Source: Streptomyces sp. NBC_00285 (GTDB lineage Bacteria; Actinomycetota; Actinomycetes; Streptomycetales; Streptomycetaceae). Taken from it: DNA of 64,000 nt. The notes under the pieces are model-generated. The model searched no databases. It was not told where the DNA came from and was given only the letters and a program-made list of their open reading frames with translations. The stretch spans positions 4,960,001-5,024,000 of the forward strand of contig NZ_CP108055.1 of the NCBI RefSeq assembly GCF_036174265.1, read 5' to 3'. Made by a program: the position numbers and the translations under genes. This document shows positions 1 through 64,000 of the stretch, piece by piece. Within the stretch, counting starts at the first letter, position 1, and every line of letters starts with the position of its first letter.

Positions 1-1031
1 GAGCGGGTGCAGGCCGCGCAGACGGGGGCGAGTCCGGCCAGGCCGCGCTGGCGGGCCCGGAACGCCTCGTGGCGGGCGGCGTCGGCGAAGGTGTGCTGGA
101 AGACGTCCAGGCCGGTGGCCGGGGCCCCGGGATAGGTCACCTTGAGGGAGTCGGCCTGCTCGATGGTGCCGTCGGTCTCGACGACCACGAGGTCGACCGG
201 GGTCAGTCCGACGGACTCGCTGCGGGCGGTTCCGCCGAGCAGCAGGACGGCGATCTCCTCGAAGAGCCGGATCCCGGTCTCCCTGCGCGGTGCGCCGTAC
301 CAGCGGTCGAACACCGCGCACAGCCAGCGCGCGTACGGCACCGGTTCCGCGGGGACGGCGCCGGGTGCCGCCGGGGGCGGGGTGGTGCGGCCGCCGAGTC
401 CGGGCGGCGGGGTGTGCCAGGTGGCGTGCGGCAGGAGCAGGTCCAGTCGGGGCGGGGAGAACTCCAGCAGGGCCTCGTAGGTCTCCACCGGGTCGGCGGT
501 GAGGTCGATGGCGCACAGCAGTCCGGCGTACAGGGCGTGGTGGGGGCCGTCGGTGAGGAGTCTCAGTGCCCGTGCGACCCCGGTGTGGCTGCCCCGGCCG
601 TCGGGGCGTCTGCGGTGGCGGTCGTGGGTGGCGGCGGTGCCGTCGAGGCTCACGCCGATCCGTACTCCGTGGCGGGCCAGGACGGGCAGCAGTGCCGGGT
701 CCTCGGCGAGCCTGAGGCCGTTGGTCTGCAGGGTGAGCCGCAGTGCGGCCACTCCGTCCAGGGCGTCGGCGAGGACGTGCAGCATGGCGTCCAGGCGGGC
801 GGCGCCCACCAGCAGCGGTTCGCCGCCGTGCAGGACGACGTGGACCTCGCGCAGTCGGTGTGTGCGGGCGTGCCCGGCGATGAGTGCGGCTGTGCGGCGC
901 ACGGTCTCGGGTGTCATGACCTTGGGGCGGTCGCGCCAGCTCTGGTCGGCCGACTCGTACATGTAGCAGTAGTCGCAGGCGAGGTTGCAGCGGCTGTGGA
1001 TCTTCAGCAGGAACTGCCGGAAGGGAACCAT
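1..1031 (-). CDS. fxsB: FxsB-type radical SAM/SPASM cyclophane-forming peptide maturase (3' end cut by window edge)
   Basis: Radical SAM enzyme expected to cross-link the C-terminal Phe-x-Ser of the FxsA peptide into a three-residue cyclophane. Seen: the [4Fe-4S] motif C15-x3-C19-x2-C22 in CNLACDYCY, HGGEP at 68-72, and near the window edge a VVVETDGTIEQADSLK segment followed by the first cysteines of an auxiliary-cluster (SPASM-like) region (VCAAC). ATG at 1031 is the only start before an in-frame TAG upstream, and MVPFRQFLLK matches how this family begins. It is the last visible gene of a minus-strand locus, 140 bp behind fxsT. About 343 residues are visible; the rest, including any fused HEXXH domain seen in some relatives, lies outside the window. 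Confidence 0.88.
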   Translation of the reverse strand, partial: MVPFRQFLLKIHSRCNLACDYCYMYESADQSWRDRPKVMTPETVRRTAALIAGHARTHRLREVHVVLHGGEPLLVGAARLDAMLHVLADALDGVAALRLTLQTNGLRLAEDPALLPVLARHGVRIGVSLDGTAATHDRHRRRPDGRGSHTGVARALRLLTDGPHHALYAGLLCAIDLTADPVETYEALLEFSPPRLDLLLPHATWHTPPPGLGGRTTPPPAAPGAVPAEPVPYARWLCAVFDRWYGAPRRETGIRLFEEIAVLLLGGTARSESVGLTPVDLVVVETDGTIEQADSLKVTYPGAPATGLDVFQHTFADAARHEAFRARQRGLAGLAPVCAACTR

Positions 1032-1171
1032 GGGCCAGCCTCGCTGGATCGCGCCGGTGCCCGGGCCGCTCCCGCCGGCGGCCGGGACGACACGGGAAAC
1101 GGTGTGGCGGGTGGCGGCATCCTACAACCCGTCAGCTCCGGGGCCCGCGGCGTCTTGGCCGCCGGCTGCGC

Positions 1172-4100
1172 TCAGGTGGTCGGCGGTTCGATGTCGGAGT
1201 CCAGCCGTACCCGGCGCGCGATGGCCAGGGTCGTCGGGTGGTCCTCTCCGAGGGTGCGTCTGGCCCGCGTCAGGGAGTCTTCGTAAAGGCGGTCCGCCTC
1301 CTCCGTACGCCCCAGGGCGCGCAGGGTGAGGGACAGGTTGGAGCCGCTGCCGATGACGTCGTAGTGATCGGGTCCGATCGCGGGCAGCAGTCCCTCCCGC
1401 GCCTGCGTCTCGATGTCGGCGGCCTCCTGGATCCGGCCGCTCTTCACCAGGTCGTTGGCGTGGTTGAGCATGCAGCTGTAGGTGTAGGGGTGGGTCTCCC
1501 CCAGGGCGGTGCGCAGGTGGTCCACGGTGCGTGCCGAGAGCGCGAGTGCCTCGTCGGTGCGGCCCAGCAGTCTGAGATACACCGAGGTGTTGTTCGCGCA
1601 GACCAGGGTGACGGGGTGCTCCTCGCCCAGGTAGTCCTTGTAGCGGTCGAGGGCCCGCTGGGAGTACTCCTCCAGCGCCTTGCCGGTGTCGCCGAGCGCG
1701 GCGAGGTCGCTGGCCAGGTTGCAGGTGACGGCGAGGGTGTCGTAGTGGTCGGCGCCGTGGGCCACGAGGTAGCGGTTGTAGATGTCCTTGTCGATGTCGT
1801 GGGCCTCGCCGTAGCGGCCGTCCCGGCGCAGGGCGACGGCGAGGTTCTTGCGGGCCCGCAGGGTGTCGCTGTGCCCGTCGCCGAGGAGCTGCTGGTAGAG
1901 GCGGGTGGTGGTCTCCAGGAGGCTCAGTGCCTGTTGGAGTTCTCCCGTCTCGCGCAGGTCCCGGGCGTAGTTGTTGGCCAGGTTGAGGGTGCGCGGCTTC
2001 ATGCTGCCCTGGGTCTGGCGCTGGCGGTCGTAGGCCGACCGGTGCAGGGCCAGGGCCGCCTGCCGGTCGCCCGCCAGGTATTCGGACATGCCCAGGTTGT
2101 TGGCGTACATCAGGGTCCGCTGGTGGTCGTCGCCGAACTCGCGCAGGGCCACCTCGTAGGTGTTGCGGTCCAGTTTGCGGGCTTCCTGGTAGCGGCCGAG
2201 GTTGCGCAGGTCGGCGCCGACGTTGCCGGCCGCGGCGAGGGCGTCGTAGTGGTCGGCCCCCTTGGTGGCGGTGAACCGCCGCAGCACGTCGGAGTCGACG
2301 TCGTACGCCTCCACCAGCCGCCCCTGCGAGCGCAGTACGTTGCCCAGTTGGGTGCGCAGGAGCAGGGTGTGCACGTCGTCGGGGCCGCCGCCGGGGAAGT
2401 CGGGCCGTGCCCAGCGTTCCAGGGTGCGTACGGCGAGGTCGTCGGCCATCCCGTAGAGGCTGCGCCGCCACAGGTAGCGCACCGAGTCGACGATCAGCTT
2501 GCGGACCTCGGGGTCGGGGTCGGCGGCGGCGCGTGAGGGTTCCAGGTGGGGCAGGAGCTCGTCGTACTTGTCCCAGTCCGCGGGGGACTCGGGATTGCCG
2601 CGGTTGGCGTCCGCCAGCGCGGTGTGCACCACGCCCCGCAGTTCCGTCCAGCGCTGTGCGCCGACCCCGTCCCGGATGACCGCCTGGACCAGCCGGTGCA
2701 CGGTCAGTGTCTCGGTGCCCTGGTCGCTGCGGGCCAGCCCGTACCGGTTGAGCAGGCGCAGCAGCTTCGCGACGGCCATGTCGTCGCGCAGGTCGTCCGC
2801 GTCCATGGTCAGGGCCCGGGTGACGGCCCGGCCGAACAGCAGCCGGGTGGGGATCGGGTCGGGGCCGAAGAAGGAGCAGATCTCCAGCATCTCCACGGCG
2901 GCCCGGTTGCCCTCGCGCAGGTCGTCCACCGCCAGCTTCCAGGTCTGGGCGGCGGAGGTGGGGTACTCCCGCAGCGGCAGCCGGGTGTCGTCGAGGATGT
3001 CCGCGGGGCGGTCGCGCAGCCGGGCGAGATAGATGTCGACGGGCATCGTGCTCTCGCTCAGCCAGGCCGCCGCCTGTCCCACCGCCAGCGGCAGGTCGCC
3101 GAGTTCGTGGGCGACCTGTTCCGCGTCCCCGGCGGCGAGCGAGGGGCTGAAGCGGCGGAGCAGTTCGACGCTCTCCGCGCGGCTGAAGACCGCCACCTCG
3201 GCCCGGCCCGCGCTGTTGACCCAGGCACGGTCGCGCGAGGTGATCAGCACATGCCCGCCGGGCGGCCCCTCCGGGAGGAGTCCCTCCAGTTCCGCGGGGC
3301 GGCCGGCGTTGTCGTACACCAGGAGCCAGCGGTCGTACGGCCGTCCCTGGCCCAGCGCGCGCAGCACGGCTTCGGCGGTGCCGCGCACGTCCTCGCCCTC
3401 CTCGAGGCCGAGGTCGCGGGCGAGGTCGGCGAGGGCGGAGGGCAGGAGGCCGGGCTGGGCGGCATCCAGCCACCAGACCACGTCGTAGGCGGACTTGTAG
3501 CGGTGCGCGTACTCCAGCGCGATCTGGGTCTTGCCCATGCCGCCGAGTCCGTACAGCACCTGGCTGGGCACGGTGGCGGAGGGTCCGGCGGTGAAGTTGT
3601 CGCGCAGCTGTTCGAGCAGCGGGCCGCGCCCGGTGAAGGACAGGTTGCGGGAGGGCAGGTGCACGGCGGGCGGCATCGAGCCGGGGAATCCGGACGGGGT
3701 CGTGACCGCCGGGACCGAACCGTCCGGCAGCCGGCGGCCGGCGGGCAGCCCGAGGACGGCGAGGAGCTGGTCGACGGCCTCGGCCGGGCCGCAACGGCTG
3801 AGGTCGGCGGCCATGCTCTCGAGGTAGGGCTCGGTGGCCGCCGGGTCGAGATCCTGGAGCCGGACGGCGACCAGACCGGGTCCGCCCGGTGTCTCGTACC
3901 CGGCCAGCTGGAGGCGGATCGCGGCGGCCCGCGCCTGGGCCGGGTACTCAGGTGTGAGCAGGGCCAGTACCCGGCCCTGGCCGTTCAGGGTGCCGACCAC
4001 CTCGGGCAGGACACCGCCGTCCGGGCCGACCGTGCTGTGCAGCGAGGCCTGGTAGCCGGCCGACTCCAGGGCCTCCGCGACCCACTCGGCCCAGATCCGG

Positions 4101-5194
4101 CCGAGCGGCGCGTAGCTGACGTAGATCTGGGTGGGCAGCGTGCGGGGGGTCCGCAGGTAGGCGGCGCGCAGTTCGGCGCGCCGGTCCGCGGGCAGGGGTG
4201 CGAGCCGGCGTACCCGGCCTTCCGAGATCCAGTCGGTGAGCCGCTCGAACGCGGTGAGCAGTGACCGTTCCTGCCGGGGCCGGTCGGCGACCGTGGCGGG
4301 GATCTCCTCGTAGGCGTAGAACGCCTTGTAGGGGATCTCGATCTCGCCCCAGTAGCGGCTGCGTTCCTCTTCGGGCACCCAGTCCAGGAAGGTGTCGAAC
4401 TCGGCGCGGGAGTAGTCCCGTCCGGCCTCCAGCCGTTCGGTCTCGGCCTCCTCGACCCGCATGGGGACCGGCAGCACCTTGATGGGGCGGGGCGCGGTGC
4501 GCCGTACGGCGGCCGCCGCGTCCACACCGCCGCTGATGCTCTGGACGCTCATGGTGAAGCAGTCGACGAGGATGTCGGGCAGGAGGATGGTGCAGATGCC
4601 GGAGGTGTCGCTCACTCCGGTCCGGCTGTCGATCAGCACGTAGTCGTAGGAGGAGACCATCTCCGCGCGCAGGGCCTGCAGGAAGTGCCCGCCGCCGTGC
4701 CGGTCGTAGAAGCTGTGCCAGTTGAAGCTGGTGACGGCGGCCGAGTAGGCGGCCGACTGGCGTCCGGCGGGCAGGAAGTCCAGACGGCCCCCGGAGGGCA
4801 GTTCCAGCAGCAGTCCGATGGTGTACGGCGTCGGGTCCGCGGCGGCCCGCAGCCAGCCGTCGTCCTCCGCCACGGCGGTCGCCGCGGGGCGTGCCGGGGA
4901 ACCGCCGTCGGCGGCCGCGCGGACCGGGGGCGCCTGGGGGCTCAGTACGGTGCGGACGTAGGCCTGCACCATGTTGATCAGGCCGTTGGAGGAGCGCAGT
5001 TCGGGATCGACCAGCAGCGGGTGGAGATAGCGGTGCAGGCCGGGCGCCTCCAGGTCCCAGTCGACCAGGAGCACACGGTGACCGCCGGCGGCGAGGATCC
5101 AGCCGACGTTGGCCAACGCCATGGTGCGTCCGGTGCCGCCCTTGTACGAGTAGAACGTGACGATCTTGCCCGGTCCGGTGGGCCCACTGGTCAT
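1172..5194 (-). CDS. fxsT: FxsT: KGG-motif ATPase / TIR-like / NB-ARC / TPR protein of the FxSxx-COOH system
   Basis: 1340 aa multidomain signalling ATPase. Seen in order: a ParA/MinD-like domain with a KGGTGRT P-loop (18-24) and VDWDLEAPG shortly after; a region about 350-470 beginning IYVSYAPLGRIWAEWV that reads as a TIR-like fold; an NB-ARC/STAND ATPase with P-loop GLGGMGKT (K555), a WLLVYDNAG Walker B and a HVLITSRD sensor; then roughly ten tetratricopeptide repeats from about 900 to the end (ALSLLETTTRLYQQLL-type units). The start overlaps the end of fxsC by 4 bp (ATGA), so the two are translationally coupled. Known of the family: such proteins accompany FxsB and FxsC; their job is unproven. 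Inference: TPRs sense a ligand and the STAND module oligomerises. Confidence 0.88.
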   Translation of the reverse strand: MTSGPTGPGKIVTFYSYKGGTGRTMALANVGWILAAGGHRVLLVDWDLEAPGLHRYLHPLLVDPELRSSNGLINMVQAYVRTVLSPQAPPVRAAADGGSPARPAATAVAEDDGWLRAAADPTPYTIGLLLELPSGGRLDFLPAGRQSAAYSAAVTSFNWHSFYDRHGGGHFLQALRAEMVSSYDYVLIDSRTGVSDTSGICTILLPDILVDCFTMSVQSISGGVDAAAAVRRTAPRPIKVLPVPMRVEEAETERLEAGRDYSRAEFDTFLDWVPEEERSRYWGEIEIPYKAFYAYEEIPATVADRPRQERSLLTAFERLTDWISEGRVRRLAPLPADRRAELRAAYLRTPRTLPTQIYVSYAPLGRIWAEWVAEALESAGYQASLHSTVGPDGGVLPEVVGTLNGQGRVLALLTPEYPAQARAAAIRLQLAGYETPGGPGLVAVRLQDLDPAATEPYLESMAADLSRCGPAEAVDQLLAVLGLPAGRRLPDGSVPAVTTPSGFPGSMPPAVHLPSRNLSFTGRGPLLEQLRDNFTAGPSATVPSQVLYGLGGMGKTQIALEYAHRYKSAYDVVWWLDAAQPGLLPSALADLARDLGLEEGEDVRGTAEAVLRALGQGRPYDRWLLVYDNAGRPAELEGLLPEGPPGGHVLITSRDRAWVNSAGRAEVAVFSRAESVELLRRFSPSLAAGDAEQVAHELGDLPLAVGQAAAWLSESTMPVDIYLARLRDRPADILDDTRLPLREYPTSAAQTWKLAVDDLREGNRAAVEMLEICSFFGPDPIPTRLLFGRAVTRALTMDADDLRDDMAVAKLLRLLNRYGLARSDQGTETLTVHRLVQAVIRDGVGAQRWTELRGVVHTALADANRGNPESPADWDKYDELLPHLEPSRAAADPDPEVRKLIVDSVRYLWRRSLYGMADDLAVRTLERWARPDFPGGGPDDVHTLLLRTQLGNVLRSQGRLVEAYDVDSDVLRRFTATKGADHYDALAAAGNVGADLRNLGRYQEARKLDRNTYEVALREFGDDHQRTLMYANNLGMSEYLAGDRQAALALHRSAYDRQRQTQGSMKPRTLNLANNYARDLRETGELQQALSLLETTTRLYQQLLGDGHSDTLRARKNLAVALRRDGRYGEAHDIDKDIYNRYLVAHGADHYDTLAVTCNLASDLAALGDTGKALEEYSQRALDRYKDYLGEEHPVTLVCANNTSVYLRLLGRTDEALALSARTVDHLRTALGETHPYTYSCMLNHANDLVKSGRIQEAADIETQAREGLLPAIGPDHYDVIGSGSNLSLTLRALGRTEEADRLYEDSLTRARRTLGEDHPTTLAIARRVRLDSDIEPPTT

Positions 5195-6588
5195 CGTCCT
5201 GTGTCCTTAGTCGCGAGCGGTTCGCCGGGCGGCTCCTCGGGGTCGCCGGTTCCGTACGCTCCGGTGTGCCGCGGCGGCTCCTGCGGGGGCGGGGCCGCCG
5301 GACGGGAGGCGGGGACGGCGTCGGGGGGCGTGGGCGGGGGACGCGGGCCGGCGGGGTCGGCCGGCCCGGGAATGGTGAGCCCGCTCAGCGGAGGCGGGGG
5401 CGGGCCCGCGGGAAGCCGGTAGGGGGTGGTGCTCTCCATCTCCATCAGCCGGTTCTGCGCCACCGCGAGCATCACGGCGAGCTGGGCGTCGAACTCGTCC
5501 GTGCCGACCTGCACCCGGAACAGCGGGTCGTGCGGATCGTTCTGGCGGCGCCAGTTGCGCCACAGGACCCGGCTCAGGTCCTGCCAGACCAGTTCGTCGG
5601 CGGTCTCCTCGTCGGAGTCGTGCGAGGGCACCAGGACGCAGGTGGCCGGGCGGTTCTGGCCGTCGTAGTCGGCGAGCGCGTCCCGGTAGGTCTGGATGCG
5701 CACGGCCCACGGGTCGACCAGCAGGATGCTCGTCTGGTTGTTCACCATCGTGTCGTCGAGGCGGCTGCTCAGTCCGTCGTCGACGACCTCGATGTTGCTG
5801 GTGTAGCCCTCCTGCACGATCACCCGCTGCGCCCGGTGGGCGACCGTGGGGTGCTTGGGCGGGTGGTACGGCGTCCACTCCCGCGGGGAACGCCCGTAGT
5901 ACTCCGGCCGCTGCCGGCCCTGTGGCAGCGGGTCGGTGACACCGGCTGCCAGGAAGACCTGCACGTGCCCGGTGCCCGGTGCGGCGGCACCCTGGTGCTC
6001 GGCGGTCGGGAACAGGCCGCGTACGTCGCCGAGGTCGAGGCCGGGGGTCACCGGCAGCCGGAACCGCTCCGCGGCTATCCGCACCCGGGCGGCGATCTTC
6101 CTGACGATCCTGTGGTACTCCGGGCCGGTCGGGTCGGTGCGCAGGATCTGCATCAGGCCCTGTGCGGAGTACTCCGGGCCCATGCCCGCCTCGTGGTACT
6201 GGAAGCGGGCGACCTCGTCGGGGACCTCTGTATCCATGGGCTCCCACAGCACCGGAACCAGCGCCGGGACGTCCATCTCGGTCTCCCGGCGGTAGCGCAG
6301 GAGCCTCTCCCAGAAGGCCGTCCACTCCTTGCCGCAGTACTCGCTGTGCAGATACGCGGGCGAGTACAGGGCGACGAAGGCGCGGCAGTGTCCGACCGCC
6401 GCACCGAGGACCCTCGACCAGTCCGCTCCCAGACCGAGGCGCTCGACGTCGCGGAACGGCGGCTGTGCCGTCGAGTCGGCACCGATCCGGCGGAGCTCCA
6501 GCACGAGGTCGTCGTGGAACCGCTTCACGAACTCGTCGCGGTCGTCCTTCCGCGCATAACTGAGGAAGAAGTACGGCTCCTGAACCAA
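5191..6588 (-). CDS. fxsC: FxsC: TIR-like protein of the FxSxx-COOH system
   Basis: 465 aa cytoplasmic protein. The N-terminus (PYFFLSYARKDDRDEFVKRF) is a TIR/SEFIR-like start with the FLSYA beta strand followed by charged helix; further TIR-like segments (RAFVALYSPAYLHSEYCGKEW, 86-106 region) follow. A middle domain (YYGRSPREWTPYHPP onward) is of unknown function and the last 90 residues are Pro-rich and probably disordered. Translationally coupled to fxsT by a 4-bp overlap, and separated from fxsA by 170 bp that holds a G-rich tract. No catalytic glutamate of NAD-consuming TIR domains could be assigned with certainty, so enzyme activity is open. Start ATG 6588; no obvious signal peptide. 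Confidence 0.85.
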   Translation of the reverse strand: MVQEPYFFLSYARKDDRDEFVKRFHDDLVLELRRIGADSTAQPPFRDVERLGLGADWSRVLGAAVGHCRAFVALYSPAYLHSEYCGKEWTAFWERLLRYRRETEMDVPALVPVLWEPMDTEVPDEVARFQYHEAGMGPEYSAQGLMQILRTDPTGPEYHRIVRKIAARVRIAAERFRLPVTPGLDLGDVRGLFPTAEHQGAAAPGTGHVQVFLAAGVTDPLPQGRQRPEYYGRSPREWTPYHPPKHPTVAHRAQRVIVQEGYTSNIEVVDDGLSSRLDDTMVNNQTSILLVDPWAVRIQTYRDALADYDGQNRPATCVLVPSHDSDEETADELVWQDLSRVLWRNWRRQNDPHDPLFRVQVGTDEFDAQLAVMLAVAQNRLMEMESTTPYRLPAGPPPPPLSGLTIPGPADPAGPRPPPTPPDAVPASRPAAPPPQEPPRHTGAYGTGDPEEPPGEPLATKDTGR

Positions 6589-6713
6589 GGCGCCCCCCGA
6601 TGCCTCCCCGGTCGACCTGGCGCCATGCCACGTGCATGCCGGAGTACGTCCGGGTCATACCCAGAGCGCCGATGACTCAAGCTGTCGGGTTCGGACATCT
6701 GTCCGGGTGTGCG

Positions 6714-6743
6714 GAGGGGGGTGGGAGGGGGTGGGAGGGGGTG
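6714..6743. repeat. G-rich tandem tract between fxsA and fxsC
   Basis: The plus strand has GGAGG followed by repeats of the unit GGTGGGAGGG, giving at least five runs of three or more G within 30 bp. It lies in the 170-bp gap inside the fxs locus; the sense transcript there is C-rich. G-quadruplex potential on the template strand is an inference. Confidence 0.6.
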
Positions 6744-6758
6744 GCAGGCGCCGGGATC

Positions 6759-6944
6759 TCAGAGCATCGACGAGTCGAAGGCGGCGTACGGAACACCGAC
6801 CGGATGGACGGCCTCGTCGACCACGCGGCGCAGCACCGCGCCCAGCACGGTGTCCGGATGATCTTCGAGCAGCTCGTCCAGCGCGTCCATGCTCAGGCCG
6901 GCCACATCGAGCAGGCATGAGTCGATCCGGGCGCTAGCGTCCAT
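6759..6944 (-). CDS. fxsA: FxsA: FxSxx-COOH-type precursor peptide
   Basis: Small precursor (61 aa from the ATG at 6944, 63 aa from the ATG at 6950) whose C-terminus reads PYAAFDSSML. Known of the family: FxsA peptides end in Phe-x-Ser-x-x and the Phe-x-Ser unit is cross-linked by FxsB. Here three residues follow the Ser (S-M-L), one more than the family name implies. The body (LLDVAGLSMDALDELLEDHP) looks like an amphipathic helical leader. AAGGGA sits 5 bp upstream of the 6944 ATG, which favours that start. First gene of the locus, ahead of fxsC and fxsT; the small size and position next to the other fxs genes make the call firm. Confidence 0.85.
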   Translation of the reverse strand: MDASARIDSCLLDVAGLSMDALDELLEDHPDTVLGAVLRRVVDEAVHPVGVPYAAFDSSML

Positions 6945-7000
6945 CGGCATCCCTTACACACGCGCGTGCGCTGTCGGGGCCGTTGCACGCGAAACCTACC

Positions 7001-7020
7001 GCACCCTATAGGGAGGGTGC
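7001..7020. promoter_or_regulatory. Inverted repeat upstream of fxsA
   Basis: GCACCC and GGGTGC arms flank a TATAGGGA core, about 55 bp upstream of the fxsA start, the place expected for its promoter or operator. No confident -35/-10 pair was assigned. Confidence 0.35.
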
Positions 7021-7103
7021 CGTGAGATTCCAAACGCCACAACCCGCTGTGCACGCTCACTGGACATAGGTGAGCGGTCCTCCCATCGTCCATACGATCA
7101 GGT

Positions 7104-7440
7104 GTGATCCACCAGCAGGTGCTGAAGGTTCCGGCATCGTCCTGGACGGCGGCCGTCGAGCCGGACGGCGAGATCCGCGACGGCGTCTGGGTCGCTGAAC
7201 TCACCGGCGACGTTCTGGACGGCCGGCCCAAGGGCATGCGGCTGATCGCCAGGAAGGAACGACCGTACCCCGGGGCCCAGTTGCGGCTCACGGATGCGGA
7301 CGGCATGCGGCTGACGTGCTTCGCCACCAACACCTCGGTCCGGCCGATCGCCGAACTCGAACTCCGTCACCGGCTGCGGGCCCGGGCCGAGGACCGCATC
7401 CGCGCCGCCCGCGCCACCGTCCTGCGCAACCTCTTCAACC
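7104..7440 (+). pseudogene. IS1380-family transposase C-terminal remnant
   Basis: The translation contains EPDGEIRDGVWVAELT, PGAQLRLTDADGMRLTCFATNT and IAELELRHRLRARAEDRIRAAR, the run of motifs found in the C-terminal half of IS1380-type DDE transposases. The N-terminal half with the catalytic core is missing, and after RNLF the similarity stops and the frame runs into unrelated DNA. No terminal inverted repeats were seen. It is a dead fragment of a former insertion next to the fxs locus. Apart from this the stretch 6951-7529 contains no other gene. Confidence 0.75.
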
Positions 7441-7485
7441 GCATGATCGACTGCCTCCACCACAGCCTCACCCCACGGCACGAAA

Positions 7486-7514
7486 ACGGTCCACCGACTC
7501 CGTCGGCGGACCGT
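7486..7514 (-). terminator. Rho-independent-type hairpin after the DUF6585-like gene
   Basis: Arms of 13 bp (ACGGTCCACCGAC and GTCGGCGGACCGT, one mismatch) with a 3-nt loop; on the minus strand the hairpin is followed by TTTTCG. It lies 15 bp beyond the stop of the minus-strand gene ending at 7530. Confidence 0.7.
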
Positions 7515-7529
7515 CACGAAACTTCGAGG

Positions 7530-8312
7530 TCAGGGCCGTTTCCCGGCCGCCTCCTGGCTCATCCTTGCGGCGAGGGCCAGGAAGACCGAAAGATTCTGGA
7601 CCATCTCCACGGGGAGCTTGGCCCACGGCTTTCCGTCACCATGCCGATGGATCTCCAGCCAGCCTTGTTTCACCGTGACCTGGTCGACCTCGTGCCAGCC
7701 GAGCCGGTGGTCGAGGTACCCGACACCGGCGGGATCGAGGTGGGCCCCGAAGAAGTCGACCCGTTCGCCCGCCTTCAGCCGGTCCCTGTCCTGCGGCAGC
7801 CGAACGCGCGTGAATGTCTTGTCCAGTTCGTCGATGAACCGGGCGACCCCCTTGTACGCGTCGGTCACCGCGATCTCGGCGCCCTCACGGGGACGCACCC
7901 AGAGTTCGTGTGTGGTGACGCTGGTGATCCCGTTCGTCACTTTGGTGCTGCTCCGCCGAACGCCGTCGATCTCGTCCCATGAGTACGCCTCCGGCACCTG
8001 CCCGGCGACCTCCCGGACGATGCCGTGCTGGTAGTGACCTACCCAGACCTGCGCCTGCCTTCTCGTGAGCGCGAGGAAGAGGAAATACCCGGCTGCGGCG
8101 ACAATGGCGGCCCCCAAGATGAGCAGCGGCAGCCCGTAGTACCAGGCGCCGTCGCTCCGCTGGCCCTCCACCGCGGCCGAAATCCCCAGCCAGAGCACCG
8201 GCAGTCCGACCAGTGTCGGCAGCAGCACCACGATCCACGGGAAGCGCTTGGGCTCGGTCCACACCAGCCCCTGGCGCGAACCGAGTTCGAAGTCCCGCGC
8301 GACTCTGCCCAT
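7530..8312 (-). CDS. Two-helix membrane protein, DUF6585-like
   Basis: 260 aa. Seen: two transmembrane segments, about 22-45 (WIVVLLPTLVGLPVLWLGI) and 60-82 (LPLLILGAAIVAAAGYFLFL), then a soluble C-terminal part with VWVGHYQHGIVREVAGQ and SWDEIDGVRRS, which resembles the PH-like fold of DUF6585 proteins, and a second half with YLDHRLGWHEVDQVTVKQGWLEIHRHG repeating the same architecture. Start ATG 8312 is chosen because the protein-like sequence begins there; no strong ribosome binding site precedes it and the true start could differ slightly. Function unknown. It sits between two mobile-element remnants. Confidence 0.65.
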   Translation of the reverse strand: MGRVARDFELGSRQGLVWTEPKRFPWIVVLLPTLVGLPVLWLGISAAVEGQRSDGAWYYGLPLLILGAAIVAAAGYFLFLALTRRQAQVWVGHYQHGIVREVAGQVPEAYSWDEIDGVRRSSTKVTNGITSVTTHELWVRPREGAEIAVTDAYKGVARFIDELDKTFTRVRLPQDRDRLKAGERVDFFGAHLDPAGVGYLDHRLGWHEVDQVTVKQGWLEIHRHGDGKPWAKLPVEMVQNLSVFLALAARMSQEAAGKRP

Positions 8313-8610
8313 GGCGGGCGGAACAGGAGTGGAACCACGATCCGACACAAGCCCCCCAAGACCAGACAACAGAGGGCCATTATCGGGGGAGGGAAGCACG
8401 CATGGGAAGAACGTCTCGGCCCAGCCCATCGGTTGGGCGGACGGTCCCGCACCCTCGGGCCGGGACGGGCCTCGAATAGCCCGGCGGGAAGATCCGCGGG
8501 CATGGACCGCCACTTGATGCCGTTGTCGCACTGCCATTGCTTGAGCTACTGAACTCAGCGATCGGCCAGGTCGGCCCGATCGCCTTCGAACAGCGAACGG
8601 TGTCCACGAC

Positions 8611-8850
8611 TCAGGGGAAGCCCCCCCGTTCACCGGGCGGGGTCGACTCGCAGGTCTCCGATTGTGTGCGGCACAACGCGAAGCTCGCCCGTGCGGACAT
8701 GACAATCGCAAGCACGAGCCCAGCAAGGAGGAATACATAGAGGATCCGCCATGGCTGGGCCATCCGGTTGGGGCCGCGCATCCGCCTCATGCCAATCAGC
8801 AGCGTAAGTAACAAGGCGAACAGAAGCAGCGTCACCAGGAGATCCAGCAC
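8611..8850 (-). CDS. Small hydrophobic membrane protein, hypothetical
   Basis: 79 aa with two predicted transmembrane helices (LLVTLLLFALLLTLLIGM at 4-21 and ILYVFLLAGLVLAIVMSA at 36-53) separated by a basic loop, and a short Cys-containing tail. Nothing identifies its function. It stands alone on the minus strand between the DUF6585-like gene and the recombinase remnant; the 300 bp between it and 8312 show no further gene. Coding status is plausible from hydrophobicity and length but not proven. Confidence 0.4.
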   Translation of the reverse strand: MLDLLVTLLLFALLLTLLIGMRRMRGPNRMAQPWRILYVFLLAGLVLAIVMSARASFALCRTQSETCESTPPGERGGFP

Positions 8851-8892
8851 AGTGTCACTTTATGACCGCATCGGCCGTCTCCGACAGCCCTC

Positions 8893-9392
8893 ATTCGCCG
8901 CCGCGGGGGCGCGGCGGCCTCGTGGCCTGTGCGGTGCGGCCCCCTGGGGCGCCACGGAGAGGTGCGCGACGGCCATCCGACCGAGACGGCCGCCTTGCAG
9001 GCGGTGGCCGAGAAGCTTGACATTCCACGCTCTGGTGCTCGGCGAGCCGCATGATCTCCGCGAAGTCGAGCGTGCAAGTCGGTCGATCTTGACGAACACG
9101 ATCACGTCCAGTTCGGCGAGCCTGGTCAGGATGCGTTGCAGTCCCGGACGGTCGAGCCCGCGCGAGAAGCCCGAAACTCTATGTCTTCCTCGGCGGCCAC
9201 GACCTCCCAGCCGCGTGCCTCGCACAGCGCTTCACAGGCCGCGCGCTGACGTTCGGGCGAAGTCGTCTCGTCGGTTTCGCGCGATAGGCGAACATAGACA
9301 GCGGCGCGCATCCCCGGCGCGCCGGCCGGGACGCCCTTCCGGCGTCGGGCACGGGGCATAGCCCGTGCTGTGACAGACGTTGGTTCTGTCAT
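8893..9392 (-). pseudogene. Serine recombinase (large resolvase-type) N-terminal remnant, frameshifted
   Basis: The first frame from 9392 reads AAVYVRLSRETDETTSPERQR, the catalytic-serine strand of site-specific serine recombinases (YxRxS). After EEDIE the homologous text continues in another frame (VSGFSRGLDRPGLQRILTRL, VIVFVKIDRLARS) and then in a third (DFAEIMRLAEHQS), so at least two indels have broken it, after which similarity is lost. No recombinase or zinc domain follows. Likely a relic of an integrated element; no attachment site was found beside it. Confidence 0.75.
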
Positions 9393-9419
9393 GAGACGAC
9401 CCTATCTCCGGAGGTATGC

Positions 9420-11066
9420 GTGTCCTGCCTAATCGTCCAGTCCGACAAGACCCTGCTGCTGGAGGTCGACCACGAGCTGGCCGACGAGTGCCGTCGGGTC
9501 ATCGCTCCGTTCGCGGAACTGGAGCGGGCGCCCGAGCACATCCACACCTACCGGGTGACCCCGCTGGGTCTGTGGAACGCGCGGGCCGCCGGGCACGACG
9601 CCGAGCAGGTGGTGGACGCGCTGGTGCAGTACAGCCGGTATCCGGTGCCGCACGCGCTGCTCGTCGACATCGCCGAGACGATGGACCGGTACGGCCGGCT
9701 CACCCTCAGCAAGCACCCCGCGCACGGGCTCGTCCTCACCACCACCGACCGGCCGGTGCTGGAGGAGATCCTGCGCTCGAAGCGGGTGGCACCGCTGGTC
9801 GGGGCTCGGCTCGACCCGGACACCGTGGCCGTGCACCCCTCCGAGCGCGGCCAGATCAAGCAGACGCTGCTGAAGCTGGGCTGGCCCGCCGAGGACCTCG
9901 CCGGGTACGTCGACGGCGAGGCGCACCCGATCGAGCTGCACGAGGACGGGTGGGCGCTGCGGCCCTACCAGAAGCAGGCCGTGGAGAACTTCTGGCACGG
10001 CGGCAGCGGGGTCGTCGTGCTGCCCTGCGGCGCCGGCAAGACCCTCGTCGGCGCCGGGGCCATGGCACAGGCCAAGTCGACCACCCTCATCCTCGTCACC
10101 AACACCGTCTCGGCCCGGCAGTGGAAGCACGAGCTCATCAAGCGTACGAGCCTGACCGAGGAGGAGATCGGCGAGTACAGCGGGACGCGCAAGGAGATCC
10201 GGCCCGTCACCATCGCCACCTACCAGGTGCTGACGACCAGGCGGAAGGGCGTCTACCAGCACCTCGAACTCTTCGACTCCCGGGACTGGGGGCTGATCCT
10301 CTACGACGAGGTGCACCTGCTGCCGGCGCCGGTCTTCAAGTTCACCGCCGATCTCCAGGCCCGGCGGCGGCTGGGGCTGACCGCGACCCTCGTGCGTGAG
10401 GACGGCCGGGAGTCGGACGTCTTCTCGCTCATCGGGCCCAAGCGGTTCGACGCGCCGTGGAAGGAGATCGAGGCGCAGGGGTACATCGCGCCCGCCGACT
10501 GTGTCGAGGTCCGGGTGAACCTCACGGACGCGGAGCGGCTCGCCTACGCCACCGCCGAGCAGGAGGAGAAGTACCGCTTCTGTGCCACCACCGCGACGAA
10601 GCGGAAGGTCACCGAGGCGATCGTGCGACGCTTCGCCGGGCAGCAGATCCTCGTCATCGGTCAGTACATCGACCAGCTGGACGAACTCGGCGAGCATCTG
10701 GGCGCTCCCGTCATCAAGGGCGAGACCTCCAACGCCCAGCGCGAGAAGCTCTTCGGCGCCTTCCGGGAGGGCGAGATCAGCGTGCTCGTGGTGTCCAAGG
10801 TCGCGAACTTCTCCATCGACCTGCCCGAGGCGACCGTCGCCGTCCAGGTCTCGGGGACCTTCGGGTCACGGCAGGAGGAGGCGCAGCGGCTGGGCCGGGT
10901 GCTGCGGCCCAAGGCCGACGGGCACAAGGCGCACTTCTACTCGGTCGTCGCCCGCGACACCCTCGACCAGGACTTCGCCGCGCACCGCCAGCGGTTCCTG
11001 GCGGAGCAGGGGTACGCCTACCGGATCATGGACGCGGACGAGCTGCTGGCGGAGGACCAGGGCTGA
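9420..11066 (+). CDS. DNA repair helicase XPB family (superfamily 2)
   Basis: 548 aa ATP-dependent 3'-5' DNA helicase of the bacterial XPB type. Seen: N-terminal damage-recognition-like domain (LIVQSDKTLLLEVDHELA), RPYQKQAVENF (Q-motif-like), Walker A CGAGKT with K207, DEVH at 296-299, GLTATLVREDG motif III region, and the C-terminal helicase half with QILVIGQYIDQLDELG, VVSKVANFSIDLPEATVAVQ and QRLGRVLRPK (motif VI). GTG start at 9420 is preceded by GGAGG at the right distance. Its length fits bacterial XPB. Monocistronic; the next gene downstream is on the other strand. Role in nucleotide excision repair or recombination is family knowledge, not shown here. Confidence 0.9.
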   Translation: MSCLIVQSDKTLLLEVDHELADECRRVIAPFAELERAPEHIHTYRVTPLGLWNARAAGHDAEQVVDALVQYSRYPVPHALLVDIAETMDRYGRLTLSKHPAHGLVLTTTDRPVLEEILRSKRVAPLVGARLDPDTVAVHPSERGQIKQTLLKLGWPAEDLAGYVDGEAHPIELHEDGWALRPYQKQAVENFWHGGSGVVVLPCGAGKTLVGAGAMAQAKSTTLILVTNTVSARQWKHELIKRTSLTEEEIGEYSGTRKEIRPVTIATYQVLTTRRKGVYQHLELFDSRDWGLILYDEVHLLPAPVFKFTADLQARRRLGLTATLVREDGRESDVFSLIGPKRFDAPWKEIEAQGYIAPADCVEVRVNLTDAERLAYATAEQEEKYRFCATTATKRKVTEAIVRRFAGQQILVIGQYIDQLDELGEHLGAPVIKGETSNAQREKLFGAFREGEISVLVVSKVANFSIDLPEATVAVQVSGTFGSRQEEAQRLGRVLRPKADGHKAHFYSVVARDTLDQDFAAHRQRFLAEQGYAYRIMDADELLAEDQG

Positions 11067-11104
11067 GGGCCGGGAGCTGAAGGTTGAGGGCGGAGGGGCC
11101 GGGA

Positions 11105-11287
11105 CTACCTGCGGCGGACGCCGGCTTCCTCGCCGTACTCGCCGAGTATGACCACGCCGAAGGCGGCGCCCGCGAAGACGCGGATCGCGCGGAGGGCGTT
11201 GCCGAGGCGGTGGGTGCCGTGGAGGTCCGAGAGGGGCGTCGCCCCGGACGGGCGACCGGGCGCTGGGGTGAAGGTCGCTGCAGTCAT
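11105..11287 (-). CDS. Small conserved-looking hypothetical protein
   Basis: 60 aa: MTAATFTPAPGR then a central HRLGNALRAIRVFAGAAFGVVILGEYGEE and an Arg-rich end. The middle is a single amphipathic-to-hydrophobic helix (AIRVFAGAAFGVVILG), so it may be membrane associated. Start ATG 11287, with GGAG close in front; an upstream in-frame ATG would add 12 residues. It converges with the XPB gene. No function can be given. Confidence 0.5.
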   Translation of the reverse strand: MTAATFTPAPGRPSGATPLSDLHGTHRLGNALRAIRVFAGAAFGVVILGEYGEEAGVRRR

Positions 11288-11589
11288 GTCTCCATGGTGG
11301 CTTTCGAGGCATAAGGAGGGCATCGGCCCCAGGTAGCTCTTTCCTGTGCTACCTGAGTACCCCTTCGGGTGGAGCCTCCCCCCAGTGGGTGGAGGGTGAT
11401 CCCCTAGGGGCCGGGCGGATCCGTGCGCGGCCCGGGGATATTCGTTGGCTTCCTCCCGCTCCGCCCCTCTAGAATCTCCGCTCTTGCCCGCCTCCCTCCC
11501 GGAGTGCCGCCGACCGGACGGAAACCGGCCGGTACACCGCCGCCGTCCACCCGGCAGCGACACCCCGCAGCACCTTCGGAGGCACCCCC
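11288..11589. other. Intergenic region upstream of the HelD-like gene
   Basis: About 300 bp without a gene. It contains a perfect palindrome CCCCTAGGGG at 11401-11410 and a CCTCC/GGAGG inverted repeat at about 11375-11395, possible operator sites. No rifamycin-associated (RAE-like) inverted repeat was recognised. Confidence 0.4.
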
Positions 11590-13650
11590 TTGTCCAGGCC
11601 GTCCACGCCCGCGCCCGTAGCCGACGACCCCCTCGCCCGCGAACGCTCCCACCTGGCCGGCTCCCGTGCCGCGCTGCGTGCCATGCGCGAGGACGCCGAG
11701 TCGCTGGACATCAAGGACGTCACCGCGAACTGGGTCAACGCCGAGGTCCTGGCCCGCCAGATCGGCGAACGCATCAAGGCCCTGGCCGACCTCAGCGACA
11801 CCCCGCTGTTCTTCGGCCGCCTCGACTATCTGCACTCCCCCGGTGCCGACCGGGCCGAGGGCGCCGACGGCGAGCGCTTCTACATCGGGCGCCGGCACGT
11901 CCACGACCACGACGGCGACCCGATGGTGATCGACTGGCGGGCGCCGGTCTCGCAGCCGTTCTACCGGGCGTCCAAGAAGGACCCGCTGGACGTCGGGCTG
12001 CGCCGCCGTTTCGGCTACACGCGCGGTGAGATCACGGCGTACGAGGACGAGCATCTGTCCGACCCCGACGAGGCCGCCGCCACCAGCAAGCTGCTCCAGC
12101 AGGAGATCGAGCGTCCGCGCGTCGGCCCGATGCGCGACATCGTGGCGACCATCCAGCCCGAGCAGGACGAGATCGTACGGTCCGGGCTCGGCGGAACCGT
12201 GTGCGTCCAGGGCGGCCCCGGCACCGGGAAGACCGCCGTCGGCCTGCACCGGGTCGCGTACCTCCTCTACGCCCACCGCGAGCGGCTCGCCCGCACCGGC
12301 ACCCTCGTCATCGGACCGAACAGGTCCTTCCTGCACTACATCGAGCAAGTGCTGCCCGCGCTGGGCGAGTTGGCGGTCCGGCAGGCCACGGTGGACGACC
12401 TCGTGGCACACGTCGAGGTGAGCGGCGCCGACGACTCGGCGGCGGCGGTCCTCAAGGGCGACGCGAGGATGGCGGAGGTCCTCAAACGGGCCGTGTACTC
12501 ACATGTGACCATGCCCGCCGAGCCGGTGATGGTCGTGCGCGGCTCGCGCAGGTGGCGCGTCCCGGCGTACGAGATCGAGGGCATGGTCCGGGAGCTGCTC
12601 GACCGGGACATCCGTTACGGCGCCGCCCGCGAGGCCCTTCCGCAGCGCATCGCGCACGTCGTGCTGGTGCAGATGGAGCGGTCCGGGGAGGCGCCGGACG
12701 ACCGGGTGCAGGACGCGGTGGCCCGTAACGCGGCGGTGAAGGCGGCCGTCAAGTCGATCTGGCCGCAGGTGGATCCGGCGAAGCTGGTGTTCCGCCTGCT
12801 GACGGACGCGGACTTCCTCGCCGCGCACGCGAAGGGGATCCTCGACGAGGACGAGCAGGGGACGATCCTCTGGTCGAAGCCGGTCAGGAGCGTGAAGTCG
12901 GCCAAGTGGTCGGCTGCGGACACGGTGTTGATCGACGAGACGAGGGACATCGTGGAGCGCACGCACTCCCTCGGGCATGTGGTCCTCGACGAGGCGCAGG
13001 ACCTGTCCCCCATGCAGTACCGCGCGGTGGGCCGTCGCTGCTCGACCGGTTCGGCGACCGTCCTCGGCGACCTGGCGCAGGGCACCACGCCCTGGGCGAC
13101 GCGGAGTTGGGACGAGGCGCTGGCCCACCTCGGCAAGTCCGACGGCGTGATCGAGGAGCTGACGGCGGGTTTCCGCGTGCCGACGGACGTCATCACGTAC
13201 GCCTCCCGTCTCCTCCCGCACATCGCACCGGGCCTTGCCCCGGTCGCGTCGGTCCGCGAGAATCCCGGGTTCTTCGACGTCCGCGGGATCGGCGGCGCGG
13301 GTGAAGTGGTCGCCGCGTGCGAGGAGTTGCTGCGCAACGAGGGTTCGACCGGTCTGATCGCCGCCGACGCCCGGGTCCCGGAACTGGGCGAGGCGCTGAC
13401 GGCGGCGGGGATCGGCTTCCTGGCCCCCGGCGAGGAGACCACGGCCGAGACCCGGCTGACCCTGGTGCCCGCCTCCCTCGCCAAGGGTCTCGAGTACGAC
13501 TACGTCGTGCTGGACGAGCCGCAGGCCGTGGTGGACGGCGAACCGGACGAACGCACAGGGCTGCGGCGGCTGTACGTGGCACTGACCCGAGCGGTGTCGG
13601 GCCTGATCGTGACGCACACGGCCCCGCTGCCGGCGCAGCTCGCGGAGTAG
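11590..13650 (+). CDS. HelD/HelR-like superfamily 1 ATPase (RNA polymerase-associated)
   Basis: 686 aa UvrD-like SF1 ATPase of the HelD group. Seen: N-terminal coiled region (ERSHLAGSRAALRAMREDAE), FYIGRRHVHDHDGDPMVIDWRAP (a HelD hallmark), Walker A GGPGTGKT with K214, DEAQD at 467-471, SATVLGDLAQGTTPWA, and the C-terminal LVPASLAKGLEYDYVVLDEP and RRLYVALTRAV motifs. TTG start at 11590 preceded by GGAGG 7 bp upstream. Known: HelD proteins remove stalled RNA polymerase from DNA, and the actinobacterial HelR members give rifamycin tolerance. Which subgroup this is cannot be decided by eye. Transcribed alone, convergent with cutC. Confidence 0.85.
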   Translation: MSRPSTPAPVADDPLARERSHLAGSRAALRAMREDAESLDIKDVTANWVNAEVLARQIGERIKALADLSDTPLFFGRLDYLHSPGADRAEGADGERFYIGRRHVHDHDGDPMVIDWRAPVSQPFYRASKKDPLDVGLRRRFGYTRGEITAYEDEHLSDPDEAAATSKLLQQEIERPRVGPMRDIVATIQPEQDEIVRSGLGGTVCVQGGPGTGKTAVGLHRVAYLLYAHRERLARTGTLVIGPNRSFLHYIEQVLPALGELAVRQATVDDLVAHVEVSGADDSAAAVLKGDARMAEVLKRAVYSHVTMPAEPVMVVRGSRRWRVPAYEIEGMVRELLDRDIRYGAAREALPQRIAHVVLVQMERSGEAPDDRVQDAVARNAAVKAAVKSIWPQVDPAKLVFRLLTDADFLAAHAKGILDEDEQGTILWSKPVRSVKSAKWSAADTVLIDETRDIVERTHSLGHVVLDEAQDLSPMQYRAVGRRCSTGSATVLGDLAQGTTPWATRSWDEALAHLGKSDGVIEELTAGFRVPTDVITYASRLLPHIAPGLAPVASVRENPGFFDVRGIGGAGEVVAACEELLRNEGSTGLIAADARVPELGEALTAAGIGFLAPGEETTAETRLTLVPASLAKGLEYDYVVLDEPQAVVDGEPDERTGLRRLYVALTRAVSGLIVTHTAPLPAQLAE

Positions 13651-13714
13651 GGCGCGGGCGCCGAGAAACGGGTTCCCCGGGGGAGCGGCATCCACCGTTC
13701 CCCCCGAACGCCTC

Positions 13715-14407
13715 TCAGTCGCCGTCCAGTGCTTTCCTCCACCGTGCGACCGCCGGGGCCGAGACCGGCCGGTCCCAGCCCTGCGGGCGGGCCGCTCCGC
13801 CGATGTGGAAGCCGTCGACGCCGGCGGCCAGGAGTCGCGGCACGTGCTCCAGCCGCAGCCCGCCGCCGACCAACAGCCGTTGCTCGTAGCCGGGTTCGCC
13901 GCGCCGCGCCGCCTCGGCGAGCAGCGTGGGCAGTCCGTCGTCCACTCCGGCGGCGGACCCGGCCGTGAGATACGTGTCCAGTCCCGGCAGGCCGTCGAGC
14001 TGCTTCCGCAGGGCGTTCCGGTCGGCGGCGTGGTCGATGGCCCGGTGGAAGGTCCAGCGGCACCCGTCCAGCACCTCCACGACCCGCTCCACGGCGCTCA
14101 GATCCACGGTGCCGTCCGCGTCCAGGAACCCCAGGACGAACTCCTCGGCCCCGGCGTCCCGCAGCTCCCGGGCCGCCCGGACCACCCGCGAGACGTCGCC
14201 GGCGCCGAATCCGTCGGACAGCCGCAGCATCACCCGCAGCGAGATGTCCACGGCGGACCGGATCGCGGCGACCGTGGAGACCGCCGGTGTCAGGCCGTCC
14301 GCCGCCATGTCGGTGACCAGTTCCAGCCGGTCCGCGCCTCCGGCCTGGGCGGCGGCCGCGTCCTCGGCGCCGAGGGCGATCACCTCCAGGACTGCACGCT
14401 TGCTCAT
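13715..14407 (-). CDS. cutC: CutC family copper homeostasis protein
   Basis: 230 aa TIM-barrel protein. Seen: LEVIALGAEDAAAAQAGGADRLELV at the start (the CutC signature with the ADRLELC/V motif), ISLRVMLR, WTFHRAIDHAADRNAL, YLTAGSAAGVDDGLPTL and LLVGGGLRLEHVPRL near the end. Length fits CutC (about 230-250 aa). Known: implicated in copper tolerance in E. coli, mechanism debated. Start ATG 14407. Convergent with the helicase gene, separated from the next plus-strand gene by 150 bp; no copper-responsive operator recognised. Confidence 0.88.
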   Translation of the reverse strand: MSKRAVLEVIALGAEDAAAAQAGGADRLELVTDMAADGLTPAVSTVAAIRSAVDISLRVMLRLSDGFGAGDVSRVVRAARELRDAGAEEFVLGFLDADGTVDLSAVERVVEVLDGCRWTFHRAIDHAADRNALRKQLDGLPGLDTYLTAGSAAGVDDGLPTLLAEAARRGEPGYEQRLLVGGGLRLEHVPRLLAAGVDGFHIGGAARPQGWDRPVSAPAVARWRKALDGD

Positions 14408-14557
14408 GGGACCCCATTCGTCGACGGTCTCGGTCTCGGGCGGCTACAGGTCTAGTCCAATTCAAGAGTACGCCGGTACGGGGTCCTGTTCACCAGCGCG
14501 TCCCAGCCGAACACATCCGGCTCCCCCACCTCCGCCGTCACACGGGACAATGAGGCC

Positions 14558-15202
14558 ATGGCCGACCTCGACGACCTCCGCGTCCGTTTCGCCCGCGCCC
14601 TGGAGAACACCCGGTCCGGGTCCGGCGGCCCCGACCCGGCGCCGTACGCCGACGATCTCCTCCGGCGCTGGCAGGAGCCGCAGCGGCGGTACCACACCCT
14701 CGCCCACCTCACGGCGGTCCTGGACCACGTCGACGTGCTGGAGACGTACGCCGACGATCCGGACGTGGTGCGTCTCGCCGCGTGGTTCCACGACGCCGTC
14801 TATCTCCCCGACCGCTCCGAGAACGAGGACCGCTCCGCCCGCCTCGCCGAACGCGCCCTGCCCGAAGCCGGGGTCCCCCCGCAGCGGACGGCCGAGGTCG
14901 CCCGCCTCGTCCGCCTCACCACCACCCACGCCCCCGGCGCCGACGACCGCGACGGCCAGGTCCTCTGCGACGCCGACCTCGCGATCCTCGCCGCCCCGCC
15001 CGCCGCCTACGCCGCCTACACGGCCGCCGTACGCGAGGAGTACGGCTTCGTCCCGAGCGACGCCTTCCGCGAGGGCAGGTCCGCGATCCTGCGCCAACTG
15101 CTCGATCTGCCGAGGCTGTTCAGGACGCCGTACGGGGAGCGGGAATGGGAGGCGACGGCCCGCCACAACCTCGCTTCGGAGCTGGAAATGCTGTCGCTCT
15201 GA
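14558..15202 (+). CDS. HD-domain metal-dependent phosphohydrolase
   Basis: 214 aa. The order YHTLAHL (H46, H50), AAWFHDAVY (H78-D79), ENEDRSA (89-95) and LCDADLAIL (D about 138) is that of small HD-superfamily hydrolases annotated as predicted metal-dependent phosphohydrolases. Substrate unknown. ATG start at 14558 (MADLDDLRVRFA). It is followed after 26 bp by the DinB/GNAT gene in the same direction, so the two may share a transcript. Confidence 0.82.
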   Translation: MADLDDLRVRFARALENTRSGSGGPDPAPYADDLLRRWQEPQRRYHTLAHLTAVLDHVDVLETYADDPDVVRLAAWFHDAVYLPDRSENEDRSARLAERALPEAGVPPQRTAEVARLVRLTTTHAPGADDRDGQVLCDADLAILAAPPAAYAAYTAAVREEYGFVPSDAFREGRSAILRQLLDLPRLFRTPYGEREWEATARHNLASELEMLSL

Positions 15203-15228
15203 GACGCCCGGCGCCTTAGCCTGCCCGC

Positions 15229-16344
15229 ATGGCAGACATGGGCGGGGACTTGGGCGGAGACCGGGTGACGGAGGCCGTCGCGGACGCGGTGACGGTGCTG
15301 CGGAAGGCGGTGGACCGGGACTGGGGCGCGGTCCGGGCCGGCCGGGTGGAGTGGAACTGTCTGGAGACGGCCGAGCACATCGCGGGCGATCTGATCGCGT
15401 ACGCAGGGCAGTTGGCGGGCCGGGCGCAGGACGCGTACGTCCCCTTCGACATCCACTTCGAGGACGGCACGGACGCCGAGGGCGCCCTCCAGGTGATCGA
15501 GACGGCGGGCACGCTCCTCGCCGCGACGATCCGCGCCACTCCGCGCGAGGTCCGCGCCTTCCACCCGCACCCCTTCCGCAGCGCGAACCGCGTGGGTTTC
15601 GCCGCGATGGGCGTCGCCGAGGTGGTGCTTCACACGTACGACATCGCGGAGGGCCTGGGCCTCGCGTACGAGCCCCCCGCCCATCTCCCCGAGTACGTGC
15701 TGACCCGGATCTTCCCCGCCGTCCAGCCCGGCCCCGACGCCTGGCGCACCCTTCTGTGGGCCACCGGGCGCGGCGAGCTGCCCGGCCGTGCCCCGCGCAC
15801 GGAGTGGCGCTGGAGCAACAACCTCGTCCTGCCCACCGAACGGCTCACCCTCCAGGGCGTCACCCCCGCGGCCGCCGCCGACCTCGCCACGGGCGGCGAC
15901 GGTGGCTTCGCGTGGGTCGAGGACGGCCCCTTCGAGGGCACCCGCGAGGCCGCCGCCATGACCACCAAGGCCTACGAAGCCGGCGTCCACCGACCGGAGT
16001 TCGGCCTGTTCGCCCTCGTACGGCGGGAGGACGGCCGCGCGGTCGGCGGCATGGGCTTCCACGGCGCCCCGGACGAGGACGGCTGCGCGGAGGTCGGCTA
16101 CGACCTCGCCGAGAGCGCCCGCGGCAACGGCTACGCCACCGAGGCCCTGCACACGCTGAGCGACTGGGCCCTGGCCCGCGACGACGTCCGCAGCCTCTGC
16201 GCCACCATCGAGCCCGACAACGCGGCCTCCCAGCGCGTGATCGCGCGCGCCGGGTTCAACCGGGCGAGCGTGGAGCAGGAGCAGGCCTACGGCGAGTCGG
16301 AACCGGGCCTACGCCTGTACATCCGCACCACCCGGACCGACTGA
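15229..16344 (+). CDS. Fusion of a DinB/maleylpyruvate isomerase-like domain with a GNAT acetyltransferase
   Basis: 371 aa. Residues 1-about 200 look like a DinB/mycothiol-dependent isomerase N-terminal fold (ETAEHIAGDLIAYAGQLAGR, GVAEVVLHTYDIAEGLGL, with an invariant-like H in EVVLHTYD). Residues about 205-371 are a GNAT of the RimJ type: LPTERLTLQGVT, FGLFALVRREDGRAVGGMGFHG, EVGYDLAESARGNGYATEAL (acetyl-CoA loop) and DNAASQRVIARAGF. ATG at 15229; MGGDLGG at 15238 is an alternative. Known families separately; the joint role (perhaps thiol-dependent handling plus acetylation of one substrate) is inference. Confidence 0.75.
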   Translation: MADMGGDLGGDRVTEAVADAVTVLRKAVDRDWGAVRAGRVEWNCLETAEHIAGDLIAYAGQLAGRAQDAYVPFDIHFEDGTDAEGALQVIETAGTLLAATIRATPREVRAFHPHPFRSANRVGFAAMGVAEVVLHTYDIAEGLGLAYEPPAHLPEYVLTRIFPAVQPGPDAWRTLLWATGRGELPGRAPRTEWRWSNNLVLPTERLTLQGVTPAAAADLATGGDGGFAWVEDGPFEGTREAAAMTTKAYEAGVHRPEFGLFALVRREDGRAVGGMGFHGAPDEDGCAEVGYDLAESARGNGYATEALHTLSDWALARDDVRSLCATIEPDNAASQRVIARAGFNRASVEQEQAYGESEPGLRLYIRTTRTD

Positions 16345-16354
16345 CCGCCGCCCC

Positions 16355-16615
16355 CTATCGTCCCTTCGGCCGACGCAGCCCCGCCGCCACCAGCAGGCGT
16401 ACCACCTCGCGGCTGGTGACCTCCACCGCGCCCGCGGCCACCACGTCGGCATAGCGGTGGGAGGGGATGTCGTAGTGGTCGCGTTCGAAGGCGCGCCGGG
16501 GGACGCCCAGCCCGTCGGCGAACAGGTGGAGTTCGTCGAAGGAGACGTCGCTGACCAGGTGGGACCACATGCGGCCGTGGCCCGGCCAGGCCGGGGGGTC
16601 GATGTACACGGTCAC
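16355..16615 (-). CDS. DUF4031 domain protein
   Basis: 86 aa. The sequence VTVYIDPPAWPGHGRMWSHLV at the start and SFDELHLFADGLGVPRRAF, HYDIPSHRYADVVAAGA further on are the DUF4031 pattern; residues D, H and Y of these motifs suggest a small metal or nucleotide binding enzyme, but nothing is established. GTG start at 16615 overlaps the stop of the upstream gene by 4 bp (GTGA), so translation is coupled. Convergent with the fusion gene, 10 bp away. Confidence 0.75.
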   Translation of the reverse strand: MTVYIDPPAWPGHGRMWSHLVSDVSFDELHLFADGLGVPRRAFERDHYDIPSHRYADVVAAGAVEVTSREVVRLLVAAGLRRPKGR

Positions 16616-17025
16616 GTGGAGGACGTCCCGCCCGTCGCGGAGCCCAGCGAGCCGACCGCTGCGACCTTCACACCCGCCTTGTGGCACACCCAGTGCGGGT
16701 CGGGGCCGAGCTCCGGTTCCACCTCAAGGGCGTGCGGGTCGCCGGAGCCGCACACCGGGCACAGGGGCCAGCGGCCGTACCGTTCCAGGAGGGCGTCCTG
16801 GACGTCCTGGGCTATCAGTCCCGCCACGTACTCCGCGCCGTCGGGCCACTGCTCCACCCACCACCGCCGCTGCACGACGGAGTCCTCGACCATCGACACC
16901 ACGTCCGCCGCGGCGACCTCGCCCGCGGCCAGATCGGCGAGTACGAGGGCGCGTGCCGCGTGCAGCGCCTGTTCCAGGGGGCTGATCGGGGCACCGGGCG
17001 TGTCAGGGGTGTCGGAGGGGTCCAT
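16612..17025 (-). CDS. Hypothetical protein with zinc-ribbon-like motif
   Basis: 137 aa. The N-terminal 90 residues are helical and acidic (ALHAARALVLADLAAGEVAAADVVSMVED); the C-terminal part has CPVCGSGDPHALEV followed by WVCHKAG, a Cys-x2-Cys ... Cys-His arrangement that could bind one zinc ion. ATG at 17025 is chosen over longer options because the sequence upstream belongs to the promoter of the divergent regulator gene. Coupled by GTGA overlap to the DUF4031 gene. Function unknown. Confidence 0.7.
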   Translation of the reverse strand: MDPSDTPDTPGAPISPLEQALHAARALVLADLAAGEVAAADVVSMVEDSVVQRRWWVEQWPDGAEYVAGLIAQDVQDALLERYGRWPLCPVCGSGDPHALEVEPELGPDPHWVCHKAGVKVAAVGSLGSATGGTSST

Positions 17026-17044
17026 GCACCCATTGTGCGCAGGC

Positions 17045-17080
17045 TTGACCCCGGCACCGACCCGAAAATATCTTTCATAC
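17045..17080 (+). promoter_or_regulatory. Leaderless promoter of the MurR/RpiR-type regulator
   Basis: TTGACC (17045-17050), 18-bp spacer, TATCTT (17069-17074, fits TAnnnT), then 6 bp to the GTG start at 17081. No Shine-Dalgarno precedes the GTG. This is the geometry of a leaderless transcript starting at the G of the start codon. The GAAAATATCTTTC inverted repeat over the -10 could be an operator. Confidence 0.65.
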
Positions 17081-17986
17081 GTGACCCGGGAAGTGAAGGA
17101 AATTTTCGGAAACGCGCTCGCCGCGAAGGTGCGCACGCTGGGTCCGTCCATGACCCGCTCCATGCAGCGGGTCGCGGAGGCCGTGGCGAAGGACCCCGCG
17201 GGGTGCGCCGTGCTCACCGTCACCGGCCTGGCGGAACTGACCGGGACGAGCGAGGCGACCGTCGTACGGACGGCCCGGCTGCTGGGCTATCCCGGGTACC
17301 GCGACCTCCGGCTCGCCCTCGCCGGGCTCGCCGCGCAGCAGCAGTCCGGGCGGGCGCCCGCGATCACCACCGACATCGCGGTGGACGATCCCCTCGCCGA
17401 CGTCGTGGCGAAACTCGCGTACGACGAGCAGCAGACCCTCGCGGACACGGCGGCCGGACTGGACGTCGCGCAGCTGGGCGCGGCGGTCGCCGCGACGGCC
17501 TCGGCCCGGCGTATCGACGTGTACGGGGTCGGCGCCTCCGGTCTCGTCGCGCAGGACCTCACGCAGAAGCTGCTGCGGATAGGGCTGATAGCGCAGGCGC
17601 ACAGCGATCCGCACCTGGCCGTGACGAACGCCGTGCAGCTGCGCACGGGGGACGTGGCGATCGCCATCACGCACTCCGGGTCCACGGGGGACGTCATCGA
17701 GCCCCTGCGGGTCGCCTTCGAGCACGGGGCCACGACGGTGGCGATCACCGGCCGGCCGGGCGGTGCGGTGGCCCAGTACGCCGATCATGTGCTGACCACG
17801 TCCACGGCCCGGGAGAGTGAACTGAGGCCGGCGGCGATGTCGTCCCGGACCAGTCAGCTGCTGGTGGTGGACTGTCTGTTCGTGGGCGTGGCGCAGCGGA
17901 CGTACGAGACGGCGGCGCCGGCGCTGGCCGCGTCCTATGAAGCACTGGCGCACCGGCACCGCCGTCAGGCGCCGGGTTCCCGGTAG
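17081..17986 (+). CDS. MurR/RpiR family transcriptional regulator (HTH + SIS)
   Basis: 301 aa. N-terminal HTH_6 domain: SMTRSMQRVAEAVAKDP, LAELTGTSEATVVRTARLLGYPGYRDLRLAL. C-terminal SIS phosphosugar-binding domain: RIDVYGVGASGLVAQDLTQKL, DVAIAITHSGSTGDVIEPLRVAFEHGATTVAIT. It lies 31 bp ahead of murQ in the same direction, which makes N-acetylmuramic acid 6-phosphate the likely inducer. GTG at 17081 is selected because of the leaderless promoter directly in front and VTREVKEIFG as a typical beginning. Probably autoregulated through the AT-rich inverted repeat overlapping its -10. Confidence 0.85.
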   Translation: MTREVKEIFGNALAAKVRTLGPSMTRSMQRVAEAVAKDPAGCAVLTVTGLAELTGTSEATVVRTARLLGYPGYRDLRLALAGLAAQQQSGRAPAITTDIAVDDPLADVVAKLAYDEQQTLADTAAGLDVAQLGAAVAATASARRIDVYGVGASGLVAQDLTQKLLRIGLIAQAHSDPHLAVTNAVQLRTGDVAIAITHSGSTGDVIEPLRVAFEHGATTVAITGRPGGAVAQYADHVLTTSTARESELRPAAMSSRTSQLLVVDCLFVGVAQRTYETAAPALAASYEALAHRHRRQAPGSR

Positions 17987-18017
17987 AAGTCAGTCCCGAA
18001 GAAAGAGCCGCTCCTCC

Positions 18018-18953
18018 ATGACCTTCCCCTCCGGCCCCCGTGATCTGCAAGCCCAGTTGGAGAGCCTGACCACCGAGGCCTTCCGGCCCGAGCTCGCCGA
18101 TGTCGACCGGTTGCCGACCCTCGACATCGCCCGGCTGATGAACGGCGAGGACGCCACCGTCCCCGTGGCCGTCGCGCGGCGGCTGCCCGAGATCGCCGCC
18201 GCCATCGACGCCGTCGCCGACCGCATGGCCCGCGGCGGGCGGCTGATCTACGCCGGTGCCGGTACCGCCGGTCGGCTCGGGGTGCTGGACGCCTCCGAGT
18301 GCCCGCCGACCTTCAACACCGACCCCGCGCAGGTCGTGGGAGTGATCGCGGGCGGCCCCGAGGCCATGGTCACCTCGGTCGAAGGGGCCGAGGACTCCGC
18401 GGAACTGGCGCGGGCCGACCTGGACGCGCTCGCGGTGAGCGCCGTGGACAGCGTGGTCGGGGTGTCCGCGTCGGGTCGTACCCCCTATGCCGTGGGGGCG
18501 GTCGAACATGCCCGCGCACGGGGGGCGTTGACCGTCGGCCTGTCCTGCAACGCCGACAGCGCGCTGGCCGCGGCCGCCGATCACGGCATCGAGGTGGTCG
18601 TGGGCCCCGAACTGCTCACCGGCTCGACCCGGCTCAAGGCCGGTACCGCCCAGAAGCTCGTCCTCAACATGCTGTCGACGATCACGATGATCCGCCTCGG
18701 CAAGACCTACGGGAACCTGATGGTCGACGTACGCGCCTCGAACGAGAAACTGCGCGCCCGGTCCCGCCGCATCGTCGCTCTCGCCACCGGTGCCGACGAC
18801 GAGGAGGTCGAGCGCGCTCTGGCCGCCACCGGCGGCGAGGTGAAGAACGCGATCCTGACCATTCTGGCCGACGTCGACGGCCAGATGGCCGCCCGCCTCC
18901 TTCAGGAGACGGGCGGCCATCTGCGGGCCGCGCTGGCGGCCACCACTCAGTGA
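18018..18953 (+). CDS. murQ: N-acetylmuramic acid 6-phosphate etherase
   Basis: 311 aa cytoplasmic enzyme that cleaves the lactyl ether of MurNAc 6-phosphate to GlcNAc 6-phosphate and D-lactate during cell-wall recycling. Seen: LIYAGAGTAGRLGVLDASECPPTF with the catalytic Glu of DASECPPTF, GGPEAMVTSVEGAEDS, VVGVSASGRTPYAVGAV (SIS phosphosugar loop), LLTGSTRLKAGTAQKLVLNM and KTYGNLMVDV. Length fits MurQ (about 300 aa). ATG at 18018. Co-transcribed with the regulator ahead. Product GlcNAc 6-P feeds NagA, encoded 22 kb further on. Confidence 0.93.
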   Translation: MTFPSGPRDLQAQLESLTTEAFRPELADVDRLPTLDIARLMNGEDATVPVAVARRLPEIAAAIDAVADRMARGGRLIYAGAGTAGRLGVLDASECPPTFNTDPAQVVGVIAGGPEAMVTSVEGAEDSAELARADLDALAVSAVDSVVGVSASGRTPYAVGAVEHARARGALTVGLSCNADSALAAAADHGIEVVVGPELLTGSTRLKAGTAQKLVLNMLSTITMIRLGKTYGNLMVDVRASNEKLRARSRRIVALATGADDEEVERALAATGGEVKNAILTILADVDGQMAARLLQETGGHLRAALAATTQ

Positions 18954-18961
18954 CGAGGGTG

Positions 18962-19792
18962 CTAGCCCACGCTCACCGAGTACGCGCTGGTGCTCAGCTT
19001 GCCCTTGCCGGTGAAGACCTCGGTGCCCGCCTCGACGCTCGTCAGGTACGAGGTGTTCGCCATCAGCCGCTTCTGCACCAGGGTGTTGGCGAGCGCGGTG
19101 AGGTCGGTCGTCGCACTGTTGGTGTTGGCGACGCGGACGAACGAGTAGACGTTCCAGCTGCTGGTGACCTTGCCGCTGCTGTCCTTGTTGGTGATCTTGC
19201 CGACGTAGAGGTCCCAGGTGGAACCGGCGGCGGTGACCCGCTCGCGCTTCGTGCCCAGGGGGCCGGCGCCGTTCTGGTGGTTGAGCCAGACCATCATCTC
19301 GTCGTGGGGCTGGTCCTGCCAGTCCGGGTTGGACTTGGTGTGGAACCACACGTCGTAGGCGACGTTCATGACCGTGGGCGTGTTCTGGGTGATGTTGAAC
19401 GCCCAGGAACTGGTCACCTTGCGGCCGCTGTTGAGGCGGACGGGCAGCTTGGTGTTGTTCTGCTTCCAGCCCCAGTGCCAGCCCAGCACGATGCTCCCGT
19501 AGGCCTTCACACTGGTCTTGTCGCCCGTCCAGTCGAAGGACGTCTCCCAGTTGGCCTTGCCGCTGCGGTAGGAGTTGAGCCAGGTGCACTGCTTGCCGGT
19601 GGCGTTCTTGGCGCCCCAGACGTTGTTGTTGAGGTAGTACGGCGGAATGCTGACGGTGTTGAACGCCGTGCAGTTGTCCTTGGCCACGGCAGGCGCGGGG
19701 GCCGGGGCGGGGGCGGCCGTCGCCATCTGGGAGGCCAGCAGCAGAGGCGCCGCCGCGAGAGCGGTCACCAGGAGTTTCCGGCGATGGTTCAT
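18962..19792 (-). CDS. Secreted GH12 endoglucanase/xyloglucanase-like protein
   Basis: 276 aa extracellular beta-glucanase. Signal peptide MNHRRKLLVTALAAAPLLLA with AxA cleavage near 28. GH12 features: DNCTAFNTVSIPPYYLNNNVWG, TWLNSYRSG, HDEMMVWLNHQNGAGPLG (first catalytic Glu in DEMMVWL), TWDLYVGKI, WNVYSFVRV, and SVEAGTEVFTGKGKL (second catalytic Glu). No carbohydrate-binding module. ATG at 19792 with the signal peptide. It follows the PL3 pectate lyase by 11 bp on the same strand, so both are probably expressed together for plant cell-wall breakdown. Confidence 0.85.
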   Translation of the reverse strand: MNHRRKLLVTALAAAPLLLASQMATAAPAPAPAPAVAKDNCTAFNTVSIPPYYLNNNVWGAKNATGKQCTWLNSYRSGKANWETSFDWTGDKTSVKAYGSIVLGWHWGWKQNNTKLPVRLNSGRKVTSSWAFNITQNTPTVMNVAYDVWFHTKSNPDWQDQPHDEMMVWLNHQNGAGPLGTKRERVTAAGSTWDLYVGKITNKDSSGKVTSSWNVYSFVRVANTNSATTDLTALANTLVQKRLMANTSYLTSVEAGTEVFTGKGKLSTSAYSVSVG

Positions 19793-19803
19793 GGGGCGGT
19801 TCC

Positions 19804-20649
19804 TTACCTGTAGGTGACGTCCGTGGACTTGTAGATGCAGTTCCGGCCGTCCGGCCCTGACCCGGTCTTCGTCGGCTCGCCGGAGGTCGTGCCGCGGAAC
19901 TTCTGGCAGACCACGATCTTGCGGGCGGAGTCGCCGACGACGGTGATCCGTGACAGGCGCGCGGTGTCCCCGTACGGCGTGGCGTTGATGCCGACGACGT
20001 CGAGGCCGGGCGCCTTGACGGTGACGTTGTCCACCACGACGTGGCGGGTGTACTGCGTCCGGCAGACGCCGCAGGAGCGGTAGAGCTTGCCGAAGTCGGA
20101 CACCTCGAAGTTGCGGATGACGAACGTGCCCGGCCCGTTGTGCTGGAACACCTTGTCCGCGGCCTTGCGGGCACCGCCTCCGTCGACGGTCATCGTCTGG
20201 TTGGCGCGGGTGCCCTTGAAGGTGGCCGCGTCCTCGCCGACGTCCTCCCACCACACGTTCTTGAGCGTGCAGGTGCCGCGGCAGTGGATACCGTCGGCGG
20301 CCGGGGAACCGATGATCACGTTGGAGACCGTGGCGCCGTCGGCCAGCTCCAGGATCGGGTCCTGGCCCTCGACCTGACCGCTGCCGCCGAGGGCGCCGGT
20401 GCCGACGAAGCGGGTGAAGTCGAAGTTCTTGTTGCCGCTGACCGGCTTGGTCGTGGAGACCTTCTCGACGCGCTTGGCGGTGGGCCAGACTGCGGCCGGT
20501 CGCGCCTGCGCGGACCGCGACGACACGGTCGTCGAGGCCGTCGACGACCCGGTGGCCGCGGACGCGCCCGCGGTCAGGGGTGTGGTGCTCAGTACGGCGG
20601 TGGCGGCCAGGGCGATGCCCGCGGCGCGCAGCGAACGGATCCGGATCAT
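19804..20649 (-). CDS. Secreted pectate lyase, PL3 family
   Basis: 281 aa. Signal peptide (SLRAAGIALAATAVLSTTPL, cleavage near ASA), Ser/Thr-rich linker to about 58, then a right-handed beta-helix PL3 domain: GQVEGQDPILELADGATVSN, IIGSPAADGIHCRGTCTLKN, VWWEDVGEDAATFKG, FQHNGPGTFVIRNFEVSDFG, RSCGVCRTQYTRHVVVDN. Cleaves polygalacturonate in a Ca-dependent beta-elimination (family knowledge). Start ATG 20649 overlaps by 4 bp the stop of a tiny upstream gene. Partner of the GH12 gene downstream. Confidence 0.87.
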   Translation of the reverse strand: MIRIRSLRAAGIALAATAVLSTTPLTAGASAATGSSTASTTVSSRSAQARPAAVWPTAKRVEKVSTTKPVSGNKNFDFTRFVGTGALGGSGQVEGQDPILELADGATVSNVIIGSPAADGIHCRGTCTLKNVWWEDVGEDAATFKGTRANQTMTVDGGGARKAADKVFQHNGPGTFVIRNFEVSDFGKLYRSCGVCRTQYTRHVVVDNVTVKAPGLDVVGINATPYGDTARLSRITVVGDSARKIVVCQKFRGTTSGEPTKTGSGPDGRNCIYKSTDVTYR

Positions 20650-20792
20650 GCGGCCGTCACCGCCGACGGGCGTGCCCGGTGCGGCCGGGACTGTGCCTGT
20701 GCCTGTGCCTGTGCCGCGGTGGGCGACAGGGGCACCAGCGCCGTGGCCGCGAGTGCGGTCAGCGGCGCGAGCGTGCGTGTTCGGATGGTCAT
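20646..20792 (-). CDS. Signal-peptide-like leader ORF coupled to the pectate lyase gene
   Basis: 48 aa: MTIRTRTLAPLTALAATALV is a convincing signal peptide, followed by an Ala-Gln repeat (AQAQAQAQ) and a short basic tail; then the stop overlaps the pectate lyase ATG (ATGA). There is no mature domain. The Ala-Gln part is encoded by tandem repeats of a 6-bp CCTGTG-type unit (plus strand 20693-20716). It may be a regulatory leader that couples translation, or the remnant N-terminus of another secreted protein. Coding is not certain. Confidence 0.4.
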   Translation of the reverse strand: MTIRTRTLAPLTALAATALVPLSPTAAQAQAQAQSRPHRARPSAVTAA

Positions 20793-20859
20793 GAACGCAT
20801 CTTCACCAAATGCACTGAAATTCCGCATTTCGGACGGAGCGAATGATGATCGCTCTGCG

Positions 20860-21534
20860 TCACCGCCGGACCGTCAAGGACCCTTCGGCCGACCAGACCA
20901 GGGTGTAGCGCCAGAAGAGACGGCGCCGCAGCCGGACCCCGGGCAGCACCCGGCCGGCCTCCCGGACCACCTCCGTGTACGGCACGTCGGGCTGCCGGGT
21001 CACGGCGGTCATCGCGACGGGAAGCGACGCCTTCCGACCCCGGTGCTTGAGCCACCCGGTGACCGCGTTGAGCGGGACGGAGGCCAGGCCGAGCAACTGC
21101 TGGACACGGGTGTCCTCCTGGGCCACACCCACGATCACCAGGGTTCCGCCGGGGGCCAGTTGACGACGGAAGCGGGCGAGGGCCCCGGCCAGGGGGAGGT
21201 GGTGGAGCACGGCGACGCAGGTGATGACGTCGTAGGGGCCTTCGTCGTACGACAGCGCGTCCGCAACGGAGTAGGTGACGGGGAGGCCGGGGTCCGTCAA
21301 CTCCCGTGCCTCGCCGATGATCCGCTCGTCGCTGTCGATGCCGTGCACGTGTGTCGCGCGGGTCGCCAGCAGCCGGACGAGATCTCCCGAACCGCAGCCG
21401 ACGTCGAGGGCCCGGCCGAAGCGCGAGGGCAACTGCCGCAGCAGCCACGGGTGGAAGTGGGCGTTGTGGGACCAGGGGTGGGCGTCGTTGAAGGCCTGGA
21501 GAGCGGCGAGGACGCGGGGCGTGAGAAGGCGCAT
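20860..21534 (-). CDS. Class I SAM-dependent methyltransferase
   Basis: 224 aa. Motif I ALDVGCGSGDLVRLL, motif post-I HVHGIDSDERIIGEA, YDVITCVAVLHHLPL (motif II region) and LAPGGTLVIVGVAQED (motif III) define a Rossmann methyltransferase of the Methyltransf_11/25 type. Start ATG 21534 (MRLLTPRVL); an in-frame ATG at 21543 would add three residues. The C-terminal part (VPYTEVVREAGRVLPGVRLRRRLFWRYTLVW) is typical of small-molecule methyltransferases. Substrate unknown. Follows the small gene 21545-21937 closely on the same strand. Confidence 0.8.
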   Translation of the reverse strand: MRLLTPRVLAALQAFNDAHPWSHNAHFHPWLLRQLPSRFGRALDVGCGSGDLVRLLATRATHVHGIDSDERIIGEARELTDPGLPVTYSVADALSYDEGPYDVITCVAVLHHLPLAGALARFRRQLAPGGTLVIVGVAQEDTRVQQLLGLASVPLNAVTGWLKHRGRKASLPVAMTAVTRQPDVPYTEVVREAGRVLPGVRLRRRLFWRYTLVWSAEGSLTVRR

Positions 21535-21544
21535 GGGGCCCATT

Positions 21545-21937
21545 TCAACAGGGCATGCGCCCCTCCCTGTTGACCTTGCGCACCCTCGCCCGCAGCACGT
21601 CGGCCTGCGGCGCGGCCCCGAGGGACTGCGGCGGACAGTCCCACTCCCGGCCGCCACCGAGCGGCCTGAGCTGCACCCTTCCGCCGAGGTGCCCCATCAC
21701 CTCCCCCACCCGTCCGTCCCGCACATCGACGGCGTACGAACCCACCGGCGGCCTCTCCCCCCGCAGTACCGACGCCAGCCGCTCCGCCGTACGTACGTTG
21801 CAGCGCCCCAGGTCGACCAGCGGGAAGGGCTCGTCACCGGCCCCGGTGAGCGGGTCCACGGCGAGGGACGGCAGCACGACCCCGACGCCGACGAGGGCCT
21901 CCCGCAGGGACTCCAGGACTTCTTCGGTCGACCGCAC
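21545..21937 (-). CDS. Hypothetical conserved-type protein beside an XRE/DUF397 locus
   Basis: 130 aa. VRSTEEVLESLREALVGVGVVLPSLAVDPLTGAGDEPFPLVDLGRCNVRT at the start and VGSYAVDVRDGRVGEVMGHLGGRVQLRPLGGGREWDCPP in the middle; the second looks like a small beta domain. GTG at 21937 is preceded by GGAGGA 5 bp upstream, which decides the start. Divergent from the XRE regulator at 22053 and 10 bp from the methyltransferase gene behind it, with which it may form an operon. Function unknown. Confidence 0.7.
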   Translation of the reverse strand: MRSTEEVLESLREALVGVGVVLPSLAVDPLTGAGDEPFPLVDLGRCNVRTAERLASVLRGERPPVGSYAVDVRDGRVGEVMGHLGGRVQLRPLGGGREWDCPPQSLGAAPQADVLRARVRKVNREGRMPC

Positions 21938-22052
21938 GCTTCCTCCATCGGCACGCTGGGTTGGTGATTCACGACACAGCGTGGCGGTCACGGCTCTAAC
22001 CTGGCCAGACAGAGCATCCCAACAACCTCAGCTGGTGGATCGGGAGTCACGC

Positions 22053-22892
22053 ATGGCAGGACCGAAGGATCTGGACCCGTCATCGTCACCGAGGGCGCTG
22101 CTGGGCGCGGAGTTGCGTCACGCGCGGGAGAAGGCGGGCCTGAGCCAGGAGGAGTTGGGGCAACGGCTGTTCGTGAGCGGGTCGTTCGTGGGGCAGCTGG
22201 AGGCGGGGACGCGGAGGATGCAACCGGATGTCGCGCGACAGCTGGACGAGGTGCTCGGGACGGAGGACTTCTTCCAGCGGAACTGTGGGGCGGCGGCGAA
22301 GTCGAAGTATCCCGAGCACTTCGCGGAAGCGGCGGAGGCAGAGGCCGGGGCAACGGAGATCAGGGAATATGTGCAGCTCCTGATCCCCGGGCTGCTCCAG
22401 ACGCCCGCGTACGCACGGGCCGTGTGCCGCGCGTATCAGCCGACAGCCAACGAAGAGGGGATCGAAGAGTTGGTGGCAGCCCGGGTGGAGCGCGCCCGGG
22501 TCCTCGACGATCCAACAGCGCCTCTGTTGTGGGCGGTAATTGACGAGGCGGCGCTGCGTCGGGCGGTGGGCGGGCGCGAGGTGATGGCGGAGGCGCTGCG
22601 CCACCTCGCCGGGCTGGCCCGGCGCGGTCGGGCCATCGTGCAGGTGCTCCCTTTCGAGGCGGGAGCACACGCCGCGATGGAAGGCTCCCTCAAGTTGATG
22701 GATTTCGAGGACGCACCTCCACTGGTCTACTTCGAGGGCGTCGGCACTGGTCGGCTGGAGGACGATCCGGCCATCATCAAACACCAGCGCTTCACCTATC
22801 AGCTCCTCACTGCCTACGCCCTCTCCCCGCAGAACTCCCTGGCTCTCATCGAAGCGATGGCGCAGGATTACGCCCATGAGGAACACCCCTGA
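22053..22892 (+). CDS. XRE-family HTH regulator with DUF5753 domain
   Basis: 279 aa. HTH: LGAELRHAREKAGLSQEELGQRLFVSGSFVGQLEAGTRRM (about 17-58). C-terminal DUF5753: YVQLLIPGLLQTPAYARAV, ERARVLDDPTAPLLWAVIDEAALRR, IVQVLPFEAGAHAAMEGSLKLMDF, PLVYFEGVGTGRLEDDP. This is the WhiJ-like class abundant in Streptomyces, usually paired with a DUF397 protein. ATG at 22053, GGGAG 8 bp upstream. Overlaps the DUF397 gene by 17 bp. Confidence 0.88.
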   Translation: MAGPKDLDPSSSPRALLGAELRHAREKAGLSQEELGQRLFVSGSFVGQLEAGTRRMQPDVARQLDEVLGTEDFFQRNCGAAAKSKYPEHFAEAAEAEAGATEIREYVQLLIPGLLQTPAYARAVCRAYQPTANEEGIEELVAARVERARVLDDPTAPLLWAVIDEAALRRAVGGREVMAEALRHLAGLARRGRAIVQVLPFEAGAHAAMEGSLKLMDFEDAPPLVYFEGVGTGRLEDDPAIIKHQRFTYQLLTAYALSPQNSLALIEAMAQDYAHEEHP

Positions 22893-23076
22893 GGCCTGGC
22901 GCAAGTCCAGCTACAGCGGCGGCAGCGGCGGCAACTGCCTCGAAGTGGCCGTAGGCCACCCCACCGCCGTTCCCGTCCGTGACTCCAAGAACCCCCGAGG
23001 CCCGAAGCTCATGCTCCGGCCGGAGGCATGGTCGGCGTTCGTACAAGCCGTCGCGGCCCAAGAGGTCAGGACCTGA
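22876..23076 (+). CDS. DUF397 protein (partner of the XRE regulator)
   Basis: 66 aa. WRKSSYSGGSGGNCLEVAV, VPVRDSKNPRGPKLMLRPEAWSAFV are the two DUF397 signatures (KSSYS..GNCVEVA, VRDSK). Start ATG 22876 lies inside the end of the regulator gene (17-bp overlap). Known: DUF397 proteins act with their neighbouring XRE regulators in developmental or anti-repressor roles in Streptomyces; molecular function largely unknown. Confidence 0.88.
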   Translation: MRNTPEAWRKSSYSGGSGGNCLEVAVGHPTAVPVRDSKNPRGPKLMLRPEAWSAFVQAVAAQEVRT

Positions 23077-23136
23077 CCTATATGCCTCCTAGCGTGTGGC
23101 CTGTCGACGGCATCGCAATCCACGGAGGGCCACACC

Positions 23137-23673
23137 ATGACCACTGCCACGAAGACCACCCTGCCCACAGGCGAGCGCGCCGACCTGCTGGAGGCGCTGG
23201 CCAAGCAGCGGCACTTCTTGCGCTTCACCACCCGTGACCTCACCGACGAGCAGGCCGGGCAGCGGACCACCGTCAGCGAACTGTGTCTCGGCGGCCTGAT
23301 CAAGCACGTCACGTCGGTGGAACGAAACTGGGTGCGCTTCATTCAGGACGGGCCGTCGTCGATGGGCGACTTCACCGCCATGACCGAGGACGACTGGGCC
23401 CGGCGGGCGGACGAGTTCCGGATGCTGCCCGGCGAGACCCTGGCCGGCGTGCTGGCCGCCTACGCGGAGACGGCCGACCGGACGGACGAACTGGTCGCCG
23501 CTCTGCCCGACCTGGACGCCGCCCACCCGCTGCCCAAGGCCCCGTGGTTCGAGGGCGGAGCGAAGTGGTCGGCCCGCAGGGTGCTGCTGCACATCGTCGC
23601 CGAGACCGCCCAGCACGCCGGCCACGCCGACATCGTCCGGGAGGCCCTGGACGGCGCCAAGAGCATGGGCTGA
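23137..23673 (+). CDS. DinB-family (DUF664-like) four-helix protein
   Basis: 178 aa. LLEALAKQRHFLRFTTRDLTDEQA, VSELCLGGLIKHVTSVERNWVRF and VLLHIVAETAQHAGHADIVREALDG carry the three His positions of DinB_2/DUF664 metal-binding bundles (H in IKHVTSVE, and H/H in LLHIVAETAQHAGH). Probably a thiol-dependent transferase or hydrolase; substrate unknown. ATG 23137 after CACACC. The first gene of a short accessory stretch that continues with a broken HTH gene and a toxin-antitoxin remnant. Confidence 0.82.
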   Translation: MTTATKTTLPTGERADLLEALAKQRHFLRFTTRDLTDEQAGQRTTVSELCLGGLIKHVTSVERNWVRFIQDGPSSMGDFTAMTEDDWARRADEFRMLPGETLAGVLAAYAETADRTDELVAALPDLDAAHPLPKAPWFEGGAKWSARRVLLHIVAETAQHAGHADIVREALDGAKSMG

Positions 23674-23682
23674 CCCACCGAC

Positions 23683-23996
23683 CGGCCGCGAAGCCGCCAT
23701 CGCCGCGTACATCGACCGCCTGTCCGAGGGCGCCGACATCTCCGTAAAGACGCTGGCCAAGCAGCTGCCGTACGGCCAGTGCGCTCTCGGCACCGCGCTC
23801 AACCGCCTCCAACAGGCGGGCCACTTGCGCCGGGGGCCGCCCGGAGGCCCTGCCAGGAGGCGTGTGCAAGGGCTGCCAGGGCGGACGCACTCCCGCGCGC
23901 CCCGCCACGCTCCCGCCCGCCCCCGTGATCCACGCTCTCGCGGACGAGATCAGGGCTGCGATGTCGCTGGAACGAGAAGAGCGGACGTACGCATGA
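23683..23996 (+). pseudogene. Frameshifted helix-turn-helix protein remnant
   Basis: One frame reads GREAAIAAYIDRLSEGADIS, VKTLAKQLPYGQCALGTALNRLQQAGHLRR, a winged-helix segment of the same kind as residues 60-120 of the intact gene at 49672. The start codon and N-terminus are missing (it begins right after the DinB stop) and the continuation is in another frame (ALPGGVCKGCQGGRTP ... MSLEREERTYA, stop at 23994-23996), matching the Cys-pair tail of the intact relative. So it is truncated and carries at least one indel. Confidence 0.5.
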
Positions 23997-24035
23997 TGAC
24001 CGACCCGAACCCGCCGCTGTTGCGGCGGCCAGCCC

Positions 24036-24064
24036 ACACACTCGCAGGTGTGTACAGTTTTCCC
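24036..24064 (+). promoter_or_regulatory. Operator/promoter of the YefM/Phd antitoxin gene
   Basis: Perfect inverted repeat ACACAC-N6-GTGTGT (24036-24053) that runs into TGTACA (24051-24056), the core of YefM operators known from E. coli. TACAGT (24053-24058) fits a -10 box and lies 6 bp before the ATG at 24065, as in leaderless transcripts. No good -35 was found. Confidence 0.55.
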
Positions 24065-24340
24065 ATGGACACGTATCCGCTCGTCGAAGCCCGCAACCAG
24101 CTCGGCCAACTGGTCGGCCGGGTCCGGCACGGACAGGAGCAGATCCTGATCACCGAGTACGGCAAACCCGCCGCGGCGCTCATCCCGATCAGCGAACTGG
24201 AAGAGCTGCAGCGACTGCGTGATGAGGCGGACATCGCCGAGGCGCGCGCTCGTGAGGTCGCGCCGGCCGGCCCGCCGATGTCCCACGACGAGTTCATGGC
24301 ACAGCTGGAGGCGGAAGATCGCCGAGAGGCCGCTTCGTGA
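24065..24340 (+). CDS. Type II antitoxin, Phd/YefM family
   Basis: 91 aa. MDTYPLVEARNQLGQLVGRVRHGQEQILITEYGKPAAALIPISELEEL is the canonical Phd/YefM N-terminal DNA-binding fold (ARNxLxxLL..V..g..iiIT..gkp.AvLi), followed by an acidic toxin-binding tail (EADIAEARAREVAPAGPPMSHDEFMAQLEAED). ATG 24065 fits the leaderless promoter; its stop overlaps the toxin GTG (GTGA). Represses its own promoter through the TGTACA-containing operator (inference from the family). The toxin next door is frameshifted. Confidence 0.88.
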   Translation: MDTYPLVEARNQLGQLVGRVRHGQEQILITEYGKPAAALIPISELEELQRLRDEADIAEARAREVAPAGPPMSHDEFMAQLEAEDRREAAS

Positions 24341-24587
24341 CGTACACGGTGGTGTGGGAGAACCACGCCATGGACGAGTTCCGACGGCTCCGCGCCCTCG
24401 ATCCGGTAGGTGCCAAGGCGACTGCCATGGCAGTACGTGCCCTCGCCGACGATCCCCGTCCCGATGCCGCCCGTGCCCTGGAACCTCCGGCTACCACCGG
24501 CTGCACGTCGGAAGTTGGCGCGTGCTGTACCGGCCGGCCGGACCCACCGTCACCGTGCATGTGCTGAAGGTCGGCCGCAGCAACTGA
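24337..24587 (+). pseudogene. RelE/ParE-family toxin, frameshifted
   Basis: The GTG at 24337 opens a RelE/ParE reading: MTYTVVWENHAMDEFRRLRALDPVGAKATAMAVRALADDPRPD, then at about 24482 the frame changes; the rest of the toxin (SGYHRLHVGSWRVLYRPAGP and TVTVHVLKVGRSN, stop 24585-24587) is in the next frame. Adding one G in the CCCTGGAACC run would restore a full 83-aa toxin with the expected RVLYR and VLKVGRS end. Either a real inactivating deletion or a sequencing error in a G run. Overlaps the antitoxin by 4 bp. Confidence 0.75.
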
Positions 24588-24617
24588 GCCCGGCCCCCGC
24601 GACAACCGGAGCCACCC

Positions 24618-25187
24618 ATGAACCACGCCCAGCTCACCGTCCTAGGCCGTGCCCTCCGTGTGCTCGGCGAGCACGGGGAGGCTCTCGCCGGCGACACCTC
24701 CGACGCCAAGCTGTACGAGGTCAAGGCCGACCTCAAGCGGGCTGTCGAGCTGCTGGAGGACAGCGTCAACGCCCCCGCCCCCACCACCCGCTGCGCCGAG
24801 CATCCAGGCGGCCCGGTCGACGAGAACGCCCACGACCTGTGCCTGCTGTGCGAGACGCGCCGCAGGGCGGCCCGGCGGACGCAGATCAACGGCCCCGGAG
24901 CGCAGCCCCGGTCCGCCGGCGGTGCCCCCTCCCGTTACGGCGTCCGCGAGGACCGCCCCCAGCCGCAGCAGCGCTGGCTGCCCGAGCAGTGGACGGGCCA
25001 GGAGTGGCAGCTGTGCGGGACGCCGAGGCGGGACCGGCACGAGGCGGAGCTGTACATCAACGCCCAACGCCGGGCCCCGCGCGCCGCGATGGCGTACCGG
25101 CTCGTCCACGAGTTCACCGACTACGAGGTGCTGCGCGTGTGGGGCACGCCGGTGAAGGTGGACATCGAGCCGCTCGGGAACCTCTAG
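24618..25187 (+). CDS. Hypothetical protein with Cys/His cluster
   Basis: 189 aa. N-terminus helical (GRALRVLGEHGEALAGDT); residues 58-80 contain CAEHPGGPVDENAHDLCLLC, a Cys-x2-His ... Cys-x2-Cys group that could be a zinc ribbon; the C-terminal half (RWLPEQWTGQEWQLCGTPRR, YRLVHEFTDYEVLRVWG) is Trp-rich and beta-like. ATG 24618. It ends the accessory stretch and converges with the esterase gene at 15 bp. Not recognised as a known family. Confidence 0.6.
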   Translation: MNHAQLTVLGRALRVLGEHGEALAGDTSDAKLYEVKADLKRAVELLEDSVNAPAPTTRCAEHPGGPVDENAHDLCLLCETRRRAARRTQINGPGAQPRSAGGAPSRYGVREDRPQPQQRWLPEQWTGQEWQLCGTPRRDRHEAELYINAQRRAPRAAMAYRLVHEFTDYEVLRVWGTPVKVDIEPLGNL

Positions 25188-25202
25188 AGCCCTGGCCTCC
25201 GG

Positions 25203-26726
25203 CTACTTCAGCAGCGGCAGTGCCGCGAAGTCGTACCCCTCCCACAGCCGGCGCGAAACCTCCTCCGGGTACGGCCGCACCTGCGGCTCCACGTCCAGGA
25301 CCCGGGTCAGCCGGTCCTCGCCGTCGTACGCGGGCCACCCCGGGTCCCCGGTCCGCGCGAACGCCGTCCACGCCGACTGGAAGTGCGCGGTCAGTGTCTT
25401 CGCCTCCGGCGGGACCCCGCTTCCCGCGAACAGGAGCTTGCCGAGGTCGGCGTCGTACGTGCCGAACAGCAGCGGGATGTCCAGGCCGTGGCACGCGCCG
25501 AGCGCGCCGCCGAACCCCGGTGCGGGCCAGACGAGTTCGTAGAGGTGGGCCCGGCCGCCACCCGCGGTCTGCGCCTCGGCCAGCCGCAGGGACGGCAGGC
25601 TGAACAGCCAGTCCGTCTGTACACGTTCGTGGAGTTCGCTGGGTGTGGCGTCCGGATAGGCCTCGCGGTAGGAGCGTTCACCGTCCGGGCCCGGCGCGAA
25701 CATCCGCAACGCCGACGCCGCCTGCTCCTCGGTGATCTTGCCGTTCCGGTCGGCGAGAACGAGGAAGAGCCGGTACTCGTCCCGGTTGTGCCCGACGAGC
25801 AGCTCCACGTCCCGGGCGGCGCCCGACGCCAGGGCCTCCCAGGGCGTGCACGGCAGCACCTCGCCGTCGACGACCGGCGAGAAGGGCGTGACGGTGGGCA
25901 CCACCCGGCCCCACCGGTCGTCGTACTCACGCATCCGCAGGCTCAACCGCTCGCCCACCGCGGGGAGTTGATGCGGGTCCACGGCGGACAGCGCGGCGGC
26001 CGTCGGTGCCAGGCCCGCCTCCTTGCCGATCTCCACCGCGATGTCCCGGGCGAGTTCGGCGGAGAAGTACGTGCCGGGCACGCTCTGCGCGACGGCCCGC
26101 CCGAACAGTCCCCGCGCGCTCGGCATCGCCAGCAGCGAGGCGACGGACCCCGCGCCCGCCGACTCCCCGAACACCGTGACCTGCCCGGGGTCCCCGCCGA
26201 ACGCCGTGATGTTGTCCCGCACCCACTGAAGCGCGGCGACCTGGTCCAGCAGCCCCCGGTTCGCGGGCGCCCCCTCCAGCAGGGTGAACCCCTCAATGCC
26301 CACGCGGTAGTTGAGGGTGACGACGACCACGTCACCGGCGCGTGCGAGGTGCTGGGCGTCGTAGCCGGGGCTGCCCGAGTGACCGAGCTTGTAGGCGCCG
26401 CCGTAGATCCACACCATCACCGGGCGGCGGGCCGCCGGGTCCGCCTCGGGCGTCCAGACGTTGACCGTCAGCCAGTCGTCGCCGGTGGGCGCCGCGAGCT
26501 CTCCGGCGCGCCCCTGGAAGCCCGCCTCCTGCGGGGGCGGCGGCCCGAACTCGTACGCCTGCCGGGTCCCCTCCCAGCTCTTGACGGGCCGTGGCGCCTG
26601 GAACCGCGCCTGCCCCACCGGCGGTTCGGCGAACGGGATGCCCCGGAAGACCACGAGCCCGTCCTCGGCACGCCCGCGCACGGCACCGGCCGCGGTGCGT
26701 ACGTCGAGGTCCCCGGCTGACGTCAT
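25203..26726 (-). CDS. Type-B carboxylesterase/lipase
   Basis: 507 aa alpha/beta hydrolase. Seen: VVFRGIPFAEPPVG (N-terminal hallmark), DWLTVNVWTPE, VMVWIYGGAYKLGHSG (oxyanion GG), GDPGQVTVFGESAGAGSVASLLAMP with nucleophile S189, LVGHNRDEYRLFL (acid region) and GACHGLDIPLLFG (His). No signal peptide, so probably cytoplasmic, as for p-nitrobenzyl-esterase relatives. ATG at 26726. Lies 22 bp behind the metallophosphoesterase gene on the same strand and may share its transcript. Confidence 0.88.
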   Translation of the reverse strand: MTSAGDLDVRTAAGAVRGRAEDGLVVFRGIPFAEPPVGQARFQAPRPVKSWEGTRQAYEFGPPPPQEAGFQGRAGELAAPTGDDWLTVNVWTPEADPAARRPVMVWIYGGAYKLGHSGSPGYDAQHLARAGDVVVVTLNYRVGIEGFTLLEGAPANRGLLDQVAALQWVRDNITAFGGDPGQVTVFGESAGAGSVASLLAMPSARGLFGRAVAQSVPGTYFSAELARDIAVEIGKEAGLAPTAAALSAVDPHQLPAVGERLSLRMREYDDRWGRVVPTVTPFSPVVDGEVLPCTPWEALASGAARDVELLVGHNRDEYRLFLVLADRNGKITEEQAASALRMFAPGPDGERSYREAYPDATPSELHERVQTDWLFSLPSLRLAEAQTAGGGRAHLYELVWPAPGFGGALGACHGLDIPLLFGTYDADLGKLLFAGSGVPPEAKTLTAHFQSAWTAFARTGDPGWPAYDGEDRLTRVLDVEPQVRPYPEEVSRRLWEGYDFAALPLLK

Positions 26727-26748
26727 CGTCGAACTCCTCTTGGTCGGT

Positions 26749-27633
26749 TCAGTTGGGAAACGAGGGCTGCGACGGACCGTGTTTCTCCACCAACGCCCGG
26801 GTCCGCTGCTCGTCCAGCTCGTACACGGTCTCGTGCGCCCGCGGGTCCCGCGCGTGCAGGGTGTGGAACAGCGGGCTCGTCGGCCCGCCCAGCTCCACCA
26901 GCGAGGCCGAGGCGCCGCGCACCGCGCGTTCGGTGCCGTACGGCGTCGTCAGGTCGATGCGGTTGACCACCCCCGGTGTCACCCACACCGGCACCGACTC
27001 CAGCATCCCGAAGAGCTGGAGATGGAAGTGACCGGTCAGGACGACCCGTACGTCACTCCCCCGGATCGCCTCCGCCAACTCCCCGGGGTTGAGCAGCCCG
27101 AAGACCTGCTGGGTCACGGACAGGCCGAGGCTGAGAGGCGGATGGTGGAAGGCGAGTACCGTGCCGTGCTCGGCCGGTGTCCTCAACACCTCGCGCAACC
27201 AGTCCAGTTGGGCCTCGGTGAACCGCCCGTACACCTTGCCCGGCACGAGCGAGTCCAGCGTGACGAAGCGGTGGCCGCCGACCGTGCTCACCGCGGCCCG
27301 CTCCGAGTCCCCGGTCTCCAGAACCGACTGCGGCTGCGCGTGCCCGCTGCCCAGCACCTTGCCGAAGGCCTCGCGCTCGTCGTGGTTGCCGGTCGTGTAG
27401 AAGACGGGAGCGCCGTGCGGCCGGGCGAACTCACCGACGAGTTCCCGCACCGTCGTATAGGCCTCCACCGCCCCGTCGTCGGCGATGTCCCCGGTGACGA
27501 CGACCGCGTCGACGTCCCGCACATGCCGCAGCTCGGTGAGCATCAGCCGCAGTGAGTCGGTGGCGTTGACGCCGTTCCCGTTGGGGGCGTCGACGCTCTC
27601 CACGTGGGTGTCCGAGAGATGAATGATCCGCAT
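26749..27633 (-). CDS. Metallophosphoesterase, CpdA-like
   Basis: 294 aa. Complete calcineurin-type metal site: LSDTHV (D8, H10), VVVTGDIADDG, YTTGNHDEREAF, LAFHHPPL and VVLTGHFHLQLFG. This order is typical of the class III cyclic-nucleotide phosphodiesterase/CpdA group; substrate (cAMP or another phosphodiester) is not settled by sequence. ATG 27633 (MRIIHLSDTH) is a clear start; GGCGGGAC lies in front. Upstream is a strong hairpin that ends the preceding gene. Confidence 0.87.
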   Translation of the reverse strand: MRIIHLSDTHVESVDAPNGNGVNATDSLRLMLTELRHVRDVDAVVVTGDIADDGAVEAYTTVRELVGEFARPHGAPVFYTTGNHDEREAFGKVLGSGHAQPQSVLETGDSERAAVSTVGGHRFVTLDSLVPGKVYGRFTEAQLDWLREVLRTPAEHGTVLAFHHPPLSLGLSVTQQVFGLLNPGELAEAIRGSDVRVVLTGHFHLQLFGMLESVPVWVTPGVVNRIDLTTPYGTERAVRGASASLVELGGPTSPLFHTLHARDPRAHETVYELDEQRTRALVEKHGPSQPSFPN

Positions 27634-27690
27634 GTCCCGCCACGCTAGCCGGAGTCGACCACCACAACCAGGCCGCCCGCCCGGCCGACG

Positions 27691-27730
27691 GGAGGTGGGG
27701 GCGGCCCCGAAGGACACCACCCCCACCTCC
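27691..27730 (-). terminator. Hairpin between old-yellow-enzyme and metallophosphoesterase genes
   Basis: Perfect 11-bp arms GGAGGTGGGGG and CCCCCACCTCC with an 18-nt loop, 27 bp beyond the stop of the minus-strand gene ending at 27757. No U-run, as usual for Streptomyces. Confidence 0.65.
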
Positions 27731-27756
27731 TCACCTCGGGCCGGACGGCCGACCGG

Positions 27757-28914
27757 TCAGCTCAGGGACTTCAGCGCGGACGCGTCGTACGGCTTCAGCT
27801 CGTCGTGGTGCCCCGCGAGGACCTTCGCCGCCCACTGCGGGTCCTGGAGCAGCGCCCGTCCGACGGCCACCATGTCGAACTCCTCCCGCTCCAGGGCGTC
27901 GAGGAGGTCGTCGATGCCCTTGAGCGGGGCGCCCTCGCCGGCGAAGCCACGGAGGAAGTCCCCGTCGAGCCCGACCGAGCCCACGGTGATGGTGGTCCGG
28001 CCCGTCAGCTTCTTCGTCCAGCCCGCGAGGTTGAGGTCGGAACCCTCGAACTCCGGGATCCAGTAACGGCGCGTGGAGGCGTGGAACGCGTCGACACCGG
28101 CCGCGGCGAGCGGCGCGAGGATCGCCTCCAGCTCCTGAGGCGTCTCGGCGAGCCGCGCCCGGTAGGCCTCCTGCTTCCACTGCGAGTACCGGAAGATGAT
28201 CGGGAACTCCGCCGACACCGTCTCCCGTACGGCCGCCACGATCTCCGCCGCAAACTTCGTACGGGCGACGGGGTCACCGCCGTAGGCGTCGCCGCGGCGG
28301 TTCGTGCCCGCCCACAGGAACTGGTCGAGCAGGTAGCCGTGGGCGCCGTGCAGTTCCACGCCGTCGAAGCCGATGCGCTCGGCGGCGGCCGCGGCCTCGG
28401 CGAACGCGCCGATGACGTCGTCCAGGTCGCGCTGGGTCATCGCCTTGCCGGTGGGCTCCTCGGCTCCGAGGCGCAGGCCGGAGGGGCCGACGGCGGGTGC
28501 GTCGGCGTAGGGCGGCTCGCCCTGGCTGCGGACCATGCCGATGTGCCACAGCTGCGGAACGATGGTGCCGCCCGCCGCGTGCACCTGCTCGGCGACCTTC
28601 GCCCAGCCGGCCAGCTGCTCCTCGCCGTGGAACCGCGGGACGCTGTCGCTCTGGCCGGCCGAGTCGTGGCCGACGTACGTGCCCTCGGTGACGACCAGGC
28701 CGACTCCGGCGGCCGCGCGGCGGGAGTAGTACGACGCCACGTCGTCGCCGGGGACGCCGCCCGGGGAGAACATCCGGGTCATGGGCGCCATGGCGATGCG
28801 GTTCGGGACGGTCAGGCCGTTGATCGTGACCGGCCGGGAGAGGATCTCGGCGGCACGGGAGGCGGCTCCGGAGGCAGCGGTGGAGGCGGCCGGGGATGTG
28901 GCGGGGGCGGTCAC
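27757..28914 (-). CDS. NADH:flavin oxidoreductase, old yellow enzyme family
   Basis: 385 aa FMN-dependent ene-reductase. Seen: RPVTINGLTVPNRIAMAPMTR, RAAAGVGLVVTEGTYVG, GWAKVAEQVHAAGGTIVPQLWHIGM, FDGVELHGAHGYLLDQFLW (H-x2-H region binding substrate), NRRGDAYGG, FRYSQWKQ, TITVGSVGLDGDF and DMVAVGRALLQDP (FMN phosphate). GTG at 28914 is preceded by AGGAG at 8 bp, which sets the start after an Ala/Ser-rich N-terminus. A perfect palindrome 46 bp upstream is a likely operator, suggesting inducible control by a TetR or MarR type repressor not present nearby. Confidence 0.87.
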   Translation of the reverse strand: MTAPATSPAASTAASGAASRAAEILSRPVTINGLTVPNRIAMAPMTRMFSPGGVPGDDVASYYSRRAAAGVGLVVTEGTYVGHDSAGQSDSVPRFHGEEQLAGWAKVAEQVHAAGGTIVPQLWHIGMVRSQGEPPYADAPAVGPSGLRLGAEEPTGKAMTQRDLDDVIGAFAEAAAAAERIGFDGVELHGAHGYLLDQFLWAGTNRRGDAYGGDPVARTKFAAEIVAAVRETVSAEFPIIFRYSQWKQEAYRARLAETPQELEAILAPLAAAGVDAFHASTRRYWIPEFEGSDLNLAGWTKKLTGRTTITVGSVGLDGDFLRGFAGEGAPLKGIDDLLDALEREEFDMVAVGRALLQDPQWAAKVLAGHHDELKPYDASALKSLS

Positions 28915-28959
28915 GCGAGGCACTCCTGTGGGGACGGGCGACAGGTGGGATACCCGTCG

Positions 28960-28978
28960 GTATGTGCAACGTACATAC
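28960..28978 (-). promoter_or_regulatory. Palindromic operator-like site upstream of the old yellow enzyme gene
   Basis: GTATGT-N7-ACATAC, perfect 6-bp arms, centred 55 bp upstream of the GTG start. Size and symmetry fit a TetR/MarR-type operator. The regulator is not identified. Confidence 0.5.
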
Positions 28979-29061
28979 GCGGCAACCGCCGCGTACAGCG
29001 CACGCATTCCGCTCAGCGGCCCAACGCCCTGTGATCCTGGCCACTGGCCACCGGCATGGCA

Positions 29062-29094
29062 GAAGCCCGCCCCACACACAGTGGGACGGGCTTC
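29062..29094 (-). terminator. Hairpin downstream of the tRNA-Gly-like gene
   Basis: On the minus strand GAAGCCCG and CGGGCTTC arms extended by further pairs (TCCCAC with GTGGGG), 7 bp after the tRNA 3' end. Likely terminator of that transcript. Confidence 0.65.
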
Positions 29095-29100
29095 GTGTCG

Positions 29101-29170
29101 AGCGCCGGGCAGGCCTTGCACCTGCATCTCCCCGCAGGAAGCGGGGCGTCTTTCCTTGGACCACCAACGC
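29101..29170 (-). tRNA. tRNA-Gly(UCC)-like gene with non-canonical T loop
   Basis: 70-nt cloverleaf read on the minus strand: acceptor GCGTTGG with CCGGCGC (7 pairs, two G-U), U8-G9, D arm GTC/GAC with loop CAAGGAAA (A14, G18G19, A21 present), anticodon arm CCCCG-CTTCCTG-CGGGG giving anticodon UCC at 29137-29139, variable AGAT, T arm GCAGG-TGCAAGG-CCTGC, discriminator U; no encoded CCA. Deviations: T loop has G at 55 instead of U (pseudouridine) and G at 60; position 37 is U, not a purine. These predict weak elbow contact and poor decoding, so it could be a non-proteogenic tRNA or a tRNA pseudogene. A hairpin terminator follows. Confidence 0.65.
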
Positions 29171-29230
29171 GTAGTCGGACGACGGGAGTTCACGTCGACC
29201 GGCTCTTGATCAGCATAGCGCAATAAAACA

Positions 29231-29273
29231 CCGGGGGCGGCCACCCCCTGTCTCCAGGAAGTGCCGCCCCCGG
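29231..29273 (-). terminator. groEL2 terminator
   Basis: Perfect 11-bp arms CCGGGGGCGGC and GCCGCCCCCGG; on the minus strand followed by TGTTTTATTG, a U-rich tail. It lies 43 bp beyond the groEL2 stop. A second short hairpin (CGGGCCC-TG-GGGCCCG, 29294-29309) lies between. Confidence 0.8.
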
Positions 29274-29315
29274 CAAGGACGTTGATCAACCGTCGGGCCC
29301 TGGGGCCCGGGTCGA

Positions 29316-31010
<1,695 letters not shown>

Positions 31011-31088
31011 TCACCTGCCTGTGGGTTCCTTCCCCACCCGGCTTGCGGGCCTCACCGACCCGGTCCTTCGTTGTCACTCTCACCTTCA

Positions 31089-31133
31089 GAGTGCTAACGC
31101 CAATGATTAGCACTCGGCATGGTCGAGTGCAAG
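31089..31133 (-). promoter_or_regulatory. groEL2 promoter with CIRCE (HrcA) element and extra half-site
   Basis: CIRCE: TTAGCACTC-N9-GAGTGCAAG at 31107-31133 (7 of 9 in the second arm). A third exact half-site GAGTGCTAA lies at 31089-31097, 9 bp away, making a second perfect inverted pair with the central arm. On the minus strand TTGCAC (31127-31132), 17-bp spacer and TAATCA (31104-31109) form the promoter, so HrcA would cover both boxes. Confidence 0.85.
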
Positions 31134-31229
31134 CGCCTCTCAGGGATCGGCCCCCTTCACGAACCCCGAGCCGCCGGACCGAGGACACCCCATCCACCAC
31201 ACCCGGCACGGATCGCCTCAGGCGAAAAA

Positions 31230-31248
31230 GGGGCGCGGGGAACTGCGC
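31230..31248. repeat. Dispersed intergenic repeat, copy 1
   Basis: GGGGCGCGGGGAACTGCGC, identical to 32396-32414. Contains GCGC arms that can form a small hairpin. This motif is common in Streptomyces intergenic DNA (recalled, not searched). The surrounding 31134-31346 has no gene. Confidence 0.6.
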
Positions 31249-31346
31249 AAAACGCCCGCCCCCACCGACCCCGCACAGGCCACCGAACCGCACAGGCCAC
31301 CGAACCCGCACCACAACCCGCCCGACCGCCGGAGGCGCGCGCATGC

Positions 31347-31390
31347 CGGAGGGCCCGTACCCATGACTCCCCATGGGTACGAGCCCTCCG
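31347..31390 (-). terminator. Cold-shock gene terminator
   Basis: Long two-step hairpin: outer arms CGGAGGGC and GCCCTCCG, inner arms GTACCCATG and CATGGGTAC, 6-nt loop, small internal loop. It lies 43 bp beyond the stop of the cold-shock gene. Confidence 0.75.
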
Positions 31391-31432
31391 AACGAGAACG
31401 AAGAACGACGCTGTTGTTACCCGGCGCGTGCT

Positions 31433-31639
31433 TCAGCCTGTCGCGAGACGAACCATGTCCGCCTGCGGCCCCTTCTGACCCTGCGAGATCTCGAATTCGA
31501 CCCGCTGGCCCTCTTCAAGGGTGCGGTAACCGTCCATCTGGATCGCGCTGTAGTGGACGAATACATCCGCACCACCGTCGACCGCGATGAAGCCGTACCC
31601 CTTCTCCGCGTTGAACCACTTGACGGTGCCCTGAGCCAT
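31433..31639 (-). CDS. Cold-shock domain protein (CspA family)
   Basis: 68 aa OB-fold RNA chaperone. [20 protein letters not shown] (RNP1 KGYGFI) and DVFVHYSAI (RNP2 VFVHY) are intact; the end [11 protein letters not shown] is typical. ATG 31639 with GGGGAG 7 bp upstream. Corresponds in type and position to the ScoF4-like proteins upstream of groEL2 in streptomycetes. The long untranslated leader holds a strong hairpin 30 bp before the start, which may tune translation. Confidence 0.95.
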
Positions 31640-31668
31640 GCCTAACTCCCCTATTACTGGCCCTTGCA

Positions 31669-31691
31669 CGGATCCGCACTTCGCGGATCCG
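31669..31691 (-). promoter_or_regulatory. Hairpin in the cold-shock mRNA leader
   Basis: Perfect 9-bp arms CGGATCCGC and GCGGATCCG with a 5-nt loop, 30 bp upstream of the csp start and outside its ribosome binding site. A structured leader is usual for csp genes; temperature response is inference. Confidence 0.5.
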
Positions 31692-31995
31692 GGTCAGACC
31701 TCACCCCCCAGATGGTTGGGGGCGTGCGCCGGAACGCGTCGACCGCGGCTGAATGTATCTGTCCAACTGCCGTCTGCAACAGGTCAATCGGACGAGAATT
31801 CTGGACGGAAGGGGTCCGGAATGTAGCGAGAATTCGCCTGACTTCGGGGCAAATCGGGCCCCACAAAGGACGCAAAAGGCACATAAGTCGCGCACACTTT
31901 GGCTACTTCTCATCGCCCGAGAAGCAAGAACTCATATGCGTGCGACATGAAGAGAGCCGCAGCTTCCCCAACTGTACCGCGCTCAACCATAGAGA
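31692..31995. other. AT-richer gene-free region upstream of the cold-shock gene
   Basis: About 300 bp with no gene; lower GC than its surroundings. It should hold the csp promoter and long 5' leader (minus strand). Two GAGAATTC-type words (GACGAGAATTC, GCGAGAATTC) are repeated at about 31792 and 31828. No promoter could be fixed. Confidence 0.4.
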
Positions 31996-32029
31996 ATTGC
32001 CCCCTCCGCTTCTTCGCGGAGAGGGCAAT
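31996..32029 (-). terminator. Terminator behind the sulfur-carrier gene
   Basis: 14-bp arms ATTGCCCCCTCCGC and GCGGAGAGGGCAAT (one mismatch), loop TTCTTC, 53 bp beyond the stop of the ThiS/MoaD-like gene. Suited to end the thrC-like/sulfur-carrier transcript. Confidence 0.75.
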
Positions 32030-32051
32030 CAGATGAACACTCGGTCATTTC

Positions 32052-32068
32052 CATTACCGACGGTAATG
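32052..32068. repeat. Short palindrome behind the sulfur-carrier gene
   Basis: CATTACCG-A-CGGTAATG, perfect 8-bp arms, 14 bp beyond the stop of the carrier gene. Could be a protein-binding site or part of the 3' end structure. Confidence 0.4.
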
Positions 32069-32081
32069 ACCGGTCATACGG

Positions 32082-32357
32082 TCACCCTCCGGCGACGGCC
32101 GGAATGATGGAGACGCCGGCCCCGTCGGGCGTCGTCGTCTCCAGGCCCTGCTCGAACCGCACGTCGTCGTCGTTCACGTACACATTGACGAACCGCCGCA
32201 GCTTGCCCTGGTCGTCCAGGACGCGGGCCGCGATACCGGTGTGGTTCTTCTCCAGATCCGCGATGACCTCGGCGAGGGTCGTACCCTCGGCCTGCACCTC
32301 GGCCTGTCCGCCGGTGTAGGTACGCAGGATGGTGGGGATGCGGACGGAAACGCTCAT
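32082..32357 (-). CDS. ThiS/MoaD-family sulfur carrier protein
   Basis: 91 aa ubiquitin-like carrier ending in Gly-Gly (PAVAGG), the site that is adenylated and converted to a thiocarboxylate. Seen: VSVRIPTILRTYTGGQAEVQ, TTLAEVIADLEKNHTGIAARV, FVNVYVNDDDVRF and the end GAGVSIIPAVAGG. ATG 32357 is 8 bp behind GGAGGT; a TTG six bases upstream is too close to the ribosome site. It follows the threonine-synthase homologue by 59 bp on the same strand. Known: relatives give sulfur to cysteine or homocysteine synthases. With the SAM riboswitch upstream, delivery of sulfur to homocysteine is the best guess. Confidence 0.87.
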   Translation of the reverse strand: MSVSVRIPTILRTYTGGQAEVQAEGTTLAEVIADLEKNHTGIAARVLDDQGKLRRFVNVYVNDDDVRFEQGLETTTPDGAGVSIIPAVAGG

Positions 32358-32395
32358 GTTCAAGACCTCCGGTCGGGTATCGCACCTAGTGGCGC

Positions 32396-32414
32396 GGGGC
32401 GCGGGGAACTGCGC
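32396..32414. repeat. Dispersed intergenic repeat, copy 2
   Basis: GGGGCGCGGGGAACTGCGC, the exact 19-mer also at 31230-31248; sits between the thrC-like gene and the sulfur-carrier gene. Confidence 0.6.
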
Positions 32415-32416
32415 GA

Positions 32417-33700
32417 CTACGCGAGACCAGCCTCGCGGAACGAGTCCAGGTTGGGACGGATCGTGGCGGTGAGACCCGTACCCGCGACCGCGTCCAGCGT
32501 CTTCAGACCGTCACCGGTGTTCAGCACGACGGTCGTCAGCGAGGGATCCAGCACACCGTTCTCGATGAGCTTCTTCGCGACACCGACGGTCACCCCGCCG
32601 GCGGTCTCCGCGAAGATGCCCTCCGTGCGGGCGAGCAGCTTGATCGCGTCCACGACCTGCTCGTCATTGACGTCCTCCACCGCACCGCCGGTACGGCGCG
32701 CGATGTCCAGCACATAGGGGCCGTCCGCCGGGTTGCCGATGGCGAGGGACTTGGCGATGGTGTTCGGCTTCTGCGGCCGTACGACGTCGTGGCCCGCCTT
32801 GTACGCGACGGACACCGGCGAGCATCCCTCGGCCTGGGCGCCGAAGATCTTGTACGGCCGGTCCTCGACGAGCCCGAGCTTGATCAGCTCCTGGAGCCCC
32901 TTGTCGATCTTCGTGAGCTGCGAGCCGGAGGCGATGGGGACCACGAGCTGGTCGGGCAGCCGCCAGCCGAGCTGCTCGCAGATCTCGTACGCCAGGGTCT
33001 TGGACCCCTCCGCGTAGTACGGCCGCAGGTTGACGTTGACGAAGCCCCAGCCCTCGCCGGCCGGGTCGCCGATCAGCTCGGAGCAGAAGCGGTTCACGTC
33101 GTCGTAGTTGCCCTCGATGCCGATGAGCTCGCCGCCGTAGATCGCGGCCATGACGACCTTGCCCTGCTCCAGGTCGTGCGGGATGAACACGCAGGAGCGG
33201 AAGCCGGCCCGCGCCGCGGCGGCGCCGACCGCACCGGCGAGATTGCCGGTGGAGGAGCAGGACAGGGTGGTGAAGCCGAAGGCGCGAGCGGCCTCGATGG
33301 CCTGCGCGACGACGCGGTCCTTGAAGGAGTGCGTCGGGTTGCCGGAGTCGTCCTTGATGTACAGGCCGCCGGTGACGCCGAGCTCGCGGGCGAGGTTGTC
33401 GGCCTTGACGAGGTGGGTCCAGCCGGGGTTGATGTTGGGCTTGTCCGCGACGTCCGCGGGGACGGGCAGCAGCGGGGCGTAACGCCAGATGTTCGCCGGT
33501 CCCGCCTCGATCCGCTTGCGGAGCTCCTCGGTGTCGTAGCCGGAGAAGTCGTACGCGATCTCGAGCGGGCCGAAACACTCCTCGCAGGCGAAGACCGGGC
33601 CGAGGGGCACGCGGTGACCGCACTCGCGGCAGCTCAGAGCCGCGGCGGGACCGAGGTCTACGGTGGGATTCGTGGTGCTTGCAACAGTCTGCGCAGCCAT
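32417..33700 (-). CDS. thrC: Threonine synthase homologue (possibly O-phosphohomoserine-dependent homocysteine synthase)
   Basis: 427 aa PLP fold-type II enzyme. N-terminal zinc-ribbon-like C24-x2-C27 and C39-x2-C42; DDSGNPTHSFKDRVV with the PLP lysine K127; TLSCSSTGNLAGAVGAAAARAGF (phosphate loop), VVPIASGSQLTKI and VVLNTGDGLKTLD. By family it converts O-phosphohomoserine to threonine. But it is preceded by a SAM-I riboswitch and followed by a sulfur carrier, and it is not beside hom/thrB. That context fits the threonine-synthase homologue I recall being described in Streptomyces as making homocysteine from O-phosphohomoserine with a carrier protein (MetM/MetO); unverified here. ATG 33700. 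Confidence 0.88.
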   Translation of the reverse strand: MAAQTVASTTNPTVDLGPAAALSCRECGHRVPLGPVFACEECFGPLEIAYDFSGYDTEELRKRIEAGPANIWRYAPLLPVPADVADKPNINPGWTHLVKADNLARELGVTGGLYIKDDSGNPTHSFKDRVVAQAIEAARAFGFTTLSCSSTGNLAGAVGAAAARAGFRSCVFIPHDLEQGKVVMAAIYGGELIGIEGNYDDVNRFCSELIGDPAGEGWGFVNVNLRPYYAEGSKTLAYEICEQLGWRLPDQLVVPIASGSQLTKIDKGLQELIKLGLVEDRPYKIFGAQAEGCSPVSVAYKAGHDVVRPQKPNTIAKSLAIGNPADGPYVLDIARRTGGAVEDVNDEQVVDAIKLLARTEGIFAETAGGVTVGVAKKLIENGVLDPSLTTVVLNTGDGLKTLDAVAGTGLTATIRPNLDSFREAGLA

Positions 33701-33717
33701 GGAGGCGAGGCCCTTTC

Positions 33718-33872
33718 CTCATCTTCCTCACGACGCACTTCGCCGTGAGACGGATTTGGCACCTTCCCTAATCGGGAGCCTCGCTGCGACGATCATGAGC
33801 GATCGCTACGAGAACCGACTGGAGGGTTGCCGGGGCTTCATCGGGCCGTATCCCTCTGCCCCTCTGGATGAG
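33718..33872 (-). promoter_or_regulatory. SAM-I (S-box) riboswitch upstream of the thrC-like gene
   Basis: Minus strand: P1 arms CTCATC (5', 33867-33872) and GATGAG (3', 33718-33723); in between the conserved S-box blocks CAGAGGG, GGCCCGATGAAGCCCCGGC, AACC, and GGTGCCAAATCCGTC in the right order. The 3' side of P1 runs into GAGGAAAGGG, the probable ribosome site, 10 bp from the ATG at 33700, so SAM binding would hide it (translational off switch, inference). High SAM turning this operon off suits methionine synthesis. Confidence 0.85.
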
Positions 33873-34037
33873 CGGTATGAAGTTGTGAACGGCGGGCCAT
33901 CCCGGACATGCGATGGTCATCCGCGTTGTTCAAGACTGTAACCGACGACCTGGACAGTTGAGTGGGTCGTCCGAACCGCGAGATGACTACCATCCATCAG
34001 CCGCTACCGCGGCAGGCACGCAGAGGAGCCGCGCACT

Positions 34038-34982
34038 GTGCTGAACGAAGTCGAGCGCTGGCTGGCCACCCGTTCCTGGTCCGTGACCGATCGCCCGCTC
34101 CACAGGATCATGGCGGCGAAACGGGGCACGGGCCGCACTGTCAGCGTCGTCCTGCCCGCGCTCAACGAGGAGGAGACGGTCGGTGACATCGTCTCCGTGA
34201 TCCGTCACGACCTCATGCAGCAGGTTCCGCTGGTCGACGAGATCGTCGTCGTCGACTCGGGATCGACCGACCGTACGTCCGAGGTGGCCGCCGCGGCCGG
34301 CGCGCGGGTCGTCCACCGTGACGACATCCTCCCGCGCATCCCGGCCGTGCCCGGCAAGGGCGAGGTCCTGTGGCGCTCCCTCCTCGCCACCAGCGGGGAC
34401 ATCGTCTGCTTCATCGACGCCGACCTGAAGGAGTTCTCCTCGGACTTCGTCTCCGGCATCGTCGGCCCGCTGCTCACCGACCCCGAGGTCGACCTGGTCA
34501 AGGGCATGTACGACCGCCCCCTGGGTGGCGCCGCCGGACAGGGCGGCCGGGTCACCGAGCTCATGGCGCGCCCGCTGCTGAACATGCACTGGCCGCAGCT
34601 GGCCGGTTTCGTACAGCCGCTGGGCGGCGAGTACGCGGCCCGCCGAAGCCTGCTGGAACAGCTCCCGTTCCCCGTCGGCTACGGCGTCGAGCTCGGCATG
34701 CTGGTGGACTCCCTGCACCTGGTGGGCCTGGACGCCCTCGCCCAGGTCGACGTGGGCGTCCGCAAGCACCGCCACCAGGACGGCCAGGCCCTGGGCCGGA
34801 TGTCCGCCGCGATCTACCGCACCGCCCAGCTCCGGCTGGCCCGCGGCCATATGATCCGGCCCTCCCTCACCCAGTTCGAGCGGGGCCGGGACGGCTTCGA
34901 ACCGCGCACGTACTCCGTGGACACGGAGGAACGGCCGCCGATGGTGGAGATCGCGGAGTACGCGAAGCGGAAGGTCGCGTGA
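34038..34982 (+). CDS. gpgS: Glucosyl-3-phosphoglycerate synthase
   Basis: 314 aa GT81-type glycosyltransferase that joins glucose from an NDP-glucose to 3-phosphoglycerate, first step to glucosylglycerate (and methylglucose polysaccharides in mycobacteria). Seen: VSVVLPALNEEETVGDIVSVI, IVVVDSGSTDRTSEVA, GKGEVLWRSLLATSGDIVCFIDADLKEF (metal-binding DAD), GGRVTELMARPLLNMHWPQL, QPLGGEYAARRSLLEQLPFPVGYGVELGMLVD, VGVRKHRHQDGQALGRM. GTG 34038 with GGAG upstream. It stands 83 bp ahead of otsA, a compatible-solute pairing. Confidence 0.9.
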   Translation: MLNEVERWLATRSWSVTDRPLHRIMAAKRGTGRTVSVVLPALNEEETVGDIVSVIRHDLMQQVPLVDEIVVVDSGSTDRTSEVAAAAGARVVHRDDILPRIPAVPGKGEVLWRSLLATSGDIVCFIDADLKEFSSDFVSGIVGPLLTDPEVDLVKGMYDRPLGGAAGQGGRVTELMARPLLNMHWPQLAGFVQPLGGEYAARRSLLEQLPFPVGYGVELGMLVDSLHLVGLDALAQVDVGVRKHRHQDGQALGRMSAAIYRTAQLRLARGHMIRPSLTQFERGRDGFEPRTYSVDTEERPPMVEIAEYAKRKVA

Positions 34983-35065
34983 CCCGAGGACGCGTTCCGT
35001 ATACGGCTCCCCACTGAGCGCAACCGTACGTTTGAGCGGTTCCGGACCAGGCTAGGTTGAGGCGT

Positions 35066-36466
35066 ATGGCTTCCACGCACGGCGCTGCTCACCAGGTGCT
35101 GGTCGCGTCCAATCGCGGCCCGGTCTCATACGAAGTGGGCGAGGACGGCTCGCTGAACGCCAAGCGGGGCGGCGGCGGACTCGTCTCCGGTCTGTCGGCG
35201 ATCGGGCCGGACGCGGGCGCCCTGTGGGTGTGCTCGGCACTGTCCGACGGCGACCGCGAGGCGGTACGGCAGGGGGTCGGCGAGGACGGTGTCCGGATGC
35301 TCGCGATCCCGGCCGACGTGCACGCCGACGCGTACAACGGCATCGCGAACTCGGTGCTGTGGTTCGTCCACCACCTCCTCTACCAGACCCCGCTGGAGCC
35401 GGTCTTCGACGCGGAGTTCCGGCGGCAGTGGGCGTCGTACGAGACGTACAACCGCGCCTTCGCCGAGGCGCTCGCCGAGGAGGCGGCGCAGGGCGCGGCG
35501 GTCCTGGTGCAGGACTACCACCTGTGCCTGGTGCCGGGGATGCTGCGGGAGCTGCGCCCCGACCTGCGCATCGCCCACTTCTCGCACACGCCGTGGGCGC
35601 CGGTGGACTACTTCCGGATGCTGCCGGACGACATCGCGTCCCAGCTGCTGCGGGGCATGCTGGGCGCCGACCGGCTCGGCTTCCTCACCGGCCGCTGGGC
35701 GGACGCCTTCACGGCCTGCAGTACGGAGTTCGTGGGCGGACTCGGGGAAACCCGGATCGGGGTGCACGGCCTGGGCGCGGACGCGGACTTCCTGCGCGAG
35801 CGGTCGCACGAGCGGGACGTGAACGACCGGATGGCGGCGCTGCGCGAGGAGATCGGCGAGGGCCGCAGGACGATCGTGCGGGTGGACCGGACCGAGCTGT
35901 CGAAGAACATCGTGCGGGGACTGCTCGCCTACCGGCGGCTGCTGGAGTCACGGCCCGAGTGGTGCGAGCGGGTCGTGCATGTGGCGTTCGCGTATCCGTC
36001 GCGGCAGGACCTGTCGGTGTACCGGGACTACACGGCTGAGGTGCAGCGGCTGGCGGACGAGATCAACGACGCTTTCGGCACGGCCGGTTGGACCCCGGTC
36101 GTGCTGCACGTCAAGGACGACTTCGCACGTTCCCTCGCCGCGTACCGGCTGGCCGACGTGGCACTGGTCAATCCGATCCGGGACGGCATGAACCTGGTCG
36201 CGAAGGAGATGCCGGTGGTCTCCGACGAGGGGTGCGCGCTGGTGCTGTCGCGGGAGGCGGGGGCGTACGAGGAACTGGGCGACGACGCGATCGTGGTCAA
36301 CCCCTACGACGTGGAACAGACGGCGACGGCACTGCACGAGGCCCTGACGATGCCCGCGGGCGAGCGGGCCGAACGCGCGAAGAGGCTGGCCGCGGCGGCG
36401 ACGGCACTGCCGCCGGCGCAGTGGTTCCTGGACCAGTTGAACGCGCTGAACGCTCTGGACGGATGA
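35066..36466 (+). CDS. otsA: Trehalose-6-phosphate synthase
   Basis: 466 aa GT20 enzyme: UDP- or GDP-glucose plus glucose 6-phosphate to trehalose 6-phosphate. Seen: VLVASNRGPVSY (N16 R17), RGGGGLVSGL, VQDYHLCLVPGML (the HxxL of DYHL), FSHTPWAPVDYFRMLP, VDRTELSKNIVRGLLAY (R/K phosphate site), YPSRQDLSVYRDY, LVNPIRDGMNLVAKEM and GCALVLSREAGAYEELGDDAIVVNPYD. Length fits OtsA. ATG 35066 with GAGG in front (a TTG at 35057 is less likely). Stop overlaps otsB by 4 bp. Confidence 0.93.
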   Translation: MASTHGAAHQVLVASNRGPVSYEVGEDGSLNAKRGGGGLVSGLSAIGPDAGALWVCSALSDGDREAVRQGVGEDGVRMLAIPADVHADAYNGIANSVLWFVHHLLYQTPLEPVFDAEFRRQWASYETYNRAFAEALAEEAAQGAAVLVQDYHLCLVPGMLRELRPDLRIAHFSHTPWAPVDYFRMLPDDIASQLLRGMLGADRLGFLTGRWADAFTACSTEFVGGLGETRIGVHGLGADADFLRERSHERDVNDRMAALREEIGEGRRTIVRVDRTELSKNIVRGLLAYRRLLESRPEWCERVVHVAFAYPSRQDLSVYRDYTAEVQRLADEINDAFGTAGWTPVVLHVKDDFARSLAAYRLADVALVNPIRDGMNLVAKEMPVVSDEGCALVLSREAGAYEELGDDAIVVNPYDVEQTATALHEALTMPAGERAERAKRLAAAATALPPAQWFLDQLNALNALDG

Positions 36467-37314
36467 GTATGAGCCTGCCGACGCCCAGCACCGCTGCCGG
36501 CCGGGACGGCCTCCGGGCCCTTCTCGCGGACCCCGAAAGGGCGGTGATCGGCCTCGACTTCGACGGGACGCTCGCGCCGATCGTCTCCGACCCTGAGCAG
36601 GCGCGGGCACACCCGGAGGCGGTCTCGGTCCTTGCTTCCCTGGCCCCGAAGGTGGCGTCCGTCGCGGTCGTCACCGGCCGCCCGGCCGAGGTCGCGGTCC
36701 GTTACGGCGGCTTCGCGGACGTCCCCGGGCTGGAGCACCTGACCGTGCTCGGCCACTACGGCGCGGAGCGCTGGGACGCGGCGACGGGCAAGGTCACGGC
36801 CCCGGAACCGCACCCGGGCGTGGCCGCGGTCCGCGCCGGGCTGCCGGCCCTCCTCGACGGCACGGGCGCGTGGATCGAGGAGAAGGGCGGCCGGGCGGTG
36901 GCCGTCCACACCCGCCGGGCCCCGGACCCCCAGGCCACCTTCGACGCCCTCCGCGCCCCGCTCACGGCCCTGGCCACCGAACACGGCCTGATCGTCGAGC
37001 CGGGCCGCCTGGTCCTGGAACTCCGTCCCCCCGGCATGGACAAGGGGGTGGCACTCCTGACCCACGTCCGCGACCTGTCCGCCACGTCCGTCCTCTACGC
37101 CGGCGACGACCTGGGCGATCTCCCGGCCTTCACCGCGGTGGACGACCTCCGCGCGACCGGCACCCCGGGCCTCCTGGTCTGCAGCGGCAGCGACGAGGTG
37201 ACGGAACTGAGGAAACGGGCGGACCTGGTGGTGGACGGCCCGGGGGGCGTGGTGGCCCTGCTGAGCACCCTCTTCGGCCCCTCCGGCGGCAGATCCAGCC
37301 CCTCCGGCGTTTGA
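36463..37314 (+). CDS. otsB: Trehalose-6-phosphate phosphatase
   Basis: 283 aa HAD-superfamily phosphatase. Motif I GLDFDGTLAPIVSDP (D32, D34), motif II VVTGRP, GHYGAERWD, VHTRRAP, LELRPPGMDKG (substrate), and motif IV YAGDDLGDLPAFTAV. ATG at 36463 overlaps the otsA stop (ATGA), so both are coupled in one operon making trehalose. The last residues (SSPSGV) are encoded by a dispersed repeat that also carries the stop codon and following hairpin, so this C-terminus was probably acquired with the repeat. Confidence 0.92.
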   Translation: MSMSLPTPSTAAGRDGLRALLADPERAVIGLDFDGTLAPIVSDPEQARAHPEAVSVLASLAPKVASVAVVTGRPAEVAVRYGGFADVPGLEHLTVLGHYGAERWDAATGKVTAPEPHPGVAAVRAGLPALLDGTGAWIEEKGGRAVAVHTRRAPDPQATFDALRAPLTALATEHGLIVEPGRLVLELRPPGMDKGVALLTHVRDLSATSVLYAGDDLGDLPAFTAVDDLRATGTPGLLVCSGSDEVTELRKRADLVVDGPGGVVALLSTLFGPSGGRSSPSGV

Positions 37315-37346
37315 GGAGCGGGGGTCCAGGGGGCAGAGCCCCCTGG
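37301..37346. terminator. Dispersed repeat and hairpin at the otsB 3' end
   Basis: CCTCCGGCGTTTGAGGAGCG (a word common at gene ends in Streptomyces, recalled) covers the otsB stop, then a perfect hairpin CCAGGGGGC-AGA-GCCCCCTGG (37326-37346). It separates otsB from the convergent DUF3263 gene and can stop transcription from both sides. Confidence 0.7.
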
Positions 37347-37349
37347 CAC

Positions 37350-37583
37350 CTACCGCTCCGACCGCCGAGCGTCCCGCACTCTCCGCAGCCGGTTCACCGT
37401 CACCGGATCGAAGGCCAGGGCCCGCGCGTCGTCCAGCAGCGCGTTCAGCAGTTGGTAGTAGCGAACCGGCGCCAGCCCCAGTTCCTCCCGGATCGCCCGC
37501 TCCTTCGCACCGGGCCCCGCGAAGCCACGACGCTCCAGCGCGAGAACGTCCCGCTCCCTACGGCCCAGCTCCGGATGCTCCAT
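37350..37583 (-). CDS. DUF3263 domain protein
   Basis: 77 aa. MEHPELGRRERDVLALERRGFAGPGAKERAIREELGLAPVRYYQLLNALLDDARALAFDPVTVNRLRR shows the DUF3263 pattern: an HTH-like helical bundle with RYYQLLN. Resembles the recognition part of sigma/HTH proteins but function is unknown. ATG 37583 (an upstream TTG/ATG in frame would add 8 residues without the family pattern). Convergent with otsB. Confidence 0.85.
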   Translation of the reverse strand: MEHPELGRRERDVLALERRGFAGPGAKERAIREELGLAPVRYYQLLNALLDDARALAFDPVTVNRLRRVRDARRSER

Positions 37584-37616
37584 GCCCAAAACCGTAGCTC
37601 CCGCCACTGACAGCGA

Positions 37617-38918
37617 CTACTCCGCGTTCTGCGCGGTCAGCTGCAGCGCGCGCAGCACCTCGGCGGGGCTCCCGTCCGGGCTCACCGCGGACCCGATCCG
37701 CTTCTTGACGGCCGCGCTGACCGAGGCCCAGGACGTCTTCCCGACGGGAGGCAGTTCGGAGTCGGGCAGGGCGTCGAGGAAGGGCTTGAGGTCGGCGTCC
37801 CGGGGGTTCCCGCTCATGGTCGAGGACGCGGAGTTGGTGACCGGCAGCAGGTCGTACTCCCGCGAGAAGGCGAGCACGTTCTTCTCGCTGTAGACGAAGT
37901 CGAGGAAGTCACCGACCTGTTCGGCGTGCCCGTTCTTCTTGAACGCCATCATCCAGTCGGCCACGCCCATGGAGTTCTTGGTCCGTCCGTCGACGCCCGG
38001 CATCGGCACCATCCCGAACTTCACGCCCTTCGCGGCGGCGATCTTCATCAGCGCGGGATGTCCGTCGAGCATCCCGACGTCCCCGGCGGCGAACGCCGAG
38101 AACGCCGCGGCCCGGTTCAGGTTCTCGGGCGCGACCGGCCCGGTCAGCCCCTTGCCGACGAGGTCGTCCTTGAGCCAGGTCAGCGTCGCGAGGTTCTCGT
38201 CGGAGTCGATGCCGTACGTCCCGACGGAGTTGACGTATCCGCCGCCTCCGCTCAGCAGCCACTGCATGGTCTCGGCCTGTGCCTCCTCCGGCCCGAGGGG
38301 CAGCGCGTACGGGAATTTCACGCCGTCGGCCTTCAGCGTCCGCGCGTCGGCGGCGAGCTGCTTCCACGTCTTCGGCGGAGTGAGCCCGGCGTCGGCGAAG
38401 AGGGTCTTGTTGTAGAAGAGCAGCCGGGTGGAGGCGGCGAACGGCATCCCGTACTGGATCCCGTTGATCTGCCCCGCGGAGCCGAGCTGCCCGGCGAAGT
38501 CGGCCTGTTCGCGGATCCCGATCAGGTCGTCGGCCTTGTACAGCAGCTTCTTGTCGGCGTAGTCGGCGTACGCGCCGATCTGCGCCATGTCGGGCGCCTT
38601 CCCGGCGTCGACCTGCTCCCTGACCTTGCGGTCGACGTCGGTCCAGGAGTACACGCTGACGTCGATCTTCACGCCGTCGTGCTTGGCCTCGTACTGCTTG
38701 ACGAGCTCGTCCCAGTACTTCTGGGAGCTGTCGGCCGGGCCGTCGCCGTAGTCGGCGGCGACCAGTCTCAGCGTCACCTCGTCCGACCCGCCGCCCAGTC
38801 CGCAGCCACCCAGTACCGCTGTCATGCCCAGTGCGGACACCGCCGCGATCGTTTCCGTCCTACGCCGCCGCACCGACAACCGCCCCACACTCACGTTCGA
38901 AAGCTTTCGAAAAGTCAT
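37617..38918 (-). CDS. Sugar ABC transporter substrate-binding lipoprotein
   Basis: 433 aa extracellular solute-binding protein family 1. Lipobox LGGC with C39 after a basic N-region and hydrophobic stretch. Mature part: VTLRLVAADYGDGP, YWDELVKQYEAKHDGVKIDVSVYSWTDVDRKVREQV, APDMAQIGAYADYA, GIQYGMPFAASTRLLFYNKTLFADAGLTPPKTWKQL, AFSAFAAGDVGMLDGHPAL, GVADWMMAFKKN. Likely binds an amino sugar or oligosaccharide, since it is divergent from nagK with a DasR box between. No permease genes adjoin; MsiK (62.5 kb) could energise its transporter. ATG 38918 has GGAG 6 bp upstream. Confidence 0.88.
   Translation of the reverse strand: MTFRKLSNVSVGRLSVRRRRTETIAAVSALGMTAVLGGCGLGGGSDEVTLRLVAADYGDGPADSSQKYWDELVKQYEAKHDGVKIDVSVYSWTDVDRKVREQVDAGKAPDMAQIGAYADYADKKLLYKADDLIGIREQADFAGQLGSAGQINGIQYGMPFAASTRLLFYNKTLFADAGLTPPKTWKQLAADARTLKADGVKFPYALPLGPEEAQAETMQWLLSGGGGYVNSVGTYGIDSDENLATLTWLKDDLVGKGLTGPVAPENLNRAAAFSAFAAGDVGMLDGHPALMKIAAAKGVKFGMVPMPGVDGRTKNSMGVADWMMAFKKNGHAEQVGDFLDFVYSEKNVLAFSREYDLLPVTNSASSTMSGNPRDADLKPFLDALPDSELPPVGKTSWASVSAAVKKRIGSAVSPDGSPAEVLRALQLTAQNAE
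38896..38911. promoter_or_regulatory. 16-bp palindrome in the 5' coding part of the binding-protein gene
   Basis: TTCGAAAGCTTTCGAA, perfectly symmetrical, over codons 3-8 of the lipoprotein gene. Its symmetry is like LacI-family operators (central CG/GC step with CGAAAG arms). It may be a second regulatory site beside the DasR box. Confidence 0.45.
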
Positions 38919-38950
38919 ACATATCTCCACCCTCAGGTCTACACCACGTG

Positions 38951-38966
38951 AGTGGACTAGACCTCT
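38951..38966. promoter_or_regulatory. DasR-responsive element (dre) between the binding-protein gene and nagK
   Basis: AGTGGACTAGACCTCT agrees with the dre consensus AGTGGTCTAGACCACT at 14 of 16 positions. It lies in the 75-bp divergent region, 28 bp upstream of the nagK start, placed to control both genes. DasR is the GlcNAc-responsive GntR regulator of streptomycetes. Confidence 0.8.
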
Positions 38967-38993
38967 TGCGGGTCGACGGGTCACACTGTCCCC

Positions 38994-39938
38994 GTGAGAC
39001 ATGTCATCGCCCTCGACGTGGGCGGCACCGGGATGAAAGCGGCCCTGATCGGCGCGGACGGTGCACTGCTGCACCAGGCCCGCCGCGCGACCGGCCGTGA
39101 GCGCGGACCGGACGCCGTCGTCGAGGGCATCCTCGGCTTCGCCGCCGAGCTGCGCGCGTACGGCGCCGAGCACCTCGGTGCTCCGGCCCTCGCGGCCGGC
39201 GTCGCCGTCCCCGGCATCGTCGACGAGGAACAGGGCATCGCGGTCTACTCCGCCAACCTGGGCTGGCGGGACCTCCCGCTGCGCGCCCGGCTCGCCGACC
39301 GCCTCGGCGGCGTCCCCGTCGCCCTCGGCCACGACGTCCGCACCGGCGGCCTCGCGGAGGGCCGCATCGGCGCGGGCCGGGGCGCCGACCGCTTCCTCTT
39401 CGTCCCCCTGGGCACCGGCATCGCGGGCGCCATCGGCATCGCCGGCCGGGTCGAGGCGGGCGCCCACGGTTTCGCGGGCGAGATCGGCCACATCGTCGTA
39501 CGCCCGGACGGCCTGCCCTGCCCGTGCGGGCAGCGGGGCTGCCTGGAGCGGTACGCGTCCGCGGCGGCCGTGTCGCAGGCGTGGGCCTCGGCCACCGGGA
39601 CCCCGGAGGCGGACGCGGCGGACTGCGCGAAGGCAGTGGAGGCCGAGGACCCGAAGGCCCTGGAGGTCTGGCACACCGCCGTGGCCGCCCTGGCGGACGG
39701 ACTGGTCACCGCCCTCACCCTCCTGGACCCCCGCACCCTGATCATCGGCGGCGGCCTCGCGGAGGCGGGGGAAACCCTGTTCACACCACTGCGGGAGGCG
39801 GTCCGCCGAAGGATCACCTTCCAGAAGCCGCCGACGATCGTCCCCGCGGCCCTGGGTGACACGGCGGGCTGCCTCGGTGCCGGCCTCCTGGCTTGGGATC
39901 TCCTCGACAAGACCGACGGTTCGGAGGCAACTCGCTGA
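38994..39938 (+). CDS. nagK: ROK-family kinase, probable N-acetylglucosamine kinase
   Basis: 314 aa. ROK features: ALDVGGTGMKAALIGADG (ATP phosphate loop, D8), VAVPGIVDEEQGIAVYSANLGWRD, GHDVRTGGLAEGRIGAGRG (catalytic D), VPLGTGIAGAI, HGFAGEIGHIVVRPDG and the zinc motif CPCGQRGCLERYASA (C176, C178, C183). Adjacent nagA (1-bp overlap TGATG) and the dre box indicate phosphorylation of GlcNAc; glucokinase activity cannot be excluded. GTG 38994. Confidence 0.85.
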   Translation: MRHVIALDVGGTGMKAALIGADGALLHQARRATGRERGPDAVVEGILGFAAELRAYGAEHLGAPALAAGVAVPGIVDEEQGIAVYSANLGWRDLPLRARLADRLGGVPVALGHDVRTGGLAEGRIGAGRGADRFLFVPLGTGIAGAIGIAGRVEAGAHGFAGEIGHIVVRPDGLPCPCGQRGCLERYASAAAVSQAWASATGTPEADAADCAKAVEAEDPKALEVWHTAVAALADGLVTALTLLDPRTLIIGGGLAEAGETLFTPLREAVRRRITFQKPPTIVPAALGDTAGCLGAGLLAWDLLDKTDGSEATR

Positions 39939-41128
39939 TGGCAGCCCACTCAGGGACGCGGGACAGTGCTGAATCCGCGGCCACCGGAACCCCCCTGGTG
40001 CTCTCCGGCGCCAACGTGGTCCTGCCCACAGGAACCGTCCAAGACGGCCAGGTCGTCGTCGAGGGCACCCGCATCACCGCCACCGCCCCCGAGAACGCCC
40101 AGGTCATCGACGTCACCGGACACTGGCTGGTCCCGGGCTTCGTGGACCTCCACAACCACGGCGGCGGCGGAGCCTCGTTCACGTCAGGCACCCCCGAAGA
40201 GATCCTCAAGGGAATCCGCACCCACCGCCTCCACGGCACCACCACCCTCGTCGCCTCCACCGTCACCGGCGACATGGACTTCCTCGCCCAGCGGGCCGGT
40301 CTGCTCAGCGAGCTCGCCGAACAGGGCGACGTCGCCGGCGTCCACTTCGAGGGCCCGTTCATCTCCCCCTGCCGCAAGGGCGCGCACGCGGAGGCGCTGC
40401 TGCGCGACCCCGACCCGGCGGAGGTCCGCAAGCTGCTCGACGCGGCGCGCGGACAGGCCAGGATGGTCACGCTCGCCACCGAACTCCCCGGCGGCATCGA
40501 CTCCGTACGGCTCCTCGCCGAACACGGAGTCATCGCCGCGATCGGGCACACGGACGCGACGTACGAGCAGACGGTGGAGGCCATCGACGCGGGCGCCACC
40601 GTGGCCACCCATCTCTTCAACGCGATGCCGCCCCTCGGCCACCGCGCCCCCGGCCCCATCGCCGCCCTCCTGGAGGACGAGCGGATCACGGTCGAGCTCA
40701 TCAACGACGGCACACATCTGCACCCGGCCGCCCTCCAGTTGGCGTTCCACCGCGCCCGGGCGCAGCGTGTGGCGTTCATCACGGACGCGATGGACGCGGC
40801 CGGATTCGGCGACGGGCGTTACATGCTCGGCCCGCTGGAGGTCGAGGTCAGCGAAGGCGTCGCCCGGCTGGTCGAGGGCGGCTCGATCGCGGGCTCCACG
40901 CTCACCCTGGACCGCGCCTTCAAACGGGCGGTGACGATCGACCGGCTCCCGGTGGAGGACGTCGTCGCCTCGATCTCCGCCAACCCGGCCCGGCTGCTCG
41001 GCATGGCCGACCGCATCGGCTCGGTGGAGCCCGGCAAGGACGCCGACCTGGTCCTCCTCGACCATCGTTTCGACCTCAAGGGCGTCATGCGCCGGGGTGA
41101 ATGGGTGGTCGGTCCGCAACTGGGCTGA
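39938..41128 (+). CDS. nagA: N-acetylglucosamine-6-phosphate deacetylase
   Basis: 396 aa amidohydrolase removing acetate from GlcNAc 6-phosphate. Seen: VDLHNHGGGGASF (H72, H74), VHFEGPFISPCRKGAH (metal Glu), VIAAIGHTDATYEQT, ATHLFNAMPPLGHRAPG, VELINDGTHLHP, AFITDAMDAAGFGDG (catalytic Asp), SIAGSTLTLDRAFKRAV and NPARLLGMADRIGSVEPGKDADLVLLD. ATG 39938 overlaps the nagK stop by one base; coupled. An N-terminal extension of about 18 residues is low in similarity, so an internal start is possible. Confidence 0.93.
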   Translation: MAAHSGTRDSAESAATGTPLVLSGANVVLPTGTVQDGQVVVEGTRITATAPENAQVIDVTGHWLVPGFVDLHNHGGGGASFTSGTPEEILKGIRTHRLHGTTTLVASTVTGDMDFLAQRAGLLSELAEQGDVAGVHFEGPFISPCRKGAHAEALLRDPDPAEVRKLLDAARGQARMVTLATELPGGIDSVRLLAEHGVIAAIGHTDATYEQTVEAIDAGATVATHLFNAMPPLGHRAPGPIAALLEDERITVELINDGTHLHPAALQLAFHRARAQRVAFITDAMDAAGFGDGRYMLGPLEVEVSEGVARLVEGGSIAGSTLTLDRAFKRAVTIDRLPVEDVVASISANPARLLGMADRIGSVEPGKDADLVLLDHRFDLKGVMRRGEWVVGPQLG

Positions 41129-41205
41129 TGTGTCCCGCTGTTGGGGGCGGCGGTGTCCTGGGACACTGAAGGGGCTCATTCCGTTTCCGGGGGAGGTCGG
41201 CCCAG

Positions 41206-42135
41206 GTGATCCTCACGGTCACACTGAACACCGCTCTCGACATCACCTACCGGGTACCGGCGTTGCGGCCGCACTCCAGCCACCGGGTCACCGAGGTCAC
41301 CGAACGCCCGGGCGGCAAGGGGCTGAACGTGGCCCGGGTCCTCGCGGCACTCGGCCACGAGGTCACGGTCACCGGCTTCACGGGCGGCGCGACGGGCCGC
41401 ATCGTCCAGGAGCAACTCGCCGCCGTACCGGGCCTGGTGGACGCGCTCGTCCCGGTCGCCGGCCCGACCCGGCGCACGATCGCCGTGGTGGACGAACGCT
41501 CCGGCGACACCACCCAGCTCAACGAGGCGGGCCCGACGGTGACGCCGTCCGAGTGGACGGTGTTCCAGCAGGCGTACGACGATCTCGTCCCGTCCGTCAC
41601 GGCGGTGGCCCTGTGCGGGAGTCTGCCGCCGGGGGTGCCGGTGGGGGCGTACGCGGTCCTGATCCGCACGGCGAAGGCGGCCGGGGTCCCGGTGCTGCTG
41701 GACACCAGCGGGGAGGCACTGCGCCGCGGGGTCGCCGCCCGCCCCGACATCGTCAAGCCGAACGCCGACGAACTGGCCGAACTGACCGGCTCCCACGAGC
41801 CGTTGCGCGCGACCCAGGACGTCCGCCGCCGGGGCGCCCAGTCCGTGATCGCATCCCTGGGCAAGGAGGGCCTCCTCGCCACGACCCCGGAGGGCCGCTG
41901 GCGCGCCGCTCCCCCGACCCCGGTCCAGGGCAATCCGACGGGCGCCGGCGACTCGGCGGTGGCGGGCCTGCTGTCGGGTCTGGCGGAGCAGCTGCCCTGG
42001 CCGGACCGGCTGTGCCGGGCGGTCGCCCTGTCCGCCGCGACCGTACTGGCCCCGGTGGCGGGCGAGTTCGACCGCGCGGCCTACGAGGAACTGCTGGGAC
42101 GGGTCACGGTGACGAGGGAGGCCGACGCGGCCTGA
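41206..42135 (+). CDS. 1-phosphofructokinase / PfkB-family hexose-phosphate kinase
   Basis: 309 aa. VTLNTALDITYRVPAL, ERPGGKGLNVARVLAALGHEVTVTGFTGG (PfkB signature 1), TQLNEAGPTV, LCGSLPPGVPVGAYAVL, VKPNADELAEL and GNPTGAGDSAVAGLL (signature 2, catalytic D249). Closest by motif to fructose-1-phosphate or tagatose-6-phosphate kinases. GTG 41206. It follows nagA by 77 bp and may work on sugar phosphates derived from the same regulon; no PTS gene is adjacent. Confidence 0.85.
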   Translation: MILTVTLNTALDITYRVPALRPHSSHRVTEVTERPGGKGLNVARVLAALGHEVTVTGFTGGATGRIVQEQLAAVPGLVDALVPVAGPTRRTIAVVDERSGDTTQLNEAGPTVTPSEWTVFQQAYDDLVPSVTAVALCGSLPPGVPVGAYAVLIRTAKAAGVPVLLDTSGEALRRGVAARPDIVKPNADELAELTGSHEPLRATQDVRRRGAQSVIASLGKEGLLATTPEGRWRAAPPTPVQGNPTGAGDSAVAGLLSGLAEQLPWPDRLCRAVALSAATVLAPVAGEFDRAAYEELLGRVTVTREADAA

Positions 42136-42142
42136 CCGTCGC

Positions 42143-43108
42143 CTACTTCTTGACCTGGCCCTCCTTGAGCCACACCTGGTCCAGGAGGACGTTGCACTTG
42201 TCGCCGTCAGCGCAGGAGATGCTGATGGTGTTGGTGCCCTTGGTGAGGGTCGGCCAGGAGTAGGTCGTCGTCCAGCCCTTGGCGAAGTCGCCGTCCTTGG
42301 CATTGGCGTAGTTGTCCATGCCCACCTTGGTGCCGAAGGGCTTGCCGTTGACCGTGAGGGTCATCGACTGGTCGTCACCGGCGGCGCTGTAGTGCGCGAA
42401 CAGCGTGTACACGCCGTTCGAGGGGACGCCGTTGACGGTCCACGTCACCGACGAGCCCACGTTGTTCAGGTTGCCGACGTATATCCCGCCGTCGGCCTGG
42501 GCGCCCTCGACGTCCGAGGCGAGGGCGGCACCGCCGCCGAGGCGCAGCGCCTTCGCGTCGATCGTCTTCTGGTACTCGTCGCTCGCCGCGCTGCTGCTGC
42601 TCGACGCGCTCGGCTTCGAGCTCTGGGACGTGGTCGGCGCGGTCCCGACCTTGTCGCTGCTGCCGTCCTTCTTGTCGCCGCCCATCATCGCGACGCCGAT
42701 GCCGATGACCACCGCGGCGACCACCGCGATCGCGCCGATCAGCAGGCCCTTGGTGTTGGGGCCACCGCTCCGGCCGCCGCCGCCGCTGTAGCCGGGCATG
42801 GGCTGCTGGCTGGTGGAGGCGCCGCCCGGGAGGGTCTCGGGGGCCGCGTAGTGGGCGGCGGTGGGCTGACCGTAGGCGCCCTGCTGCTGCGGGACCTGGC
42901 CGTACGGGCCGTTCGGCGCGGGCGGTGCCTGCTGCTGGCCGTACTGCCGCTGGCCGACCGAACGCGACCGGTTGGCGGAGTTCGGATAGCCGTAGCCGTA
43001 GCCGCCGCCGGACGGCGGCTGGGCGCCGTTGGCCTGGCCGTCGGCGTAGAGGTAGCCGAACGGGTCTTCGTCCTCGGGCGTGCTCGCGCCGTTGTTGCCG
43101 GACGTCAT
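42143..43108 (-). CDS. Membrane-anchored protein with C-terminal CBM35/CBM6-like domain
   Basis: 321 aa. N-terminal 120 residues are Gly/Gln/Pro/Tyr-rich and disordered, then one transmembrane helix (LLIGAIAVVAAVVIGIGVAMM, about 123-143), a Ser-rich linker, and a C-terminal beta-sandwich: KALRLGGGAALASDVEGAQADGGIYVGNL, VTWTVNGVPSNGVYTLFAHYSA, MTLTVNGKPF, GWTTTYSWPTLTKGTNTISISC, VLLDQVWLKEG. That order fits CBM35/CBM6-type carbohydrate binding, displayed outside the membrane. Converges with the PfkB gene at 7 bp; follows cdgB. Confidence 0.8.
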   Translation of the reverse strand: MTSGNNGASTPEDEDPFGYLYADGQANGAQPPSGGGYGYGYPNSANRSRSVGQRQYGQQQAPPAPNGPYGQVPQQQGAYGQPTAAHYAAPETLPGGASTSQQPMPGYSGGGGRSGGPNTKGLLIGAIAVVAAVVIGIGVAMMGGDKKDGSSDKVGTAPTTSQSSKPSASSSSSAASDEYQKTIDAKALRLGGGAALASDVEGAQADGGIYVGNLNNVGSSVTWTVNGVPSNGVYTLFAHYSAAGDDQSMTLTVNGKPFGTKVGMDNYANAKDGDFAKGWTTTYSWPTLTKGTNTISISCADGDKCNVLLDQVWLKEGQVKK

Positions 43109-43229
43109 CCCTTGGTACTCCTCAGCAGGTGCGGATCGGATGCGATACGTGTAGTCAGAATGGCGAGCCTACCCGCTCCTGATGGCCCAAACGGGTGACT
43201 CGGATCGCATCGGCTCGCTGACCTGGGGA

Positions 43230-44888
43230 TCAACCCGCGCGTCTGTGTTGTTTGGGACGAGATCGTTTCTCGATGTACATCCGCTCGTCGGCGGACTTCA
43301 ACACTTCGTCCGCGGTCATGCCGCAGTGCGCCCACCCGATGCCGAAGCTGGCGCCCACGCGGACGGCCCGTCCTTCGGCGCGGATCGGCTGGATTATCTC
43401 GTTGCGAAGACGTACGGCCAGGTCGGCGGCGTCGGCCTTACCGAGCCCGTTGGCGAGGATCACGAACTCGTCGCCGCCGAGCCGGGCCACGGTGTCGCCG
43501 TCACGCACGCACTGGGACAGCCGCCTGGCGACCTCGATGAGCACCGCGTCACCCGCGTTGTGCCCGAACCGGTCGTTGATCGACTTGAAGCCGTCGAGGT
43601 CGCAGAAGAGCACCGCGAGCCCCTTGGTGCCGTCGTCGCGCTCCCCCTGGGGGGCCACAGTGTGCACATGGTGGTCGAACCCGTCGTACGCCTCGGAGAC
43701 GCCGGCGGGAAAGTCGAAGCCGTGGCCGTTCGCGTCGAAGGTGGGGTGTCCGAAGGCCGCGTCCACGGACTCCAGCTCGCCCGCGTGGGTGGAGCGCTGA
43801 CAGAGCCGGGAGGACAGGCGCGTACGCAGTTCGGCGGAGTTCGGCAGGCCGGTCAGGGAGTCGTGGGAGGCACGGTGGGCGAGCTGGAGCTCGCGGCGCT
43901 TGCGCTCCTCTATGTCCTCGACGTGCGTGAGCAGGAAACGCGGCCCGTCGGCGGCGTCGGCGACGACGGAGTTGCGCAGGGACACCCAGACGTAGGTGCC
44001 GTCCCGGCGCCCCAGGCGCAGCTCGGCCCGTCCGCCCTCCGCGGAGGTCCGCAGCAGGGTGCCTATGTCCTCGGGGTGGACGAGGTCCGAGAAGGAGTAG
44101 CGGCGCATCGCGGACGCGGGGCGGCCGAGCAGCCGGCACAGGGCGTCGTTGGTGCGCAGGATCCGGCCGTGCTGGTCGCCGCCCATCTCGGCGATGGCCA
44201 TGCCGGAGGGGGCGTACTCGAAGGCCTGCCGGAAGCTCTCCTCGCTGGCTCTGAGCGCCTGCTGTTCCCTTTCGAGCCTGACCAGTGCGCGCTGCATGTT
44301 CGCGCGTAGACGCGCGTTGCTGATCGCGATGGCGGCCTGGAACGAGTACATCTGGAGCGCTTCGCGTCCCCATGCGCCCGGTCGGCGGCCGTTGCGCGGC
44401 CGGTCCACGGACAGGACGCCGATCAGTTCGCCGCACTGGCCGCCGCTCTGCGCGCTCGGCGTGTACATGGGCGCGAACAGCCGGTCGGAGGGGTGCCACT
44501 CGTCCTCGAAACGGGGCGCGGGTCCGTCGGTGTACCACTGCGGTACGTCGTCGTCGTCGAGGACCCAGCCCTCGGTGTGGGGTATGAAGACCAGGTCGCC
44601 CCAGGTCTCCCCCATGCTCAGCCGGCGCTCCCAGGAGTCACGGGAGCCCACCCGGCCGGTGATCAGCGACTCGGCCGCCTGATTGCCGGAGAAGGCGGCG
44701 ACCACGAGGTCGCCGTCGGGGCGTACGAGATTGACGCACGCCAGCTCGTAGCCAAGTGCCTGGGTCACGCCGTTCGCCACTGTCTGCAGTGTGTCCGCAA
44801 GGCTGCGGGCCGTGTTCATGTCGGCCATGACCTCGTGCAGCTGTCGCAGGGACGCAAGCTGGACGTACGGCTCCGACTCGGTCTCCAT
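43230..44888 (-). CDS. cdgB: Diguanylate cyclase CdgB (GAF-PAS-GGDEF)
   Basis: 552 aa soluble enzyme making c-di-GMP. GAF about 20-185 (QTVANGVTQALGYELACVNLV ... ELIGVLSVDRPRNGR), PAS/PAC about 205-320 (RQAFEYAPSGMAIAEMGG, FLLTHVEDIEERKRRELQ), GGDEF about 330-540 with RLGGDEFV (GGDEF 471-475). The GGDEF domain has a roughly 60-residue insertion between DSLTGLPNSAELRTRL and LAVLFCDLDGFKSIND. No EAL domain. ATG 44888 (METESEPY) after the in-frame upstream ATG was judged poorer. Known: cdgB of Streptomyces is a BldD target affecting development; a BldD-like box lies upstream. Confidence 0.9.
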   Translation of the reverse strand: METESEPYVQLASLRQLHEVMADMNTARSLADTLQTVANGVTQALGYELACVNLVRPDGDLVVAAFSGNQAAESLITGRVGSRDSWERRLSMGETWGDLVFIPHTEGWVLDDDDVPQWYTDGPAPRFEDEWHPSDRLFAPMYTPSAQSGGQCGELIGVLSVDRPRNGRRPGAWGREALQMYSFQAAIAISNARLRANMQRALVRLEREQQALRASEESFRQAFEYAPSGMAIAEMGGDQHGRILRTNDALCRLLGRPASAMRRYSFSDLVHPEDIGTLLRTSAEGGRAELRLGRRDGTYVWVSLRNSVVADAADGPRFLLTHVEDIEERKRRELQLAHRASHDSLTGLPNSAELRTRLSSRLCQRSTHAGELESVDAAFGHPTFDANGHGFDFPAGVSEAYDGFDHHVHTVAPQGERDDGTKGLAVLFCDLDGFKSINDRFGHNAGDAVLIEVARRLSQCVRDGDTVARLGGDEFVILANGLGKADAADLAVRLRNEIIQPIRAEGRAVRVGASFGIGWAHCGMTADEVLKSADERMYIEKRSRPKQHRRAG

Positions 44889-45013
44889 TGCCCGCCCTCC
44901 CCCCGAGACCTCGCAGTGAATCAAGGGTTCTCTCTGGCGTATCTCCAGTGCGGTTTCGGTGATCCGCTCTGTCGGTACTTCTCCGCCACTGAATCACAGC
45001 GCGCTGCCCACTC

Positions 45014-45028
45014 GGTACACAGGGTCAA
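45014..45028 (-). promoter_or_regulatory. BldD-box-like palindrome upstream of cdgB
   Basis: GGTACACAGGGTCAA fits nTnACnC(A/T)GnGTnAn at every fixed position except the second base (G for T). It lies 126 bp upstream of the cdgB start. BldD, itself activated by c-di-GMP, is a known regulator of cdgB, which makes a feedback loop likely. Confidence 0.55.
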
Positions 45029-45042
45029 CAATTAGTACCTCT

Positions 45043-45058
45043 TGTGACTCAAGTCACA
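45043..45058. promoter_or_regulatory. Crp-type site between cdgB and the flavin reductase gene
   Basis: TGTGACT-CA-AGTCACA, perfect 7-bp arms, containing GTGN6GNCAC, the Streptomyces Crp consensus, exactly. Centred about 160 bp upstream of cdgB and about 175 bp upstream of the flavin reductase gene. The gene-free region 44889-45225 also has an inverted repeat GCGTT-N5-AACGC at 45102-45116. Confidence 0.6.
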
Positions 45059-45225
45059 GCGAAAGATGAACAATTGAGTGGTGTTTCTGCGATTTACCTG
45101 TGCGTTTACTGAACGCAAACTTTGGGTGTTTGTGGAAGGTGTGCACATCTCCGCCGGTAGACCTAGGTCCGACCTCGGACGAAGGCCCGATGCGGCTCCC
45201 CGGGCAGCCGCATAGCGTTTCGGAC

Positions 45226-45804
45226 ATGCCCCGGACTCCCCTCGCCACCCCCGCCCCGATGATCCCCGCAGCCGCTTCCGGGCATGCTGTGGGGGTGAGC
45301 AACGACGAGTTCCGCGCCGCCATGTCACAGCTGGCCGCCGGCGTGGTCCTGGTGACCGCGTTCGAGCCTCCGCTCGACGCCGAAGGACCGAGCGGCGAGG
45401 ACATCGGCATGACGGCGACGGCGTTCCTGTCGGTCTCCCTGGACCCGCCTCTGGTGCTGGTCAGCCTGCGTACGGGCTCCCGCATGGACGATCTGCTCGA
45501 CGAACAGCCCCACTGGGCGGTCTCCGTCCTGTCCGAGAGCCAGCGCCACATCGCCGGCCGCTTCGCCATGAAGAACCGCATCAGCGACCGCCTCCTGTTC
45601 GAGGACATCCCCTACGTCCGCGGCGAGGCGACCGGCGCCGCACTCGTGGGCGGCGCCCTCGCCACCCTGGAGTGCCGCACGGAACAACGCGTGGAGGCCG
45701 GCGACCACACCCTGGTGATCGGCCGCGTCCTGACAGCCGCCGCCCCGATCGCGGACGGCGGCCCGCTGGCATATTTCCGCGGACGGTACCGGCAGCTCGG
45801 CTGA
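45226..45804 (+). CDS. Flavin reductase-like, FMN-binding split-barrel protein
   Basis: 192 aa. FRAAMSQLAAGVVLVTAFEPPL, IGMTATAFLSVSLDPPLVLVSLRTGSRM, WAVSVLSESQRHIAGRFAMK, ALATLECRTEQRVEAGDHTLVIGRVL and GGPLAYFRGRYRQLG match the HpaC/DIM6 flavin reductase family, small partners of two-component monooxygenases. No oxygenase gene is adjacent. ATG 45226; VSNDEFRAAM further in could be an alternative start. Next gene 42 bp downstream in the same direction. Confidence 0.85.
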   Translation: MPRTPLATPAPMIPAAASGHAVGVSNDEFRAAMSQLAAGVVLVTAFEPPLDAEGPSGEDIGMTATAFLSVSLDPPLVLVSLRTGSRMDDLLDEQPHWAVSVLSESQRHIAGRFAMKNRISDRLLFEDIPYVRGEATGAALVGGALATLECRTEQRVEAGDHTLVIGRVLTAAAPIADGGPLAYFRGRYRQLG

Positions 45805-45846
45805 ATTCCCTGGCCGCCGGCCGACGGCCCGGACTAGGTTCCCCGG

Positions 45847-46326
45847 ATGACCTCCGCAACCTTCGCACCTCGCCTCGAAGAGATCACACCCGGGAATTTC
45901 GAAAGCGCCACCGGTATACGAGTGCACCCCGAGCAGGAATTCGCGATCTCCCCCGTGATGCAGTCCCTCGCCGAGGCATACGTCCATCCCGCGGGAGTGG
46001 CCTGGCCGCGCCTGATCGTCGACGGCGACCGCACGGTCGGCTTCCTCATGGCCTTCCTCGACATCGACTGGCGCGCCGAGGGCGGCAGCCTGCGCCGCTC
46101 CGGCCTGTGGCGGCTGAACATCGCGGCCGGCGAGCAGGGCATGGGATACGGCCGTTTCGCGGTCGAGTCCGTCGCCGCGGAGCTGCGCCGCCGGGGCACG
46201 AAGGAGCTGTACGTCACCTGGCACGAGGGGCCGCACGGCCCGGCGGACTTCTATCTGAATCTCGGCTTCCGCCGGACCGGGGAACTGAGCGGGGACGAGA
46301 CGGTGGGAGTGCTCGGCCTCGGCTGA
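45847..46326 (+). CDS. GNAT N-acetyltransferase
   Basis: 159 aa. LIVDGDRTVGFLMAFLDIDW, LWRLNIAAGEQGMGYGRFAVESVAAELRRRG (acetyl-CoA loop of the Q/RxxGxG/A type) and YVTWHEGPHGPADFYLNLGFRRTGEL (beta5-alpha4, NPxAxxFY-like). Single-domain acetyltransferase; substrate unknown. ATG 45847. The 125 bp to the convergent arfB gene contain nothing recognised. Confidence 0.83.
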   Translation: MTSATFAPRLEEITPGNFESATGIRVHPEQEFAISPVMQSLAEAYVHPAGVAWPRLIVDGDRTVGFLMAFLDIDWRAEGGSLRRSGLWRLNIAAGEQGMGYGRFAVESVAAELRRRGTKELYVTWHEGPHGPADFYLNLGFRRTGELSGDETVGVLGLG

Positions 46327-46451
46327 GCCAGGGGGACGCGCTGTTGTGCCGCCCGTTCCCGATCTGTGGTGATGCCGATCGCGGCGATCCCGTCGTGTAC
46401 GAACGTGAACGGCGGCAGCCGGTCGACAGCCCGCTGCCCGGTGCCGCGCCG

Positions 46452-46889
46452 TCAGCCCCAGTCCCGGCCCGTCCGGCCCCGCTTGGTGTCCGAGCGCTGC
46501 TTCTTCTCCCGCAACCGGCGTTCGTTGATCCCGCGCGGGATACGGGTGGCCCGGCGCGGCTTCGGCGGCGGAGCCGTGGCCTCGGCGAGGAGCGCAGCCA
46601 GACGTACGGCGGCGGTCTCACGGTTGCGCCACTGCGAACGGTGCTCGGAGGCGCGGACGGTGACGACGCCGTCGACGAGCCGCCCGGCCAGTTTCTCCAG
46701 CGCCCGCTGCTTCCACACCTCGGGGAACGCCTCGGTCCGCTCGATGTCGAAGCGCAGCTCGACCTGCGTGTCACTGGTGTTGACGTGCTGTCCGCCGGGC
46801 CCGGACGACCGCGAGAAACGCCACATGAGCTCGGCCTCGGGGAGCGAGACGGAGCCGCGGATGACATAGGGACCGGACATGAGGTCCAT
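46452..46889 (-). CDS. arfB: Alternative ribosome-rescue factor ArfB (YaeJ-type peptidyl-tRNA hydrolase)
   Basis: 145 aa. One release-factor catalytic domain with SSGPGGQHVNTSDTQVELRF (GGQ at 32-34), followed by a basic tail (RATRIPRGINERRLREKKQRS, DTKRGRTGR) that in ArfB inserts in the empty mRNA channel. There is no stop-codon recognition domain. Frees ribosomes stalled at mRNA ends. Start ATG 46889 or 46880 (MSGPYVIRG); neither has a clear ribosome site. Divergent from terD. Confidence 0.9.
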   Translation of the reverse strand: MDLMSGPYVIRGSVSLPEAELMWRFSRSSGPGGQHVNTSDTQVELRFDIERTEAFPEVWKQRALEKLAGRLVDGVVTVRASEHRSQWRNRETAAVRLAALLAEATAPPPKPRRATRIPRGINERRLREKKQRSDTKRGRTGRDWG

Positions 46890-46968
46890 GTTCCCGGCTC
46901 TGTCCGGTCCACGTCACCCCAATATCGCCGGACCGCCCCGCTTCCTTGGTAAAGAAAGTAAAGACACA

Positions 46969-46996
46969 GGGAACCTTGGGCACCCCTCGCGGCGTT
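46969..46996 (+). promoter_or_regulatory. Possible ECF-sigma promoter upstream of terD
   Basis: GGGAAC and CGTT separated by 18 bp (46993-46996), as in ECF-type (SigE/SigR-like) promoters, about 75 bp upstream of terD. Weak without expression data. Confidence 0.3.
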
Positions 46997-47069
46997 CATA
47001 CGGGTAGCTGTAGCTTCAAGGCCGTACCGCCGTACATAGACGTCTTAACGAGGGAAGGACTCCCAAACC

Positions 47070-47645
47070 ATGGCTGTAAGCCTGTCCAAGGGTGGCAACG
47101 TCTCGCTCACCAAGGAGGCTCCGGGCCTGACCGCCGTCACCGTGGGCCTCGGCTGGGACGTCCGCACGACCACCGGCACGGACTTCGACCTCGACGCCTC
47201 CGCGATCGCGGTCAACCTGGAGGGCAAGGTCTATTCGGACGGCCACTTCGTCTTCTTCAACAACAAGGAGACCCCGGACAAGACCATCGTCCACACCGGC
47301 GACAACCGCACGGGTGAGGGCGCGGGCGACGACGAGGCGATCAAGGTCAACCTCGCCGGCCTCCCGGCCGACATCGACAAGATCGTCTTCCCGGTCTCGA
47401 TCTACGACGCGGAGAACCGCTCGCAGAACTTCGGCCAGGTCCGCAACGCCTACATCCGCATCCTGAACGAGGCCGGCGGCGCCGAGATCGCCCGCTACGA
47501 CCTCTCCGAGGACGCGGCGACGGAGACGGCCATGGTCTTCGGCGAGCTCTACCGCAACGGCGCGGAGTGGAAGTTCCGCGCGGTCGGCCAGGGCTACGCC
47601 TCCGGCCTGGTCGGCATCGCCACGGACTTCGGCGTCAACGTCTGA
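47070..47645 (+). CDS. terD: TerD-family calcium-binding stress protein
   Basis: 191 aa. [128 protein letters not shown] and a final [10 protein letters not shown] are the complete TerD pattern, with the two Asp-rich calcium loops (DFDLDAS, GDDE). Implicated in tellurite/stress response and calcium in Streptomyces development. ATG 47070 after GAGGGAAGG. A hairpin terminator follows. Confidence 0.95.
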
Positions 47646-47667
47646 GGTTCACTGCGCTGAGTGAGCG

Positions 47668-47698
47668 GGAGCCCCTGGTCGTACCGGCCGGGGGCTCC
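47668..47698 (+). terminator. terD terminator
   Basis: 8-bp arms GGAGCCCC and GGGGCTCC with a 15-nt loop, 23 bp after the terD stop and 14 bp before the end of the convergent DUF397 gene. Confidence 0.65.
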
Positions 47699-47712
47699 GG
47701 CGTTTCTGCCCT

Positions 47713-47982
47713 CTACGCCTGCGAGACGAACGCAGTCCAGGCGGCGGGGGTGACGGTGAACCGGGGGCCGGTGACGTCGTCGTTCTTGGAGTCGCGGATG
47801 TGGATGGTGCGGGGGGCTACGGCGATCTCGACGCAGGAGTTGCCATCATTGCCGCTGCTGTAACTGCTCTTGAACCAGTCCAGCGCGATCTCGACGCAGG
47901 AGTTGCCGTCATTGCCGCCGCTGTAACTGCTCTTGAACCACGCCAGGTTGGCGACGTCCCCGGCAGCGGGCTTGCGGATCAT
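47713..47982 (-). CDS. DUF397 protein with internal tandem duplication
   Basis: 89 aa, longer than the usual 60-70. The DUF397 motif WFKSSYSGGNDGNSCVEIA is present twice (residues 15-33 and 36-54, the second with SSGND), followed once by IHIRDSKNDDVTGPRFTVTPAAWTAFV. Codons 15-35 (47878-47940) and 36-56 (47815-47877) form a 63-bp direct duplication. ATG 47982 overlaps the XRE gene stop (ATGA). Works with the XRE regulator upstream by analogy. Confidence 0.87.
   Translation of the reverse strand: MIRKPAAGDVANLAWFKSSYSGGNDGNSCVEIALDWFKSSYSSGNDGNSCVEIAVAPRTIHIRDSKNDDVTGPRFTVTPAAWTAFVSQA
47815..47940 (-). repeat. 63-bp tandem duplication inside the DUF397 gene
   Basis: Two nearly identical 63-bp units (21 codons each) that encode WFKSSYS-G/S-GNDGNSCVEIA plus two residues. 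Few base differences, so the duplication looks recent. Confidence 0.8.
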
Positions 47983-48839
47983 GTTTCTCCCAGCAGTTGC
48001 TCGACGAGGACCAGCGACTCCCCCGGCGGGAGAGCCTGCGCCCGGATGGTGCCATACCGCAGCTCAAGGATGCGCAGTTGTTTCGGGTCCGAGGTCGGGC
48101 GGCCGTTGAACGCACCGTCGGAGCGCCCCACCGCCGTACCGTCCGGGAACTTCAGCACCTCGATCCGCCCGTCCAGACCGGAGTGGATCTCGGAGTTCAA
48201 CGGCATCACCTGAAGCACGACGTTGTGCAACCGTCCCACCTCCAGCAGATGTTCGAGCTGCTGTCGCCACACCATTGTGCCTCCGATGGGACGACGCAGG
48301 GCCGCCTCTTCCAGCACGAAGTGGATGGACGGGGCCGGGTCCCGTTCGAAGACCGACTGCCGGGCCAGGCGAGCGGTCACCATGCGTTCCACGTCGTCAG
48401 GTGAGTAGGGCGGCTGAGCCGCCGAGATCACTGCCCGCGCGTGTTCCGGCGTCTGCAACAGTCCATTGACGCTGTTGCACTCATACACCCCGATCTCCAC
48501 CGCCTGCCCCTCCAACTTGGCCAGCTCCCGCACCTTCTTGGGATACCGGACCTTCCTCACGTCCTCCTTCATCGCGGAGATGAGTCCACCCGCCCCCAGG
48601 ACCTCGTCGGCCCTGTCGAGATAGTCGAGGCGGGGGATCCGCTTGCCGCCCTCGACCTTGTAAACAAGATCCTCGCCGTACCCCACCGCCTCCCCGAACT
48701 CGCCGGCCCGCATCCCCACCGCCTCCCGCCGCAGCTTCAGTTGCCGTCCGACGGTCGCGATGACCGCGACACCCCACTCGTCGTCAGGGTCGACCTCCCA
48801 CCCCGCCTCGACCGCCTCCGCCTGGCCGTCCACACTCAT
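47979..48839 (-). CDS. XRE-family HTH regulator with DUF5753 domain
   Basis: 286 aa. HTH about 26-75 (IATVGRQLKLRREAVGMRAGEFGEAVGYGEDLVYKVEGGKRIPR), DUF5753 behind: YECNSVNGLLQTPEHARAV, RLARQSVFERDPAPSIHFVLEEAALRRPIGG, HNVVLQVMPLNSEIHSGLDGRIEVLKF. Same class as the regulator at 22053. ATG 48839. Divergent from the HATPase gene at 48995 and coupled to the DUF397 gene; the trio XRE-DUF397-HATPase is a recurrent Streptomyces module. Confidence 0.88.
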   Translation of the reverse strand: MSVDGQAEAVEAGWEVDPDDEWGVAVIATVGRQLKLRREAVGMRAGEFGEAVGYGEDLVYKVEGGKRIPRLDYLDRADEVLGAGGLISAMKEDVRKVRYPKKVRELAKLEGQAVEIGVYECNSVNGLLQTPEHARAVISAAQPPYSPDDVERMVTARLARQSVFERDPAPSIHFVLEEAALRRPIGGTMVWRQQLEHLLEVGRLHNVVLQVMPLNSEIHSGLDGRIEVLKFPDGTAVGRSDGAFNGRPTSDPKQLRILELRYGTIRAQALPPGESLVLVEQLLGET

Positions 48840-48994
48840 CGCGCGCCCCTCCGCCGTACGTCCGTGTCCGCGACGCCCCTACCCGTACGTCCGCCCCCGA
48901 CAGCCCGGACACGACCGGACAAGCTCCGGACAGTCACCGTACGCATCGGCGTCGTCACTGTTCACGGTAAGCATCGACGGCCACGCTGAGTGAC

Positions 48995-49468
48995 GTGAAT
49001 CAAGGAACCTCCGTCATCCGCAACTTCAGCATCCAGCTGTCCCCCACCCCGCGTGGAGCCCGTCTGGCCCGGCTGCTGGCCTGCGAGCAACTGCGCGAGT
49101 GGGGGCTGCCGTTGCACCCGGCGGAGCACATCGTGGCGGAGCTGGCGGTGAACGCGGCCACGCACGGCCGGGTCCCGGGGCGCGACTTCCGCCTCACGCT
49201 CTACGTCGTCGCGGACACCCTGCGCATCGAGGTCACGGACACCCGGGGTGACCGTATGCCGCACCCCGAACTCCCTGCACCGGAGGCCGAGTCGGGCCGG
49301 GGCCTAGTGCTGGTGGACGCGCTCGCCGACCGGTGGGGCGTCGCGCCGGGACCCCGCCCCCGCAAGACGGTGTGGGCGGAAATCGACCTGTCACCGACGT
49401 CCGGAAACCCGGGCTTCGGTGGGTCCGTGCTGCGGTGGGTCGGGACGCCTTCCCAAGGATTGAAATGA
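48995..49468 (+). CDS. HATPase_c protein (RsbW/anti-sigma-like kinase)
   Basis: 157 aa. ATP-binding fold of the GHKL type: EHIVAELAVNAATHGRV (N box, E49, N53), LRIEVTDTRGDRMPHP (G1, D), ESGRGLVLVDALADRWGV (G2). This is the short single-domain class found beside XRE/DUF397 pairs, related to anti-sigma factor kinases; no sigma factor is adjacent. GTG 48995, in the 155-bp divergent region with the XRE gene. The C-terminal 25 residues are low in similarity. Confidence 0.87.
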   Translation: MNQGTSVIRNFSIQLSPTPRGARLARLLACEQLREWGLPLHPAEHIVAELAVNAATHGRVPGRDFRLTLYVVADTLRIEVTDTRGDRMPHPELPAPEAESGRGLVLVDALADRWGVAPGPRPRKTVWAEIDLSPTSGNPGFGGSVLRWVGTPSQGLK

Positions 49469-49671
49469 GGGTGAAAGAACCCGACCAAACCCCACCCCTC
49501 CCGCCCAGCAAGCGACTCACTCTCGCGAGTGAACATCACCAACTCAGCTGGATTTCGCCCCGGTTGCCTGCCCTACAGTCGGCGCAACACAACTGCAGAC
49601 ATACAACGGCCCTCGCCGGGACTGGCATCCCAATGCGAGGGCCTGACCACCAAGGAAGAGATCGCTTCCCG

Positions 49672-50565
49672 ATGGACACCCAAAACCCTAGCGCGCCCTC
49701 GCGCGCCCGGTCCCGTGTTGGCACCAAGAACCACCCGAACCGGGACCCCGAAGCCGAACCCGGCGGCGGTCTGCTCCACGAACACACCCGCCACACCACC
49801 CGCTTCACGGTGATCGGCAACCACCTGGCCCAGCACCCGGAGCTGTCGCTCCTGGCCATCGGCCTGGCCGCACACCTCCAGTCGCTGCCACAGGGCGCCT
49901 GCGCCGACATCAAGTCCCTGGCCGCCCGCTTCCCCGAAGGCCCGACCCGGATCGCCGCCGCCCTGCGCGAGCTGGAGACCCACGGCTACCTGCGCCGCGA
50001 ACGGCGCCGCATCCCCGGCGGCCGCATCGTCACCCGCACGATCTCCTGCAACCAGCCGAGCCCACGCGGCCAGGCGGCCCCGGCACGGACACCGGTACGC
50101 ACGGCACGAGCGTCCGCGCACGACACCCCGAGCCCCAGGAAAGGCTCGCGTCCCCTCCCGGCGGTACCGCACCCTGCCCACCCGTCCCCCGGACTCCTCC
50201 AGAAGGCCACCGACCTCCTCGCCGGCCTGCGCCGCATCGACTCCCGCCTGCCGCTCTCCGCCCAGGACACCGGCCACCTCGCCCCCGGAGTCGCCGCCTG
50301 GCTCGAACGGGACGTCACCCCCACCGCCGTACGCGACGCCCTGACCGCCGACCTCCCTCCCGACGGCCCCCGCCGCCCCGCAGCCCTCCTGGCCCACCGC
50401 CTGAACGCCCTGCTGCCACCCCTGCCACCCGCTCGCCCCGCTGCCGGGCCCCCACCCGCCGTCATCCACCCCCTCCAGAACTGCGACGGCTGCAACCGCG
50501 CCTTCCGCGCCCCCGAACGAGGCCGCTGCCGCGACTGTCGATGCGATCTTCGGGGGGCCACCTAG
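49672..50565 (+). CDS. Helix-turn-helix protein with C-terminal Cys cluster
   Basis: 297 aa. Winged-helix region about 40-125: TRFTVIGNHLAQHPELSLLAIGLAAHLQSL, DIKSLAARFPEGPTRIAAALRELETHGYLRRERRRIPGGRIVTRT. Middle is Pro/Ala-rich; the end has CDGCNRAFRAPERGRCRDCRCD, four to five Cys that may bind zinc. Abundant Streptomyces paralogue group of unknown targets; the pseudogene at 23683 is a relative. ATG 49672 (GGAAGAG 10 bp upstream); an ATG at 49633 is possible. Confidence 0.75.
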   Translation: MDTQNPSAPSRARSRVGTKNHPNRDPEAEPGGGLLHEHTRHTTRFTVIGNHLAQHPELSLLAIGLAAHLQSLPQGACADIKSLAARFPEGPTRIAAALRELETHGYLRRERRRIPGGRIVTRTISCNQPSPRGQAAPARTPVRTARASAHDTPSPRKGSRPLPAVPHPAHPSPGLLQKATDLLAGLRRIDSRLPLSAQDTGHLAPGVAAWLERDVTPTAVRDALTADLPPDGPRRPAALLAHRLNALLPPLPPARPAAGPPPAVIHPLQNCDGCNRAFRAPERGRCRDCRCDLRGAT

Positions 50566-50614
50566 CATGGACGTGACGATCCTGGCCCCTGGGCACAGAC
50601 GAGGAGCGCGCGCC

Positions 50615-51208
50615 ATGACCATCGCCCCGGACAACGCACGGCAAGGCGCATCCCACCTGTACCGGACCATGCGGGACTTCATGCAGGCCATGGACGACTC
50701 CCTCCCCGGCAAATTCGAGATCACCAAGGAAGGGATCGTCCACGACATGATGTCGCCGGGAGGACCGCATGAGGTCACGGCAGCTCACATCAGCCGGCGA
50801 CTGGAGAAAGTCATGCCGGACGAGCTGCTGGCCCACAACGGCACCCCCGACGTGGAGGACGAGCCCGAGGGCATCATGCGCCACCCTGACGTCATGGTGA
50901 TCGCGTGGACCGATCTGAACACCGAAGGTTCCATCGACCCGCATACCCTCGTGGCCGCCATCGAGGTCGTCTCCCGCTCCAACCCCGACAACGACTGGGT
51001 GGGCAAGGTCCGCGACTACCCCCTGATCGGCATCCCCATCTACGCGATCTTCGACCCCCGCACCGGCACCGGCGCCGTCCTCACCGACATCCACCCCACC
51101 CCCGAGGGCCCCCGCTACGCCACCCGCAAGGACTTCGTCTACGGCGAGGACGTCACCATCGGCGACTGGACCATCTCCACGGAGAACCTGCCGCGCTACA
51201 AGGACTGA
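50615..51208 (+). CDS. Uma2-family (DUF820) putative endonuclease
   Basis: 197 aa. PGKFEITKEGIVHDMMSPGGPHE, HISRRLEKVMPDELLAHNG, GIMRHPDVMVIAWTD, HTLVAAIEVVSRSNPDNDWVGKVRDYPLIGIPIYAIFDPRTG are the PD-(D/E)xK-like motifs of Uma2 proteins (D in PDVMV, E in AIEVVS, K in VGKVRDY). These occur in many copies in Streptomyces and cyanobacteria; biological role unknown. ATG 50615 with GAGGAG 8 bp upstream. Stands 49 bp behind the HTH gene. Confidence 0.87.
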   Translation: MTIAPDNARQGASHLYRTMRDFMQAMDDSLPGKFEITKEGIVHDMMSPGGPHEVTAAHISRRLEKVMPDELLAHNGTPDVEDEPEGIMRHPDVMVIAWTDLNTEGSIDPHTLVAAIEVVSRSNPDNDWVGKVRDYPLIGIPIYAIFDPRTGTGAVLTDIHPTPEGPRYATRKDFVYGEDVTIGDWTISTENLPRYKD

Positions 51209-51270
51209 ATCCGTACGCCGCCGATTCTGCGCCGACTCGCGTAGGCCGGCGTGGCTGAGACGATGCCCCT

Positions 51271-51879
51271 GTGAACTCCCTCCCGCACGTCCACATCGGT
51301 CCTGGTCATGACCGGCCGCAACTCCTGGAGCCCAGGCGTGCCGAGCCCGGTGAGTGGCCGAAATTCGAGGCCGCCCTCGCTGTGGTCAACCGCGACGTGA
51401 CGGCCACCCTGCCCGGCCAGGACGCGCTGATACTGATGGTCGCCCCGTCCGGGCAGCCGCTGCCGCCGAGCTGGATCGACAGGGACCATGTCTATGTGGC
51501 GATGCCGGACGGCCGTTGGCAGGGCAACGCGGTGAACGCCGACCTGGAGGAGCACGACCCGCCGGAGCCGGATGACGCGATGACGGCCCTGAGCCTGGTC
51601 GCGGAGGCGGCACAGGACACGATCATGGAGCTGCTCTGGCAGGCCTGGCCGATCTGCCGGGAACACAAGACCGGAATGCACCTTCGTCCAGCAGGGTCCA
51701 CCGACGACGGGTGCGGGGGCGAAGCAGACGCGTCGGACCCAACGGCGTGGTGGTGCCGGGGCAGCCGGGACCGCACATCCCACGACGTCTCCCTGGTGGG
51801 CGAGTTGGCCGCCACCCTGCCGGGTAAGGAGCGTCGTGCACTGCGGCGCAGCGAGCGTGAACGGGACGGCGATCGATAG
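51271..51879 (+). CDS. Hypothetical protein
   Basis: 202 aa. WPKFEAALAVVNRDVTATLPGQDALILMVAPSG and VYVAMPDGRWQGNAVNAD in the first half, then ELLWQAWPICREHKTGMHLRPAGSTDDG, AWWCRGSRDRTSHDVSLVGELAATLPGK. The WP-x-C-x2-H and WWCRG parts suggest a Cys/His metal site; this second half resembles conserved hypothetical proteins of streptomycetes (recalled). GTG 51271. Follows the Uma2 gene by 62 bp and converges with the peptidase gene. Confidence 0.65.
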   Translation: MNSLPHVHIGPGHDRPQLLEPRRAEPGEWPKFEAALAVVNRDVTATLPGQDALILMVAPSGQPLPPSWIDRDHVYVAMPDGRWQGNAVNADLEEHDPPEPDDAMTALSLVAEAAQDTIMELLWQAWPICREHKTGMHLRPAGSTDDGCGGEADASDPTAWWCRGSRDRTSHDVSLVGELAATLPGKERRALRRSERERDGDR

Positions 51880-51915
51880 CAGCGCCGACCGTCGTACAGC
51901 GGTCGCGCCCGTCGG

Positions 51916-53343
51916 CTACGCCCGCTCCGGCTTCCCGTCCCCGTACAGCCAGGTGTCCCAGATCGGGGTGAAGTCCTTGCCGGGTGCCTGCTGTTCGACG
52001 TACGTCGTGAAGTCGTCGGTGTCCGCGTTGCCGTGTCGGTGGGCGGCGGCCCAGCCCTGCACGATCGCAGTGAAGGCCTTGTCGCCGACGGTCTGCCGGA
52101 TCTTGTGCAGGACCATCGCGCCGCGCTGGTAGACGGGGCTGTCGGAGAGGTGCGCGGCGCTCGACGGCTTTCCGGGCGGGAAGTCCCAGAGGTCCTCGTA
52201 GACGTCGTCGCCGTGGTCGTAGAGCGCGTCGAAGGTCTGCTGGGCGCTGTCGCCGCCGTGGTCCTCGGTCCACATCCACTCGGCGTAGGTCGCGAAGCCC
52301 TCGTTGAGCCACATGTCCTGCCAGGTCTTCGGGGTGACCGAGTCGCCGAACCACTGGTGGGCGAGCTCGTGGACGAGGGTCCCGGTGTCGGGGGCGCCGG
52401 GGAAGAAGGGGCGGTTCTGGGTCTCCAGGGCGTAACCGGCGTCGCCCACGCGGTCGACGATCGCGCCGGTGGAGGCAAAGGGGTACGGACCGAAGGCGGC
52501 CTGGGCCCACTTCATGACGGCGGGGATCTGCGCCAGGACTTTCTGGCTCGCGGCGGCCTCGGTCGGGTCGACCGCTGTGTACACCGGCAGGCCGTCGGAG
52601 GTGCCCCCGAGGCCGGGGATGGCGTAGCGCCGGACGTCGTAGTCGCCGATCGCGAGGGTGGCGAGGTAGCTCGCCATGGGTTCGGCGGTGTGCCAGGTGG
52701 ACGTCGTACGGCCGCCGCTGGTGCTGGTAGCGGTCAACTCACCGTTGGAGACGGCCTGGAGGCCCTCGGGGACGGTGATCGTGAGGTCGTAGGACGCCTT
52801 GTCGGAGGGATGGTGGTTGCCGGGGAACCAGGCCATCGAGCCGGTCGGTTCGCCGAGGGCCACCGCGCCGTCCTTCGTGGGCAGCCAGCCTTCATTCGAG
52901 CCGTCCGGGTCGGTGATCGTCCTCGGGGTGCCGGAGTAGCGGACGGTCACCCGGAAGGCACGGCCCTCGTCGAGGTCGTCGTGCGGGCGGACGGTCAGTT
53001 CCTGGCCGGTGCGGTTCCAGCGGGCCTTGTCGCCGTCGACGGTGACGCTCCGGATGTCCAGGCCGTCGAGGTCGAGGTTGAAAGCGGACAGGTCCTGGGT
53101 GGCTCGGGCGGTGAGGGTCGCGGTGCCGGAGAGCGTGGTCGTGTCGGGAGCGTCCGGGTCGTAGGCGAGGTCCAGGTCGTAGTGGGTGACGTCGTAGCCG
53201 CCGTTGCCGGCCTTCGGGAAGTACGGGTCGCGCAGGCCGGAGCCGCCGGGGGTGCCGTGCACTCCGCCGTCGCACGCGGTCAGGGCGAGGGCTCCCACCA
53301 GGAGCAGGGCGGTGGCGGGGGCGAGCGGCACGGATCGGGACAC
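51916..53343 (-). CDS. M1-family metallopeptidase lipoprotein
   Basis: 475 aa extracellular zinc aminopeptidase. Lipobox LTAC with C24 after a hydrophobic N-terminus. N-terminal beta domain (YDVTHYDLDLAYDPDAPDTTTLSGTATLTA), GSMAWFPGNHHPSDKASYDLTITVP, then the catalytic domain HELAHQWFGDSV (H325, E326, H329) and WLNEGFATYAEW (E348), an exact HExxH-x18-E. The C-terminal HEAT-like domain of full M1 enzymes is short or absent, so it is a compact form. GTG 53343. Confidence 0.9.
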   Translation of the reverse strand: MSRSVPLAPATALLLVGALALTACDGGVHGTPGGSGLRDPYFPKAGNGGYDVTHYDLDLAYDPDAPDTTTLSGTATLTARATQDLSAFNLDLDGLDIRSVTVDGDKARWNRTGQELTVRPHDDLDEGRAFRVTVRYSGTPRTITDPDGSNEGWLPTKDGAVALGEPTGSMAWFPGNHHPSDKASYDLTITVPEGLQAVSNGELTATSTSGGRTTSTWHTAEPMASYLATLAIGDYDVRRYAIPGLGGTSDGLPVYTAVDPTEAAASQKVLAQIPAVMKWAQAAFGPYPFASTGAIVDRVGDAGYALETQNRPFFPGAPDTGTLVHELAHQWFGDSVTPKTWQDMWLNEGFATYAEWMWTEDHGGDSAQQTFDALYDHGDDVYEDLWDFPPGKPSSAAHLSDSPVYQRGAMVLHKIRQTVGDKAFTAIVQGWAAAHRHGNADTDDFTTYVEQQAPGKDFTPIWDTWLYGDGKPERA

Positions 53344-53384
53344 GGCGGTGATCCTACGGTCAGGCGCGTGACACCATCGGCTCC

Positions 53385-53885
53385 GTGCTCGACATCGGCT
53401 ACGCCCTCTCCAACCGCTTCCCGGACCCCCCGCAGACCGACTACCGCCGCGCTGCCGTCCACGCGCTGCGGCACGACCTGTTCTGCGGGGACGTCTACCT
53501 CGCCGACACGAAGGAAGACCGGGAACTGTCCACAGCCTGGGGATGGGTGCCGGTGCTCGACTTCGCGTGGGCGCTGTGCGACATCGTGGAACACCTCGAC
53601 CGCGACCCCGCGGGCTCCCGCGCGTCCCGCCCCCAGCGCGCGGAACTGGACTTCACCGAGTCCACGGACCGCATGCTCTTCGAGCGCCGATTCGGGTGGG
53701 TGGACATCGAGGCCGACTGGATGCCGGTGGAGGAGCCCCCGCTCTCCTTCTCCCACACGGATCTGCGCCGCGAGGCCCGCGACTTTCTGCACGACCTGAT
53801 CGCCGACCTCGTCGACCTCCATGAGGACCTGGGTGAGAACCCGGCGATCTGGACGCTCCAGGCACGGTTCCCGCGAATGTCATGA
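53385..53885 (+). CDS. Hypothetical protein
   Basis: 166 aa. MLDIGYALSNRFPDPPQTDYRRAAVHALRHDLFCGDVYLADTKEDREL and WVPVLDFAWALCDIVEHLDRDP, RMLFERRFGWVDIEADWMP, TDLRREARDFLHDLIADLVDLHEDLGENPAIWTLQARFPRM. Acidic soluble protein without a recognised domain; the type is widespread in streptomycetes (recalled). GTG 53385, divergent from the peptidase gene with only 41 bp between, so their promoters overlap. Confidence 0.7.
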   Translation: MLDIGYALSNRFPDPPQTDYRRAAVHALRHDLFCGDVYLADTKEDRELSTAWGWVPVLDFAWALCDIVEHLDRDPAGSRASRPQRAELDFTESTDRMLFERRFGWVDIEADWMPVEEPPLSFSHTDLRREARDFLHDLIADLVDLHEDLGENPAIWTLQARFPRMS

Positions 53886-53930
53886 CGCGGGACGCGGGAC
53901 GCATGGCTGCGGGCCGCAAGACCAGACCCA

Positions 53931-53977
53931 CGTCAGGCGTGACTCGTCACCCGTCAGGCACCCGTCACTCGTCAGGC
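53931..53977. repeat. Three CGTCAGGC direct repeats
   Basis: CGTCAGGC at 53931, 53952 and 53970, with CGTCAC words between; a small direct-repeat cluster in the 129-bp gap between the hypothetical gene and the pentapeptide-repeat gene. Confidence 0.45.
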
Positions 53978-54014
53978 AACCAGCACCCAGCACCCCCGCA
54001 CCACCAATTCCCCC

Positions 54015-54743
54015 TCACTCCACCCGAATCCCCACCTCCGCCGCCAACACCGGCGCCAGATCCAGCAGTTGTGACGGGCTGATCACCGCCCCCGCCAGTC
54101 GGTCCACGCCCCGGGCGATCTCCAGCGACGCCGCCCCGCGCAGGTCGACGTCCTTGAGGGTCGCCGCCGTGAGGTCCACGCCCTTCAGTGCGCAGTCCAC
54201 GAACTCGACGCGCTCCAGCCGCGCGCCCCCGAAGTCCGGTTCCACCAGCACGCAGCTCTCGAAGACGACGTCCTTCAGCTTGGCCGTGCGCAGGTTCAGG
54301 TAGTCGATCTTGCCGCCGCGGATCACCACCCGCTCCAGCACCGCGCCGTGCAACTGCACTCCGCCGAGGCGGGCGTCGATCAGCTCGACGTCACGGAGGT
54401 TCGCCTCCGCGAGGTCGGTGCCCACACCCCGTATGCCGGTGAGAACCGAGTCGAGGAAGCGGGCGTGGTGGAGCCGGGTCTCGTCCAGCGCGCAGCTTCT
54501 CAGCGCGCAGTCCATGAAACGGGCCCCCGCCCCGTCCTGCCCGACGAAGTCCACTTCCAGGAACTCCAGCCCGTCATAGTCCCCGTCCGGATCCAACTCC
54601 CCTCCCCCGAACGGCTCCAGCGGCGGCAGCCGCACCTCCGGCCGCCGCGCGCCCTTCACCCGCGAGCCACCCGCCGCCCCCGCCGTACTCGAGCCCCCCG
54701 ACTCACCGGACCGGCCCGCTCCACCCGTCACTCGTCTCGCCAT
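54015..54743 (-). CDS. Pentapeptide-repeat protein
   Basis: 242 aa. After a Gly/Ser-rich N-terminus (to about 50) come tandem A(D/N)LxX-type repeats: LEFLEVDFVGQDGAGARFMDCALRSCALDETRLHHARFLDS, TDLAEANLRDVELIDARLGGVQLHGAVLE, LNLRTAKLKDVVFESCVLVEPDFGGARLERVEFVDCALKGVDLTAATLKDVDLRGA. They should form a right-handed quadrilateral beta-helix; Qnr/MfpA-like DNA mimicry is only one option. ATG 54743. Confidence 0.87.
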   Translation of the reverse strand: MARRVTGGAGRSGESGGSSTAGAAGGSRVKGARRPEVRLPPLEPFGGGELDPDGDYDGLEFLEVDFVGQDGAGARFMDCALRSCALDETRLHHARFLDSVLTGIRGVGTDLAEANLRDVELIDARLGGVQLHGAVLERVVIRGGKIDYLNLRTAKLKDVVFESCVLVEPDFGGARLERVEFVDCALKGVDLTAATLKDVDLRGAASLEIARGVDRLAGAVISPSQLLDLAPVLAAEVGIRVE

Positions 54744-54918
54744 GCCCCCATCCTGCACCCCACCACTGACAATCCTCCTGACCTGCGAGAACACCCCTCA
54801 TGTCACATTCCGGTGCCCTCAGTCCGTCATACCGCCGAGAGACGCGAACCGACCCGACCCGACCAGCCCCGACCAGACATGCCCCGACCCGACCCCGAGC
54901 AGAGGGAGACCCCCACCC

Positions 54919-56079
54919 ATGCACCGCATCACCGTCGTCGGCGGCGGCCTCGCCGGACTGACCGCGGCGATCACCGCCGCCGAGGCCGGCGTCAAGGTCA
55001 CCGTGCACGAGGCCCATCACACGCTCGGCGGCCGGGCCCGCACCGCCGAGGCGCCGTACCGTACGAACGTCGGTCCGCACGCCCTCTACAGCGGTGGCCC
55101 GCACTGGTCCTGGCTCCAACAGCGCGGCCTCGTCGGCCCGCTCGCCGCGCTCCCGCCCCTGGAGGCGGCCCGGCTGCGGCTCAGGCACAAGGGCGTCCTG
55201 CGCCGCACTCCACCCTTCGCCATGCTCAAGCTGCTCCGCCGCAGCGCCCAACGGGCCCCCGTCGACGTGGACTTCATGTCGTGGGCGACCGAGCAGGCGG
55301 GCGAGGAGGGTGCCCGTGCCGCCGCCCACTACTCCGCCGTCGCGCTCTTCCATCACGATCCGGGCGCCCTGTCCGCCGCGTTCGTGCAGGAACGGCTGCG
55401 GCGCGCCACCAAGCTGCCGCCCGAGGCGCACTACCCGCGCGGCGGCTGGGCCTCCGTCGTGGACCGGATGGCCGCCCGCGCCTGGAACCTGGGCGTCCGG
55501 ATGGAGACCCTGTCCCGCGTCGACACCCTGCCCACCGACACGCCCGTCGTCGTCGCCACCTCCCTCGACGCGGCCCGCAGGCTCCTCGGCGACGACTCGC
55601 TGACCTGGCCAAGCGGCCGTACGGCACTCGTCGACCTCGCCCTGCGCGCCCGGCGCGGTGACGCCTTCGCCGTCTCCGACCTCGACTCGCCCGGCTGGAT
55701 CGAACGGTTCACCGCCCAGGACCGCGGCCTGGCACCCGCGGGCGAACAGCTCCTCCAGGGGCAGATCCCGATCGCCCCGCACGAGAGCAGGGCCGACGGG
55801 GTCGCGCGCGCGGAGCAACTGCTCGATCTCGCCTTCGAGGGCTGGCGCGAACGCGTGACCTGGCGCCGTGAGGCCGTCGCGAACGGCCGTACCGGAGCCG
55901 TGGACCTGCCCGGCACGAGCTGGCGGGACCGGCCCGCCATCGACCGGGGCGACGGCGTCTACCTCGCGGGTGACCAGGTCGCGGCGCCCGGTGTGCTGTC
56001 GGAGGTGTCCTTCACCAGCGCGCTCACCGCCGTATCGCTGGCTCTCGGCCGGAACGCTCTTGACCTCAAGCACGCTTGA
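54919..56079 (+). CDS. FAD-dependent NAD(P)/FAD oxidoreductase (amine oxidase/phytoene desaturase-like)
   Basis: 386 aa. Dinucleotide-binding VVGGGLAGLTAAITAAEAGVKVTVHEAHHTLGGRART at the start (GGRAR motif), middle PYRTNVGPHALYSGGPHWSWL, and a C-terminal FAD contact GVYLAGDQVAAPGVLSEVSFTSALTAV. Substrate unknown; carotenoid- or protoporphyrinogen-like desaturation is possible by fold. ATG 54919 with GAGGGAG upstream. First of three genes (42-bp gap, then 4-bp overlap) with a quinone oxidoreductase and an exporter, suggesting one redox/efflux unit. Confidence 0.82.
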   Translation: MHRITVVGGGLAGLTAAITAAEAGVKVTVHEAHHTLGGRARTAEAPYRTNVGPHALYSGGPHWSWLQQRGLVGPLAALPPLEAARLRLRHKGVLRRTPPFAMLKLLRRSAQRAPVDVDFMSWATEQAGEEGARAAAHYSAVALFHHDPGALSAAFVQERLRRATKLPPEAHYPRGGWASVVDRMAARAWNLGVRMETLSRVDTLPTDTPVVVATSLDAARRLLGDDSLTWPSGRTALVDLALRARRGDAFAVSDLDSPGWIERFTAQDRGLAPAGEQLLQGQIPIAPHESRADGVARAEQLLDLAFEGWRERVTWRREAVANGRTGAVDLPGTSWRDRPAIDRGDGVYLAGDQVAAPGVLSEVSFTSALTAVSLALGRNALDLKHA

Positions 56080-56121
56080 GGTCGAAGAGTGGGGCCCCTG
56101 ACGACACAGGGAGTTCTCCTC

Positions 56122-57102
56122 ATGCACGCCATCCGTCTGCATGCCTTCGGCCCCGCCGAGAACCTCACCCACGAGATCACCGACGACCCACTGCCCGGCC
56201 CCGGCCAGGTCCGTATCACCGTACGGGCGGCCGGAGTCCACCTCCTGGACACCGCCCTGCGCGAGGGACATCAGGGACCGGCGCCGAAGCCGACCGTGCT
56301 GCCCACGATCCCCGGCCGTGAGGTCGCCGGCACGGTCGAGTCCCTGGGGGACGGCGTCGCCGGCCTGTGGCTCGGCAAGCGCGTGGTCGCCCACCTCGGC
56401 TTCGCCCCCGGAGGCTACGCCGAACTGGCCGTCACCGACGTCGACCGCGTACACGAGATCCCCGAGAACCTCGACTTCGCCCAGGCCGTCGCCATGATCG
56501 GCACGGGCCGTACGGCGATGGGGATCCTCCAGTTCACCGAGCTCGGTCCGCACTCCGTGGTCCTGATCCCGGCGGCGGCCGGAGGCCTCGGCACCCTGCT
56601 CGTGCAGTACGCGAAGAACGCGGGAGCCACCGTCATCGGCCTCGCGGGCGGCCCGCGGAAAGTCCGCCTCACCGAGAAGAACGGCGCCGACCTCGCCGTC
56701 GACTACACGGACCCCGCGTGGCCGGACGTGGTCCGCGCCTTCCTCGGCGGCCGGTCCCTCACCGTCGTCTTCGACGGCGTCGGCGGGGACGTCGCCCGCG
56801 AGAGCACGGCCCTCCTCGGCCCCGGCGGACAGCACATCGTCTTCGGCTGGTCCGGCAAAGGCATCCACGACGGACAGCCCTACCTCGTCGAGGGCCTGTC
56901 CGAACAGGTCCTGGGACCCGCCATGACACAGAGGACCGGCGGCCCCGCCCCCATCCGCACCCTCGAACTGCGCGCCCTCGCCGAAGCCGCCGCGGGCCGC
57001 CTGACGCCCGCCGTGCAGCGCTTCCCCCTCGCCGACGCGGCGGCCGCACACCTGGCCCTGGAGACGCGCGGCACAACCGGAAAGGTGGTCCTGGAGCCAT
57101 GA
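56122..57102 (+). CDS. Zinc-independent quinone oxidoreductase (MDR superfamily)
   Basis: 326 aa. N-terminal GroES-like part: MHAIRLHAFGPAENLTHEITDDPLPGPGQVRITVRAAGVHLLDTALREG, PGREVAGTVESLGDGV; NADPH-binding part: MGILQFTELGPHSVVLIPAAAGGLGTLLVQYAKNAGATVIGLAGG, FDGVGGDVARESTALLGPGGQHIVFG. No zinc ligands, as in zeta-crystallin type enzymes. ATG 56122. The stop overlaps the MFS gene start (ATGA). Confidence 0.88.
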   Translation: MHAIRLHAFGPAENLTHEITDDPLPGPGQVRITVRAAGVHLLDTALREGHQGPAPKPTVLPTIPGREVAGTVESLGDGVAGLWLGKRVVAHLGFAPGGYAELAVTDVDRVHEIPENLDFAQAVAMIGTGRTAMGILQFTELGPHSVVLIPAAAGGLGTLLVQYAKNAGATVIGLAGGPRKVRLTEKNGADLAVDYTDPAWPDVVRAFLGGRSLTVVFDGVGGDVARESTALLGPGGQHIVFGWSGKGIHDGQPYLVEGLSEQVLGPAMTQRTGGPAPIRTLELRALAEAAAGRLTPAVQRFPLADAAAAHLALETRGTTGKVVLEP

Positions 57103-58643
57103 CACGCCCAGATGCGACTCACGCCGATTCGTGGTCTTCTGGCCGGGTGAATGTCACCCGATCGGGCGAACCAGCCGAACAGACGGACCCTCGCCGCTGG
57201 TGGGGTCTGGTGGTGATCGCCCTCGCGCAGCTGATGGTCGTCCTCGACGCGACCATCGTGAACATCGCACTCCCCTCCGCTCAGCGCGACCTGGGCATGT
57301 CCGACGGCAACCGGCAGTGGGTCATCACCGCCTACACGCTGGCCTTCGGCGGCCTCCTCCTGCTCGGCGGCCGCATCGCCGACCTGGTGGGCCGCAAGCG
57401 CACCTTCGTGATCGGCCTGGTCGGCTTCGCCGCCGCCTCCGCACTCGGTGGCGCGGCCACCGGCTCCGGCATGCTCTTCGCCGCCCGCGCCCTCCAGGGC
57501 GTCTTCGCGGCCGTACTCGCCCCGTCCGCGCTGTCCCTGCTCACCACGACGTTCACCGACCCGAAGGAGCGCGGAAAGGCCTTCGGGATCTACGGCGCCC
57601 TCGCGGGCTCCGGTTCGGCGATCGGGTTCATCGTCGGCGGCCTCCTCACCGAGTACCTCAACTGGCGCTGGTGCCTGTACGTCAATGTGCCCATCGCCGT
57701 CGCCGCAGTCGTCGGTGCCCTCGTCCTGCTGCACGACCGTCCCGGCCACGCAGGTGCCCGGCTCGACGTGCCCGGGGTGCTGCTGGGCTGCGGCGGCCTG
57801 GTCGCGATCGTCTACGGCTTCAGCGAGGCCCAACCCCGCGGCTGGAGCGACCCCCTGGTGCTGACCCTGCTGGTGGGGGGCGTCGTGCTCCTGGCGGCCT
57901 TCGTGTGGTGGCAGTCCCGGGCGGCCATGCCCCTGCTCCCGCTGCACATCGTCAAGGACCGCAACCGCGCGGGCTGCTTCCTGACCATGGGGCTCGCCGT
58001 CATCGGCATGTTCGGTCTGTTCCTGTTCATGACGTACTACCTGCAGGTCGTGCTCGCCTACTCCCCCGTGCGCACCGGTCTCGCCTTCCTGCCGATGACC
58101 GCCGCGATCATCGTCGGCTCCACGCAGATCTCGGCCCGGCTGATGAACCACGTCGCGCCGCGCATGCTGATGGTCCCCGGCATGGTCCTCGCGGCGGGCG
58201 GCATGCTGGTCCTGACGCAGATGTCCGTGGACAGCTCCTACGCCACCGAGATCCTGCCCGCCCTGCTCCTGATGGGCCTGGGCATGGGTCTCACCTTCAT
58301 GCCGGTGTTCTCCACCGCCACCGCGGGCGTCGCCCCGCAGGACTCCGGAGTGACCTCGGCGACCGTCAACACCGCACAGCAGGTGGGCGGTTCCATCGGT
58401 ACGGCGCTGCTCAACACCATCGCCACCACCAGCAGCGCCGCCTACGTCGGCGCCCACCTGGCCGGTTCCTCGCAGAAGGCCCTGGTCGTCAAGGAAGGTG
58501 TCGTGCACGGCTACACCGTCGCCATCTGGTGGGCCGTCGGCATCATGCTCCTGGCCGGCCTGGTGGCGGGCCTGATGGTGACGACGAAACCGCCGAAGCA
58601 GGGCGCGCCCACCCCGGCACCGGTGCCGGAATCCGCGGTGTGA
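57099..58643 (+). CDS. MFS transporter, DHA2 (14-helix) drug efflux family
   Basis: 514 aa. Motifs: LMVVLDATIVNIALPSAQRDL (TM1, typical DHA2), QWVITAYTLAFGGLLLLGGRIADLVGRKR (motif A), GGLLTEYLNWRWCLYVNVPIA (motif C/D2), then 14 hydrophobic segments through GYTVAIWWAVGIMLLAGLVAGLM. Probable proton-driven exporter of a hydrophobic compound. ATG 57099 coupled to the upstream oxidoreductase; a terminator follows. No TetR regulator is next to it. Confidence 0.88.
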   Translation: MTRPDATHADSWSSGRVNVTRSGEPAEQTDPRRWWGLVVIALAQLMVVLDATIVNIALPSAQRDLGMSDGNRQWVITAYTLAFGGLLLLGGRIADLVGRKRTFVIGLVGFAAASALGGAATGSGMLFAARALQGVFAAVLAPSALSLLTTTFTDPKERGKAFGIYGALAGSGSAIGFIVGGLLTEYLNWRWCLYVNVPIAVAAVVGALVLLHDRPGHAGARLDVPGVLLGCGGLVAIVYGFSEAQPRGWSDPLVLTLLVGGVVLLAAFVWWQSRAAMPLLPLHIVKDRNRAGCFLTMGLAVIGMFGLFLFMTYYLQVVLAYSPVRTGLAFLPMTAAIIVGSTQISARLMNHVAPRMLMVPGMVLAAGGMLVLTQMSVDSSYATEILPALLLMGLGMGLTFMPVFSTATAGVAPQDSGVTSATVNTAQQVGGSIGTALLNTIATTSSAAYVGAHLAGSSQKALVVKEGVVHGYTVAIWWAVGIMLLAGLVAGLMVTTKPPKQGAPTPAPVPESAV

Positions 58644-58650
58644 ACGCGAA

Positions 58651-58682
58651 GGGGCGGCCCGGATCGATCCGGACCGCCCCTC
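58651..58682 (+). terminator. Terminator behind the MFS operon
   Basis: 14-bp arms AGGGGCGGCCCGGA and TCCGGACCGCCCCT (one mismatch), TCGA loop, 8 bp after the MFS stop; also 47 bp beyond the convergent FAD oxidoreductase gene. Confidence 0.75.
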
Positions 58683-58728
58683 TCCCCGGCACCGGAGCAC
58701 CGAGGTCAGCGCTGCCGATCGGTACTGA

Positions 58729-60126
58729 TCAACGCCGTCCGGCGACCCGGTCCGCCCACCGCGCCAACCGCGACGACTCCCCACGACGGCTCACGAACTC
58801 CCGCCGGTCCGCCGCGCGATACGTCGCGTACATGCCCTGCACGCCCAGCCACCGCAGCGGCTCCGGCTCCCACCTGCGCACCTTGTGCCCCACCCACGGC
58901 AGATCCGTCAGCTCCGTCCGGCCGCCCTGGCCCGAGTCCTGCTGCACCAGATCCCGCAGGGTCCGGGCCGCCAGATTGGCGGTCGCGACACCCGAACCCA
59001 CATAACCGCCCGCCCAGCCCACCCCCGTCGAACGGTCCAGCGTCACCGACGCACACCAGTCCCGCGGCACCCCCAGCACCCCCGACCAGGCATGCGCGAC
59101 CCGCACCCCGGCCAGCATCGGGAAGAAGCCCACAAGAACCTCCCGCAACGCCTCGACCGTCGCCTCCTGCGTCCGCCCGTCGTTGTCCGTCCGCGACCCG
59201 AAGCGATACGGCACCCCGCGCCCACCCAGGGCGATCCGCCCGTCGGACGTGCGCTGCGCGTACATGTACGCGTGCGCCATGTCCCCCAGCGTCTGCCGCC
59301 CCTCCCAGCCGATCGCCGCCCACTGCTCCTCGGAGAGCGGCTCCGTGGCGATCATCGAGGAGTTCATCGGCAGCCAGGTCCGCCGCTGCCCCTTCAGAGC
59401 CGCCGTGAACCCCTCGGTACAGCGCAGCACATAGGGCGCCCGGACCGTGCCGTACGGCGTGACGGCGTGCTTGGCCCGGATCTCCGTCACCGGCGTCTGC
59501 TCGTGAACGGTCACCCCCAGCGCCTCCACGGCCGCCGCGAGCCCCTTCACCAGCCGCACCGGATGCACCCGCGCCCCGTGCGGCGTCCACGACGACCCCA
59601 CCGCGTCCGCGACCCTGACCCGCTCGGCCGTCTCCCGGGCCCCGTACAGCTCGCGGTCCTTCTCGCCGTACGACAACTCGTGCTCGTGGAAAGCCCGCAA
59701 CCGCGCCAACTGCGCGGGCGAACGCGCGACTTCGAGAACGCCCCCCTTGTGGAGACCGGCGTCGAAACCCTCCTCGCCGACGACCCGGACGACCTCGTCG
59801 ACGGTGTCGTTCATGGCCCGCTGAAGCCGTACGGCGGCCTCGTGACCATGCAGCTTCGCGTACCGGTCGCGGCCCGCGATCCCGTTGTACAGCCAGCCGC
59901 CGTTACGCCCCGAGGCGCCGTAACCGCAGAACTTCTGCTCCAGGACGGTGATCCGCAGAAAGGGCACGGCCTTCTTCAGGTAGTACGCCGTCCACAGCCC
60001 CGTGTACCCGCCGCCCACGATCACGACATCCGCCGACGCGTCACCACCGAGCGGCTCCCGCACCCCGGGAAAACCGTCGTCCGCGTACCAGAAGGAGACA
60101 CCGCCGTTCACGACACCACTGCTCAT
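58729..60126 (-). CDS. FAD-dependent oxidoreductase (DAO family)
   Basis: 465 aa. VVIVGGGYTGLWTAYYLKKAVPFLRITVLEQKFCGYGASGRNGGW (GxGxxG at 38-43; ASGRNGG is the DAO glycine-rich signature), YGTVRAPYVLRCTEGFT, YMYAQRTSDGRIALGGRGVPYRFGSR, and the end GVGWAGGYVGSGVATANLAARTLRDLV. Amine or amino-acid oxidising enzyme of the gamma-glutamylputrescine oxidase type; substrate open. ATG 60126. Followed at 11 bp by the rhomboid gene's end on the same strand (rhomboid is upstream in transcription). Confidence 0.85.
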   Translation of the reverse strand: MSSGVVNGGVSFWYADDGFPGVREPLGGDASADVVIVGGGYTGLWTAYYLKKAVPFLRITVLEQKFCGYGASGRNGGWLYNGIAGRDRYAKLHGHEAAVRLQRAMNDTVDEVVRVVGEEGFDAGLHKGGVLEVARSPAQLARLRAFHEHELSYGEKDRELYGARETAERVRVADAVGSSWTPHGARVHPVRLVKGLAAAVEALGVTVHEQTPVTEIRAKHAVTPYGTVRAPYVLRCTEGFTAALKGQRRTWLPMNSSMIATEPLSEEQWAAIGWEGRQTLGDMAHAYMYAQRTSDGRIALGGRGVPYRFGSRTDNDGRTQEATVEALREVLVGFFPMLAGVRVAHAWSGVLGVPRDWCASVTLDRSTGVGWAGGYVGSGVATANLAARTLRDLVQQDSGQGGRTELTDLPWVGHKVRRWEPEPLRWLGVQGMYATYRAADRREFVSRRGESSRLARWADRVAGRR

Positions 60127-60137
60127 GGCCTGGGACG

Positions 60138-60791
60138 CTAACCCGCCGAAGCACCCGCTGTCTCCTTCGGAATCCGCACACTTTTCCGCGCCCTGACCAG
60201 CGGATAACACCCGAACCCGATCAGCGCCGAGGTGAAATGCCCCAGATCGGTGAAGGTCCGCCCGGTCACCAACGGCACCGCGTACACGACAAGAACGACG
60301 AACCCGTAGCCGTACCGCCACGGCGCGGGAATCCGGTACACCAACACCGCGACCACCCCCGCCAACGCGTAACTCACCCCGATGTCCAAGGTGTTGACCG
60401 CCGACGCGGGCGCCACCCCGTGCCGGATCCCCCACAGCAACGCCCCCTCACTGATCAGCGTCGCCAGCACATGCGCCGCCGCACACACCGCCAACCACCG
60501 CGCGGTACCCAGCCAACGCTCCGCCGGCGCATGAAAAAGGGAATACAGCACGGCATACGGCAGCCAATGCCCGCCGTCGATCCACATGGCACTGGAGACC
60601 AGCACCCGCACCGGATTGCTCGACAACTCATGGATGTTCGTCGAACGCTGCCGCAGAAACGCCTCCTCGAACTCCGGCGACATGTGATGCAACGCCACCG
60701 TCGTCACAAAGAGAATCCCCAGCCAGACATGGGTACCGGGGGCACCGCGCACATAGGCCCGCACCCAGTGGACACCCCGGTTAATTCGCAT
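60138..60791 (-). CDS. Rhomboid-like intramembrane protein
   Basis: 217 aa with about six transmembrane segments. FVTTVALHHM (TM1 end), a loop with GGHWLPYAVLYSLFHAP, TLDIGVSYALAGVVAVLVY (putative catalytic S140 in GVS) and TDLGHFTSALIGFGCYPLV (H185). Ser/His spacing fits a rhomboid dyad, though the usual GxSG is GVSY. ATG 60791 (MRINRGVHW). Upstream of, and likely co-transcribed with, the FAD oxidoreductase; divergent from the kinase gene with 34 bp between. Confidence 0.75.
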   Translation of the reverse strand: MRINRGVHWVRAYVRGAPGTHVWLGILFVTTVALHHMSPEFEEAFLRQRSTNIHELSSNPVRVLVSSAMWIDGGHWLPYAVLYSLFHAPAERWLGTARWLAVCAAAHVLATLISEGALLWGIRHGVAPASAVNTLDIGVSYALAGVVAVLVYRIPAPWRYGYGFVVLVVYAVPLVTGRTFTDLGHFTSALIGFGCYPLVRARKSVRIPKETAGASAG

Positions 60792-60825
60792 GAGGCGATT
60801 CACGCACGCCGGTAGGGTCCCCCGC

Positions 60826-61716
60826 GTGATCGACATCCCGGCGGAACTGGCGGCGACACAGGAGCTACACAACGGCGACAAAGGACGGGAGTTCATCGCC
60901 GCACTACCCGGACTCGTGGCCGACTTCCTCCAGGGCTGGGACCTCGCACCGGACGGCCCTCCCATGCACGGAGTCACCGCCCTCGTCCTGCCCGTCGTAC
61001 GCCGCGCCGACGGCACCCCGGCCGCCCTCAAACTGCAACTCCGCGACGACGAGAGCGCCGGCGAACCCCTCGCCCTGCGCATCTGGAACGGCGACGGAGC
61101 CGTCCGCCTCCTCGACCACGACCCTGCCACCCACACCATGCTCCTGGAGCGCCTCGACTCCACCCGCATGCTCTCCACCCTGCCCGACACCCGCGAAGCC
61201 GTCCTCGTCATCGCCGGCCTGCTCGCCCACCTCACCGCGACCCCGGCCCCACCAGGCCTGCGCCGACTCGGCGACATCGCACAGACCATGCTCGACAGAA
61301 CCCCACAGGCCCTGCAACGCATCGCCGACCCCGACACCCGCCGCCTCGTCGCCGACTGCGCCGCCGCCCTCCGCGAAGTCGCCGACGAGCCCGGCGACCA
61401 ACTCCTGCACTGGGACCTGCACTACGAGAACGTCCTCGCCTCCGACCGCGCCCCCTGGCTCGCCATCGACCCCAAACCCCTCGCCGGCGACCCCGGGTTC
61501 GAGCTCTGGCCCGCCCTGGACAACCGCTTCGACGCCGACGAGATCACCTGGCGCTTCGACGCCATGACCGACGCCCTCGGCCTGGACCGCACACGCGCGC
61601 GTGCCTGGACCCTGGGACGCCTCCTCCAGAACGCCGTCTGGGACAGCCGCCCCCTGGCACCCCACCACGTCGAGATCGCCCACCGCCTGCGCACCCACCG
61701 GAGCCGACAACCGTGA
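60826..61716 (+). CDS. APH(6)/hydroxyurea phosphotransferase-like kinase
   Basis: 296 aa. Kinase-like fold of aminoglycoside/hydroxyurea antibiotic resistance kinases: AALKLQLRDDESAGEPLALRIWNGDGAVRLLDHD, TMLLERLDSTRML, LHWDLHYENVLASD (Brenner-like HxDxxxxN with D197, N202) and LAIDPKPLAGDPGFELWPAL (metal D). Members include streptomycin 6-kinase and hydroxyurea kinase; activity here is unproven. GTG 60826, with TAGGGT 7 bp upstream and no ribosome site, so it may be leaderless. Stop overlaps the GNAT start (GTGA). Confidence 0.82.
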   Translation: MIDIPAELAATQELHNGDKGREFIAALPGLVADFLQGWDLAPDGPPMHGVTALVLPVVRRADGTPAALKLQLRDDESAGEPLALRIWNGDGAVRLLDHDPATHTMLLERLDSTRMLSTLPDTREAVLVIAGLLAHLTATPAPPGLRRLGDIAQTMLDRTPQALQRIADPDTRRLVADCAAALREVADEPGDQLLHWDLHYENVLASDRAPWLAIDPKPLAGDPGFELWPALDNRFDADEITWRFDAMTDALGLDRTRARAWTLGRLLQNAVWDSRPLAPHHVEIAHRLRTHRSRQP

Positions 61717-62198
61717 TCCGCCCCGCCACCCCCGCCGACATCCCCGTGATCCACACCCTCATCCGCGAACTCGCCGACTACGAGAAGTCGTTGACCGAGG
61801 TCCGAGCGACCGAGGAACAACTCCACCAGGCCCTCTTCGGCGAACACCCCGCCGCCCACGCGCACGTGGCGACGGACTCCACGGACTCGGTGATCGGCTA
61901 CGCCATCTGGTTCCTCACCTTCTCCACCTGGCGCGGAGTCCACGGCATCCACCTCGAAGACGTCTACGTCCGCCCCGGCGCCCGCGGCACCGGCCACGGC
62001 AAGGCCCTCCTCACCGAACTCGCCCGCATCTGCGTCGAACGCGGCTACCAACGCCTGGAGTGGGCCGTCCTCAACTGGAACACCCCCGCGATCAACTTCT
62101 ACGAATCCCTCGACGCCCACCCCCAGTCCGACTGGACGGCGTACCGCCTCACCGACGAGGCCCTGGCGCGGGCGGCCAACGCTCCGGAGCACAAGTGA
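61713..62198 (+). CDS. GNAT N-acetyltransferase, diamine-acetyltransferase-like
   Basis: 161 aa. MIRPATPADIPVIHTLIRELADYEKSLTEVRATEEQL, IGYAIWFLTFSTWRGVHGIHLEDVYVRPGARGTGHGKALL (acetyl-CoA loop) and LEWAVLNWNTPAINFYESL are the spermidine/diamine acetyltransferase pattern. GTG 61713 overlaps the upstream kinase by 4 bp, making a two-gene resistance-like operon. A strong hairpin begins at its stop codon. Confidence 0.88.
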   Translation: MIRPATPADIPVIHTLIRELADYEKSLTEVRATEEQLHQALFGEHPAAHAHVATDSTDSVIGYAIWFLTFSTWRGVHGIHLEDVYVRPGARGTGHGKALLTELARICVERGYQRLEWAVLNWNTPAINFYESLDAHPQSDWTAYRLTDEALARAANAPEHK

Positions 62199-62232
62199 AA
62201 GCCCAGGCCAGAACACTCCTGACCTGGGCTTT
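62198..62232. terminator. Bidirectional terminator between GNAT gene and tRNA-Thr
   Basis: 10-bp arms AAAGCCCAGG and CCTGGGCTTT with a 15-nt loop; plus-strand side followed by TTCGG, minus-strand side directly after the tRNA 3' end. Ends both transcripts. Confidence 0.8.
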
Positions 62233-62236
62233 TCGG

Positions 62237-62310
62237 AGCCCCCTGTCGGATTCGAACCGACGACCTGCTCATTACAAGTGAGCTGCTCTGGCCATCTGAG
62301 CTAAGGAGGC
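62237..62310 (-). tRNA. tRNA-Thr(UGU)
   Basis: 74-nt standard cloverleaf on the minus strand: acceptor GCCTCCT with AGGGGGC, D arm GCTC/GAGC with GG in the loop, anticodon stem GCTCA/TGAGC with loop CTTGTAA (anticodon UGU), T arm GTCGG-TTCGAAT-CCGAC, discriminator U, no encoded CCA. Confidence 0.95.
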
Positions 62311-62452
62311 GTGCACCACTACCGCGTGCGTGCGCCCGAGCAGTGTACCCAGGTCGCCATGGGGGCCTGTCGAAAATTTCCGCGAAGTTCACAGTCCTCC
62401 AGGTACTGACATACGGGTGAACCCCGGGTACCGTCCTGACCCAGTCCACTCG

Positions 62453-62468
62453 TGTGGACTACACCACC
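62453..62468 (+). promoter_or_regulatory. DasR-responsive element (dre) upstream of msiK
   Basis: TGTGGACTACACCACC agrees with the dre consensus at 12 of 16 positions, 56 bp upstream of the msiK ATG. It overlaps a perfect inverted repeat AGTCCAC-TCGT-GTGGACT (62443-62460). DasR control of msiK is known in streptomycetes. Confidence 0.7.
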
Positions 62469-62523
62469 TTCCTACAACGGATCGTCCGGCACGTTCCTGC
62501 CGGTAGAAGGGGGCCTCAGAGCC

Positions 62524-63660
<1,137 letters not shown>

Positions 63661-63718
63661 GTCCGCCGAGTCCGGCCACATTCGGCCCAGGACATATCGC
63701 GCGAATTCACCCGCGTTG

Positions 63719-63758
63719 ACGAGAAGGGCCCCGCAGCGCGCTGCGGGGCCCTTCTCGT
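63719..63758 (+). terminator. msiK terminator
   Basis: Perfectly self-complementary 40-nt hairpin (20-bp arms, ACGAGAAGGGCC... paired with ...GGCCCTTCTCGT), 58 bp after the msiK stop. One of the strongest hairpins in the window. Confidence 0.85.
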
Positions 63759-63904
63759 GCCTGGACTCTGTCGCCGGATACCCCGGCACTTCGGTCATTT
63801 CGAGCAGTGTGCGTCAACGCCTTACCCAAAAAGCGGCACCATCTCATCCCCCGAACCGGTGACTAAATGTCGCCAAATCATTACCGCACGCTACCCTCAC
63901 ACGC

Positions 63905-64000
63905 GTGAAGCACTCCACTAACCAACAGACGCGACGCGGCCGGGGCCCCGCCCGCCGTATCGGCCGCTCCCTCGCCCTTGTCCTGCCCGTCGTCCTGGTT
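63905..64000 (+). CDS. Start of a membrane protein, possibly a sensor kinase (cut by window edge)
   Basis: 32 codons from GTG 63905: a basic N-terminus (KHSTNQQTRRGRGPARRIGR) and the start of a transmembrane helix (SLALVLPVVLV). TACCCT (63892-63897) lies 7 bp upstream, and there is no ribosome site, so it may be leaderless. In related genomes a nitrate/nitrite-sensor-like histidine kinase follows msiK (recalled). Too short to be sure. Confidence 0.5.
   Translation, partial: MKHSTNQQTRRGRGPARRIGRSLALVLPVVLV

Follow-up and report, generated by a model that had tools for sequence, protein, structure and literature searches.

Related systems

The FxSxx gene set, together with the idea that it forms a conflict system whose peptide acts as a toxin or a signal, is already published (Kaur et al. 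2020, PMC7159879). In the portion of that paper that treats them, the standalone FxSxx systems of actinobacteria combine an FxSxx precursor, a radical SAM/SPASM maturase, a protein with an HExxH metal site, and a coupled AP-ATPase (STAND) that bears an additional MinD/ParA-like domain, all of which recur in the locus described here, which lies at one end of a 64,000-nucleotide stretch of DNA (the window) from Streptomyces sp. NBC_00285. The two differ in several respects: the HExxH protein, called a peptidase by Kaur et al., is here the product of a separate gene and belongs to an NCBIfam family of aKG beta-hydroxylases; the precursor is one residue longer (FDSSML); section 24 of the paper does not name FxsC; and a CRP-like regulator, vWA, and MoxR are absent among the neighbours scanned (a helicase-associated gene, a 158-aa protein, a HAD phosphatase, DUF6585, an integrase remnant, and XPB). 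The lack of vWA and MoxR among these neighbours also distinguishes the locus from VMAP / vWA-MoxR ternary systems. An FxsB-family maturase, a TIGR04268 precursor, FxsC, and FxsT are all found, as expected of an Fxs system.

Triceptides, or three-residue cyclophane RiPPs, are reportedly produced by FxsB-type enzymes, in work said to be that of Phan & Morinaka in 2022, Nguyen et al. in 2020, and Sugiyama et al. in 2022. Our locus likewise encodes an FxsB-family cyclophane maturase but couples it to TIR and STAND proteins, and we saw no export gene. TIR signalling systems such as Thoeris use a TIR domain with a catalytic-type Glu, in Thoeris together with a ThsA-type SLOG-domain effector. Such a TIR is shared by the Fxs locus, and a TGHR (SLOG-like) protein and a SLATT protein lie near Fxs in many relatives, but the five-gene operon contains no ThsA-like SLOG effector and has an NLR-like STAND protein and a RiPP instead. 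Moreover, FxsT, with Roq1 and APAF-1 among its profile matches, follows the TIR, NB-ARC, and repeat-domain logic of plant TIR-NB-LRR proteins and APAF-1; unlike those proteins, it has a TIR without the catalytic Glu (the Glu-bearing TIR being a separate protein), its repeats are TPRs, and a MinD-like ATPase is added at its N-terminus.

In PADLOC-DB 2.0, the four window proteins matched no full listed system and FxsA had no match. Partial matches comprised PDC-M28B to the N-terminal ATPase (residues 10-59), SAVED5 as a weak TIR match (E 0.002), and pVip (viperin) to FxsB, at 38.9 bits across the radical SAM domain that the two have in common. In a limited literature search, we found no paper establishing the function of the peptide and no report of a phage phenotype, a cross-linked product, or NADase activity for the locus, and among the matches listed for FxsB and FxsC/FxsT those letters were used only in unrelated senses.

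Organization of the fxs operon

We identified five minus-strand genes in the order FxsA-FxsC-FxsT-FxsB followed by an aKG-HExxH peptide β-hydroxylase, each scoring over its curated family cut-off in profile searches (Table 1). A preliminary description had recognized a four-gene unit of a radical SAM cross-linker, a 61-63 aa precursor, a TIR-like protein, and a 1340-aa ATPase/TIR/NB-ARC/TPR protein. The ORFs, coordinates, and frames of all four were confirmed, ruling out errors of position or frame, and profiles confirmed their families; the unit itself proved to be larger, as the hydroxylase gene continues the operon beyond the window. Specifically, the window holds the N-terminal 343 of the 401 aa of FxsB, the remaining 174 nt lie past its edge, and the hydroxylase gene follows 28 nt after FxsB, wholly outside. 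The FxsC and FxsT genes share 4 nt, and a comparison of the copies in G000 and G079 gives dN/dS values of 0.19-0.41 across the five genes, indicative of purifying selection on all of them. With the cut-offs passed, the 4-nt overlap, and these dN/dS values, the gene set is far beyond chance. Among the five operon genes we saw no exporter or transporter, no protease, and no immunity gene.

Table 1. Features of the fxs locus and of the chromosomal site that holds it. Positions refer to the window unless prefixed C1 (genome coordinates).
Feature	Position	Strand	Evidence or remark
FxsA precursor	6759..6950	-	TIGR04268 48.4 bits, cut-off 28
FxsC	5191..6588	-	TIGR04276 220.6 bits, cut-off 55; NF040588 188.3, cut-off 130
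FxsT, 1340 aa	1172..5194	-	NF040586 952 bits over residues 513-1340, cut-off 300
FxsB, 401 aa full form	1..1031; C1:4959826-4961031	-	TIGR04269 462.8 bits, cut-off 370
aKG-HExxH β-hydroxylase, 358 aa	C1:4958721-4959797 (outside window)	-	TIGR04267 155.7 bits, cut-off 40
Helicase-associated gene	C1:4955954-4958752	+	Left border of the variable site holding the operon
Decayed serine-integrase remnant	9026..9392	-	End ~28 nt upstream of XPB start
XPB DNA-repair helicase	9420..11066	+	NF045503 863.7 bits; conserved right border of the variable site

Two TIR proteins with distinct predicted roles

FxsC consists of an N-terminal TIR domain (~4-175) and a C-terminal Rossmann-like FxsC domain (~208-384). 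The TIR carries a catalytic-type Glu (Glu88) in the helix after the SPxY strand, and this residue is present in 70 of 71 sequences of alignment A1, which joins the window FxsC to 70 of 91 listed proteins after removal of fragments and near-duplicates. We rejected fold matching as proof of enzyme status, as scaffold TIRs tie with NADases, and gave the C-terminal domain no name, as its Foldseek matches besides TIRs were only generic Rossmann-like; the VIA rows for FxsC span residues 1-177 only.

FxsT begins with a MinD/ParA-fold KGGTGR ATPase (~8-328; NF047398, KGGVGR-type ATPase, 126.7 bits at 10-222 against a cut-off of 90), followed by a TIR-like domain (~355-481; Pfam TIR_2 at 357-466), an NB-ARC domain (Pfam, 547-706, 24.2 bits against 23.5), and a C-terminal part of kinesin-light-chain-type TPRs with six TPR_12 stretches. 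The NB-ARC retains an intact P-loop (GGMGKT) and the WLLVYDN motif, and with this P-loop and a repeat sensor domain FxsT is, as judged from its sequence, a STAND / NLR-like receptor. Its TIR lacks the catalytic-type Glu: the corresponding place is I426 in the window protein and I, L, or V in 46 of the 50 sequences of alignment A2 (the window FxsT and 49 of 120 listed proteins). At the preceding position the window protein has Ala but 27 of the 50 sequences have an acidic residue, so a one-residue register shift is possible in relatives. A fold check of this domain in the PDB was rejected because the MinD-like part (residues 7-328) accounted for the matches listed, and the TIR assignment therefore rests on Pfam and the model's secondary structure. 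The presence of the catalytic-type Glu in the FxsC TIR and its absence from that of FxsT suggest that FxsC is the likely enzyme of the pair, a predicted NADase-type TIR, and that FxsT is likely the sensor or receptor.

Chromosomal site and distribution

Two of 121 genomes carry the fxs operon at the XPB-helicase junction. Our census of the gap at this site covered 87 of the 121, with both border genes in one orientation in 85; the other 34 had no listed match to the end of the left-border gene or had the border genes apart. Among ten junctions inspected, which included G083 from outside the 87, one was empty (G101) and nine were filled. At least three of the nine (G107, G083, and G075) hold AbiL-like, STAND, or integrase genes, and those of G005, G045, G053, G104, G109, and G115 hold other ORFs. 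The integrase remnant beside XPB corresponds to residues 1-125 of the 546-aa G107 integrase (88-97% identity by tblastn), with 93% DNA identity over 480 nt and a Resolvase domain in both pieces. We rejected the remnant as proof that this element delivered the operon, since G079 has the operon here too but shows no integrase homology; we thus limit our claim to the junction being a recurrent integration site.

FxsC exceeds its cut-off in 45 of the 121 Streptomyces genomes (76 being negative) and in 3 of 296 genomes of a phylum-wide sample, all Streptomyces, while phage records gave no FxsC match at the limit used. We examined 60 of 61 FxsC loci, leaving out a match below cut-off in G033; the G058 locus, likewise under the cut-off, is among the 60 but counts as FxsC-negative in the 45/76 split. 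One conserved chromosomal neighbourhood is common to 24 of the 60, and FxsC modules also occur within large proteins, one of which adjoins an annotated MoxR ATPase. All 34 genomes with the TGHR protein are FxsC-positive, and the 76 negatives lack it. It usually adjoins a SLATT membrane effector, and the pair is linked to Fxs in many relatives; in the window genome the two genes are at C1:5335.9-5337.5 kb, unlinked to the operon. We rejected TGHR as a confirmed SLOG domain, since it matched no Pfam family listed with E up to 10 and no sequence in the PDB.

The comparison with defence islands suggested in the preliminary description gave a divided answer, with AbiL-like, STAND, or integrase genes at three of nine junctions set against a large group of loci in one conserved neighbourhood with no obvious island. 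Likewise, the immunity-type context proposed there for the TIR and STAND proteins is borne out by the FxsC Glu, the SLATT/TGHR linkage, the junction genes, and the FxsC modules of large proteins, and does not extend to a full PADLOC system.

A proposed signalling pathway

As the likeliest of the readings considered, we tentatively propose a standalone operon that couples FxSxx peptide processing to TIR-STAND conflict signalling and in which the cross-linked peptide gates the STAND protein, and through it the TIR enzyme; we hold this possible rather than probable. By analogy with their families, FxsB would cross-link Phe to the residue two further on at the FxsA C-terminus, and the HExxH enzyme would then hydroxylate the peptide. 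As no exporter or protease is seen among the five genes, the modified peptide would remain intracellular, where it might bind FxsT as a ligand or act as its tether; the kinesin-light-chain-type TPR domain would be the most likely point of contact. A change in the amount or modification of the peptide, or an infection cue, would cause the NB-ARC/MinD-like FxsT to assemble, whereupon its Glu-lacking TIR would recruit the Glu-bearing TIR of FxsC, and FxsC may then consume NAD+ or make a nucleotide signal. In many relatives, this output could be read by the linked TGHR protein and SLATT membrane effector.

We also consider, as a rather doubtful proposal, that the cross-linked, hydroxylated peptide is an intracellular password for the NLR-like receptor, whereby the correct peptide would keep FxsT silent and its loss would set off an FxsT/FxsC signal. 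Infection might drain SAM, Fe-S, alpha-ketoglutarate, or translation, or destroy the peptide, leading to FxsT assembly; the dead FxsT TIR would dock the live FxsC TIR, and the TGHR sensor would pass the nucleotide signal to a SLATT pore.

The same components could instead form a developmental or stress-response regulator, in which the cross-linked peptide would report internal metabolic state to FxsT and FxsC would tune NAD+ or a nucleotide signal. The modifying enzymes, by family, need SAM, Fe-S, alpha-ketoglutarate, and O2. The frequency of FxsC among Streptomyces genomes, the neighbourhood common to many loci, the purifying selection on the five genes, and the missing FxsC match among phage records at the limit used are all consistent with such a role, but the company of TIR, STAND, and SLATT proteins and the anti-phage-like genes at the XPB junction of some strains place it on the unlikely side.

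The precursor peptide and its maturation

FxsA is 61-63 aa long and ends in YAAFDSSML. The second ATG (6944) is probably its start, giving 61 aa, because an 'MDA' start is common to L041, L044, and L046. With F at -6, its end is one residue longer than FxSxx-COOH, and the G079 orthologue ends in FDSSI; the TIGR04268 model does not require an exact C-terminal end. Precursors accompany 48 of 51 FxsB loci (L065, L077, and L085 identified by eye, L042 and L094 by similarity, and L097, whose contig begins within FxsB, not judged), which disposes of the earlier concern that relatives might always lack FxsA. FxsB is by family a cyclophane-forming radical SAM/SPASM maturase, with the ChlB radical SAM domain (9gm3) as a solved relative. 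The HExxH protein of the operon has an intact motif (HEFLH) and falls in a family named 'aKG-HExxH-type peptide beta-hydroxylase'. Of the 51 FxsB loci, 38 have lost this motif, and 4, the window locus among them, encode the hydroxylase intact in a gene of its own. The FxsB tree has 51 rows, with L097 left out and L046 represented by two.

These features bear on whether the processed peptide might itself act as a toxin or suicide effector whose release upon activation FxsT and FxsC control, as the proposal of Kaur et al. 2020 (PMC7159879) would allow. Conservation concentrated in the C-terminal motif of the precursor agrees with this, but the operon contains no protease gene, the supposed peptidase is now modelled as a hydroxylase whose motif is frequently lost, and 5 of 48 precursors carry 1, 2, or 16 extra C-terminal residues; we therefore consider a toxin quite unlikely. 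Somewhat less credible still is an exported RiPP natural product, an antibiotic or signal with FxsC/FxsT as its regulators: three-residue cross-linked RiPPs such as darobactin and dynobactin are credited with well-understood biological activities in the portion of PMC12257519 that concerns them, and darobactin is antibacterial according to an abstract, but no transporter or immunity gene is seen in our operon and FxsB is kept together with FxsC and FxsT in 50 of 60 loci. That FxsC/FxsT and the RiPP genes are mere neighbours with unrelated roles, as Rhizobium FxsC with a KGG-ATPase and no RiPP genes or FxsC and FxsT without FxsB in L080, L081, and L089 might suggest, is very improbable given FxsB in 51 of 60 FxsC loci, the precursor at most of these, and an FxsT NB-ARC that has degenerated in 3 of the 5 rows where no precursor was found but in 0 of the 48 with one. 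The FxsT proteins of L080 and L081 are alike, so this degeneration perhaps reflects two events.

Implications

To the known gene set and conflict-system idea, our analysis adds the division of the TIR Glu between FxsC and FxsT, the precursor/NB-ARC pattern, the XPB site, and the TGHR/SLATT linkage. The residue census points to FxsC, with its Glu88, as the enzyme candidate and to FxsT as the likely receptor, the TGHR/SLATT linkage provides a candidate output of Fxs signalling, and the comparison singles out the small class of loci with an intact separate hydroxylase gene. If the proposed conflict-signalling pathway is true, RiPP chemistry and TIR/STAND immunity would be one pathway. We know of no earlier RiPP that is kept inside the cell as an immune cofactor instead of being secreted, and the peptide would be the first such case if it does act as an intracellular password.

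The Fxs operon of the window

The window locus (C1:4960001-5024000 within a 10.3-Mb genome) genuinely belongs to a system that is known and widespread. Each of the four genes named in the preliminary description, FxsA, FxsC, FxsT and FxsB, was confirmed above its curated cut-off, and adding the left flank of the window gave both the full length of FxsB (401 aa) and a fifth operon gene. The latter lies 28 nt past FxsB and encodes a 358-aa protein with the motif HEFLH and a match to model TIGR04267, that of aKG-HExxH-type peptide beta-hydroxylases. The FxsC and FxsT genes overlap by 4 nt, and the operon is bordered by a helicase-associated gene on one side and the XPB helicase gene on the other.

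Precursor peptides and hydroxylase classes

From a sample of 121 Streptomyces genomes, 60 of 61 FxsC loci were read; FxsB is present in 51 of the 60, and FxsB, FxsC and FxsT occur together in 50. A precursor was detected in 48 of the 51 FxsB loci and none was seen in L095 and L096; L097, whose contig starts inside FxsB, is counted outside the 48. The motif F-x-[S/A] falls inside the last seven residues of 47 of the 48 precursors, and in L042 FTSAL is followed by 16 further residues. As a background rate, 6550 ORFs no longer than 200 aa include 77 with an F.S.{1,3} end, most of these precursors being among the 77. Among the 47, phenylalanine stands at position -5 in 43, at -6 in three (including the window) and at -7 in one. 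The third motif residue is Ser in 45 of them; in the other two, L077 (ending FDAAL) and L085 (ending FDAAI), Ala takes the place of the Ser of FxSxx, a tolerance that would be expected if the cross-link is made to the beta-carbon. In L080, L081 and L095 the NB-ARC motifs of FxsT are degenerate, and no precursor was found in these loci.

The FxsB loci also differ in their HExxH-type domain: it is an intact, separate gene in four of 51 (the window, G079, G065 and G014), intact and fused to FxsB in five, fused with its motif lost in 38, a form already named by NCBIfam (NF040587), and absent from four. In the FxsB tree, a branch supported at 99/81 sets the four separate-gene loci apart from the rest. 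One of the five intact fusions, L040, lies in the window's own genome, and its precursor ends AAFQSAV. In another genome, G108, a single FxsC-FxsT pair is flanked by two FxsB genes (L046:5099-14763).

The XPB junction as a variable site

Both border genes lie on one contig in 87 of the 121 genomes and in the same orientation in 85, where the gap between them is below 300 bp in 22 and below 1 kb in 46. By the listed coordinates, FxsC is near XPB in only two of 121 genomes, that of the window and G079, though others are closer in XPB itself (97% identity to the window's genome for G110, G068 and others, versus 94% for G079), so that the presence of the operon here is patchy. DNA comparison shows no counterpart of the window's DUF6585 gene at the G079 site. 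We fetched nine further filled junctions; three of them, which were scanned, hold telling genes, and six show different ORFs. G107 has RepSA, a replication initiator of the pSAM2 type, together with a weak match to FtsK, a serine integrase and a metallophosphatase/nSTAND protein that matches PADLOC PDC-S60; G083 (L102) has a related integrase at the same place beside XPB, and G075 carries Abi-type genes. The XPB junction is thus a site of repeated integration, occupied in some cases by defence-like genes. The integrase remnant in the window leaves the arrival route of the Fxs operon unproven, because in G079 the operon is present without an integrase.

Coordinates of features in the window, its genome and related loci
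Feature	Coordinates	Strand	Context
DUF6585 protein	window 7530-8504	minus	between Fxs operon and XPB
Decayed piece of G107-type serine integrase	window 9026-9392	minus	beside XPB
Intact serine integrase, 546 aa (G107)	L099:17489-19129		~28 nt from XPB
NB-ARC-TPR protein and AbiLi/AbiLii (RloB-like) pair (G075)	L101:1135-6030		XPB junction
Second Fxs locus of the window's genome	L040:5480-13885 = C1:5352.5-5360.9 kb		FxsB fused to HExxH domain, motif intact
AAC(3)-like acetyltransferase, SLATT and TGHR trio, same genome	L109:5878-8470 = C1:5334.9-5337.5 kb		upstream of second Fxs locus, ~15-20 kb away
FxsC-like TIR gene, then KGGTGRS ATPase gene, 4-nt overlap	L115:9001-12542		Rhizobium beringeri plasmid pRlX4 (proteobacterium)

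Genes linked to Fxs loci in relatives

Clustering of mechanically called genes across the 60 loci gave a SLATT_3/SLATT_1 protein in 29, a ~160-aa protein beginning RIGVTGHR (TGHR) in at least 25, an alpha/beta-hydrolase in 38 (directly downstream of FxsT in 31, on the other side in seven) and an AAC(3)-like acetyltransferase in 17, between FxsB and FxsC in 15 of these. None of the four adjoins the window Fxs locus. The one AAC(3)-family gene scanned (L083:8667-9473) fell below the NCBIfam AAC(3) cut-offs, and such genes in or beside Fxs operons perhaps have a peptide-modifying rather than a drug-resistance role.

TGHR proteins of the subfamily that scores above 200 bits are present in 34 genomes of the 121, each of them one of the 45 FxsC-positive genomes, and in none of the 76 that are FxsC-negative, and SLATT_3 exceeds its cut-off in 35 of 45 versus four of 76, counts drawn from related genomes, for which Fisher values of linkage are not independent tests. 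The next TGHR score is 146 bits, with weaker relatives (61-146 bits) in 30 further genomes, FxsC-positive and -negative; the four FxsC-negative SLATT_3 genomes have a more distant SLATT without an adjoining gene of the >200-bit subfamily. The subfamily gene lies within 10 kb of FxsC in 30 of the 34 genomes, and otherwise at 19 kb (the window's genome), 17 kb (G079), 468 kb (G057) or on another contig (G028). Related though the genomes are, this linkage repeats in different neighbourhoods: one shared by 24 loci; L077, L083, L085, L091 and L092; and L044. In eight of the 24 (L065, L067-L070 and L072-L074, compared with L049-L063 and L066), the Fxs operon has the reverse orientation at an unchanged position, with the SLATT gene on one side and the alpha/beta-hydrolase on the other. 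Since the available text of Kaur et al. (PMC7159879) mentions SLATT solely in other subsystems, its link to Fxs may be new, within a limited literature search.

FxsC beyond the Fxs operon

In six loci (L071, L075, L087, L088, L093 and L098) the FxsC module sits inside a larger protein. The fusion neighbours an AAA ATPase gene in L088, and on a Kitasatospora plasmid another FxsC fusion follows an annotated MoxR ATPase; the scan that gave the L088 ATPase found no vWA domain. On plasmid pRlX4 an FxsC-like gene is paired with an ATPase, whose C-terminus we take to resemble a formylglycine-generating-enzyme-type domain, and FxsA and FxsB queries had no match in the 19 kb fetched around it. In L093 a short KGG-ATPase-like ORF (341 aa) adjoins the FxsC fusion. 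From these two pairs we infer that FxsC and a MinD-like ATPase may form an older core, to which the STAND part and the peptide would have been added later. The MoxR/AAA neighbours of the fusions recall the vWA-MoxR systems described by Kaur et al. (PMC7159879).

Conclusions

The reading of these loci as conflict systems was already known before the present analysis (Kaur et al. 2020), and the mechanism proposed for the Fxs operon, as predicted from computation, carries moderate to low confidence. New here are a putative division of labour between two TIRs, those of FxsC and FxsT, suggested by their sequences; a loss of NB-ARC motifs restricted to loci without a visible precursor; a class with a separate, intact hydroxylase; the variable site at XPB; and the TGHR/SLATT linkage.
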